Shown: piece after piece, positions 1-32,845 of the stretch
Layout: the number at the start of each line of letters is the position of its first letter
Position numbering within the stretch: the first letter of the stretch is position 1
Source of the DNA: an uncultured bacterium
Lineage (GTDB): Bacteria; Bacillota_I; Bacilli_A; RF39; UBA660
Assembly (NCBI GenBank): GCA_949288335.1
Contig: CASEJU010000055.1
Location: 1 to 32,845 of the forward strand
Length of the DNA stretch: 32,845 nucleotides
Direction of reading: 5' to 3'
The notes under the pieces: generated by a model
Database searches by the model: none
What the model was told of the DNA's origin: nothing
The model's input: the letters and a program-made list of their open reading frames with translations, nothing else
Position numbers and translations under genes: made by a program

Positions 1-80
1 AAATGTAATTTATATAGTGGCTATTAATATGCCAAGTTATAAAATATGTGATGACAGGACTATGATATTTTGGGCATTAA

Positions 81-124
81 CTCCAAAACCACTGTTGGGA
101 GTTCGATTCTCTCATCCCCTGCCA
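81..124 (+). tRNA. 3' half of tRNA-Trp(CCA), attachment-site remnant
   Basis: Reads as the 3' part of a tRNA-Trp: anticodon loop CTCCAAA (anticodon CCA at 83-85), 3' anticodon stem ACCAC (88-92), variable TGTT, T-arm GGGAG-TTCGATT-CTCTC (97-113), acceptor strand ATCCCCT (114-120), discriminator G, CCA (122-124). Upstream bases do not supply the partner GTGGT stem, a D-arm or the 5' acceptor AGGGGAT, so the 5' half is absent. A lone 3' half is what a tRNA-targeting integrase leaves at the distal end of an inserted element. With this orientation the element, and the intact tRNA, should lie to the left of the window. Confidence 0.85.
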
Positions 125-181
125 TTTAGATTTGAACACATGAATCTAGAATTGTATTTTTTAAGATTATGTGATAATAAT

Positions 182-208
182 AGCACCTAGAGATTGGGCG
201 CTTTTTTA
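182..208 (+). terminator. Rho-independent terminator after the tRNA-Trp fragment
   Basis: Imperfect hairpin AGCACC...GGGCGCT followed by TTTTTT. It lies about 60 bp past the tRNA-Trp 3' end, where the original tRNA transcript would terminate. This supports the right side of the fragment being chromosomal. Confidence 0.55.
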
Positions 209-241
209 TTATAATCGTTTTATTAAAAGGAGTCGAAATTT

Positions 242-898
242 ATGAATGAGTATCCACAAATTAACAATGGTAAAAAACCGAATGAAATATTAAATGCCAA
301 ATTAATATTTTGGTTACCACCAGATTCTCCATATGGAAATCTTCAATTAAAATATATGGATATCATTCAAAGAATAGATATTATCAATCACAAAATTATT
401 GACACATTTAATATCTGGAATCGTATACACAGCACTCAAGGTTTTACTTCATTTTTATTAATGCAACATCGATCTTTAAATGAAGAAATCGTTTTTCATA
501 TAAGAAGAATAACAGATGAACTCATTGGATTAGTATATTTATTAAAATTTTATGACAACAATAATTGTTATCCCAATATTATCAAAATTAATGATATTGG
601 TACATTGAAGAAGAATTTTGATCAACTTCCATTATTTAATAAATATTCAGATTTTTTAGATACTATGAATAACATTTCTAATGCTTTTAAACATAGTTTT
701 ATAAATAGTGATGTGAGTTTAATCATAGGACAATTAGAGCCATGTATAACCGCACTTCATTTACCCAGCAATAATTTATCGAAAGATTTAAAATTTTATA
801 ATATTTCTCTTAAAAATCAGCTGGTTGCACCATTCAACGAACTTTACTCAGATATCACCAAGTGGTTAAATACATTTAGTAAAAAACATCGAAATTAA
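242..898 (+). CDS. HEPN-like hypothetical protein
   Basis: 218 aa, soluble, no signal peptide or membrane segment, preceded by AAGGAG at good spacing. Mostly helical. A segment near residue 87 (RRITDELIG) and a later NAFKHSF near residue 147 resemble the helical HEPN-type hypothetical proteins found sporadically in bacterial genomic islands (pattern DELI...isNa.KHS). The classical Rx4-6H RNase motif is not clear. It stands alone next to the tRNA-Trp attachment scar, a usual place for accessory genes. A TATAAT lies just upstream at 210-215 but no good -35 is visible. Function unknown; the HEPN-like label is inference from motif resemblance. Confidence 0.6.
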   Translation: MNEYPQINNGKKPNEILNAKLIFWLPPDSPYGNLQLKYMDIIQRIDIINHKIIDTFNIWNRIHSTQGFTSFLLMQHRSLNEEIVFHIRRITDELIGLVYLLKFYDNNNCYPNIIKINDIGTLKKNFDQLPLFNKYSDFLDTMNNISNAFKHSFINSDVSLIIGQLEPCITALHLPSNNLSKDLKFYNISLKNQLVAPFNELYSDITKWLNTFSKKHRN

Positions 899-1250
899 TT
901 ATTCGTTCTTTACATTAAGTGTTTTGCTATAATAATTTAATAGAACTAAAAGATTTGTTTTAGATAAACTTAGTACGATAAAGTATTATTTTTTTATAAA
1001 AAACGTTGATTCGGCATTTCATAGTTTATACTTTGATTATATGTCAAGAGACATAAGATTTAAGAATATAATTATAGGATACATGTATTGAAATGAATAT
1101 TGCTCATATATTTTCAGAAAAAATAGGCGTAGTACAAGAATTTGTCTTGATTTAATACTAAAGAAGAATTTAAAGATAATCATAAATTAAAAGAACATAT
1201 ATAAAAAGCTATATTTCAAACAATAAAAAGAAACACTCTCTTAACATAGA
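899..1250. other. Intergenic region without an intact gene
   Basis: About 350 bp of AT-rich sequence. Short open stretches in several frames (for example from the ATG near 1041) are interrupted by stops within about 20 codons. It may be a decayed gene, but no family could be recognised. Confidence 0.5.
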
Positions 1251-1280
1251 AAAAACATACCATTAAAAAAGTATGTTTTT
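1251..1280 (-). terminator. Terminator of the FkbM-type gene
   Basis: Inverted repeat AAAAACATAC / GTATGTTTTT around a 10-nt loop. On the minus strand it ends in a T-run and directly abuts the stop codon of the methyltransferase gene. Confidence 0.8.
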
Positions 1281-2205
1281 ATATTGCAAATAAAACTATC
1301 TCCGTTGGAAAAATTATACTACCATAACATCTTAAATAAAACTTATAAGATGAATCCATATCATTAATCATTAATGGTATCTTATATAAATCCTCATGAT
1401 TATGATAAACGGATATTAATAACTTTGGATGCTCATTTTTAATATGTCTTTCACAACCTTTTAAAGCCTTTTGTTCAGAACCTTCTATATCCATTTTAAT
1501 TAAAGTTACTTTATCTTTTATGTCATTATCAATAGTAGTTGCTATAACTTCTTTATCACCAGTTTCCTTTATGGTATTAGCGGATGCCCCAGTTTCGTTT
1601 TCGTTTATGTATAACACACCCTCATGATCTGATGCTGCTTTATTAACAAACTCTATGTTCTTATACTTTCTTAAGTTACCTTTTAACACTTCAAAAGTTT
1701 CTTTAGTTATTTCATAACAATATATTTTTTTATAGCTATCTTCTCCAAAGGTATCGATATAATTTAATATAGTATCTGCCGTATACGCTCCTAAATCAAC
1801 GATTACTTCATCACTGTCTGGTTTTAATATATCTAAATCTAAATACTGCTCATAGTTTTTTTCTAAAGCATTTGCAATGGTTACAAAATCAAAGTTATAC
1901 CAGTTATTTAAAATGGCATATAAAAGCTTTTTAGAGCGATAATCAGATAATTTATTATATATAAACACATAATCATCTATATGCTCCTTTAGTGAATTAG
2001 CACGGTTGTATAACTCTTCGTATTCTTCATTACTTCTTTTAAGTTTTCCCCAGTAACCAAAGTTTGCGTAATAATCTTCTAGTGACTTTTGTGTCTCTAG
2101 TGGAATTTTAAAGAAAGCATCTTTTATGTTGTTAAACACTTCTTCCTTAGTCTTGTTTTTTATCTCAAAAGCAAGCTCATTAAATTTCTTATCTATAGTA
2201 TTCAT
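1279..2205 (-). CDS. FkbM family methyltransferase
   Basis: 308 aa SAM-dependent methyltransferase of the FkbM type (PF05050). The N-terminal ~110 residues are helical and not recognised. The Rossmann domain starts near residue 135 with the glycine-poor motif I VDLGAY, followed by the acidic residue of motif II (CYE). The characteristic LIKMDIEGSE motif lies near residue 235. Strong AAGGAGG seven bases before ATG. Family members usually O-methylate sugars or small molecules, or act on glycans; substrate unknown here. Monocistronic, with its own terminator; upstream TATAAT at 2233-2238 is a probable -10. No glycan cluster is adjacent. Confidence 0.85.
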   Translation of the reverse strand: MNTIDKKFNELAFEIKNKTKEEVFNNIKDAFFKIPLETQKSLEDYYANFGYWGKLKRSNEEYEELYNRANSLKEHIDDYVFIYNKLSDYRSKKLLYAILNNWYNFDFVTIANALEKNYEQYLDLDILKPDSDEVIVDLGAYTADTILNYIDTFGEDSYKKIYCYEITKETFEVLKGNLRKYKNIEFVNKAASDHEGVLYINENETGASANTIKETGDKEVIATTIDNDIKDKVTLIKMDIEGSEQKALKGCERHIKNEHPKLLISVYHNHEDLYKIPLMINDMDSSYKFYLRCYGSIIFPTEIVLFAI

Positions 2206-2261
2206 TTTATCCTCCTTTTTACCAGCTAAGATATTATATGAAAATAAAATGAAAGTAGCAT

Positions 2262-2295
2262 AAAAAAATAAAAGATAAAGAAAACTATCTTTTAT
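2262..2295 (-). terminator. Terminator of the DUF2975-XRE-DUF4173 operon
   Basis: AAAGATA...TATCTTT hairpin followed on the minus strand by a T-rich tract, directly at the stop codon of the last operon gene. Confidence 0.7.
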
Positions 2296-2777
2296 TTTAA
2301 ATTAACATAATACAAGGTGTTACTATCAATATCAAAAAAGTAAATCATATACTTATGTTTTCCACGTTCGTTTAAATAGAAGTAATCTCCTTTCGATATA
2401 ACAGTATCATCAAAATCGTATTCTTTTTGTCTGTCTTCTTTTTCCATTAATTCTTTAACGTTTGTAAAAATATCCTTAATTTTATTTATATCTTCTTCTT
2501 TAACATCCTGGTAAATATCATCTTTTAAAACAGAAGATGCACCTTTATAATAATACTTGCCATAGTCTAAGTAATTACCGTTAGTGTTTCTACCAAACGA
2601 TTCATAAAAGTCATAATATCCTTTAGGAACGTTTGCGTTTTTTGAATATCCACTACTTATACCTGATATTACAATATAAACTATAACGAATGTTATAACT
2701 ATGAACGGGACCGAAAAAAGTAGTCCTAAAGTTATCCAAATAAGTTTTTTCGTCTCTTTTTTTACATCGATATCCAT
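2292..2777 (-). CDS. Hypothetical membrane-anchored protein
   Basis: 161 aa. A charged N-terminus is followed by one long hydrophobic segment (about residues 13-39) and then a hydrophilic, Tyr/Asp/Lys-rich domain of about 120 residues that should be extracytoplasmic. No family recognised. Its start overlaps the end of the upstream DUF4173-like gene by 16 bp, so it is probably translationally coupled and part of the same four-gene operon. Confidence 0.75.
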   Translation of the reverse strand: MDIDVKKETKKLIWITLGLLFSVPFIVITFVIVYIVISGISSGYSKNANVPKGYYDFYESFGRNTNGNYLDYGKYYYKGASSVLKDDIYQDVKEEDINKIKDIFTNVKELMEKEDRQKEYDFDDTVISKGDYFYLNERGKHKYMIYFFDIDSNTLYYVNLK

Positions 2778-3985
2778 AATTTATTCACAAGTCCTATAAA
2801 CCAATCATTACAAACGTATAAATTAAGAACGTAGAACGTTGTCATTATCATTAAAAACTTTATTCCGTCATGATTTAATCCTTTTAGTATTTTTTTAGCG
2901 ATTAACATAAACAAAATAAGTTCCATGGCCAAAAATAATATTACTTGTAATCTTAAAATGGTAAATCCAAAACGTTCTATGTATAAAAACATTCTATAAT
3001 AAGAGTTAAAGATCAAAAACGCTGAGAATATAACCAATAACAAAACCAAGTTTTTAGTTACTTTACTTTTTTCTATGTTCTTTGTTTTATACATTAAATA
3101 AAGAATTATAGAAAAGTTTATTAACGTTACGAACAATAACTGGAAAAATCCTTCCCTTGCGTAGCTTGAGTATATATAACCATCAGGTATTTGTAAGAAG
3201 TTTCCACATAATTTTGATACTTCTGATATTAAGAATAGCACAAACACGAAGTTCACCACTGATAACATTGAAATAACAATGGTATTATCAATGAATTTAT
3301 ACTTAGTTTCCTTCATTTCTAAGTTTTTATTTCTTAGCAAGTTTATTCCTATACTAAACAATATTATAAAATATATAACAAACTTTATTATGTTTCCTAA
3401 GTTAAAGTCAAAGGAAAATAATATTTTATCCATGAACTCACTAAAATAATCATCCGCACTAGAAAGTAAAAGAATAATAACAACGGAAAACACAAGTCCT
3501 ATTGCAATTCCCGCGATCACTTTTAATACGTTTCCCATTTTTCCACTTACACTTCTAATTTTAAGATATTTAAAGTTTTTAAAAATATGCTGTGGAAAAA
3601 GTTTAAACATAAAGGAAATATTTTTCAAAGACACCACGTAATTCTTATTTATTAACAAGAATAAAAACGTTGATATTAAAATTGGTAACACAATAAGGTT
3701 TAATATCATGTTAACCTGTGCAATCTCACAGTCAAAAAAACCTAAAATTACGTTACTAATCAAAATAAGAATGATTGGTATTAACATAAAGTATGCTTTT
3801 TTATTAACATCTTTATCATCCATTACCAATATAATGCTGCATAATAATAACGCTAAGAAAGGAAAACAAACGTTTTTAAAATACCAATTTACATCTAGAC
3901 TACCTATTATAACTATTAAAATAGCAGATATTAAAGGAACAAAAATGCTATCTTTTTTTATTTTAATTTCTTCCATCTTCATCAC
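2762..3985 (-). CDS. DUF4173-like polytopic membrane protein
   Basis: 407 aa with roughly ten hydrophobic segments. It carries the features of the DUF4153/DUF4173 group: a LLSSADDYFSEF segment near residue 178 and YYRMFLYIERFGFT-type residues near 330, just before the last helices. Molecular function is unknown, but members commonly lie beside small XRE regulators in Bacillota. Its start lies inside the 3' end of the XRE gene and its end overlaps the next gene, so it is a mid-operon cistron. Confidence 0.8.
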   Translation of the reverse strand: MMKMEEIKIKKDSIFVPLISAILIVIIGSLDVNWYFKNVCFPFLALLLCSIILVMDDKDVNKKAYFMLIPIILILISNVILGFFDCEIAQVNMILNLIVLPILISTFLFLLINKNYVVSLKNISFMFKLFPQHIFKNFKYLKIRSVSGKMGNVLKVIAGIAIGLVFSVVIILLLSSADDYFSEFMDKILFSFDFNLGNIIKFVIYFIILFSIGINLLRNKNLEMKETKYKFIDNTIVISMLSVVNFVFVLFLISEVSKLCGNFLQIPDGYIYSSYAREGFFQLLFVTLINFSIILYLMYKTKNIEKSKVTKNLVLLLVIFSAFLIFNSYYRMFLYIERFGFTILRLQVILFLAMELILFMLIAKKILKGLNHDGIKFLMIMTTFYVLNLYVCNDWFIGLVNKLWISM

Positions 3986-4181
3986 CCTTATACTCTAGTA
4001 TGTCACTAGGCTGACAGTTAAGAGCTTTACAAATTGCTTCAAGCGTAGAGAACCTAATCGCCTTGGCTTTATTAGTTTTTAAAATAGAAAGATTAGTTGT
4101 TGTAATACCCGTTTTTTCACTAAGTTCGTTTAATGACATTTTTCTTTTAGCCATCATAACATCTAAATTAACTATTATCAT
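3963..4181 (-). CDS. Small XRE-family (Cro/CI-type) regulator
   Basis: 72 aa, essentially one helix-turn-helix domain: KMSLNELSEKTGITTTNLSIL, then FSTLEAICKALNCQPSDILEY. This is the YozG-like compact repressor type usually paired with DUF2975 membrane proteins. I chose the ATG at 4181 because AGGTG lies six bases upstream; an in-frame GTG at 4190 sits inside that ribosome binding site. It immediately follows the DUF2975 gene and overlaps the DUF4173 gene. It probably regulates this operon, although no operator could be defined. Confidence 0.88.
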   Translation of the reverse strand: MIIVNLDVMMAKRKMSLNELSEKTGITTTNLSILKTNKAKAIRFSTLEAICKALNCQPSDILEYKGDEDGRN

Positions 4182-4190
4182 ACCCATCAC

Positions 4191-4643
4191 CTACACCGTT
4201 AAATCCACTTCGTTTTTATAACAAATAGCAGCTTTTATAACCTCCGCTAACAAATAAAAACTAAGTGATATTAAAAAGCATAAAATCGCTACCACAAACG
4301 AAAGTAGAGTTGGAATGAAAAATGATTTTATAATAACTATCAAAAATAAAACCATAAACATAACTGCCATTACTTTTAAAGATCTTTCTATTTCTTTTCT
4401 AAAGGGGCTTTTTTTATAAATAACGTTAAATAGTCCAATTAGTTTATAAACAATGAACAAACAAATTACGTAACACAAGTAAAACGCTAACCTATATAAC
4501 ATACTATGAACATCAAATGCCTTTATACTAGAATCCTTAAATAAATCATATAAATCTGGTAAAAACACCAATCCCATAACACCAAGTATTAAAATAATTA
4601 TTAATATAATTGATATTACTTTTGCAATAATACTTTTCTTCAA
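4191..4643 (-). CDS. DUF2975 family membrane protein
   Basis: 150 aa, four predicted membrane helices (about 7-29, 47-70, 88-108 and 112-136). The SPFRKE segment between helices 2 and 3 and the terminal DLTV match the DUF2975 family, which is almost always encoded beside a small XRE regulator, as here. Translation most likely starts at TTG: GAGGTG is seven bases upstream and the nearby ATG at 4650 is out of frame. First gene of the operon behind a perfect sigma-A promoter. The biochemical role of the family is unknown; a membrane sensor partner of the regulator is a common suggestion. Confidence 0.85.
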   Translation of the reverse strand: MKKSIIAKVISIILIIILILGVMGLVFLPDLYDLFKDSSIKAFDVHSMLYRLAFYLCYVICLFIVYKLIGLFNVIYKKSPFRKEIERSLKVMAVMFMVLFLIVIIKSFFIPTLLSFVVAILCFLISLSFYLLAEVIKAAICYKNEVDLTV

Positions 4644-4662
4644 ATTTCATCACCTCAAATAA

Positions 4663-4691
4663 ATTATATGATTTATATTATCATTTGTCAA
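4663..4691 (-). promoter_or_regulatory. Consensus sigma-A promoter of the DUF2975 operon
   Basis: On the minus strand TTGACA (4691-4686), 17-bp spacer, TATAAT (4668-4663). Both hexamers and the spacing match the consensus exactly, implying strong unregulated initiation or control by a repressor. Confidence 0.9.
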
Positions 4692-4814
4692 TATATTTTT
4701 ATCGTTTATCATAAACTTATATATGATTTACATTCATAACAAACATTCTTTGTTTAAAAAAATGTTTTATGGCACAAAATAAATAAGTGATGCAAGTATA
4801 TATTCCTATAAAAG

Positions 4815-4850
4815 CAAAAAAATAGTGCTTATTTTAAACACTATTTTTTA
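4815..4850 (-). terminator. Terminator of the ABC exporter operon
   Basis: AAAAAATAGTG / CACTATTTTTT inverted repeat with a loop of about 12 nt, overlapping the stop codon of the permease gene and followed on the minus strand by Ts. Confidence 0.85.
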
Positions 4851-7800
4851 TTCAACGCTTTTTAAAGATTCTATCATATCAATTTTCTTTAGTGAGTAAT
4901 GTGTAATTATAGTAACTATTATGGTAAACAAGATGGTTATTAAAGCTGCACCTACAAAACTAAAGAAATTTATGTGTCTAATAAACCTTACCATTTCTAT
5001 TTCAACGGTATCAATTATTATGTTAGTTAAGAAGACTCCAAATAAAAGCCCAAACATAATTCCTATAATAGTTAATATAATAGTTTCTTTATTAATGTAA
5101 TTATCTACTTCTTTATGAGTAAAACCAAGTACTTTAAGCGTTGCTATTTCTCTTTTTCTTTCACTTATGTTTATGTAAGATAAATTATATAAAACAACAA
5201 ATGATAAGCACGCTGATAATATTATTAATATAACAACTATACTATCTAATGATTTTAACATGTTATCTATTGTTCTTATCGTACTTTGGGTAGAAATAAC
5301 CGTCATTACGTTATCACTTTTTAATAATTCTTTTGAAACGTTATCTTCTTGTTTGCTTTCTTTTAGTTTAGTAAACACAACGTTAGTCTCGTACTCACCA
5401 AAGTTATTTTCATAAGTTTGTTTATTCATGAAAACATAATGTCCAACGTAGTTTTCACATATTCCTGATACAACAAACTCATAACTAACACCATTTGCGT
5501 CTTGAACGCTTATTTTATCTCCTACTTTGGTATTGGTTAAATCCGCTATTTTATCCGTTATTATAACTCTATTATTCTCTAATTTTAACTCTTTTTTGGT
5601 TTTAACATCGTTTAATGATAAAATGCTGTTTAATCCATTTTCTAACGTTAAAACATTAACACTATAACCATTTGATGTTCCGGTAATTATGTTGGTGTTT
5701 AAAGTTTCTTTTATCTTTTTATTAGAAAACAAATCATTTATTTCATCATTAGTTGTTCCATCGTTTAGATAAACCATGTTATCAAAGTTAAACACGTTTT
5801 GAAATTGGTAAGTTGGAATATCAACAATTGAATCTCTTATACCAAAACCAGTTAAGATTAATCCGGTGCATCCTAATATACCAACGATTGTCATAATAAC
5901 TCTTTTTTTATCTCTAAAAATGTTTCTTACGATTACTTTATTAGAAAAACTTAACCTGTTCCATATGAACGGAATTTTTTCCAATAACACCCTTTTACCA
6001 TTTGAAGGAGCTTTAGGTCTCATTAATTCGGATGGTTTTTCTTTTACTACCTTTCTTATTGTTAAAAGTGTTGTTCCGCATATACAAACAAGCGCGATTA
6101 AGCAGCCTAAAATAACATAAGTAGGATTATAATCATATGAGAAACCTGGAATATCAAAGATTATTCCGTATATATTCCATATGTATCTAGGAAGAATAAA
6201 GTATCCTAAAACGCATCCCAAAACGCATCCTAAAAAACACGCTAAAAAAGCATATAACACGTATTTTTTTCTTATGTGTTTGTTGCTAAAACCTAGTGAT
6301 TTTAAGGTTCCTATCTCACCTCTATCATCTTCTACCATTCTAGACATTGAAATAAGGCTAATTAATACCGCAACAACAAAGAAAATCGTTGGAAAAACAT
6401 CAGATAAATTAGCAACACTATTACTATCATTAATAAAGTTTTGGTAAGTACTATCATCTAATCTATCATATAAATACCAAGTACACTTAGGTATTTCATC
6501 AAGACTTTTTCTAGCATCACTTATTTTATTTTCAAAAGCTAACTTACTATTATAATATTCTTTTAAATTATCATTATATAAATTTAAGTTACTATTATAA
6601 CTTGAAATAGCGTTATTATAAGATGCAAGCCCGTTTTGATACTCATTATAATAACTTACGTATAAATCGTAAGACTCATCATACTTAAGTTTCATGCTAT
6701 CATATGAACTAGTGCCTTTTAGATACTCGTTTTTAGCATCTTCAATTTTAGTTATGCCATTAAATAACTCATTAGTTTTATCGGTGTTATCTTTATAAAG
6801 TCTTAAAAAACTTATTATTTTATCATAGTTTGGAACACTATTAGGTAACGCGTTAATTATCATATCAATGTTATTAGGATCAGAAAAGTATCCGTTTTCC
6901 ATTAAATATGTTAAGACGTTTAGTGCGTTTTTAATTTCATTATAATTTTCATTATCACTAGGAATGCTATTTATAAGATCTTCTTTGGTAATTTTACCTT
7001 TAACATAATCAACTATTTTATCATCAAGGTTAAGTTCGTATATACTATCTACCGTTTTTATTACGTTTTCATAATTAGGTAAGTTAGTTGGAATTAAACT
7101 TATAACAACTGGTTTTGTTATGTCTTCATCATATAAATCATTATTAATTTTTATAACATCATCATAAGTTAAATCATATTCTTTTAGGTTGTTATTAATT
7201 TCGTTTATACTTAAATCTATTTGTTTTTTAGCATTTATAAGTTTGTTATTTGCTTTTTCTAATTCGTCTTTAAAAGTATCAAGCAATTTTTCATTATTAG
7301 AAAGTTCTATGCTAGCATTATCTAGCGTTATTTTTGTACTATCTAGTTTTAATTTTCCACTATCAAGCTCTTTTTTTGCACCATCTAATTTTGCTTTAGC
7401 ACTATTTAGTTCATATACACCATCATTTTCATTTTTTGTTATCTCTTCGTTTAGAGCATCATATATTTCTTTATATCTTTCGTTTTGTGCATCTTTTTTT
7501 ATTGCCTCAATTTCCTTTAAGGCGTTATTTATAATTTTTTTATAATCTTTTGAGTTAGTAACCTCATTTTTAGCACCTTTTACCGTAACGTACATTTCGG
7601 TATAATAATCCAGGTTAAAATTATCTTTATTTACGTATGCATAATAGTTTATTTTACCCGTTCCTAAATTAGTGTTTCCTCTATCTGATGATGAGTTTGC
7701 ACTATTTATGTACAAAGGACTTTTAACAGTTCCTACTATCTTTAAATTAGTTTCTTTAAAAGTATCATCATTTTCTATTTTAATATAATCTCCAAGTTTT

Positions 7801-8225
7801 AAGTTGTTTTTATCAAGAAGAGCTTCTTCTACTAAGATTTCATTATTTTTTTTAGGCTCTCTTCCAGACGTTATTTTAACTTCATTTACACCATCATCTA
7901 GCGCGATTAACTTAACAACCGGCTTTCTTTTTCCTATTTTCATTACAACGTCTTTTGAATTTGTTAAGTAAGCATCTTCTACCGAATCTAACTTTTCTAC
8001 CTCTAAGGCACTTTTTTCGGTAAATCCAAGCGTTGAAATTAACTTTATATCATAATAATTTGATTCATCATAATAATCATCAAGCGATGCCATCATGCAA
8101 GGTGCCGCCATGGTAATTCCAACGAATACACCAACTCCCAAGAAACTCATAACAAGAAGTGATAAAAACCTTTTAAATGATGATTTTATTTCTCTAAAAC
8201 AGGTCGTATTAATTCTATTTTTCAT
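4848..8225 (-). CDS. FtsX/MacB-type ABC transporter permease
   Basis: 1125 aa. One N-terminal membrane helix (about 17-38), a large extracytoplasmic region (about 40-620) whose middle is a long Lys/Asn/Glu-rich helical, coiled-coil-like stretch, then FtsX-type three-helix units near 615-735 and 1005-1115, with a second extracytoplasmic domain between them. TLKSLGF and TLKVLGF coupling-type motifs follow the first helix of each unit. This is the architecture of large Bacillota lipoprotein or peptide export permeases related to MacB/YvrN. It starts three bases after the stop of the ATPase gene, so the two form one transporter. Substrate unknown. Confidence 0.88.
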   Translation of the reverse strand: MKNRINTTCFREIKSSFKRFLSLLVMSFLGVGVFVGITMAAPCMMASLDDYYDESNYYDIKLISTLGFTEKSALEVEKLDSVEDAYLTNSKDVVMKIGKRKPVVKLIALDDGVNEVKITSGREPKKNNEILVEEALLDKNNLKLGDYIKIENDDTFKETNLKIVGTVKSPLYINSANSSSDRGNTNLGTGKINYYAYVNKDNFNLDYYTEMYVTVKGAKNEVTNSKDYKKIINNALKEIEAIKKDAQNERYKEIYDALNEEITKNENDGVYELNSAKAKLDGAKKELDSGKLKLDSTKITLDNASIELSNNEKLLDTFKDELEKANNKLINAKKQIDLSINEINNNLKEYDLTYDDVIKINNDLYDEDITKPVVISLIPTNLPNYENVIKTVDSIYELNLDDKIVDYVKGKITKEDLINSIPSDNENYNEIKNALNVLTYLMENGYFSDPNNIDMIINALPNSVPNYDKIISFLRLYKDNTDKTNELFNGITKIEDAKNEYLKGTSSYDSMKLKYDESYDLYVSYYNEYQNGLASYNNAISSYNSNLNLYNDNLKEYYNSKLAFENKISDARKSLDEIPKCTWYLYDRLDDSTYQNFINDSNSVANLSDVFPTIFFVVAVLISLISMSRMVEDDRGEIGTLKSLGFSNKHIRKKYVLYAFLACFLGCVLGCVLGYFILPRYIWNIYGIIFDIPGFSYDYNPTYVILGCLIALVCICGTTLLTIRKVVKEKPSELMRPKAPSNGKRVLLEKIPFIWNRLSFSNKVIVRNIFRDKKRVIMTIVGILGCTGLILTGFGIRDSIVDIPTYQFQNVFNFDNMVYLNDGTTNDEINDLFSNKKIKETLNTNIITGTSNGYSVNVLTLENGLNSILSLNDVKTKKELKLENNRVIITDKIADLTNTKVGDKISVQDANGVSYEFVVSGICENYVGHYVFMNKQTYENNFGEYETNVVFTKLKESKQEDNVSKELLKSDNVMTVISTQSTIRTIDNMLKSLDSIVVILIILSACLSFVVLYNLSYINISERKREIATLKVLGFTHKEVDNYINKETIILTIIGIMFGLLFGVFLTNIIIDTVEIEMVRFIRHINFFSFVGAALITILFTIIVTIITHYSLKKIDMIESLKSVE

Positions 8226-8228
8226 AAA

Positions 8229-8930
8229 TTACCACTCTATTTCATCAATACTTTTTGGTTTTTTGTTAATAACTACGTCACTTACACTACCATTTTTAAA
8301 CTTAATTATCTTATCTGCCATTGGTGCTATCGCAGCGTTATGAGTAATTATTACAACGGTCATATGTTCTTTTCTTGATGTTTCTTCAAGTAGTTTTAAA
8401 ATCTGTTTACCTGTTTTATAATCAAGCGCTCCGGTTGGTTCATCACATAAAAGTAGTTTAGGATTTTTAGCGATTGCACGAGCGATTGCAACTCTTTGCT
8501 GTTCTCCTCCGGATAGTTGTGACGGAAAGTTATCCATCCTTCCTTTTAACCCGACTTTGTTTAAAATTGTTTTAGGATTTAAATGGTCTTTACATAGCTG
8601 TACGGCAAGCTCTACGTTTTCTAGTGCCGTTAGGTTTTGCACCAAGTTATAAAATTGAAACACAAAACCAATGTTATTTCTGCGGTACATAATTAAATCT
8701 TTTTCGCTGTAATCAGTGATGTTTTTTTTATCTACTATAACATCACCACTAGTTACGGTATCCATTCCACCTAATATGTTTAAACAAGTTGTTTTACCCG
8801 CTCCAGATGGACCTAGTATTACAACAAGCTCTCCTTTTTCTATTTCAAAAGAAGTTTTATTAAGTGCTTTTATCTTTACTTCGCCCATTTGGTATACTTT
8901 ATTTACGTTTTTAAATTCAATATAAGCCAA
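8229..8930 (-). CDS. ABC transporter ATP-binding protein, MacB/LolD type
   Basis: 233 aa ATPase with every nucleotide-binding motif: Walker [11 protein letters not shown]-loop in FVFQFYN, signature LSGGEQQ, Walker B LLLCDEP, D-loop GALD and H-loop ITHN. The short MacB/LolD/BceA-type protein with TGALD after Walker B pairs with FtsX-type permeases, and such a gene is directly downstream. I place the start at TTG 8930 (protein begins MAYIEFKNV) because AGAGGGTGG sits just upstream; an upstream in-frame ATG would add an 18-residue extension that the family lacks. Confidence 0.93.
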
Positions 8931-8954
8931 TATAACCACCCTCTTTAGTGATAT

Positions 8955-8984
8955 ATTATACAACAAAAAAACAAATTTTTTCAA
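8955..8984 (-). promoter_or_regulatory. Probable promoter of the ABC exporter operon
   Basis: Minus-strand TTGAAA (8984-8979), 18-bp spacer, TATAAT (8960-8955), about 25 bp before the TTG start of the ATPase gene. Confidence 0.65.
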
Positions 8985-9023
8985 TTTTTATTTTATTATT
9001 AATTATTTTTAATAATTAAACTA

Positions 9024-9053
9024 AAAAACAGTTCTTATTTTAAACTGTTTTAT
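9024..9053 (-). terminator. Terminator of the surface-protein pair
   Basis: AAAACAGTT...AACTGTTTT hairpin with loop CTTATTTT, next to the stop of the downstream surface-protein gene. Its loop resembles that of the terminator at 4815-4850. Confidence 0.75.
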
Positions 9054-9706
9054 TGCTGTGAAAAAGTCATGGTCATACCAAGGTTTGATACCGTAACTTC
9101 ACTAGTTGATAATTCGGTTGCATTCTGACTATAACTTATTAAAGCCATACAGCCAGTTGATTCTCCAGGTTTTAATGGATACATATTTAAATCAATCGTT
9201 GGTGAATCAGATTGTCTAGGTCCTGAGCATCCGTAAACTATTTCAAGAGCATTAGTTGTAATTTCAACGGTTTGACATGATCCATTATCTTCGTTACACG
9301 TTACTTCAACTTTTTGATTGCCACAAATTAGTTCCTCATCTTCTTTATTTCCAGTAGAAGACGTACACGTAATCTCCGGCACGGTGATATTAGTTGCTTT
9401 TACAGTGGTTTCTCCGTCATTTACAACGTCCCATCCAAAAGACGCTAAATCACCAGGCTTAGTTAGGGTAACCGAAAAATTACCAATCGTAGTTTTATCA
9501 ATTATTTGTGGTAAAGAAACAAACATATCTTCTGTGGTAACTTCTATCCTATTATAATGCACGTCCATTTTATATGGATCAACTTCTAGCTCACCATTTA
9601 TTGTTAAAACTTGTGATAACGCTGCAAACGCAACCGTTAAGCCAATAACTAACATGACTAAAACAATAATTATTATCATTTTTTTCTTTCTTTGTTTTTC
9701 CATCAT
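9050..9706 (-). CDS. Secreted/anchored surface protein, paralogue 2
   Basis: 218 aa. A basic N-terminus, a hydrophobic helix (about 9-28) and AFAALSQ, a plausible signal-peptidase region, open the protein. The mature part is beta-rich, with LTINGELEV-type strands, acidic residues and six cysteines that could form disulfides. The first ~40 residues closely match those of the gene just upstream (GLTVAFAALSQ then LTING), so the two are paralogues. The pattern recalls TasA/camelysin-like or other SipW-type matrix proteins, but no SipW peptidase is visible nearby. Surface, matrix or pilus-like role is inference. Confidence 0.7.
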   Translation of the reverse strand: MMEKQRKKKMIIIIVLVMLVIGLTVAFAALSQVLTINGELEVDPYKMDVHYNRIEVTTEDMFVSLPQIIDKTTIGNFSVTLTKPGDLASFGWDVVNDGETTVKATNITVPEITCTSSTGNKEDEELICGNQKVEVTCNEDNGSCQTVEITTNALEIVYGCSGPRQSDSPTIDLNMYPLKPGESTGCMALISYSQNATELSTSEVTVSNLGMTMTFSQQ

Positions 9707-9721
9707 CCATCACCACCGAGA

Positions 9722-10366
9722 TTAATTTTGAACGTAGTTTAGCGTTAAGTCTAAACCAGTTATCGAAACATTATCATCAGGTGTATTTGATGCTTTCGCA
9801 TCATAATAAACAATATAAGTAAAAAGTTGTGTTTCACCTGCTTTTATAACATCACCCTCTTTTAAAGAATATCCATTCTCTATTATATATTCAAACATTT
9901 CTTCTTCCGAATCAAAATTAGGAGCTATTTCTTCCATTTCTTCTTGGCTCATCAAAAACGATATAACCTTTAAGTTGTCACATACCATTTGCGCATCTTC
10001 TTCATCACCAGTTAAAGACGTACATATTGGTCTTTCATTTTTAACTATGCTATCTAATCTTGCATCTATGGTTCCAGAGTTTACAAGGTTGACCCCAATT
10101 ACAGCATGGTCTCCAGGCTTTCTTAAGTAAGCTTTAAAACCAGTTATGGATGTACCTGTTACCTCCGGCTTTTCAACTTTACCACCCGGGTAATCCATCG
10201 CAAAAGATTCAGGATCAAATTGAACGTTCCAAGAAGCTGCATCTACGTTTGCAGATCCATTTATTGTTAAAGTTTGCGATAGTGCTGCAAACGCAACCGT
10301 TAAACCTAAAACTAATAAAACTAATGCAATAACTGTTAACGTTTTTATTTTTCTTTCTTTTTCCAT
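9722..10366 (-). CDS. Secreted/anchored surface protein, paralogue 1
   Basis: 214 aa, same design as the gene 15 bp downstream: RKIK-type basic start, hydrophobic helix (about 8-27), AFAALSQTLTING, then an acidic beta-rich domain with two cysteines. A conserved TKPGD/RKPGD motif in the middle of both proteins suggests the same fold. First gene of a two-gene operon behind a sigma-A promoter, with AGGAGTGG before ATG. Likely exported and surface-retained. Family assignment beyond a TasA/camelysin-like general pattern is not possible from sequence alone. Confidence 0.7.
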   Translation of the reverse strand: MEKERKIKTLTVIALVLLVLGLTVAFAALSQTLTINGSANVDAASWNVQFDPESFAMDYPGGKVEKPEVTGTSITGFKAYLRKPGDHAVIGVNLVNSGTIDARLDSIVKNERPICTSLTGDEEDAQMVCDNLKVISFLMSQEEMEEIAPNFDSEEEMFEYIIENGYSLKEGDVIKAGETQLFTYIVYYDAKASNTPDDNVSITGLDLTLNYVQN

Positions 10367-10427
10367 TTTACCACTCCTATGTTACTACTTTTACTATTAT
10401 AAAATATATACTACCCATCTAAACATA

Positions 10428-10456
10428 ATTATACTATCTATAAAGTGTCAAATCAA
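10428..10456 (-). promoter_or_regulatory. Promoter of the surface-protein operon
   Basis: Minus-strand TTGATT (10456-10451), 17-bp spacer, TATAAT (10433-10428), about 60 bp before the ATG. A second TTGACA overlaps the spacer but is too close to the -10 to be used with it. Confidence 0.75.
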
Positions 10457-10485
10457 CATTTTACAATTTATATGTTAAAAAAATG

Positions 10486-10508
10486 TAAAAAGATAGATTT
10501 AATCTATC
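10486..10508 (-). terminator. Terminator after the tspO-like gene
   Basis: Minus-strand hairpin GATAGATT/AATCTATC with a minimal loop, followed by TTTTT. It overlaps the stop codon of the TspO-family gene. Confidence 0.75.
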
Positions 10509-10971
10509 AATTTAAAATATAAATACCTAAATTTAAGAAACCTGCAAATAATATCCATAAGACGTAAGGGAAGTTTAAATACGCCGTCTTTTTATCAATT
10601 TTATAAAACTTTACAATCATAATAACAACAGATACTAAAAGAAGTATAATCCAAATAAACGCGAATAAATAAGCACTAAATCCAAAGAATATTAAACTCC
10701 AAAGTGAGTTAATAACAAGCTGAATACCATACCAAATAATTGCATCACTTTTATTCTTATCATTTGATTCAGTAATTATATAGCAAGATATACTCATTAA
10801 TAAATAAAGAATGCTCCATACAATCGGAAATATTATTCCAGGTACGTCTACCGGTTTTTGTAGTTCCTTAAAGGTATCCATGTTATTCATGGTAAACCAA
10901 CTAAAAAAGCTTCCAACTATAAAAGTAATTAGGGTTATTATAATTAATCTTTTCCAGTTTATTTTTTTCAT
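10507..10971 (-). CDS. TspO/MBR family protein
   Basis: 154 aa with five membrane helices, the length and topology of bacterial TspO (tryptophan-rich sensory protein). Recognisable are the N-terminal SWFT, the QKPVDVPG loop before helix 2, PIVWSILYLLM in helix 2, the NSLWSLIFFG helix 3 and a conserved NFPYVLWILFAGFLN helix 5. TspO proteins bind tetrapyrroles and other hydrophobic ligands and link to stress responses. The start is 37 bp downstream of the nucleosidase-like gene, and no strong promoter lies between, so the two are probably co-transcribed. Confidence 0.88.
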   Translation of the reverse strand: MKKINWKRLIIITLITFIVGSFFSWFTMNNMDTFKELQKPVDVPGIIFPIVWSILYLLMSISCYIITESNDKNKSDAIIWYGIQLVINSLWSLIFFGFSAYLFAFIWIILLLVSVVIMIVKFYKIDKKTAYLNFPYVLWILFAGFLNLGIYILN

Positions 10972-11008
10972 GTTATCACCACTATTATTTTAGTTTATTT
11001 CTTCTATT

Positions 11009-11704
11009 TTATGCCTCATAAAACTCTTTTATAAATTTATAAGTTATTCTTTGCAGTATTCTACTAGACTCTTCGTCGTATAAATTATATTGTTTAATAC
11101 CATTATTGTTAGAGAAATTAGAAATAACCTTTACACAAGCATAAGAAATACTATTTATATGACAGAACTCACCTACGCTACCAGACTCACAGTCCACTGC
11201 GCCGGCATTATATTCTCTTCTTATACTATTAGATAAATTATAATTAGTAACAAACATATCAGACGTTGCTATTAAATCATTGGAATAACTTACCCCAACT
11301 GAATTACAGGATCTTTGCAAACATCCAACTAAGTCATCATCCGTCTTATAAAGCGCTTTATCAACTTTAGGTATTTGCCCGGCACCATATCCATTAGGCA
11401 TAAAATCAACGTCAAACTGTAAACATGACCTTGGAATTACCGCCGAAAAAATATCATTCATATCGGTTATACTTCCCGCTGTTCCCATTACCAAAATCGC
11501 CTTAACGTTATAATTATCACAAATGAATCTTAAGCTGCTTCCAATGTTTACTTTTCCGTATCCACTTGTTAAGATTAAAAATTCATGTCCTTTATAATTA
11601 CATTTATAAACTTCAGACATATTAGGACTTGTTTCTTTAGAATAATTTAATTTTTCTAATAAATAACTTACGTAACATTTATCAGACGTTACAATTGCTA
11701 GCAT
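11009..11704 (-). CDS. MTAN/PNP-fold nucleosidase homologue with altered active site
   Basis: 231 aa, the length of 5'-methylthioadenosine/S-adenosylhomocysteine nucleosidases. The fold markers are present: VMGTAGS (ribose/purine cradle) near 72, ATSDMFV near 146, and the AVDCESG segment whose Glu173 corresponds to the ribose-binding Glu of MTAN. Two residues expected for MTAN catalysis are not there by my alignment: the N-terminal water-activating Glu is replaced (SDKCY) and the purine-protonating Asp of the ISD motif is Asn196 (VISNFS). It may be an altered-specificity enzyme or a pseudoenzyme. AGGAGG precedes ATG. Confidence 0.75.
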   Translation of the reverse strand: MLAIVTSDKCYVSYLLEKLNYSKETSPNMSEVYKCNYKGHEFLILTSGYGKVNIGSSLRFICDNYNVKAILVMGTAGSITDMNDIFSAVIPRSCLQFDVDFMPNGYGAGQIPKVDKALYKTDDDLVGCLQRSCNSVGVSYSNDLIATSDMFVTNYNLSNSIRREYNAGAVDCESGSVGEFCHINSISYACVKVISNFSNNNGIKQYNLYDEESSRILQRITYKFIKEFYEA

Positions 11705-11782
11705 ATAGCACCTCCTAATAAATGTATATTTGTTTTAATTTATTTTTATTTACATAAAATTATCTTAAGAAAGGATGATTTT

Positions 11783-12985
11783 ATGGCATATAAAGTAGCG
11801 ATTGACGCAGCAGCTGGTGGAAGCGATAATGGTGCAACAGGAAACGGAATAATAGAAAAAGATTACACTCTTTTAATTTCAAAATACATAAGTGAACGTC
11901 TAAATGATTTAGGAATAGAAAACTTTTTAATTAGAGATAGTGATGAAACATTAAGCGATAATGAAAGAGTAGAAATAATAAAAGACACATATGGTACCGG
12001 AAATAACATAATCGTAATATCAAACCGTTTAAACAGTGGAAATAACAATGGTGCAGAAATAATGTATCCATTAAGAAGTAATAGTAGATTAGCAGCAAGT
12101 ATCGCCGGTAATTTAGAAGATATAGGACAAACCGTAATAAAATACTACCAACTAAGAAATAGTGATGATACCTCTTTGGATGATGATTATCTAATAAGGA
12201 ACACTGCTAATAACCAAACGATTGTAATAGATTACGGATACGTTGGAAACGAAAGTGACGCAAACTTTTTAAAAAACAACTACGAAGCGCTTGCAGAAGC
12301 AGTGGTAAAATCAATCGCAGATTATGCTGGAGTTACTTATACACCAGCTAATTTAGAAGGTTACTTTATAGTTCAAAAAGGAGATAGCCTATGGTCAATC
12401 GCAAGCAAAAACAATACTACCGTGGATGAACTAAAAAAACTTAATAACCTATCTTCAAACACTTTGCAAATTGGTCAATTATTAAAACTGCCTACTTCTA
12501 GTGATAGCGAAAATAACAATACTTCAGAGAAAAACATATATACCGTAAAAAAAGGAGATAGTCTTTGGGCCATTGCTAATAAATACGGTACGAGTGTTGA
12601 AGAGCTAAAAAAAGCTAACAGTTTAACTTCCAATAACCTGTCAATCGGACAGACACTTATTATTCCAGGTAATAGTGTACCTGGACAAACAGAAATAACG
12701 TACACCGTAAAAAAAGGAGATAGTTTATGGGCCATTGCCAACAAATATGACACCACGGTAGAAAAAATTAAAAGTACCAACAATCTATCAACAAATACCT
12801 TACAGATTGGCCAGGTACTAATAATACCTAGCAGTTCTAGTTTTACTAATTACACCGTTGTAAAAGGAGATAATTTATGGAGCATTGCCAAAAGATATAA
12901 CACAACCGTTAATAACATCAAAAAATTAAACGGATTAACATCCGATAGTTTATCCATCGGACAAAAACTGTTATTACCAACATAA
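11783..12985 (+). CDS. LysM protein with degenerate Amidase_3 domain
   Basis: 400 aa: an Amidase_3 (N-acetylmuramoyl-L-alanine amidase) fold at 1-185, then four LysM repeats (about 194-237, 252-295, 306-349 and 357-400), each with (V/K)KGDxLW and GQxLxxP. Against the intact paralogue at 13740-15140, the first zinc His is Ala11 (AAAGGSD for AGHGGSD), the second zinc His is Arg82 (SNRLN for SNHLN) and the catalytic Glu is Asp150. Only the zinc Glu25 remains. It should bind peptidoglycan without cutting it. No signal peptide, yet the frame is intact, so the loss looks functional rather than decay. AAAGGATG precedes ATG. Confidence 0.9.
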   Translation: MAYKVAIDAAAGGSDNGATGNGIIEKDYTLLISKYISERLNDLGIENFLIRDSDETLSDNERVEIIKDTYGTGNNIIVISNRLNSGNNNGAEIMYPLRSNSRLAASIAGNLEDIGQTVIKYYQLRNSDDTSLDDDYLIRNTANNQTIVIDYGYVGNESDANFLKNNYEALAEAVVKSIADYAGVTYTPANLEGYFIVQKGDSLWSIASKNNTTVDELKKLNNLSSNTLQIGQLLKLPTSSDSENNNTSEKNIYTVKKGDSLWAIANKYGTSVEELKKANSLTSNNLSIGQTLIIPGNSVPGQTEITYTVKKGDSLWAIANKYDTTVEKIKSTNNLSTNTLQIGQVLIIPSSSSFTNYTVVKGDNLWSIAKRYNTTVNNIKKLNGLTSDSLSIGQKLLLPT

Positions 12986-13041
12986 TTTTTAATATTTATA
13001 AACCATTATTTATGTTATCATATAAGTAATGGAGTGATTAT

Positions 13042-13245
13042 ATGACTTTTGATAAACAAGTTGAAAAAGCAAAACAAGAAAAACTAAAATACAGGATAAT
13101 AAAAGATGTTGTATTTATCTTACTTGGAATCGTATTTTTAGCAATTTCTATTTTCGTTTCTTTTAAGAGCAAAGAAGATGATGTTGATAAAAATGATAAT
13201 AAAACAAAAACAGCGATTACTACGGTAGAAAAAGACAAAAACTAA
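13042..13245 (+). CDS. Small single-pass membrane protein
   Basis: 67 aa: a Lys/Gln-rich cytoplasmic start, one hydrophobic helix (about 23-42) and a Lys/Asp/Asn-rich tail. GGAGTG lies eight bases before ATG. It sits between the degenerate LysM amidase and cwlJ on the same strand, so a role with the cell-wall/spore proteins is possible. No family recognised. Confidence 0.7.
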   Translation: MTFDKQVEKAKQEKLKYRIIKDVVFILLGIVFLAISIFVSFKSKEDDVDKNDNKTKTAITTVEKDKN

Positions 13246-13286
13246 TAATGTTTTTTTTCTTGCATAAATTTAATTAGGTGATTATA

Positions 13287-13712
13287 TTGATAGTTAAGTA
13301 TACAGAAAAAGAATTAGATTTACTAGCAAGATTAATGAGAGCAGAAGCCCTTGGTGAAGGTAACCTTGGGATGCTTATGGTTGGAAACGTTGGTATTAAC
13401 CGGGTAATAGCAAATTGCTTAGACTTTAAAAACGTACGATCAATACAAGATATGGTATATCAATCTCCCGGTGGCTTTTCAGGCATAAACAGTGCTTTAT
13501 TTCAAAGTTCATCTACCACAGCGGAAAAAAACTTAGCGAAAAGAGTAATTAGGGGTGAATACTTTCATCCAGCAACAAACGCACTATGGTTTTATGCTCC
13601 CGGAACTGGCAACTCGTGCAAAACAACTTGGTATAATCAAGCTAACGCAGGAAAATATAAAAATCATTGTTTTTATGAACCAGCAAAAGGTGTTTGTAAA
13701 GAATTACACTAA
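13287..13712 (+). CDS. cwlJ: CwlJ-type spore cortex-lytic hydrolase
   Basis: 141 aa, almost the same length as B. subtilis CwlJ (142 aa), and like it without a signal peptide. Conserved SleB/CwlJ (Hydrolase_2) landmarks: LLARLMRAEALGEG with the catalytic Glu, GMLMVGNVGINRV, NCLDFK, MVYQ, WYNQ and HCFYEP. Known CwlJ proteins are made in the mother cell, deposited at the coat-cortex border, and degrade cortex during germination. I chose TTG at 13287, preceded by AGGTG, which gives an N-terminus matching the family; the in-frame GTG at 13278 lies inside that ribosome binding site. No gerQ neighbour is visible. Confidence 0.92.
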   Translation: MIVKYTEKELDLLARLMRAEALGEGNLGMLMVGNVGINRVIANCLDFKNVRSIQDMVYQSPGGFSGINSALFQSSSTTAEKNLAKRVIRGEYFHPATNALWFYAPGTGNSCKTTWYNQANAGKYKNHCFYEPAKGVCKELH

Positions 13713-13741
13713 AAAAACTTATCGTTTGATAAGTTTTTTTT
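13711..13741. terminator. Bidirectional terminator between cwlJ and the LysM amidase
   Basis: Near-perfect hairpin AAAAAACTTATC-GTTT-GATAAGTTTTTT flanked by A and T runs, placed between convergent genes so that it serves both strands. Confidence 0.92.
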
Positions 13742-15140
13742 ATGGGATAATTAAAGTTTGACCTATACTTAATATGTCAGAATTTAAGTTATTCATCATT
13801 CTAATAGCGTTTATACTAACACCAAAACGATTGGCAATACTCCATAAACTATCCCCTTTTTGAACGACGTAAAGATTTGATGTTGTACTACCATTACTAG
13901 AGTCTGTATTAGTAGGAATTATTAAAAGCTGACCAATACTTAATACGTCGGAGCTTAAATTATTAGCACGCTTTAAATCATCTACCGAAACTCCGTAAGC
14001 CGTTGAAATGGAATATAAACTATCTCCTCTTTGGACAATATAAGTATTCGTGTTTATAACGTCGTCATCATCTCCCGTACTTTCAACATCACCAGGTATA
14101 GTTAAAGTTTGACCAACACTTAAAATGTTACTAGTTAAATTGTTTTTGTTCATAATAGCAGCAGGAGTAGTGTTATACTTAAGCGCAATTGAATATAAAG
14201 TATCGCCTTTTTGTACTATATATACCGTATCCATATCCGGCATTTCTACACCACTATTCCCCGTGTTTGGTATTTGTAATACCTGACCTACGTAAATGGT
14301 ATTAGTTGCTAAATCATTAAGGTTAGCTAGTTCATCCACCGTGGTGTTATTAGCATTTGCAATAGACCATAAGCTATCTCCTTTTTGTACAACATACGTT
14401 ACGTTTGTCTGATCTGATGGTGCTACTCCAGGTATAACTAACTGTTGTCCAACACTTATTAAATTTGACGATAAGTTATTAGCATTTTTTATTTCGTTTA
14501 CACCAACGTTAAACCTTTTAGCAATACTCCATAAACTATCCCCTTTTTGAACCGTATAGGTATCATTAACGGTGTTGCCTCCTGGTGCAACATAGTTATA
14601 ACCTTTGTATTCTGCTACAGCTTTAACAACTGCCTCAGCCCATTTTTCCCAATCATTTCTAATTTGGTTTTTATCATCCTTCGTAGAATCCAAAAAAGCA
14701 TATTCAATTAATACTGATTCAGCAGGTGAAGTATTTCTAATTATGTAATAATAATCTTGATTTTGATTTGATGGTAGCCTTCTTTGGTACCATTTTCTTA
14801 TGTTTTGTCCGGTTGCCTCTATGTTATCAAGAATCATTTTAGATAATGTATCATTGTTTCTTAGTGCGTAAACAACTTCCGCACCGTCGCCACCACCGGC
14901 GTTTAAGTGATTAGAAATAACTATGTCATCACTACTTGTTATATTAGGTTTTATCACGTTTATGCGATTCGTTGGATTAAGAGTTGTATCACCAGTTCTT
15001 GTAATAACGGTTGGTATTCCAAGTTCTTTAAATCTGTTATACATATAATTAGCAATTTTAAGCGTATAATCCTTTTCTACTATATCTCCGCTTGATGCGC
15101 CAGGATCTGAGCCACCATGTCCAGCATCTACTATAACCAT
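13740..15140 (-). CDS. N-acetylmuramoyl-L-alanine amidase (Amidase_3) with five LysM domains
   Basis: 466 aa. The Amidase_3 domain (1-185) has all zinc ligands and the catalytic residue: His8 in AGHGGSD, Glu22 in VEKDY, His78 in SNHLN and Glu146 in LIEYAFL. Five LysM repeats follow (about 193-236, 248-291, 306-349, 367-410 and 423-466), separated by Gly/Ser/Asp/Asn linkers. The enzyme cleaves the lactyl-L-alanine bond of peptidoglycan. There is no signal peptide, unlike vegetative exported amidases. AAGGAAGTG precedes ATG and a sigma-K-like promoter lies just upstream. I infer a mother-cell enzyme acting on the spore or sporangium wall. Confidence 0.92.
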   Translation of the reverse strand: MVIVDAGHGGSDPGASSGDIVEKDYTLKIANYMYNRFKELGIPTVITRTGDTTLNPTNRINVIKPNITSSDDIVISNHLNAGGGDGAEVVYALRNNDTLSKMILDNIEATGQNIRKWYQRRLPSNQNQDYYYIIRNTSPAESVLIEYAFLDSTKDDKNQIRNDWEKWAEAVVKAVAEYKGYNYVAPGGNTVNDTYTVQKGDSLWSIAKRFNVGVNEIKNANNLSSNLISVGQQLVIPGVAPSDQTNVTYVVQKGDSLWSIANANNTTVDELANLNDLATNTIYVGQVLQIPNTGNSGVEMPDMDTVYIVQKGDTLYSIALKYNTTPAAIMNKNNLTSNILSVGQTLTIPGDVESTGDDDDVINTNTYIVQRGDSLYSISTAYGVSVDDLKRANNLSSDVLSIGQLLIIPTNTDSSNGSTTSNLYVVQKGDSLWSIANRFGVSINAIRMMNNLNSDILSIGQTLIIP

Positions 15141-15198
15141 ATTATCACTTCCTTCAAAGTATTGTATGATTAATACCTAATTGGGTGATAATAAAAAA
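15112..15198. repeat. 87-bp direct repeat, copy A
   Basis: Covers the first ~10 codons and promoter of the LysM amidase and the GTG start of the divergent 56-aa gene. It matches 23505-23591 in 82 of 87 positions by hand alignment. Two of the five differences are synonymous changes in amidase codons His and Gly. Confidence 0.9.
15160..15186 (-). promoter_or_regulatory. Sigma-K-like mother-cell promoter of the LysM amidase
   Basis: Minus-strand AC within CACC (15186-15185), 16-bp spacer, then CATACAATA (15168-15160). This fits the published sigma-K consensus mACm-N16/17-CATAnnnTA exactly and lies just ahead of the ribosome binding site. The same elements and spacing persist in repeat copy B. 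Confidence 0.65.
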
Positions 15199-15355
15199 TA
15201 ACACAACAGATATAAAAGAATACTTTGAAGAAATATATAATTATCTAAGAAAGCAAAATGATATAGATAAAACATTGTTAGATAAAGCCGATACTATTGA
15301 AAGATTACTTAAAAATATAGAAAGAAAATATGAACGTCCTTTTGAAGAAAAATAA
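15185..15355 (+). CDS. Small hypothetical protein
   Basis: 56 aa, helical and charged (central YFEEIYNYLRKQN), reading GTG ATA ATA and ending in TAA at 15353, followed at once by a strong terminator. It is divergent from the LysM amidase. The GTG overlaps the amidase -35 element and no good ribosome binding site is visible, so the exact start is uncertain. The start of the same frame is present but cut after a few codons in repeat copy B. Confidence 0.5.
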   Translation: MIIKNNTTDIKEYFEEIYNYLRKQNDIDKTLLDKADTIERLLKNIERKYERPFEEK

Positions 15356-15391
15356 GCTAATTGTTATTTATGCAATTAGTTTATTTTTTTG
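15354..15391 (+). terminator. Terminator of the 56-aa gene
   Basis: CTAATTG (15357-15363) and CAATTAG (15373-15379) form a stem followed by TTTATTTTTTT. Confidence 0.85.
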
Positions 15392-15579
15392 GACGTGGCA
15401 CGTTCTGTTTGCTTTAGCAAATTAAAGTGGCAATAGAGCTAATAGGGTTTCAAAAGGGATAATCCCTTTGCACACAGCGTTATTGTATTTGACAATATCG
15501 TAGTTTGTTACCTAGTCGTCAAGAACTAGTTTTTAAACAGAAATTCATTAGTTACAAAGTTTCTTTTGGGTTTCTGTTT
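15392..15579 (+). ncRNA. Candidate structured noncoding RNA or DNA element
   Basis: About 190 bp without an ORF and visibly less AT-rich than the surrounding genes. It holds consecutive small hairpins: ACGT-GGC-ACGT, TTTGC-TTTA-GCAAA (15408-15421), AAAGGGAT-A-ATCCCTTT (15453-15469), TATTGT/ACAATA (15481-15497), and a last one with a U-tract (15511-15534). The succession of hairpins with a terminator suggests a small RNA. A transfer-origin-like site of a mobile element is the alternative. I could not match it to a named RNA family. Confidence 0.4.
15511..15535 (+). terminator. Terminator-like hairpin closing the structured region
   Basis: CTAGT (15512-15516) / ACTAG (15525-15529) followed by TTTTT. 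A larger AAACAGAAA...TTTCTGTTT repeat (about 15535-15580) may terminate the opposing gene. Confidence 0.55.
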
Positions 15580-16194
15580 TTAATTTTCTTCATGATATAA
15601 ATATTCATCTGGTATATTAGGATAACCACTAATATAAAAATTAAATATATCATTTAATACTTGTATACATATTCCATAAGAATTTTTATCTAATTTCTTT
15701 TCTTTGAAACAACTATATAATTGATTTTTAAAATTATAATATGAGTTTTCATAATTATTTTTATCTAAATTTTTAATATTGCTTATGTTCTGTATTATAT
15801 TGCTTAATTCATTTATTTCTAATTCAATTTTAGAATTAACTTTACTTTCTATATCTTCAATTAATTCATATAAAGAAAGTGCTAATAAATAATTAGAATA
15901 ATCAGTATTGGAAAAACTTTCATATTGATTAAAATAGTTTTTAAGGTCATTTATTGAATAATCATTCATATTAATTTCACTTAATTGATTACATAAATCA
16001 GAATCCAATACATAACCTTTTAGCGATATTTTATTAAGCTTTAATGTTTTCTCTATTTGATAATCGTTATCTGATAATTCTACAAGTTCATTTGCTTTTG
16101 TTATAAAATTAAATATTTTATTGTTAATATCATCATGAATTTTATCTATTTCAACATATGATTTTAATATTTTTACATTCAAATTATTATCCAT
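15580..16194 (-). CDS. Hypothetical helical protein of the accessory block
   Basis: 204 aa, very Asn/Lys/Ile/Tyr-rich, no signal peptide or membrane segment, predominantly helical with likely coiled-coil segments. AAGGATG lies upstream of ATG. It follows a broken HAD-like gene and was probably in the same operon as the nucleotidyltransferase-like gene at 16636-17982. No family recognised; base composition is like the other accessory genes and unlike the core genes. Confidence 0.7.
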   Translation of the reverse strand: MDNNLNVKILKSYVEIDKIHDDINNKIFNFITKANELVELSDNDYQIEKTLKLNKISLKGYVLDSDLCNQLSEINMNDYSINDLKNYFNQYESFSNTDYSNYLLALSLYELIEDIESKVNSKIELEINELSNIIQNISNIKNLDKNNYENSYYNFKNQLYSCFKEKKLDKNSYGICIQVLNDIFNFYISGYPNIPDEYLYHEEN

Positions 16195-16214
16195 GATATC
16201 ATCATCCTTAATTA

Positions 16215-16630
16215 TTATTTTAAATTTATAATTACTTCATTATATAATCTTAATAATTCATTATATGTTTGATTTAAACCAGCGCGATCATCTAATAGGA
16301 TATTGTAATATACTTTTCTACTTTTAAATGGAATAAATGATGCATCATCATTAATAGGATCATATGGCAAATTTTCTTTTTATAAAATTGATTCTATTTC
16401 GTTATACCTATCTGGTTCAGAAGAAGTAAAAACTATAAAATAAGCATATTCTTTATATTTTTTAATCAAATCTTTAACCATTTTGTAGGAAGATCCTGTA
16501 TTATGATAATCAAAAACTGTACTGTCCAAATCATATGCAATAATTAATTTTTTATGTACCTTAAATCTTCTTTTAATCGTTTATAAGATTTTTCTTTATT
16601 TAAGTATTCATCTATTATATTTTCATTCAT
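16215..16630 (-). pseudogene. Broken HAD-like hydrolase
   Basis: Joining two frames gives a ~138-aa HAD-type protein: an N-terminal helix (MNENIIDEYLNK...), then KKLIIAYDLDSTVFDYHN (DxDxTxxD motif I), FTSSEPDRY (motif II) and YNILLDDRAGL (motif IV). It is broken twice: a one-base frameshift near 16557-16563, just before motif I, and an in-frame TAA at 16380-16382. HAD proteins of this compact DDRAGL type are phosphatase-like and occur in Bacillota accessory DNA. AGGAGA, embedded in the end of the upstream gene, precedes the ATG. Two independent lesions make sequencing error less likely. Confidence 0.8.
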
Positions 16631-16635
16631 ATTGA

Positions 16636-17982
16636 TTATCTCCTAATTAACATATAAATAATCATAAATAGCACACCACACACAAAACTAACAATTAATG
16701 ATAATGTAATAATATTTGTAAATCCCTTACTTCCAGTTGAACTACTATTTGAACTAGATTTAGTTAAATTTTTAGATTTATTAAGTTGTTGCTTTTGTGC
16801 TTTTTGGTGTTTAATTGCTTGATTTTTTTCTTTTATTTGTTTATGAACTTGTATTTCACTTTGACTTCTTTGAGCAAATGGTTTTTGATTTTTAGTTTGT
16901 TGTGCTTGAACTTGTATCACATTTTTATCATTATCAATAGTTATTTTTTTAGTTTGAGTTTCTATTACTTTAGGTTTCTTCATGATTGAAGTTATTTGTC
17001 TTAGCTTTTCTTTATCAACCACTTTTACTAAAACTTTATTATCAATAATATCCTTTTCTCGTTTTGCTGCTGCCTTTGTTATATATGTGAATTCTGGAGA
17101 CATAAGTCTAATATTTCTTCCATTACTATTATAGTTTATAATTTGATTTTCCTCATTAATGCCGCCAAATAAAGTTGCTTTAGTTATGATTTGTTCAATA
17201 GATTTTTGAATACTAAAATTTCTTACAACCATACCTTCTTTAGTGGCAATAGTAGGAAATATTGAAACATCAACACCATTAACAGATAATTCCATACCAT
17301 AATCTTCGCCACATAATTGTAGTGAATCGCTTATAATATGATATTTATCTTTATGTTCAAGAATATATTCTCGTATTTTAGCCATATCTTCCAACTTGGC
17401 ATGTGCATCAACATCTCCAATTATTCTTTTAGGCTCTTCACCAGTCATAATATATGGAATTGTACCACCATATATAGAAAGTGTTGATGATAGCATTTCA
17501 TCATCAAAAAGTATTCCGATAGTTTCTCTTATATTAGAAAAATTACTATCAACTTTACCACTTTTTACTTGTTCTTCTAACATTTTTTTTCTTCTTTCAT
17601 CTTGTATGCTTTCATCTATAGCTTCGTATCTTCTATCAATTTGTTCTTTTGATAAATTTTGTTCTAACATTTTTTTAATAAACTGTTCTATCTTACTATC
17701 ATCAAATTCAATACTATAATCACGTTTTATATGCTCAACTCTTTTTTTAGTTACATCGACAAATCTTTTTTGTTTTTCCTTACGTGTAACATATTCTTCT
17801 ATTGTTTGTCTTACTAAATCATCTATCTTACTTTTAATTGAATCAATGCTTTCATCAGAACTATTGAACATAGTTTTAGCCCTAGATATTTGTTCATCGC
17901 TTAAAATATTAGGATATTCTTTATTTAAATACCTAGCCAAGTTATCTATATAAGTGTTTATTTCAACATGTTTTTCATCCAT
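16636..17982 (-). CDS. Nucleotidyltransferase-like, tail-anchored protein
   Basis: 448 aa in three parts. Residues 1-140 are charged and helical and contain a module (DEQISRAKTMF...SIKSKIDDLV) shared with the 112-aa protein at 21745-22083. Residues ~150-320 look like a nucleotidyltransferase fold: YGGTIPYIM followed by GDVDAH, the G-G...DxD pattern, with a further FPT strand. A Lys/Gln-rich linker ends in one C-terminal membrane helix (about 425-445). I prefer ATG 17982, with AGAGG seven bases before it, over ATG 18000, which lies only ~12 nt from the expected transcription start. Activity and substrate unknown. Confidence 0.7.
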   Translation of the reverse strand: MDEKHVEINTYIDNLARYLNKEYPNILSDEQISRAKTMFNSSDESIDSIKSKIDDLVRQTIEEYVTRKEKQKRFVDVTKKRVEHIKRDYSIEFDDSKIEQFIKKMLEQNLSKEQIDRRYEAIDESIQDERRKKMLEEQVKSGKVDSNFSNIRETIGILFDDEMLSSTLSIYGGTIPYIMTGEEPKRIIGDVDAHAKLEDMAKIREYILEHKDKYHIISDSLQLCGEDYGMELSVNGVDVSIFPTIATKEGMVVRNFSIQKSIEQIITKATLFGGINEENQIINYNSNGRNIRLMSPEFTYITKAAAKREKDIIDNKVLVKVVDKEKLRQITSIMKKPKVIETQTKKITIDNDKNVIQVQAQQTKNQKPFAQRSQSEIQVHKQIKEKNQAIKHQKAQKQQLNKSKNLTKSSSNSSSTGSKGFTNIITLSLIVSFVCGVLFMIIYMLIRR

Positions 17983-18019
17983 ATCTTTACCTCTTTTCAT
18001 ATATCCTATACTATATGTA

Positions 18020-18028
18020 ATTATAACA
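18020..18028 (-). promoter_or_regulatory. Extended -10 promoter of the nucleotidyltransferase-like operon
   Basis: Minus-strand TGTTATAAT (TGn plus TATAAT at 18025-18020). No good -35 is seen, as is common with extended -10 promoters. Transcription would start about 30 nt upstream of ATG 17982. Confidence 0.6.
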
Positions 18029-18057
18029 TATTTTGAGATCCTTTTTTATAAATAGTT

Positions 18058-19914
18058 TTAATCATGTTTATTAAAAGTGTTAATTAAGTGCATGTATTCT
18101 TTTTTATACATGCCATTACTATCAATAATATGAGCATTTAAATTATTACCATTATTATCAATGCAATGATTCCATGTTAAATTATCACTATTACCCCAAG
18201 TAACAAATCCTTTTAAACAATCTTTATATTGTTTTATAAAAGTATTCATTATTATTTGTCTTTCTCGTTCATCATTACATATAAAATCAAATTCAGTACA
18301 ATATAAAGAAATATTAAGTTTTTTGTATTTTTTTGAAGTTTTAATAATATCATTTATAGATAATTTTTTATTATAAGATATTTTTTCTAAATAATGTGAT
18401 TGTAAACCTAAACCATCAATTAATTTAATATTATCTCTTTTTTCTATTTTTTTAATATATCGTATTATTTTACAGATCTTATTACATTTCTTAATGTTAT
18501 ATTCATTATATTCATTATAAATTAAGTCTATTTTTGGAAAATATTTTTTCAATATTTTTAAGACATCAATAAAATATTCATCTCCATTTGTTGGATTTTT
18601 GCCAATAGCATTTTTCCAAAATGATTTTCTATATAAATAATCATTTTCATTTTCTGCTATCTCATTTAAAGCATCCATTAAAATGATAGGATACTTATTT
18701 TCTTTAAAAAATGATGATAATTTAAATGCATAATATTCAATGAATTTTAGTGTAGCATTTCTTTTTAATTCTTCTTTTTCTTCTTTTGATAGATTTAAAT
18801 TATCAATATTATCTATTTCATTTTTTAAATTTTCAGGTATTGAATTATGCCATAAGAAATCATGATGTTTTATTAATTTATTCTTTTGTTTTGTATAATC
18901 ATATATTATTTTAAGATGTGAAAAATCAAATTTTAAATCTTTATTAATGTTGTAGTTATCATCAAATATCTTTTGATTAATTGGAACAATAAATTTCATT
19001 TTTCCTTCTGATTCACATTGTACTAAATTAATATCTTTAATATAAATACTATATAGATTTTTAATAGTATCATAATTTAAACTACCATATCCTAGAAAAA
19101 GATCATACATAGCATTATCTATTTTATTTACATTACTCGTTAATTTCTTTAAGTAAGTTAATGTATTATTTTTTTTCTTTTTGATCATTTCTTTAATTTT
19201 TTTGTTATATTCAGTTTTTTTCTCTTGATTCGTTATATCTAACTTGCTAATTTTTTCAAAAAGAATAAACAATTCAATTAAAAGAGATTTGTATGTTGTA
19301 CCAAAATAATTACTCATCTTCTTTTTCTTTTTGCTATAAACATAATTTTTAAATAATCTGTAAACTATTCTTAATGTTGAATATGTCAAGGTATATGAAT
19401 ATAAGTCTTTTAATACATATTCTCGTGTAGAAAAATAATCAGATTTTATTATAAATTGATTTTTTAAACTTAATAATTTAAGTAATTTTAAATCATCATA
19501 TTTAATAACATTATATCTTGAAGTAACTTCTGAACAATTAAATAATTTACATGCAAGATTTTTAGCAGAACATCCTTTATTTGTTTGATACAAACACTTT
19601 CTACAGCATCCATTACATTTACCATTTTTTAATTTTCTTTGTACATAGCATTTATTATCTTTAAAACCGCATATATTGATACTTTTAGTATTATCATCAA
19701 TTAATTTGCATGAATTATCATATATATATGTAATTCTTTTTTTACGATTTTTAATATTTAATGCATTTATTATATAGTCCATCATATTATCATTAATACT
19801 ATTGTTAACCACAAAAAGAGTGTTGCAATATAAAATACTCTTATATATATTTATTTTTTTAAGAAATTTAATATAATCATTATTATTATTTATTAAAATA
19901 GTTTTACTTTTCAT
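18058..19914 (-). CDS. GH10 xylanase-fold protein with cysteine-rich N-terminal domain
   Basis: 618 aa, no signal peptide. The C-terminal half (about 265-612) has the GH10 landmarks in order: HHDFLWHNSIP near 350 (family HxLxWHxxxP), MDALNE with acid/base Glu418, IYNEYN near 465, DGLGLQSH near 500, YCTEFDF with nucleophile Glu541, and VTWGNSD near 571. GH10 enzymes cleave beta-1,4-xylan and are normally secreted. The N-terminal part has eight cysteines in 89-127 (KCNGCCRKC...GC...ACKLFNC), resembling CxxCC metal-binding YkgJ-type domains. Residues 140-265 are helical, unknown. Last gene of the operon starting at 22083. Confidence 0.8.
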   Translation of the reverse strand: MKSKTILINNNNDYIKFLKKINIYKSILYCNTLFVVNNSINDNMMDYIINALNIKNRKKRITYIYDNSCKLIDDNTKSINICGFKDNKCYVQRKLKNGKCNGCCRKCLYQTNKGCSAKNLACKLFNCSEVTSRYNVIKYDDLKLLKLLSLKNQFIIKSDYFSTREYVLKDLYSYTLTYSTLRIVYRLFKNYVYSKKKKKMSNYFGTTYKSLLIELFILFEKISKLDITNQEKKTEYNKKIKEMIKKKKNNTLTYLKKLTSNVNKIDNAMYDLFLGYGSLNYDTIKNLYSIYIKDINLVQCESEGKMKFIVPINQKIFDDNYNINKDLKFDFSHLKIIYDYTKQKNKLIKHHDFLWHNSIPENLKNEIDNIDNLNLSKEEKEELKRNATLKFIEYYAFKLSSFFKENKYPIILMDALNEIAENENDYLYRKSFWKNAIGKNPTNGDEYFIDVLKILKKYFPKIDLIYNEYNEYNIKKCNKICKIIRYIKKIEKRDNIKLIDGLGLQSHYLEKISYNKKLSINDIIKTSKKYKKLNISLYCTEFDFICNDERERQIIMNTFIKQYKDCLKGFVTWGNSDNLTWNHCIDNNGNNLNAHIIDSNGMYKKEYMHLINTFNKHD

Positions 19915-19940
19915 AAACTCCTACCATAACAATTATATCA

Positions 19941-20702
19941 CTATATATGTAAAGTCTTAACCTTTACATCAGATTCTTCATTTTCTAAAATATCCATTGT
20001 ATTATTGTGTGCAATATCATTGATATGTTGTTGATCATTTTGTTCACTCATTTTTTTAAATTTTATATATTCTATTAAATCTTCAAGTAACCATGCCCCT
20101 TCTTTATATTCATCACACTTTTTAAAATTATATATATTCATGCTTTTTTTAAAATATTTTTCAATAGTAATTACCAAATTTAGATTTTCAAAATAACACA
20201 GGTCTACTGAGCAATCTTCTAAAACTATCCTTTTTCCAAATAAAACTGGTAGTAAAGAATTAGCAAAATTACTATTAGTATCAACCTTTCTCACTGCTAT
20301 TGGTACTGCAAAATCACTTTTAAAATCCTTATATTTGGATGCAAATCTACCATAATAATAATCGTTAATCATATCACACCCATTGTCGTCAAAACAACTA
20401 CCTTCATTATATATTTCGCAACCACGATTATAGAAATATTCAGCTCCTTGTTTTGATAATAAATTATCCTTATATAGAGAAACAAATTCTTCTATATTTA
20501 ATTCATCAGGAAATTTATGAATAGTTTTTGTAAATAATATACTATTTTGAAAAAACCAATCAATTTGCACTCCAGATTCTTTTCCAATATAATTGCTTGC
20601 AAAATCATATTTATAAAGATGTATAAAATCAATTCCTAATTTTTCTAATTGAATAGCAATTGAAGTAATTTTTTTATCTGTATAACGATCCATTTTCAAC
20701 AT
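19941..20702 (-). CDS. Hypothetical protein with shared C-terminal tail
   Basis: 253 aa, soluble, no signal peptide. Four cysteines lie in a ~20-residue stretch near 95-115 (RGCEIYNEGSCF and nearby). The C-terminal ~30 residues (HINDIAHNN ... VKTLHI) resemble the tail of the 343-aa protein encoded 14 bp upstream (HIIDTAHRN ... ITTLHK), although the rest of the two proteins differs. Third gene of the operon; the GH10-like gene follows 26 bp downstream. No family recognised. Confidence 0.7.
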   Translation of the reverse strand: MLKMDRYTDKKITSIAIQLEKLGIDFIHLYKYDFASNYIGKESGVQIDWFFQNSILFTKTIHKFPDELNIEEFVSLYKDNLLSKQGAEYFYNRGCEIYNEGSCFDDNGCDMINDYYYGRFASKYKDFKSDFAVPIAVRKVDTNSNFANSLLPVLFGKRIVLEDCSVDLCYFENLNLVITIEKYFKKSMNIYNFKKCDEYKEGAWLLEDLIEYIKFKKMSEQNDQQHINDIAHNNTMDILENEESDVKVKTLHI

Positions 20703-20716
20703 CCCCTTCGTATATA

Positions 20717-21748
20717 CTATTTATGTAATGTAGTAATTACTTGTTCTTTATTATCTTCCCCAAATAATTTTGTTATATTTCTATGTGCGGTATCAATAAT
20801 ATGTTCTTCACTTTGTTGTTGTAAAATTAAATTTGCTTTCATTTGTTTTAATCTTTCAATTTCTTTCAATTTTGTATCAATTTCTTCACCTATACTAAAT
20901 ATCATTTGATTTTTTATTAAATTGTAGTCAACATTTTTAAATAAATCTCTAGTAAAAACATTATCAATATACCACTTTAGAAATGTATCATCAAATGACT
21001 GAATATCATCATTTTGTACATAATCGTTTTTCATATGAATAGGCGATTCAAAAAGTGCACATGTACAAACTAAACAATCATCAATCTTAACCCAATTTAC
21101 TGGGGCAACTTTAAACCAATTATTATGATATTTTATTGCTCTTATTTCTTCTCCCTTTGATGTTACTGTTTTAAAAATACTATAATCTTCAACTATTAAT
21201 TTATCATCTTCGATTACGATAGATGGTAACGAAATTTTATCTTCTGTTTTTTGAAATGATTCTTCAGTAAAAGTAGAGCCAGCGTATACCCAACCAGGAA
21301 CCCCACCATAAATAGTATGAGGTTCTTCTTCGAAAACTATTCTTTCTTTAGGGTAAGAACCTAAGGTATAGCATTCGTTTTCAGTCTTTTTAACGACTTT
21401 AGAAACATACTTATAAAGGACAACTGGTATTATTCCAAATTGTTGCCAAGTATGTCTATTTTTATATTCATTTTTACCATTAATTATTTCACTTGATGAC
21501 ATAATTTTACTAGAAAGCCAGTCCTCTTTTTCATCTTTAGAATCTGATTTTAAAAGAATATAGTTATCCCTATAAAGGCCATAATAAAGACTATCACACC
21601 ATTCATAAGGTTTTCTTAAACTGTTTATATTACTCATTAACGATTCATACATTTCATTTGCAAAACTGCTACAACTTGCGAATCCACGTCTTAACAATTG
21701 TTCACCATCAATTATAGATATTAAACTATATTTATTACCATTATTCAT
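20717..21748 (-). CDS. DUF6273-like protein with shared C-terminal tail
   Basis: 343 aa, soluble. The middle carries the pattern of DUF6273-type modules: TLGSYPKERI, WFKVAPVNWVKID, CTCALFESPIHM and a late FLKWYIDNVF, analogous to 'G.YPQ ... W.VL ... LLs...l ... lr.WLN..F'. A coiled-coil-like stretch near 290-315 precedes the tail HIIDTAHRN...TTLHK shared with the next protein. The gene starts inside the stop of the 112-aa gene (ATGA overlap), so translation is coupled. The DUF6273 relation is a motif-level inference; the molecular role of such modules is not established. Confidence 0.65.
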   Translation of the reverse strand: MNNGNKYSLISIIDGEQLLRRGFASCSSFANEMYESLMSNINSLRKPYEWCDSLYYGLYRDNYILLKSDSKDEKEDWLSSKIMSSSEIINGKNEYKNRHTWQQFGIIPVVLYKYVSKVVKKTENECYTLGSYPKERIVFEEEPHTIYGGVPGWVYAGSTFTEESFQKTEDKISLPSIVIEDDKLIVEDYSIFKTVTSKGEEIRAIKYHNNWFKVAPVNWVKIDDCLVCTCALFESPIHMKNDYVQNDDIQSFDDTFLKWYIDNVFTRDLFKNVDYNLIKNQMIFSIGEEIDTKLKEIERLKQMKANLILQQQSEEHIIDTAHRNITKLFGEDNKEQVITTLHK

Positions 21749-22083
21749 TTTCTTTTTCCCCTTTTATTTAAGTAACTTTTTTTCTTTTGTAATGTTTTAT
21801 TTTGATTATGCTTGTTTTTTCTTGCTCGTACATAATTTCTTTTTAAATGTTCAATATATCTTGTTCTTTCGTTTTGAACGTGCCAATCTATAATTTGCTT
21901 TATTGTTTCAAAATTTTCATTTCTATTTGTAAACATTGCTATTGCTCTTTGAAACTTTTCGTCTGGTATTATATTATTACAAGAATAATTCAATTGCATA
22001 ATCACCTTTGTTAAATATAAAATAACTTTTTGATTCTTGATGTTCATTAATGTATTATTGTTGTTTAAATTTTCATTTTTCAT
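21745..22083 (-). CDS. Small basic helical protein, first gene of the operon
   Basis: 112 aa from ATG 22083, which has AGGGGG upstream; the in-frame ATG at 22107 has none. Asn-rich start, then a helical module (IIPDEKFQRAIAMFTN...ETIKQIIDWHVQ) similar to residues ~25-75 of the nucleotidyltransferase-like protein at 16636-17982. The C-terminal tail is strongly basic (RARKNKHNQN, KKSYLNKRGKRK), compatible with nucleic-acid or membrane-surface binding. Leads the operon opposite the LysR-type gene. No family name known to me. Confidence 0.65.
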   Translation of the reverse strand: MKNENLNNNNTLMNIKNQKVILYLTKVIMQLNYSCNNIIPDEKFQRAIAMFTNRNENFETIKQIIDWHVQNERTRYIEHLKRNYVRARKNKHNQNKTLQKKKSYLNKRGKRK

Positions 22084-22109
22084 ATATATTCCCCCTTTTC
22101 TTGTCATAT

Positions 22110-22138
22110 ATTATAATAGGTGTGTTGCTATTTGTAAA
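22110..22138 (-). promoter_or_regulatory. Promoter of the GH10-like operon
   Basis: Minus-strand TTTACA (22138-22133), 17-bp spacer, TATAAT (22115-22110), about 27 bp before ATG 22083. It is divergent from the LysR-type promoter, with about 18 bp between the two -35 hexamers. Confidence 0.75.
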
Positions 22139-22155
22139 ATGTTTATTTTTTATAT

Positions 22156-22183
22156 TTGACATAACATTTTGTTATGATACAAT
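22156..22183 (+). promoter_or_regulatory. Promoter of the LysR-type gene
   Basis: TTGACA (22156-22161), 16-bp spacer, TACAAT (22178-22183), about 18 bp before the ATG. The spacer is filled by a palindrome. Confidence 0.75.
22160..22176. promoter_or_regulatory. Palindromic operator, LysR T-N11-A type
   Basis: CATAACA-TTT-TGTTATG is a perfect 7-bp inverted repeat. Its core TAACATTTTGTTA fits the T-N11-A motif of LysR-type regulators. Its position between -35 and -10 of the lysR-type gene predicts autorepression, and it lies about 22 bp upstream of the divergent operon's -35. Confidence 0.7.
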
Positions 22184-22201
22184 ATTTATAGGGGATGAAG
22201 C

Positions 22202-23026
22202 ATGAATATTAATTTTGAATATTATAAAGTATTTTATGTAATAGCTAAAAACAAAAATATAACTAAAGCAGCCAATGAATTAAATATTAGTCAACCAGCC
22301 ATAAGTAGAATGTTAAAATCAATGGAAGATCAAATGAGTACGAAATTATTCATAAGAAAAACAAAAGGTGTCATATTAACAAATGAAGGTAAAGAGTTAT
22401 ATAGGCTTATAGCAGATAATATTGATAATATTATGAAGTCAGAAATCAGTTTTTCAAAAATAATAAAGAATAAAACAATTAAAATTGCAGGTAATAAAAC
22501 ATATATCAATTATTTAATAGAAAACAAGAAATTAGACAACATTTTTAACAATAGTTCAAATATAAATTTGATTGATACAAATAGTTTTGATTTATTAAAT
22601 AATCAATTATCCAACAATTTAATAGATTTCGCTTTTATATCAGAACCTACTAATTATCAATTTAATAATGAGTTAGTATTTAAACAATTAGAAGAATTTC
22701 ATTTAGTTTATTTTTCAAATAATGAAAATAATAAACCAATTGTTCTTTTAAACAACAATAAATTTAGTAATATATGCAAAGAATATTTAAAATCTATCGA
22801 TATTAATACTGAAAATATTATATTAGTTGATGATTATGATATTATTTATCCATTAATATCTAATGGGTATGCAAATGGTTTTTTAATTAAAGAATATATT
22901 AATAGTAATTCATCAAATACTGACATTTCAGAATTTAATATGTCAGATAGCATTTCTACTATTAAAATGGGAATATTATATAACATAAATAATGAATTTA
23001 AAATTAAAAAGTATTTTAACAAGTAG
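22202..23026 (+). CDS. LysR-type transcriptional regulator
   Basis: 274 aa. The N-terminal winged HTH is typical: YYKVFYVIAKNKNITKAANELNISQPAISR, then LFIRKTKGVILTNEGKEL. The effector domain (about 90-274) is Asn/Ile-rich and shorter than usual, consistent with adaptation to an AT-rich genome. AGGGGATG precedes ATG. It is divergent from the four-gene GH10-like operon, the standard arrangement for a LysR regulator controlling its neighbour and itself, and a T-N11-A palindrome lies in the intergenic region. Effector unknown. Confidence 0.92.
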   Translation: MNINFEYYKVFYVIAKNKNITKAANELNISQPAISRMLKSMEDQMSTKLFIRKTKGVILTNEGKELYRLIADNIDNIMKSEISFSKIIKNKTIKIAGNKTYINYLIENKKLDNIFNNSSNINLIDTNSFDLLNNQLSNNLIDFAFISEPTNYQFNNELVFKQLEEFHLVYFSNNENNKPIVLLNNNKFSNICKEYLKSIDINTENIILVDDYDIIYPLISNGYANGFLIKEYINSNSSNTDISEFNMSDSISTIKMGILYNINNEFKIKKYFNK

Positions 23027-23067
23027 AAAAAGCGAGAGTATGCTTTAATAACATATTCTCACTTTTA
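23027..23067 (+). terminator. Terminator of the LysR-type gene
   Basis: Imperfect long hairpin AAAAGCGAGAGTATG / CATATTCTCACTTTT right after the stop codon. Confidence 0.75.
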
Positions 23068-23500
23068 TAATACATTTAGTGAATAACAATAATCATATAC
23101 ATTTAATTGTTCATTGATTTTAGTATTTATTTCTTCATTATTAAAATTATATTAAAAGATATTAAATAGCATTTTTACTGAAAAATTTTGTTTTTCTAAT
23201 AATGATAGTTCCATATATTTTGATAAAATAAATAATAAGTTTTATAATTAACAAAGTTAATTATTGCATTTTTACATTCAGGATATAGTATTAATAATAC
23301 ATTTCTTAAAAGTTTAATAAAGATATTAATATCATAAGTAGGTACAAATCCTAATTCTTCAAGTAAGTGTATTGCTAATCTAACCTTATCAATATCTTTT
23401 AAATCATCACACCAAAAAAAGATACTTTTTCTACCAAAGCATCTCTTTTCGCTTATATTTATTAAGTTTGTAGCCATTTCACCTATTTTTGGATTTTACC
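23065..23500 (-). pseudogene. Truncated, frameshifted gene fragment
   Basis: An open stretch ending at 23196 begins at ATG 23477, but the same frame continues upstream (residues NPKIGE before the Met) to the edge of repeat copy B, so the 5' end looks cut off at the repeat junction. Near 23217-23230 a frameshift leads into KYMELSLLEKQNFSV..., then a TAA at 23152-23154, then more coding-like sequence to a stop at 23065. The intact product would be a helical, cysteine-containing protein. No family recognised. Confidence 0.55.
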
Positions 23501-23504
23501 GTAT

Positions 23505-23591
23505 CCTCCGTGTCCAGCATCTACTATAACCATATTATCACTTCCTTCAAAGTATTTTATGATTAATACCTATTTGGGTGATAGTAAAAAA
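23505..23591. repeat. 87-bp direct repeat, copy B (promoter and truncated gene starts)
   Basis: Same orientation as copy A. It contains MVIVDAGHGG of an Amidase_3 gene (ATG near 23534, minus strand), which ends after about 15 codons in unrelated sequence. It also has a sigma-K-like promoter (CATAAAATA at 23561-23553, AC 16 bp upstream) and the GTG start of the divergent small gene, cut off after a few codons by a terminator. Synonymous differences in the amidase codons suggest it came from a paralogous locus or an old duplication. Confidence 0.85.
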
Positions 23592-23610
23592 AGAAACCTT
23601 TTAGGTTTCT
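23586..23610 (-). terminator. Terminator of the GNAT-Nudix gene
   Basis: Minus-strand AGAAACCT-AAA-AGGTTTCT followed by T7. The 25-bp sequence is identical to the terminator at 24600-24624. Confidence 0.9.
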
Positions 23611-23619
23611 AAATTATTT

Positions 23620-24537
23620 TTAAAGTTCATTATTAAAATATTTAGTTAACATTTCTTTTAACTTAACCTTTGAATCATACCAATTAATTAAATCTATAAA
23701 TTCTTCTAGATCACACCATTTATAATCAATACTTTCTTCGTTTAAAATTATATTATGATTATTAGAATATGTTATAAAACAATGCTCTAAACATTTTCTA
23801 CCTAATGACTCATATTTAAATAAAAGTGGAAGCCTTTTTATCTCTAATGCATTTAAATTCGTTTCTTCTTTTATTTCACGTTTAACAGCATCCGTTAAAC
23901 TTTTATCTTCTTTTTCTACAGCACCTGTTACAACATACCAAAATGATTTATGAAATTGTGGGTCTTTGTTACTTCCTTTTAATAATAATAATTTATTATC
24001 ACTAACTATAAATGTTAATATTTTTTGAATACAATTTTTATCCAAATAATTTAAATAAATATTTCTTGTTCCTCTTTTGAAATCCATGTGGTTAATTAAC
24101 TTAAAATCATCTTTTATTATATTATTAATTGAATAAATATTATCTGGATGAATAGTTGTTACTGCATATTTATATCCCATTTTAATACAATAATTATCCA
24201 ATTCAAGTAACATCTGATATTGCAAGCCATTACCTATGTATTTTGGATTAACAAACATAGGGCCATAGTCCGCTACATCTTTATAATCTAAATCTAATTC
24301 AAATTTTAATAAAGATTTTTTATCTGCTGGAATTAACATCATAGAACAAACTGGTTCTTTATCTAAATAGTAAATCCATATTTTAGAGTTGTTATTTAAT
24401 AAATTTAGTAAATCTTTCTTTGAAAAATCACCAAGCCATTCTGGATGTATCATATTTTTTTTAACATTTTCTCTAAATTCAATATATTTATCTATATTAA
24501 TATTATAATTTTCACATTTTAAATCTTTTAGTATCAT
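23620..24537 (-). CDS. GNAT acetyltransferase-Nudix hydrolase fusion
   Basis: 305 aa. Residues 1-165 resemble a GNAT N-acetyltransferase, with a central beta strand DYGPMFVNPKYIGNGLQ (acetyl-CoA loop region) and YAVTTIHPDN. Residues 165-300 are a Nudix domain: YVVTGAVEK, then AVKREIKEETNL. The Nudix box GX5EX7REUXEEXGU is nearly complete, but Asp replaces the first Glu and Asn the last Gly. Nudix enzymes hydrolyse nucleoside diphosphate derivatives. Single-gene unit with an extended -10 promoter and its own terminator; composition resembles the accessory block. Confidence 0.82.
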   Translation of the reverse strand: MILKDLKCENYNINIDKYIEFRENVKKNMIHPEWLGDFSKKDLLNLLNNNSKIWIYYLDKEPVCSMMLIPADKKSLLKFELDLDYKDVADYGPMFVNPKYIGNGLQYQMLLELDNYCIKMGYKYAVTTIHPDNIYSINNIIKDDFKLINHMDFKRGTRNIYLNYLDKNCIQKILTFIVSDNKLLLLKGSNKDPQFHKSFWYVVTGAVEKEDKSLTDAVKREIKEETNLNALEIKRLPLLFKYESLGRKCLEHCFITYSNNHNIILNEESIDYKWCDLEEFIDLINWYDSKVKLKEMLTKYFNNEL

Positions 24538-24576
24538 AATTAAATCAAATCCTATCTTTTTAATTTTATTGATTTA

Positions 24577-24585
24577 ATTATATCA
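24577..24585 (-). promoter_or_regulatory. Extended -10 promoter of the GNAT-Nudix gene
   Basis: Minus-strand TGATATAAT, about 40 bp before the ATG. No convincing -35. Confidence 0.55.
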
Positions 24586-24599
24586 TATTTATAATATTT

Positions 24600-24624
24600 A
24601 AAAAAAGAAACCTTTTAGGTTTCT
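24600..24624 (-). terminator. Terminator of the htrA-like gene
   Basis: Same 25-bp hairpin-plus-T-run as at 23586-23610, just past the stop codon of the protease gene. Confidence 0.9.
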
Positions 24625-25790
24625 TAACTTGTTTTATTTAACTTTAAAGTGGTTTTAGCTTCTTTTCCATTTCTATAGTAAGTTGCTTCTACTTTATCAC
24701 CAATATTATGTTTATACAATTCATATTTAAATTCTGATACCGTAGTAACATCTTCACCATCTATTTTAGTTATTATATCTCCTTCTTTTAAACCAGCATC
24801 ACTTGCAGGAGAACCGCTTTCTACTTTTACTAATATAATACCAGCTTTAATACTTGAATCAACGTTTATACCATATCTATATAAAGCGTATTTATTTGTT
24901 AAATCAAGAATTTGAACACCAATATATGGCCTTTGTATTTCTTTTCCTTGTTCTAAAGTATCAACATAGTTCATTGCATCTTCAATAGGAATAGCAAATC
25001 CCATACCCTCAACCTCATCATCAACTAGTTTTAACGAAGTAATACCAATAACATCGCCAGCTAAATTAACAAGTGGACCTCCACTATTACCTGGACTTAT
25101 CGCAGCATCGGTCTGTAAAACCTTAACGATGTATGATTCGGATGATAAACCGTTTGACGTACTAGTTTCAACTAATCTATCCTTACCAGATAAAATACCT
25201 TTAGTTATTGTTCCAACGTAAGTAGAACCCATTGGTGAACCTACCGTAAACACCGTGTTACCTACCGCAGTATTTTTACTATCACCTATACTAGCTACTT
25301 GTTTTACTTGCTTTACATCCATTCTTAAAACTGCCAAATCAGTATATGAATCCGTTCCCAATATCGTTAAGTTAACGGTGGTGTTATCGGTCATTAAACC
25401 TTGAACGTTAGTACCTGAAGAAACAACGTGAGCATTAGTTAAAACATAACCATATTTATCATCAGTTGCATAAACAAAACCAGTTCCAGAACTTAATACC
25501 GAACCATCACCATTTAAAACTTCAATGCATAAAACCGCATCATAAATTTTATCAATTGCATCTTCCATGGCTTCTTCTGTTACTTTAGTATTAGACGTTA
25601 TTGTGTTTTTATTAATAATCTTTGGATTCTTAACGCTATACCAATACATCAATCCAACACCAACTGCAAAAGCCAAAAGAATTGCTAGTGCAAATTTAAG
25701 GCTGTTATTAATCTTCTTTTTTTTATTTAGTTTTAAATTTTCATTTTCCTCGTTTTTCTTTGCTTCAACGAATTCTATTTTATCTTTCAT
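24624..25790 (-). CDS. HtrA/DegP-like membrane-anchored serine protease
   Basis: 388 aa. Cytoplasmic charged N-terminus, one membrane helix (about 31-51), trypsin-like domain with catalytic His (TNAHVV, ~121), Asp (SYTDLAVL, ~151) and Ser (GNSGGPL, ~236), then one C-terminal PDZ domain (about 290-375). Same layout as B. subtilis HtrA/YyxA proteases that degrade misfolded extracytoplasmic proteins. I prefer ATG 25790 over the in-frame GTG at 25799, which is too close to AGGA. It lies 12 bp after the Abi_2 gene and is probably co-transcribed with it. Confidence 0.92.
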   Translation of the reverse strand: MKDKIEFVEAKKNEENENLKLNKKKKINNSLKFALAILLAFAVGVGLMYWYSVKNPKIINKNTITSNTKVTEEAMEDAIDKIYDAVLCIEVLNGDGSVLSSGTGFVYATDDKYGYVLTNAHVVSSGTNVQGLMTDNTTVNLTILGTDSYTDLAVLRMDVKQVKQVASIGDSKNTAVGNTVFTVGSPMGSTYVGTITKGILSGKDRLVETSTSNGLSSESYIVKVLQTDAAISPGNSGGPLVNLAGDVIGITSLKLVDDEVEGMGFAIPIEDAMNYVDTLEQGKEIQRPYIGVQILDLTNKYALYRYGINVDSSIKAGIILVKVESGSPASDAGLKEGDIITKIDGEDVTTVSEFKYELYKHNIGDKVEATYYRNGKEAKTTLKLNKTS

Positions 25791-25802
25791 TTGAATCACA
25801 TC

Positions 25803-26735
25803 CTATCTTAGCTTAGAAATTTCCTCCCAATTTTCCGGAAATCCCATTCTATCTAATATTTTTGATTGAGGAATAACATTTACTCTTCCATCAAGTAAAC
25901 TTAAATCGTAGCTAACCTCATTAACAAAATCAATAAAATCACTTTCGGTAAGCATTTGTTTTAACATTATAACAACAGAATATATGTCATTTTTACCATA
26001 GACATATTCATCATTCATCATTGGAATGTCAAGTTCCATATGATATTTTGTATCAGGAATTTCTTTTTGCGTACGATGATCATACACAATGTCTTCATGC
26101 GCACACAAATTACGATAATTCGAAAGTAAAGTAATATAAATACCTAATGTTTCTACGTCCAAATTATAATATTCCGCAATTGCTAATTTATCATCTGGTT
26201 TTAGTATGGAATATAACTCATTAATCATTCCAAAAGATAATAATTTAACTAAAATCCATAATGGAACATATCCGTATTTACTTAAGTAGTGAAGTGTTGC
26301 ACTATGCTGTCTACCATTTAACTTTATCTGTCTTTTAATTTTATTTAAAACGTCATTAACTTGCCTTATTTTTTTTGTATCTTGAGAGAAATTTGAAGGT
26401 TTTAAATAATCTTTTTCCTTAATACCATACTTTTTTGACAACTTATACGATATTATTGATTTTAAATTATTTTCTACAATAAGTAAATTTTTAAACAATA
26501 AATTCCTAAAGCTTCTATCGAATTGAAACACCGCATATAATTCTTCAAAAGTAGTACCTTTAATAAAAAAATCTTCCTTATGATTCTTCATAAATATATG
26601 TCTATAACCATTAATAAAGAAATAATTTTCTCTTAAAAGCAAACTTTCTGTTTTTTCAACATCATTAATTACCAACCCACGGTTTTTTAATATTTCGACT
26701 TGCTCATCTAAGGTTTTAAACTCTTTAGTCTTCAC
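25803..26735 (-). CDS. Abi_2 (AbiD/F-like) HEPN-domain protein
   Basis: 310 aa of the Abi_2 family (PF07751). Typical features: TLDEQVEILKNRGL at the start, YFFINGYRH near 33, FDRSFRNLLF near 73, and the HEPN-type RNLCAHED motif near 210. Known members are abortive-infection proteins thought to act through HEPN RNase or nucleic-acid binding, though some sit in stable chromosomal loci. Start is GTG with AGGTG seven bases upstream, behind an extended -10. It leads a two-gene unit with htrA, an unusual partner for a defence protein. Confidence 0.87.
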   Translation of the reverse strand: MKTKEFKTLDEQVEILKNRGLVINDVEKTESLLLRENYFFINGYRHIFMKNHKEDFFIKGTTFEELYAVFQFDRSFRNLLFKNLLIVENNLKSIISYKLSKKYGIKEKDYLKPSNFSQDTKKIRQVNDVLNKIKRQIKLNGRQHSATLHYLSKYGYVPLWILVKLLSFGMINELYSILKPDDKLAIAEYYNLDVETLGIYITLLSNYRNLCAHEDIVYDHRTQKEIPDTKYHMELDIPMMNDEYVYGKNDIYSVVIMLKQMLTESDFIDFVNEVSYDLSLLDGRVNVIPQSKILDRMGFPENWEEISKLR

Positions 26736-26754
26736 CTAGCATCACCTATTTTAA

Positions 26755-26763
26755 ATTATAACA
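26755..26763 (-). promoter_or_regulatory. Extended -10 promoter of the Abi_2-htrA unit
   Basis: Minus-strand TGTTATAAT, about 20 bp before the GTG start of the Abi_2 gene. Confidence 0.6.
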
Positions 26764-26879
26764 TAAAATCATTAAATATTTATTAAAATAATGTTAAAAT
26801 ATGTCTTTTATAAGTGACTATTAAAATAATAAAACAGTACGTTGTAGAAAATGTGTCAAAAATAAAATTAGTGCAAAAT

Positions 26880-26904
26880 AAAACCAGGAATAAATCCTGG
26901 TTTT
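26880..26904 (-). terminator. Terminator of the rplM-rpsI operon
   Basis: Perfect AAAACCAGGA / TCCTGGTTTT hairpin with a 5-nt loop, just downstream of rpsI. Confidence 0.92.
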
Positions 26905-26914
26905 GAGTAACAAA

Positions 26915-27328
26915 TTAACGTTTTGAAAATTGTGGTGCACGACGTGCTTTTTTTAGACCATACTTTTTACGTTCTTTAACTCGTGCGTCTCTAGTAACAA
27001 ATCCAGCTTGCTTTAAAATTCTTCTAAATGATGCATCAGAAGTAGGATCAGTGTTTTGATCATATTGCAACAAAGCTCTTGTGATTCCTAGGCGAATTGC
27101 TCCGGTTTGACCCGAGAATCCACCACCGTGAACCGTTACGTCAATATCAAACTTATCGGTTGTTTTAGTTGCTTCTAATGGTTGCATTAAATCCATAACC
27201 AAAGTTTTAAAAGGAAGATATTCGTTTACATCCCTACCATTAATGGTTATTTTACCTTTACCCGAGGTCATTCTAACACGTGCTACTGAACGTTTACGAC
27301 GACCTGTTCCAATGAATGTTTTTGCCAT
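26915..27328 (-). CDS. rpsI: 30S ribosomal protein S9
   Basis: 137 aa. Conserved S9 features: [13 protein letters not shown] near the N-terminus, [22 protein letters not shown] in the middle and the invariant C-terminal APQFSKR tail that reaches the ribosomal P site. A strong AGGAGG precedes ATG. Second gene of the usual rplM-rpsI operon, 12 bp after rplM. Confidence 0.98.
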
Positions 27329-27340
27329 TTACTTTCCTCC

Positions 27341-27769
27341 TTAAACTTCCATGCTTTCTGGTTTTTGAGCTTGATGCTTATGATCAGCACCCGCATATAC
27401 GAATAACTTCTTATACATAGCGCGTCCTAATCTAGTTTTTGGAAGCATTCCTTTTACTGCTCTTTCAACCATTTCTACTGGATAATTTTGACGCATTTCC
27501 TTTGCGGTTCTTTCACGTAAGCCACCGGTATAGCCACTGTGATTATAATAAACCTTTTTGTCTAACTTGTTTCCTGTTAATGTTACTTCTTTAGCGTTAA
27601 TGATAATTACGTTATCTCCACAATCAACATGAGGTGTATAAGTTGCCTTATGTTTTCCTTTTAGTAAAACAGCTGCTTTAGAAGCTACTCTACCAAGTGG
27701 TTTTCCTTTAGCATCAATAACGTACCATTTACGCTCAATGTTTGAGGCATTAGCCATAAATGTTGTCAT
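27341..27769 (-). CDS. rplM: 50S ribosomal protein L13
   Basis: 142 aa, usual length. Typical segments: [46 protein letters not shown] and [13 protein letters not shown]. Large-subunit assembly protein. First gene of the rplM-rpsI operon, with its own consensus-like promoter and a structured leader that is a candidate autoregulatory site. Confidence 0.98.
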
Positions 27770-27784
27770 ATTTTATTTCCTTTC

Positions 27785-27835
27785 CTTTATAAGTTTGTTT
27801 TCCCAGGACAAACTTACGTGGGCTTATAAAATGTA
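27785..27835 (-). promoter_or_regulatory. Structured rplM leader (L13 leader-like)
   Basis: Between the promoter and rplM the minus strand reads TTATAAGCCCACGT and then an 8-bp perfect hairpin AAGTTTGT / ACAAACTT (27815-27791) whose loop contains TGGG. CCCA in the 5' segment (27822-27819) can pair with that loop TGGG (27805-27802), giving a potential pseudoknot. Position and GCCCACGT-type sequence agree with the L13 leader RNA known upstream of rplM in Bacillota, thought to bind L13. Family membership is my inference. Confidence 0.65.
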
Positions 27836-27844
27836 CCAGTTTAA

Positions 27845-27873
27845 ATTTTACTTTAAATTGGTACATTTGTCAA
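27845..27873 (-). promoter_or_regulatory. Sigma-A promoter of rplM-rpsI
   Basis: Minus-strand TTGACA (27873-27868), 17-bp spacer, TAAAAT (27850-27845). It overlaps an imperfect TGTACCA/TGGTACA inverted repeat that may also end cdaR transcription. Confidence 0.82.
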
Positions 27874-27890
27874 CTTATTTTATTATATTT

Positions 27891-29255
27891 CTAATTTTTT
27901 TCAGTTATTCTTAAAGTTGCTTTAGTCGTTTTAGAAGAATATTTTCCTCTTAAGTCAGAACCACTTACTTGAACGGTTACTTCATGCTCACCTACGCCTA
28001 GTCCTTTTAAGTCAACATAAGCTTTTATGGTGGTAGGATCAAGGTCTGATAGTACGCTTTGAACCCCTTTAACGCTTACCGTAACACGGTTACTGTTTTC
28101 ACCTACGGTTTGTGCAGATAACCCGTCTGCTAGGTTCTCATATTCAAGATATATATCATCGAATTCCTTTGTGGTCTCATCGCCTAGCGTAACTTTTACC
28201 TTAACAGAATTAGTGCTTATTGCCCTTACGCCACTTGGTTTATCAATGGTTATTGAATATTCTTTATCTTCTTTTAAATCACCTACGTCAACGTAAACAG
28301 GAATATATGAAATCTTATCTAATTTATTAGAATCACCATATATCGTTACGTTACTAACGCTAGGTGTTATGTTACTAATTGCTTTACCAAATACTATGTC
28401 ATCATAATTCTTTGGTATTACCCTTATTGGAACCTCTTTTTGTGGTGATGATATCTTAACCGTCGCACTAATTTTTGATGGTACTATTTCAGCATTTACT
28501 TTTTTTCCGTCACTATCATAGGCAACTAGCTTAACATCTTTTAGCTCCTGCTCACCAACTTGTGGATCAACTAAATTTTTAAGATCTATTAATGCTTTTA
28601 CCGAAGCAACCTCATTAAGTGTTGCCTCATTTCCTTTTACATACACATTATCCGTACTTAAAGTAACATCTTCCACCATTAACTTAGAATCTATCTTATC
28701 CTTATTGATAACTTCATAATTAACCTCTTTTTCGGCGGATACCTTTTCATATATAACAATGGTAGCAACAGACGGATCAAGTTTATACTCAACCGAGCTT
28801 AGCGCCTTTTTATATTTAAGATTAACTTTATGAACACCAGGCTCTAAACCAGTTAAATCAACGGTTATGTCGTTAGTAGGCAATTGCTTTGCTAAATAAA
28901 CGTCTGATTTTCTACCAATAAGTGTTATATCAACCGTTTTAGGAAGTCCCTCAACAACATACGCCTCTTCATTATATGTTGCAGATATCGGCTGATCATA
29001 TAAAACTTCAGCAGAAGTTTCAATAAGTGACGTAGTTTTACTATCAGCGATAAAGAAAACGCCTAACGCAATTAATAAAGAAACGATTATTAATCCTGGT
29101 TTTCTGGTAATGATTTTTTCAAAGCTTCGACCATTACCTTTAAATTTATTAGATATACCAACAAAAAACTTTGTTATCGGAAGAACGATTTTCTTATCAA
29201 TAAAACGACCTATCACCTTAAATAAGTGACCTATAGATTTAAATATCTTATTCAT
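27891..29255 (-). CDS. cdaR: CdaR (YbbR-domain) regulator of diadenylate cyclase
   Basis: 454 aa from ATG 29255, which has AGGTGG upstream and overlaps the cdaA stop (ATGAATAA). A positively charged start and one membrane helix (about 50-70) are followed by a long extracytoplasmic region of four YbbR-type beta repeats. These have recurring 'vdlTGL.pGvhkV' motifs (for example ITVDLTGLEPGVHKV near 128 and AYVDLKGLGVGEHEV near the C-terminus). CdaR binds and modulates the membrane cyclase CdaA, so the two genes are normally adjacent. Here glmM, usually the third gene, is absent and rplM follows. Confidence 0.93.
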   Translation of the reverse strand: MNKIFKSIGHLFKVIGRFIDKKIVLPITKFFVGISNKFKGNGRSFEKIITRKPGLIIVSLLIALGVFFIADSKTTSLIETSAEVLYDQPISATYNEEAYVVEGLPKTVDITLIGRKSDVYLAKQLPTNDITVDLTGLEPGVHKVNLKYKKALSSVEYKLDPSVATIVIYEKVSAEKEVNYEVINKDKIDSKLMVEDVTLSTDNVYVKGNEATLNEVASVKALIDLKNLVDPQVGEQELKDVKLVAYDSDGKKVNAEIVPSKISATVKISSPQKEVPIRVIPKNYDDIVFGKAISNITPSVSNVTIYGDSNKLDKISYIPVYVDVGDLKEDKEYSITIDKPSGVRAISTNSVKVKVTLGDETTKEFDDIYLEYENLADGLSAQTVGENSNRVTVSVKGVQSVLSDLDPTTIKAYVDLKGLGVGEHEVTVQVSGSDLRGKYSSKTTKATLRITEKN

Positions 29256-30069
29256 CGTCCTCACCACCTTCATTTTCTACTTCATAATCAAATTCAGCAG
29301 TTTTCTTAGGCTTCAACTCTTCTAAGATTAACATTTTAGCTTCATCAAGTGATAAGTTATAATTTAAATCTCCATTAATAGCAATTGAGATTCTGCCGGT
29401 TTCCTCAGAAACTATAATTGCTATAGCGTCAGTTTCCTCACTTATACCAATTGCAGCCCGATGCCTTGTTCCTAATCTTTTGCTAAATTTCATTTCTACG
29501 GTAGTTGGAAATACCGCTCCAGCACTAGTTATTTTATCGCCTTGTATTATTACACCACCGTCATGAAGTGGATTATCAGGAAAGAAAATTGCAACCAACA
29601 ACTCATTTGATATTTCCGCATACAATTTTTTAGACCTTTCAATGTATTCAGAAAGAGAATTATCCCTTTCAATAACAATTAATGCACCAATACGATGCTT
29701 TTTTAAATACTCTAGAGCAAGACCAATTTCATATACGATTCTTTCTCTTTCAGAAATAGTTAAAACCTTATGTCTTCCTAGCAATTGGGATCTACCTAAT
29801 TGTTCTAATACCGAACGAATTTCTGGTTGAAAAATAATAACCAAAGCAAGCGGTCCCCACATTACAACGTATTCTAAAAGTAAACCTATCGCAGTTAAAT
29901 CAAATAAATCACTAACCAATTTAATGATAACAATTATTATTATTCCTTTAAATAGCATGGTGAATTTAACGTTATTCTTGATGCTTTTTAATATAAAATA
30001 CAATCCTGCCCATACTAGGCAAACATCGATTATATCTTTTATAATAGTTAAAATATTATCTATTGTCAT
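29248..30069 (-). CDS. cdaA: CdaA diadenylate cyclase (c-di-AMP synthase)
   Basis: 273 aa. Three N-terminal membrane helices (about 7-25, 31-48, 56-75), a short coiled coil and a DAC domain with both signature motifs: DNPLHDGGVI (DGA-type) and GTRHRAA (RHR). It condenses two ATP into c-di-AMP, controlling potassium and osmolyte transport and cell-wall homeostasis. The start is ATG 30069, preceded by AGGAGG; the in-frame upstream ATG at 30105 lacks a ribosome binding site. Cotranslated with cdaR, with an 8-bp overlap. Confidence 0.96.
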   Translation of the reverse strand: MTIDNILTIIKDIIDVCLVWAGLYFILKSIKNNVKFTMLFKGIIIIVIIKLVSDLFDLTAIGLLLEYVVMWGPLALVIIFQPEIRSVLEQLGRSQLLGRHKVLTISERERIVYEIGLALEYLKKHRIGALIVIERDNSLSEYIERSKKLYAEISNELLVAIFFPDNPLHDGGVIIQGDKITSAGAVFPTTVEMKFSKRLGTRHRAAIGISEETDAIAIIVSEETGRISIAINGDLNYNLSLDEAKMLILEELKPKKTAEFDYEVENEGGEDDE

Positions 30070-30113
30070 AAATCCTCCTAATACCCTTTTATTCTTTTTT
30101 ATCACACATCAAG

Positions 30114-30122
30114 ATTATATCA
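30114..30122 (-). promoter_or_regulatory. Extended -10 promoter of cdaA-cdaR
   Basis: Minus-strand TGATATAAT, about 45 bp before ATG 30069. No clear -35. Confidence 0.6.
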
Positions 30123-30161
30123 TATTTAGAAGTCATTTTAAAAATAAATTTAATTAAAAAA

Positions 30162-30195
30162 CAAAAATCCCTTATTCTACAAAGGATTTTTTTAA
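30162..30195 (-). terminator. Terminator of the Asn-rich membrane protein gene
   Basis: AAAATCC...GGGATTTTT hairpin followed on the minus strand by a T-run, just past the stop codon. Confidence 0.7.
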
Positions 30196-30674
30196 AACAT
30201 ATTATTAATATTTTCTTCGATTTGAACATTTCCGTCAAAAGGCTCCGGAGTATTTTGTGAGATGTTTTGTGGTTTATTTTCCGGTGGATAAACATCAGAT
30301 GGTGCATTATTCGTTTCTTTAGAAAAATTATCACTTATTTTTTCATTTGTACTATTAACGAACGGATTTGAAAAAGTACCCGGTTCATTACCTCCAACAA
30401 CCCCTGGATTTGTTGGATAAATATTCTCATTATTATTCAATACATTTTGATTAAAGTCATTTGCACTTTCAGTTGCTGATGTAGCGTTTTCTTGATTTGT
30501 TCTTGAGTCATTTAAAGAATCTTCTTTATCATTATCATTAGAAATATTTTCCACTTGTTTTTTTATTTTTTTATTTTTTTTAAAGCGGCGATCACCAAAA
30601 AAACCAATTACAACACATATTATAAAAACAATTATTGCAATTACAAATGTAGAATTATTAATAAAAAATTCCAT
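30192..30674 (-). CDS. Single-pass protein with Asn/Pro-rich low-complexity tail
   Basis: 160 aa from ATG 30674 (AGAGGTG upstream; the in-frame GTG at 30683 is inside the ribosome binding site). One N-terminal membrane helix (about 6-25), a basic stretch (RRFKKNKKIKK) that predicts a cytoplasmic tail, then a disordered region rich in Asn, Glu, Pro and Ser. No family recognised. The segment between cdaA and this gene separates it from the cdaAR operon. Confidence 0.75.
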   Translation of the reverse strand: MEFFINNSTFVIAIIVFIICVVIGFFGDRRFKKNKKIKKQVENISNDNDKEDSLNDSRTNQENATSATESANDFNQNVLNNNENIYPTNPGVVGGNEPGTFSNPFVNSTNEKISDNFSKETNNAPSDVYPPENKPQNISQNTPEPFDGNVQIEENINNMF

Positions 30675-30739
30675 GTGTATCACCTCTTATTATTCTTTAA
30701 TAATATTACCAAAAATAAATTTAAAAAACAAGATTAGCC

Positions 30740-31471
30740 TTAATTTAAATTTAATATTATCGTTGTTTTTAATTTTTCTAGTGAATCATTTTTATATATT
30801 TCCGTTACTTTATAAGTTGCATTATCTTTTTTCACACTTGATGTAAATCTTTTATCAAAAGCCTCTCGTATTAAACTTTCATCAATTTCATAATCAAAAT
30901 TATTAAAATACTCTTTTAATGAATCTTTAATAAGCGCTTCAGAAAACATCTCGTTTCTTGAATAAACCAAAGCTTTTACTTCTATTACCTTTTCAGTGTC
31001 ATAAGTAGTAATTATTTTAAGATTATTTTCCATCCCATCATAATCAAAATAAACCTTTTCAATGATAAATTTTTCATATCCACTTTCTAATACCGTCTCA
31101 TACTTATCACAACCAAATGAATCACAATAAGATGAAAGCGTACTGTTAATCTTAGTAAATCTTTTACTGTATGCCTTGTTTACTCCTATTATAAACACTG
31201 AATTAAGAAGCAAAAACACAATAAATATTATAACAACAAAAATAATGCTCTTTTTAGTATTATATTTATCTTTATTTTTTATAAATAAAATGTTAAATAC
31301 TATGCCTAAAACCAAGATAATTATGTTAGCTATAAAAACGGCATTTACCAAAACTGGTAAATATCCTTGATTGGTATATAAAAACTTAAAAAATACCGTA
31401 CCAACTAAAACTATTATATTTAATACAAATAATATTATGGTGTTTTTTGTTATGCTAACTATTTTATTCAT
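30740..31471 (-). CDS. Hypothetical membrane protein with C-terminal soluble domain
   Basis: 243 aa. Four hydrophobic segments (about 9-27, 36-64 as two, 73-95), then an extracytoplasmic alpha/beta domain of ~140 residues with two close cysteines (SYCDSFGCDKYE). No recognised family. GGAGGTG precedes ATG, and a TGATATAAT extended -10 lies at 31492-31500. Confidence 0.75.
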   Translation of the reverse strand: MNKIVSITKNTIILFVLNIIVLVGTVFFKFLYTNQGYLPVLVNAVFIANIIILVLGIVFNILFIKNKDKYNTKKSIIFVVIIFIVFLLLNSVFIIGVNKAYSKRFTKINSTLSSYCDSFGCDKYETVLESGYEKFIIEKVYFDYDGMENNLKIITTYDTEKVIEVKALVYSRNEMFSEALIKDSLKEYFNNFDYEIDESLIREAFDKRFTSSVKKDNATYKVTEIYKNDSLEKLKTTIILNLN

Positions 31472-31491
31472 AAAGCACCTCCGACATGACC

Positions 31492-31500
31492 ATTATATCA
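31492..31500 (-). promoter_or_regulatory. Extended -10 promoter of the 243-aa membrane protein
   Basis: Minus-strand TGATATAAT about 20 bp before the ATG. Confidence 0.6.
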
Positions 31501-31520
31501 CTAAAGACGCATTTTTTCTA

Positions 31521-31549
31521 TTGAAGAAAAAAAATAAATATGTTATTAT
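31521..31549 (+). promoter_or_regulatory. Promoter of the UPF0316 gene
   Basis: TTGAAG (31521-31526), 17-bp A-rich spacer, TATTAT (31544-31549) with a TG extension. About 27 bp before the ATG. Confidence 0.65.
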
Positions 31550-31576
31550 AAATCTAGCAATAAGGAGAAGAGAAAA

Positions 31577-32089
31577 ATGACGTTACTTTCAATGTGCATG
31601 ATAATATTCTTTGCAAGAATAATAGACGTATCTTTAAGTACAATCGTTACCGTACTTACGGTAAAAAACAAAAGAATACTTGCAACAATACTAGGTTTTA
31701 TCGATGTTATAATTTGGTTTTTAGTCGTAAGAGAGGCATTAACAACAAACATAAAAAGTATATGGATAGCGATATCGTATGCTTTAGGATACGCAATAGG
31801 AACCTTTACTGGTACCACTTTGTCAAACAAACTAATAAATGGTAAAATATCTATGCAAGTCGTTTTAGATAAGAAAAGTGAAGAAAAAATAAACGAAATA
31901 AGAAATAAAGGGTTTGCCGTATCACAGGTTAATTGCACAGGAAAAGACAATACAAGTAAATTGATGCTTTTCATAGAGCTAGATAAAAAAAACCTAAATG
32001 ATTTAAAAACTATAATAAATAAAATCGACGAAAACGCATTTATGGTTATAAACGAAACAAAATACGTAGTAAACGGCTTTTTTAAGTAA
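31577..32089 (+). CDS. UPF0316 (DUF5698/DUF2179) membrane protein
   Basis: 170 aa. Three N-terminal membrane helices with the UPF0316 signature (FFARIIDVSLSTIVTVLTVKNKR; later ISYALGYAIGTFTGTTLSNKL), then a cytoplasmic DUF2179 domain of ~70 residues with the late NKIDENAFMVINETKYVVNGFF pattern. Close in length to B. subtilis YebE-like proteins. Molecular function unknown. AAGGAGAAG precedes ATG. A tRNA-Thr gene begins 9 bp downstream and may share its transcript. Confidence 0.9.
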   Translation: MTLLSMCMIIFFARIIDVSLSTIVTVLTVKNKRILATILGFIDVIIWFLVVREALTTNIKSIWIAISYALGYAIGTFTGTTLSNKLINGKISMQVVLDKKSEEKINEIRNKGFAVSQVNCTGKDNTSKLMLFIELDKKNLNDLKTIINKIDENAFMVINETKYVVNGFFK

Positions 32090-32098
32090 AGCTTACAT

Positions 32099-32172
32099 GC
32101 CGCTTTAGTTTAATGGTAAAACAAGTCACTCGTAATGATTAGCTGTAAGTTCGATTCTTACAAGCGGCACCA
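32099..32172 (+). tRNA. tRNA-Thr(CGU)
   Basis: Complete cloverleaf: acceptor GCCGCTT/AAGCGGC, D-arm with GTTTAATGGTAAAAC, anticodon stem AGTCA/TGATT with loop CTCGTAA (anticodon CGT, codon ACG), T-arm GTAAG-TTCGATT-CTTAC, discriminator A and encoded CCA. Confidence 0.96.
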
Positions 32173-32186
32173 TTGGGAAATCTGTT

Positions 32187-32211
32187 CGAACTAATAATAG
32201 TTCGTTTTTTT
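32187..32211 (+). terminator. Terminator of the tRNA-Thr transcript
   Basis: CGAACTA-ATAA-TAGTTCG followed by seven Ts. Confidence 0.92.
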
Positions 32212-32581
32212 ATGATTTTTAAATTTTATGGTCGAATAGATTGATAATATTTTTGGATTTAATATATATAATTTATATATTATTTGTAAATAATCAAAAG
32301 ATAATTGATTAAAGAAAAATAGTAAACTTGAAATAACTGTTTGTAAAATGATTTAATAGTATTCAGTATCTTTATGCCGATAATGTTAAAAAAACGCAAT
32401 GATTGTGCAAAAAGTTAGATATTTTCGACAAAAATGCACAGTTTTTTTAAAATATTGTGCATTTTTTATTTACAAAAGAATTTTATTATGTTAAACTTTT
32501 TCTAGGTGATTAATTTGAAAAATAATTATGTTATTCACGGCCATGCGTGCCTTGAATGAAGTGAAAGGAATGAAGCTTAAT
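32212..32581. other. Intergenic region upstream of the Fic gene
   Basis: AT-rich, no long ORF. It contains repeated TGTGCA words and an AAATGCACA / TGTGCATTT inverted repeat (about 32433-32467) that could be a terminator or operator, a TTTACA-N17-TAAACT promoter, and a 14-codon ORF starting TTG at 32515 (AGGTGATTAAT upstream; begins KNNYVIHGHA, stop TGA) that could be a leader peptide or gene remnant. Confidence 0.5.
32469..32497 (+). promoter_or_regulatory. Probable promoter upstream of the Fic gene
   Basis: TTTACA (32469-32474), 17-bp spacer, TAAACT (32492-32497). Confidence 0.5.
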
Positions 32582-32845
32582 ATGGAACCAATTAAAGTTG
32601 ATATATTACCAATAAAATATAATATTGATAAAGAGTTACTAAATTTGATTTCAGAAGCTAACGAAAGATATGGCGAATATAAATCAAATTTAAAAAATAG
32701 TCAATTTGATTCAAAATTTTTTCTTGATTCAGTTATATTAAGCGAAAGTTTAAAGTCTACACAAATTGAAGGTACGCAGATTTCTCAAGATGAAATGTAT
32801 TATTTGAAATATATGCCAAAAACTGATGATAATTTAGAAATTCAA
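32582..32845 (+). CDS. Fic family protein, N-terminal part (runs off window)
   Basis: The first 88 residues are visible. They match the N-terminal domain of Fic/DOC proteins (PF13784 type), with the segment SESLKSTQIEGTQIS carrying the inhibitory (S/T)xxxE(G/N) helix (S-TQI-E-G) of Fic enzymes with an N-terminal self-inhibiting helix. Fic domains transfer AMP or related groups to protein hydroxyls; the catalytic HxFx(D/E)GN motif would lie beyond the window. Upstream in-frame starts at 32543 and 32570 exist; I chose 32582, with AAAGGA about 12 bases upstream. Confidence 0.85.
   Translation, partial: MEPIKVDILPIKYNIDKELLNLISEANERYGEYKSNLKNSQFDSKFFLDSVILSESLKSTQIEGTQISQDEMYYLKYMPKTDDNLEIQ

Follow-up and report, generated by a model that had tools for sequence, protein, structure and literature searches.

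A displaced tRNA-Trp 3′ half as the probable attachment scar of a compact tyrosine-integrase element in an uncultured member of the Bacilli

How does the 3′ half of a tRNA gene come to stand at the edge of a contig without its 5′ half? The DNA analysed here, a stretch of 32,845 nucleotides called the window below, is the whole of contig C55 from the MAG of an uncultured bacterium (1,077,653 bases, 82 contigs, 94.8% complete). Positions 81–124 read CTCCAAAACCACTGTTGGGAGTTCGATTCTCTCATCCCCTGCCA, which is the 3′ half of tRNA-Trp(CCA), 44 bp from the anticodon loop to the CCA end. The first-pass annotation had described it as a half gene without its 5′ half, and the sequence agrees; neither ARAGORN nor Rfam called a tRNA at this position. 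Judging from comparison with related genomes, we propose that positions 1–124 of the window are probably the attR of a compact tyrosine-integrase element that inserted into tRNA-Trp by crossing over in the anticodon loop and that carried a replacement tRNA.

The half gene and the genes to its right

The last 24 bases of the scar occur a single time in the window, even at a tolerance of 3 mismatches, against a chance expectation of 0, and the exact 44-mer is present in 32 of the 192 other family genomes searched; the scar is therefore not a chance likeness. The tRNA-Trp pattern was found in 66 of 193 family genomes, the present one counted. When 29 loci of the wider pattern (exact and near copies) were given to ARAGORN, 28 proved to hold an intact tRNA-Trp and one was truncated by the contig start. 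The 5′ half that is usually paired with exact copies of the 44-mer is AGGGGATTAGTTAAATGGTATAATAATGGT. Positions 81–133 of the window match five relatives (G189, G004, G068, G141, and G174) at 98%. The assembly itself yielded no second copy of the tRNA-Trp 3′ half besides that of the window, and an intact tRNA-Trp was sought among its tRNAs and not found. Contig C42 begins with part of a tRNA, which was read by eye as a truncated tRNA-Gly(TCC) and was rejected as a candidate. The features at this end of the window are collected in Table 1.

Table 1. Features read at the left end of the window. C8 is a second contig of the same assembly and G197 a genome of the same genus; both are described in the text.
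Feature	Coordinates	Strand	Remarks
Putative right end of the integrated element (arm W)	1..80	+	79/80 identical to both G197 cargo ends
Counterpart of arm W (1..80) in relatives: tip of the inverted repeat flanking the cargo			175 nt, 98%, loop included (G197)
CTCCAAA, anticodon loop of tRNA-Trp, inferred crossover segment	81..87	+	Common to C8 and window at the junction
Remainder of the displaced tRNA-Trp 3′ half with CCA (putative attR scar)	88..124	+	
Sequence once downstream of tRNA-Trp, resembling a terminator by eye only	125..241	+	
Accessory ORF, 218 aa, between the scar and the decayed Fic-like gene; not clearly in the element	242..898	+	
Decayed remnant of a Fic-like gene	1070..1232	+	DNA matches of about 71–77%
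FkbM-type methyltransferase	1279..2205	−	Pfam Methyltransf_21, 1.6e-9

We take the first ORF to the right of the scar (242–898) to be an accessory gene, rarely present, at a hotspot of variation. Searches of Pfam, PADLOC, and NCBIfam gave no match to it; homologues were found in two of the 385 other family genomes searched (36%) and on one Arthrobacter plasmid (33%), and no tRNA-Trp site was present in the 3.6 kb read around each of the two family homologues. Its predicted structure is helical and of low confidence (mean pLDDT 62, built on 3 sequences). The best structural match, 5yep_C (Z 8.0, rmsd 3.6, 127 residues), does not rise above the background of helical bundles, and the same is true of the HEPN entry 4nqf_A (Z 5.5). 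We take 5yep_C to be a HEPN toxin complex, although the title of the entry does not say so. With no family match and a structural match within the helical background, the label 'HEPN-like' that the first-pass annotation had attached to this ORF is unproven. Two further suggestions made there found no echo in the window: it gave no sign of a second, tandem element to which the ORF might belong, and no further copy of the 3′ half to the right of the scar, the next best match having 19 mismatches in 44 and lying inside tRNA-Thr.

The decayed gene that follows, which we take to be Fic-like from a motif and not from a family search, has matching genes that start about 60–130 bp after tRNA-Trp in three relatives (L095, L096, and L097 in G091, G187, and G054). 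The FkbM gene and the ORFs next to it mark the chromosomal right flank of the tRNA-Trp locus. Two genes farther along the window are recorded in passing. Positions 25803–26735 encode an abortive-infection-like protein (Abi_2, PF07751, 4.5e-41) whose neighbours, by eye, are a serine-protease-like gene and S9/L13-like ribosomal genes, and positions 18058–19914 encode a protein of 618 aa that contains a domain of glycosyl hydrolase family 10 (6.6e-29); the genome that carries it is very small.

The matching 5′ half on a second contig

The missing 5′ half of tRNA-Trp was found on contig C8 (11327–11356) as a perfect copy followed by CTCCAAA and then by foreign DNA. It is the only complete 5′ half in this genome when up to 3 mismatches are allowed, and it lies near the contig end, where the order is 5′ half, CTCCAAA, and TTACTTGG with other foreign bases; 65 bp on, a second 5′ half starts, of which the first 15 bases are visible before the contig ends. 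The first-pass annotation had taken the scar for the distal junction of an integrase element to the left, and this is the best reading of the present data as well, the same junction closing such elements in relatives. Its expectation for the left side, an integrase and an intact tRNA-Trp, is borne out in those relatives, where a tyrosine integrase accompanies tRNA-Trp, but the left junction of the present genome is not simply a restored tRNA: a broken 5′ half comes first and the start of another tRNA-Trp copy follows.

Our reading is that a single element crossed over in the 7-bp loop, with C8 holding its attL and the window its attR. If they stem from one insertion, CTCCAAA alone is common to the two at the junction and neither holds the whole tRNA. 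The att site predicted by joining the two arms agrees in 166 of 167 bases with the inverted site beside the tyrosine integrase of G197, a same-genus genome that, by its coordinates, is G395 of the genus search. Compared without gaps, the same predicted site agrees in 144 of 167 bases with G193 and in 93 of 167 with G195. Furthermore, the spacer of C8 is identical to that of G197 (65/65) and arm W of the window is nearly so (79/80), against 78–79% identity for the chromosome that flanks C8, as would be expected if the element had moved recently.

Gene order in another same-genus genome, G391, bears on the same point. A single contig carries, in order, the genes of the C8 left flank, an intact tRNA-Trp, and the FkbM, 161-aa, and DUF4153 genes of the window, FkbM being separated from tRNA-Trp by an old 3′-half scar and other genes over about 13 kb. 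By this comparison, C8 and the window hold the two chromosomal sides of a single locus, left and right respectively.

Measured from the far side of the loop, C8 and the window both end after exactly 87 bases. In a comparison of contig ends (24 contigs of this genome, of which two reading as N were dropped), just three pairs among the 42 ends of 22 contigs had at least 15 bases in common, and each of these pairs (C2/C15, C10/C11, and C18/C56) shares exactly 87. Because both contigs stop 87 bases from the loop and the paired ends share 87 bases, the word length of the assembler was most likely 87 and its graph most likely held a third sequence joining both arms. This third sequence was not found in the bin. 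No circular form was seen, and the integrase, intact tRNA-Trp, and cargo of the element were not found in the assembly, which we count against our preferred explanation. The genome has two other intact integrases, on C80 and C47; at 28% identity to the tRNA-Trp integrase, they were not taken as the missing one; a broken Phage_integrase gene with several stops on C56 (1826–2342, L116) gave no match to it.

Related elements and other states of the locus

The complete arrangement can be read in G197 (L144). Its left part consists of the left flank, 5′ half, CTCCAAA, 65-bp spacer, intact tRNA-Trp, and a 344-aa tyrosine integrase (Phage_integrase, 2.6e-29). After the integrase come, in inverted orientation, a decayed tRNA-Trp copy, the spacer, CTCCAAA, and arm W, and the remainder comprises the cargo, arm W, CTCCAAA, the 3′-half scar, and the right flank. 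G193 has this order on one contig (L146) and G195 has it over two (L148 and L149). In all three, an intact tRNA-Trp lies between the outer junctions. Inverted repeats bound the cargo in G193 (173 nt, 99%) and G195 (261 nt, 90%) as they do in G197, and another pair bounds the part that holds the tRNA and the integrase (130 nt, 97% in G197 and 96% in G193; 57 nt, 89% in G195, whose contig ends there). In each of the three genomes the tRNA-side spacer is identical to that of the inverted site (65/65), whereas between genomes it agrees in about 60 of 65 bases (G197 and G193) or 45 of 65 (G195 and either of the others). We counted this identity within and difference between genomes in favour of a spacer unit that is borne by the element. 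A promoter-like match in the spacer carries little weight, the region having 17 such matches against 11.0 (sd 2.8) in shuffles. CTCCAAA is common to attL, attR, and the inverted att site, and was found at the classified junctions with the exception of one CTCTAAA (G396). G195 has an extra CTCCAAA in each cargo inverted repeat (L148, 7241 and 12634), 158 bp from the outer CTCCAAA and within a hairpin-like stretch, TTTTTTGATGA..TCATCAAAAAA.

The displaced 3′-half scar closes the element at six of the ten integrase loci, and at the remaining four (G194, G157, G396, and G181) the contig ends before any scar. The integrase starts about 165–195 bp past the 3′ end of an intact tRNA-Trp at eight of the ten; in G262 it starts at the same distance past a tRNA-Trp 3′ half, and the tenth locus, G181, is a fragment at a contig edge. 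At E ≤ 1e-40 the integrase was detected in 5 of 386 family genomes. Viral contigs held no close relative of it, no junction of 5′ half, loop, and spacer, and no attP junction. A comparison with phage records gave 517 matches, all below 60% identity, the ten listed being at 26–30%. Two viral contigs carry the 44-mer. Each has an intact tRNA-Trp whose neighbouring genes resemble phage genes by eye, and neither gave a match to the integrase. An 18-base attL pattern had seven matches in the species genomes, of which six are tRNA-Trp loci; the seventh, in Neomarinimicrobiota, was dismissed as chance.

Elements of relatives are about 5–8 kb long, and six of them are complete to the scar (G197, G193, G195, G299, G250, and G262). 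Defence-type genes were recognised in five of these six by family matches, their functions being predicted: ThsB TIR with an 8xMP membrane protein in G197, AAA_13 and PDC-S06 models in G193, a CBASS cyclase, E2, and 2TM effector in G195, AAA_21 with RloB and AbiL models in G299, and a type II restriction enzyme model in G250. No defence gene was recognised among the subset of G262 ORFs that was scanned. PHROGs searches of 28 of the 31 cargo ORFs in the six elements returned no head, tail, packaging, or lysis family; the matches were to regulators, a cold-shock domain, toxin–antitoxin genes, and families of unknown function. We do not regard the element as a temperate phage because these 28 ORFs include no phage structural family and the integrase has no close viral relative. 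At the end of the CBASS cargo of G195, by the scar (L148, 7593–8320), lie genes of toxin and HicB-like antitoxin families (PHROGs, 4.5e-16 and 1.3e-25). Two ORFs are common to the cargoes of G197 and G193, and both are on opposite strands relative to the integrase (2/2). The shared ORF of 279–286 aa is separated from the right end by 315 bp in G197, and in G193 it is the left end that is near, at a distance of 309 bp; in G396 this ORF has the G193 orientation.

The tRNA-Trp locus was found in several states. A spacer unit upstream of tRNA-Trp occurs together with the integrase in four genomes (G197, G193, G195, and G194), and G195 has two units in tandem with different spacers, of which the tRNA-side unit matches the resident element and the outer unit does not. 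G396 carries the integrase and the inverted site without a spacer unit. A broken integrase with an inverted site is present in G262, directly behind the 3′-half scar of another element; this other element (L158, 1–6793), with ParA/ParB-like genes on reading of its ORFs, ends in the scar, making a tandem insertion. G157 and G181 are truncated by contig ends. At 6095 in L161, G181 has, next to the integrase fragment, a short palindrome made up of an end resembling arm W, CTCCAAA, and a trace of the 5′ half in inverted orientation. This may be an inverted att site that has become worn; the remaining 6 kb held no scar.

Ten of the 18 same-genus genomes were read, and all ten have an intact tRNA-Trp, one (G396) together with the integrase. 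In six others of the ten, among them G371 with its second 3′ half, at least 3 kb of right flank contained no such integrase ORF, and the last three end too soon. Decayed, older 3′-half scars with 8 mismatches after the loop lie at 15243 in L144 (G197) and at 11717 in L184 (G391), which shows that the same locus has been used repeatedly. In G052 an intact tRNA-Trp is followed, after 1,195 bp, by another 3′ half (L100, 8972 and 10167), with one 193-aa ORF and no integrase-sized ORF between the two. On contig C38 of G140 (L119, 10088–11929), a 523-aa ORF lies by a 3′ half at the contig end; its integrase match covers 94 residues at 32% and it was set aside. A second contig of G140 likewise ends in a tRNA-Trp 3′ half (L101).

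A proposed mechanism, its rivals, and known systems

In the mechanism that we propose, the integrase would recombine the CTCCAAA of tRNA-Trp with the CTCCAAA between arm W and the spacer. The host tRNA-Trp would thereby be cut in two, its 5′ half being left on C8 (attL) and its 3′ half forming the scar in the window. The new tRNA-Trp copy that starts 65 bp inside attL is most likely complete, as it is in relatives, and so the element would supply the tRNA that its insertion destroys; lying past the spacer, this element-borne tRNA would replace the broken host gene and would presumably be needed. In relatives the integrase comes after the tRNA gene, followed by the inverted copy of the att region and then the cargo between inverted repeats, and the same integrase would probably flip the cargo by recombining the two inverted ends. 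We infer that both reactions, insertion and flipping, would be the work of the integrase, and the contents ascribed to the missing element of the present genome are deduced likewise. Were the element-borne tRNA to recombine with the scar, the element would be lost and a spacer unit left behind, as seen in G174 and G196. The anticodon stem provides inverted arms around a 7-bp loop, a size that a review (PMC8371274) relates to the 7-bp overlap usual for tyrosine integrases.

Several orders of events fit the making of two spacer-unit copies and none is proved. One scheme that we put forward tentatively, as a possibility short of probable, is a mobile system in two parts: a fixed drive module (its own tRNA-Trp, integrase, and two inverted att sites) and a cargo module with inverted ends, joined at two anticodon-loop sites. 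Such a system might insert as a whole circle, flip its cargo, and perhaps exchange defence cargo, and the 101–102-bp units at the tRNA gene would record past insertions.

The main and serious rival, which we consider rather unlikely to be correct, is that of an ordinary tRNA island. Here attP would be arm W, CTCCAAA, and the 3′ half, with a core of 44 bp, so that insertion would restore tRNA-Trp and leave a 3′ half at the far end; the 101–102-bp spacer unit would be a footprint of earlier insertions. This reading denies that C8 and the window belong to one insertion and interprets the intact tRNA-Trp of the relatives differently. G299 and G250 have exactly such a plain form, with an ordinary restored tRNA and neither spacer unit nor inverted site, and these islands, together with G396, mean that a reconstituting 44-bp attP is also possible, with the spacer unit coming from an earlier event. 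The spacer unit with an intact tRNA and no integrase match in the contig examined (G174 and G196) also suits an ordinary island, as do the two tandem units of G195 and a genome of the genus (G371) where a spacer unit is absent, as is any such integrase ORF in the 3.8 kb that separate an intact tRNA-Trp from a second 3′ half beyond it. The match of the tRNA-side unit to the spacer of the resident inverted site, at 65/65 in all three genomes where it could be tested, argues against a mere footprint. The contig ends of the present genome, moreover, point to a joined arm W, CTCCAAA, and spacer, an arrangement that the island model permits as an inverted site but does not need.

That the fragment is a decayed tRNA pseudogene or tRNA-derived repeat unconnected with integration is very improbable: old degenerate copies of the 3′ half do lie near the locus in G197 and G391, but all 44 bases are intact in the window, the break falls exactly at the anticodon loop, a 5′ half with the same break is present on C8, and the same type of junction closes the element at six of the ten integrase loci of relatives, the contigs of the other four ending before a scar is seen. 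An assembly chimera is scarcely credible, for although the scar sits at the very start of a short-read MAG contig, the first 87 bases of the window (arm W and CTCCAAA) recur twice inside the longer G197 contig with one difference, once followed by the same 3′ half.

Tycheposons are small tRNA-linked elements with a tyrosine recombinase, and we liken the present element to them by description and not by sequence. The closest known process, by analogy with our preferred reading, is tRNA-dependent lysogeny. In PMC10865867 it is described for the actinophages Fionnbharth, LeBron, and Gaia, with Lj965 of Lactobacillus johnsonii also named in the discussion, and prophages similar to Mesorhizobium phage Lo5R7ANS are named in this context in PMC12429752. 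Both processes would involve a tyrosine integrase, an attB in a host tRNA gene, and a host tRNA that is not rebuilt at the junction. PMC10865867 gives cores of 8–10 bp and a phage tRNA of the same isotype, whereas the core proposed for the present element is 7 bp. Unlike those phages, it is about 5–8 kb long and carries mostly cargo of anti-phage-defence type, with no phage structural families in the ORFs searched; its tRNA copy lies right inside the att junction, and it has an inverted second att site and inverted cargo ends.

In relatives the element resembles ordinary tRNA islands as set out in the Islander paper (PMC4383910), with an integrase adjoining an intact tRNA gene and, at the other end, a piece of displaced tRNA; unlike them, the spacer-unit form duplicates the 5′ half, and on the present reading the host gene would be broken at both ends. 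The pTN3-like archaeal integrases are similar in that their attB is said to correspond to a tRNA gene's 5′ half (PMC8371274). Those integrases are archaeal and their inversions are of chromosome scale (large inversions in Thermococcales are the subject of PMC5495485), whereas here a small cargo lies between inverted att ends. No description of the present element was found in the open-access library searched. Islands in tRNA genes and element-borne replacement tRNAs are already known; what is new, as far as we could see, is a small carrier of defence genes in which att sites are inverted, cargo is flipped, and spacer units are stacked.

If the proposed mechanism is true, tRNA-dependent integration would not be confined to temperate phages but would also be at work in small defence islands among uncultured Bacilli. 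The survival of the host would then be explained even where an integrase targets nothing more than the 7-bp anticodon loop of a tRNA gene that is presumably essential, and the inverted att site, flippable cargo, and stacked spacer units would together make the turnover of defence islands a history that can be read at one locus.

What the first reader, a model, noticed from the sequence alone, without database searches (positions are those of the whole stretch)
18058..22083. Undescribed four-gene operon: intracellular GH10 fused to a Cys-rich domain, with DUF6273-like and tail-sharing partners
The operon encodes a basic helical protein, a DUF6273-like protein, an unknown protein and a GH10-fold protein. 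The GH10 part keeps both catalytic Glu residues and the LWHNSIP and WGNSD motifs but has no signal peptide. An eight-cysteine CxxCC-type domain and a helical region sit in front. Xylanase domains are normally secreted and not joined to a metal-binding-like module. With a LysR regulator opposite and a tail-anchored nucleotidyltransferase next door, this looks like a coordinated system of unknown purpose, possibly glycan modification or defence.
Basis: partly seen in the sequence, partly recalled or inferred. Interest (0 to 1): 0.75.

Follow-up and report, generated by a model that had tools for sequence, protein, structure and literature searches.

The report
Mobile operon with swappable membrane-tethered enzymes
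The reported xylanase-like fusion protein is real but is a one-off joining of two genes, and it sits in a mobile gene cassette of uncultured gut Bacilli in which one membrane-tethered enzyme is swapped between relatives while the genes around it stay the same.

Summary
The four genes exist as described. The 618-aa protein has a true GH10 domain (PF00331, E=6.6e-29) behind an eight-cysteine domain.

(1) The Cys domain is a separate ~200-aa family found alone in dozens of genomes. The GH10 part begins at an internal Met that is the native start of standalone GH10. No other genome examined has this fusion.

(2) The neighbourhood is conserved and larger than reported: divergent LysR, 120-aa module protein, 343-aa, 253-aa, Cys protein, a tail-anchored enzyme, (HAD gene, a pseudogene here), and a ~204-aa helical protein. 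Orthologous loci in other gut Bacilli MAGs are 71-92% identical in DNA.

(3) At one position the enzyme's N-terminal module and C-terminal membrane tail are constant while its middle differs: nucleotidyltransferase-like here, GH10 in L068, another domain in L069/L177. The pair "tail-anchored enzyme + 204-aa protein" recurs in 16 of 17 loci.

(4) Mob/Pre relaxase genes and an oriT-like repeat link the cassette to mobilizable elements.

The DUF6273 label failed. A food-xylan role is unlikely: no xylose isomerase or GH43 was found. Best reading: an effector-swapping conflict or defence cassette; its purpose is inferred, not shown.

The parts
22202..23026 (+). Divergent LysR-type regulator
   Evidence: PF00126 E=2.5e-18; orthologues at the same place in L068, L069, L074, L110, L177, L201
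22108..22201 (.). 94-nt divergent intergenic region, presumed LysR operator and operon promoter
   Evidence: position and sequence only; inference
21745..22107 (-). 120-aa basic protein made mostly of the helical N-terminal module shared with the tail-anchored enzymes
   Evidence: module HMM A1/A7; 82-86% identity among relatives L068/L110/L177
20717..21748 (-). 343-aa protein of unknown family; conserved C-terminal tail EHIIDTAHRNITxLF...TLHK
   Evidence: alignment A5; no Pfam match in 5 homologues
19941..20702 (-). 253-aa protein of unknown family with a related C-terminal tail
   Evidence: 85% identical orthologue in L177; broken into two pieces in L069; tail similarity 0/2000 shuffles
19318..19914 (-). 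Residues 1-199 of the 618-aa protein: eight-Cys domain, equivalent to a standalone ~200-aa protein in relatives
   Evidence: 18-sequence alignment A2 with eight invariant Cys; 82% identical standalone L068; AlphaFold pLDDT about 77-97 over residues 1-200
18058..19317 (-). Residues 200-618: GH10 part, starting at the native start Met of standalone GH10
   Evidence: PF00331 287-610 E=6.6e-29; junction; 41% identity to the GH10 middle domain of tail-anchored L202 protein
16636..18000 (-). 454-aa tail-anchored enzyme of the cassette: N-terminal module, nucleotidyltransferase-like middle, constant tail with C-terminal TM (430-452)
   Evidence: tail DNA conserved in L068, L069, L177, L201, L202
16218..16630 (-). 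Pseudogene of the HAD-like gene found here in L069 and L177
   Evidence: tblastn 83% identity to the L177 protein, in two frames
15580..16194 (-). 204-aa all-helical conserved partner of the tail-anchored enzymes
   Evidence: 35-88% identity in 9 loci; found in 15 of 243 family genomes; AlphaFold pLDDT 92.7
15431..15577 (-). Hairpin-rich repeat (oriT-like) that flanks both ends of the cassette in L068 and L069
   Evidence: blastn 78-82% identity; alignment A12

Best explanation
The genes are part of a mobile cassette of about 7.6 kb (window ~15431-23067) in an uncultured gut Bacilli lineage. Shown: a constant set of genes (divergent LysR, 120-aa module protein, 343- and 253-aa proteins, eight-Cys protein, 204-aa helical protein) surrounds one variable slot. 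The slot holds a protein with a constant helical N-terminal module, a constant C-terminal tail ending in a single TM helix, and an exchanged middle enzyme domain. Shown: in this genome the Cys gene was fused in frame, by loss of its stop codon and the intergenic region, to a GH10 domain of the kind that elsewhere sits in the slot (L202); the slot itself holds a nucleotidyltransferase-like domain. Inferred: LysR senses a signal and switches on the divergent operon; the enzyme is tethered by its tail to the inner face of the membrane; the 204-aa protein binds the constant ends and controls or chaperones whatever enzyme is present; the enzyme attacks a molecule of an invader or of the cell itself, so that the cassette works as an effector-swapping conflict or defence system; the Cys protein binds a metal or Fe-S cluster and may sense redox or metal state. 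In the fusion, GH10 would be placed under the Cys domain instead of on the membrane.
For: Conserved locus in L068, L069, L074, L110, L177, 71-92% DNA identity with breaks at the tail of the slot protein (~16.9 kb) and at the fusion junction. Constant ends with unrelated middles in window/L068/L069. Middle domains: GH10, PHP, nucleotidyltransferase-like, and a domain matching the PADLOC defence candidate PDC-M03A (E=7.6e-10). The 204-aa gene follows a protein with a single C-terminal TM in 16 of 17 loci, directly or across the HAD gene; 19 of 190 complete genes in these loci have such a TM, those proteins included. Mob/Pre relaxase beside the cassette (PF01076 E=2.7e-25) and end repeats. Both catalytic Glu are kept in most slot GH10 domains, nucleophile 13/13 and acid/base 11/13. 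No xylose isomerase or GH43 in the genome. An Abi_2 gene lies nearby.
Against: No window protein matches a PADLOC family except a weak LysR hit. No toxicity, immunity or phage data exist. GH10 is an unusual effector. The cassette was not found in phages, plasmids or viral contigs. Swapping among three orthologous loci is a small sample; the middle domain of L069/L177 is unidentified.
Confidence: 0.45

Rival explanations
1. Ordinary intracellular xylanase: the GH10 part trims imported xylo-oligosaccharides for food, as IXT6-type enzymes do, and LysR controls it by a sugar signal.
For: GH10 motifs intact; intracellular GH10 xylanases are among the best PDB sequence matches.
Against: No xylose isomerase over cut-off and no GH43 in this 95% complete genome, with positive controls ringing. 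No sugar transporter or sugar kinase in the operon. Slot GH10 domains of relatives lost the HTxxWH substrate-site motif. Other beta-xylosidase families (GH3, GH39, GH52, GH120) were not searched.
Confidence: 0.08
2. Cell-envelope upkeep: tail-anchored enzymes act at the inner face of the membrane on lipid-linked glycans or nucleotide-activated precursors, and different lineages exchange enzymes to vary their surface.
For: Inner-membrane tethering fits lipid-linked substrates. A tail-anchored nucleotidyltransferase-fold relative, next to rsmI in the loci read, was found in 15 of 17 other genomes of the genus. Glycosidase and nucleotidyltransferase chemistry both suit glycan building.
Against: Sporadic presence (15 of 243 family genomes), relaxase association, and middle domains such as HExxH-like or PDC-M03A-like that do not fit glycan synthesis.
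Confidence: 0.2
3. Delivered effectors: the module and tail are an export or sorting signal, and the enzymes act on neighbouring bacteria or on the animal host.
For: Constant ends with variable enzymes look like a delivery chassis; a weak HopA1-like hit (E=0.003) lies in a neighbour of one slot gene.
Against: No signal peptide. The charge pattern (basic stretch before the TM, two or three residues after it) predicts the enzyme inside the cell. No secretion genes in the cassette; constant partner instead of matched immunity genes.
Confidence: 0.12
4. For the fusion alone: the in-frame Cys-GH10 junction is an assembly error of this MAG, and the living cell has two genes.
For: Fusion not seen in any other locus. 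The junction is at an A-rich stretch directly before the native GH10 start codon.
Against: An error would have to remove the stop codon and the whole intergenic region, not one base; the frame is open throughout and the gene has an operon-like position.
Confidence: 0.15

Closest known systems
GH10 endo-xylanases, intracellular type (IXT6 of Geobacillus)
   Same: GH10 domain with both catalytic Glu and the WH and WGNSD-type motifs; no signal peptide
   Different: Fused to an eight-Cys domain; embedded in a mobile cassette; no xylose pathway found; homologous domains elsewhere are tail-anchored and diverged
Polymorphic toxin systems
   Same: Constant parts with an exchanged enzyme domain at a fixed locus
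   Different: Variable part in the middle rather than C-terminal; membrane tail instead of a trafficking domain; constant 204-aa partner instead of matched immunity genes
Effector-swapping anti-phage systems (CBASS and retron-like logic)
   Same: Constant genes with interchangeable effectors, sporadic presence, mobile context; one relative's middle domain matches PDC-M03A
   Different: No known sensor or signal-making component recognised; no PADLOC match for the core genes
CxxCxxCC / YkgJ-type metal-binding proteins (PF03692)
   Same: Small cytosolic Cys-rich protein with an adjacent CC pair
   Different: No Pfam match for the two members scanned up to E=10, and no significant PDB sequence or fold match

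Membership tests
Glycoside hydrolase family 10 (PF00331) | Profile match above the gathering cut-off over nearly the whole model | tested here: met
   101.5 bits against cut-off 22.1, model 28-308 of 311
Glycoside hydrolase family 10 (PF00331) | Acid/base Glu in the NE motif and nucleophile Glu in the TE(F)D motif | tested here: met
   E418 and E541 aligned with those of L026 and L202 and with 4l4o
Glycoside hydrolase family 10 (PF00331) | (beta/alpha)8 barrel | tested here: inconclusive
   AlphaFold model of this region has pLDDT mostly below 60 because the alignment was poor; no fold match. Barrel inferred from family membership
Intracellular xylanase for sugar use | Downstream xylose pathway in the genome | tested here: not met
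   No TIGR02630 and no PF04616 match in G000; other beta-xylosidase families not searched
DUF6273 (343-aa protein) | Profile match | tested here: not met
   No Pfam family up to E=10 in five homologues
CxxCxxCC metal-binding family PF03692 (Cys domain) | Profile match | tested here: not met
   Not among matches up to E=10 for L002 or the window domain
LysR regulators | HTH_1 domain at the N terminus | tested here: met
   PF00126 8-64, E=2.5e-18
Polymorphic toxin systems | Constant N-terminal trafficking part, variable C-terminal toxin, matched immunity gene next to it | tested here: not met
   Variable part is in the middle, the tail is constant, the downstream gene is constant
Known anti-phage defence systems | Core proteins match PADLOC models | tested here: not met
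   No match for the window genes except weak LysR; one relative's middle domain matches PDC-M03A
Known anti-phage defence systems | Protects cells from phage | not testable with these tools
   needs an experiment
Tail-anchored membrane proteins | Single TM helix at the extreme C terminus, no N-terminal signal | tested here: met
   Hydropathy maximum 25 residues from the C-terminal end in the 454-aa protein; same in the slot proteins

The most novel reading that the evidence does not exclude
A new class of mobile conflict system in gut Bacilli: a constant chassis (LysR, module protein, eight-Cys protein, 204-aa helical partner) that carries an interchangeable, inner-membrane-tethered enzyme, with glycoside hydrolases among its effectors; in this genome a glycosidase effector has been re-wired onto the Cys protein.
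Probability: 0.25. Interest if true: 0.8.

Novelty: new variant of a known kind. Interest (0 to 1): 0.55.

Why it matters
If true, uncultured small-genome gut Bacilli exchange membrane-tethered enzymes in a fixed genetic frame carried by mobilizable elements, a design different from polymorphic toxins and from catalogued defence systems. It gives several unnamed protein families (eight-Cys protein, 204-aa protein, N-terminal module, tail) a shared context and makes them testable together. It would also point to glycosidases as intracellular effectors.

Tried and rejected
Xylan nutrition: no xylose isomerase or GH43. Prophage or phage origin: no relative in IMG/VR viral contigs, phage records or plasmids. 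DUF6273: no profile match. Known fold for the Cys domain or the 204-aa protein: no significant match in PDB or viral structures. A single operon query in sister genomes of the same genus suggested lack of conservation; the named-genome scan with the Cys domain overturned that. A circular 7.5-kb plasmid for L068: contig ends do not overlap. Rfam: no RNA family at the repeats. First structure job: the GH10 half modelled badly, so it neither supports nor refutes the barrel. A HipA-like kinase in L182 was suspected by eye; Pfam gave no hit and PADLOC gave PDC-M03A. ADP-ribosyltransferase-like (L069/L177, L203) and HExxH metallopeptidase-like (L202-L204) middles are by eye only. Four literature searches on the system and its proteins gave nothing that describes it.
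Full report
What was checked. The 618-aa protein carries PF00331 (E=6.6e-29, residues 287-610). Its best PDB sequence relatives are GH10 xylanases, among them intracellular ones. The acid/base Glu (E418) and nucleophile Glu (E541) are present. The N-terminal part has eight Cys that are invariant in an 18-sequence alignment. The shared tails of the 343- and 253-aa proteins are not chance (0 of 2000 shuffles). The DUF6273 label found no support.

The fusion is local. Searches of sister genomes show the Cys domain as a separate ~200-aa protein, with one copy in this same genome behind der. A scan of named genomes gave 80 loci. None of them has the Cys domain joined to GH10, and in the closest ones it is a gene of its own, including one 82% identical to the window domain (L068). 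In the window DNA the Cys reading frame runs ...AAAAAGAAAAAGAAG into ATG AGT AAT TAT TTT GGT. This ATG (codon 200) corresponds to the start of a standalone GH10 protein (MSKFGSSITYK in L026 against MSNYFGTTYK here). DNA similarity to the orthologous loci stops at about this junction. So the stop codon and intergenic region were lost and two ORFs were joined.

The neighbourhood is conserved. L177 (G225) holds, in the same order: LysR divergent, 105-aa module protein, 343-aa relative, a protein 85% identical to the 253-aa one, standalone Cys protein, a 563-aa tail-anchored protein, a HAD-like protein, and the 204-aa relative, between comEC-like and penicillin-binding-protein-like genes (the names of the two flanking genes are by eye). 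L068, L069, L074 and L110 hold parts of the same set. The window even keeps the HAD gene as a pseudogene at 16218-16630. In sister genomes of the same genus the 343- and 253-aa proteins are absent or hit only weakly. The locus is therefore accessory.

One position varies. The window 454-aa protein, the L068 705-aa protein and the L069 565-aa protein share about 70 residues at the N terminus and about 85 at the C terminus, ending in one TM helix, but have unrelated middles: nucleotidyltransferase-like, GH10, and unidentified. The N-terminal module occurs in 20 of 186 family genomes. Proteins with a slot-type GH10 domain occur across the family, in a few cases joined to a PHP domain. The window's own GH10 is 41% identical over 400 aa to the middle domain of such a protein in L202, which sits between a Mob/Pre relaxase gene and a 204-aa gene. 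The window GH10 is therefore most simply a slot domain that has been moved onto the Cys protein. In the aligned GH10 domains the nucleophile Glu is kept in 13 of 13 and the acid/base Glu in 11 of 13, so glycosidase chemistry is probably retained even where the substrate site changed.

The constant partner. The 204-aa family occurs in 15 of 243 family genomes; a sixteenth hit, inside a RelA-like protein, is spurious. In 14 of 17 loci the gene immediately upstream encodes a protein with a single C-terminal TM; in two more the HAD gene lies between; in one the upstream GH10 fragment lacks the tail. Its predicted structure is confident and all helical (pLDDT 92.7), without a match in PDB or viral structures. 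A partner that stays constant while the enzyme changes most likely contacts the constant ends. That is inference.

Mobility. Mob/Pre relaxase genes lie beside the cassette in L068, L110, L201 and L202. A hairpin-rich repeat flanks both ends in L068 and L069 and lies at window 15431-15577. It looks like an origin of transfer (inference; no Rfam match). No relaxase relative was found in the window. No relatives were found in phages, plasmids or viral contigs.

How it most likely works. Anatomy shown; mechanism inferred: LysR turns on the divergent operon, the enzyme is held at the inner face of the membrane by its tail, the 204-aa protein controls it, and the enzyme acts in conflict with an invader or on the cell itself. 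Support for conflict: swapping of effectors at a fixed place, sporadic distribution, mobile context, one relative's middle domain matching a PADLOC defence candidate (L182, PDC-M03A, E=7.6e-10), and an Abi_2 gene 2.8 kb from the LysR gene. Against: no match of the core genes to known systems and no experiment. The nutritional reading is weakened by the absence of xylose isomerase and GH43. Envelope work at the inner membrane remains the main rival.

Novelty. No paper found describes the locus (open-licence PMC only). The logic of constant chassis plus exchanged effector is known from other systems; the components and the middle-swap, tail-anchored design are not matched to any family tested. 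I rate it a new variant of a known kind.

Noticed in passing
L027, L028, L031, L036 (also L075): Proteins without signal peptide in which GH10 is joined to a PHP (histidinol-phosphatase-like) domain and long helical tails; an unusual combination in this bacterial family.
   Followed up: partly
L054-L067: A ~237-aa tail-anchored protein with a nucleotidyltransferase-like fold and a degenerate DxD motif is found in 15 of 17 other genomes of the genus, next to rsmI in the loci read; distant relative of the window 454-aa protein.
   Followed up: partly
L002, L024, L009; L077-L094: The eight-Cys protein is often a direct neighbour of der (ribosome-assembly GTPase) and in another lineage of a typA/bipA-like GTPase gene, which may hint at a ribosome link.
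   Followed up: no
window 15112-15198 and 23505-23591: 87-bp direct repeat, 94% identical, one copy at the start of the LysM amidase gene and one beyond the LysR gene, bracketing the cassette; a 37-bp relative at 24599-24635.
   Followed up: partly
window 25803-26735: Abi_2 (abortive-infection) gene between an HtrA-like protease gene and rpsI.
   Followed up: no
window 23620-24537: Protein with a weak GNAT-like match fused to a NUDIX domain.
   Followed up: no
L116 4487-5605 and 6470-8458: Two different proteins in one locus share a nearly identical C-terminal tail with TM, as if tails are copied between slot genes.
   Followed up: partly
L208 6083-6361: A 93-aa remnant that is only the constant tail with its TM, directly before the 204-aa-type gene; the enzyme part is gone.
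   Followed up: no
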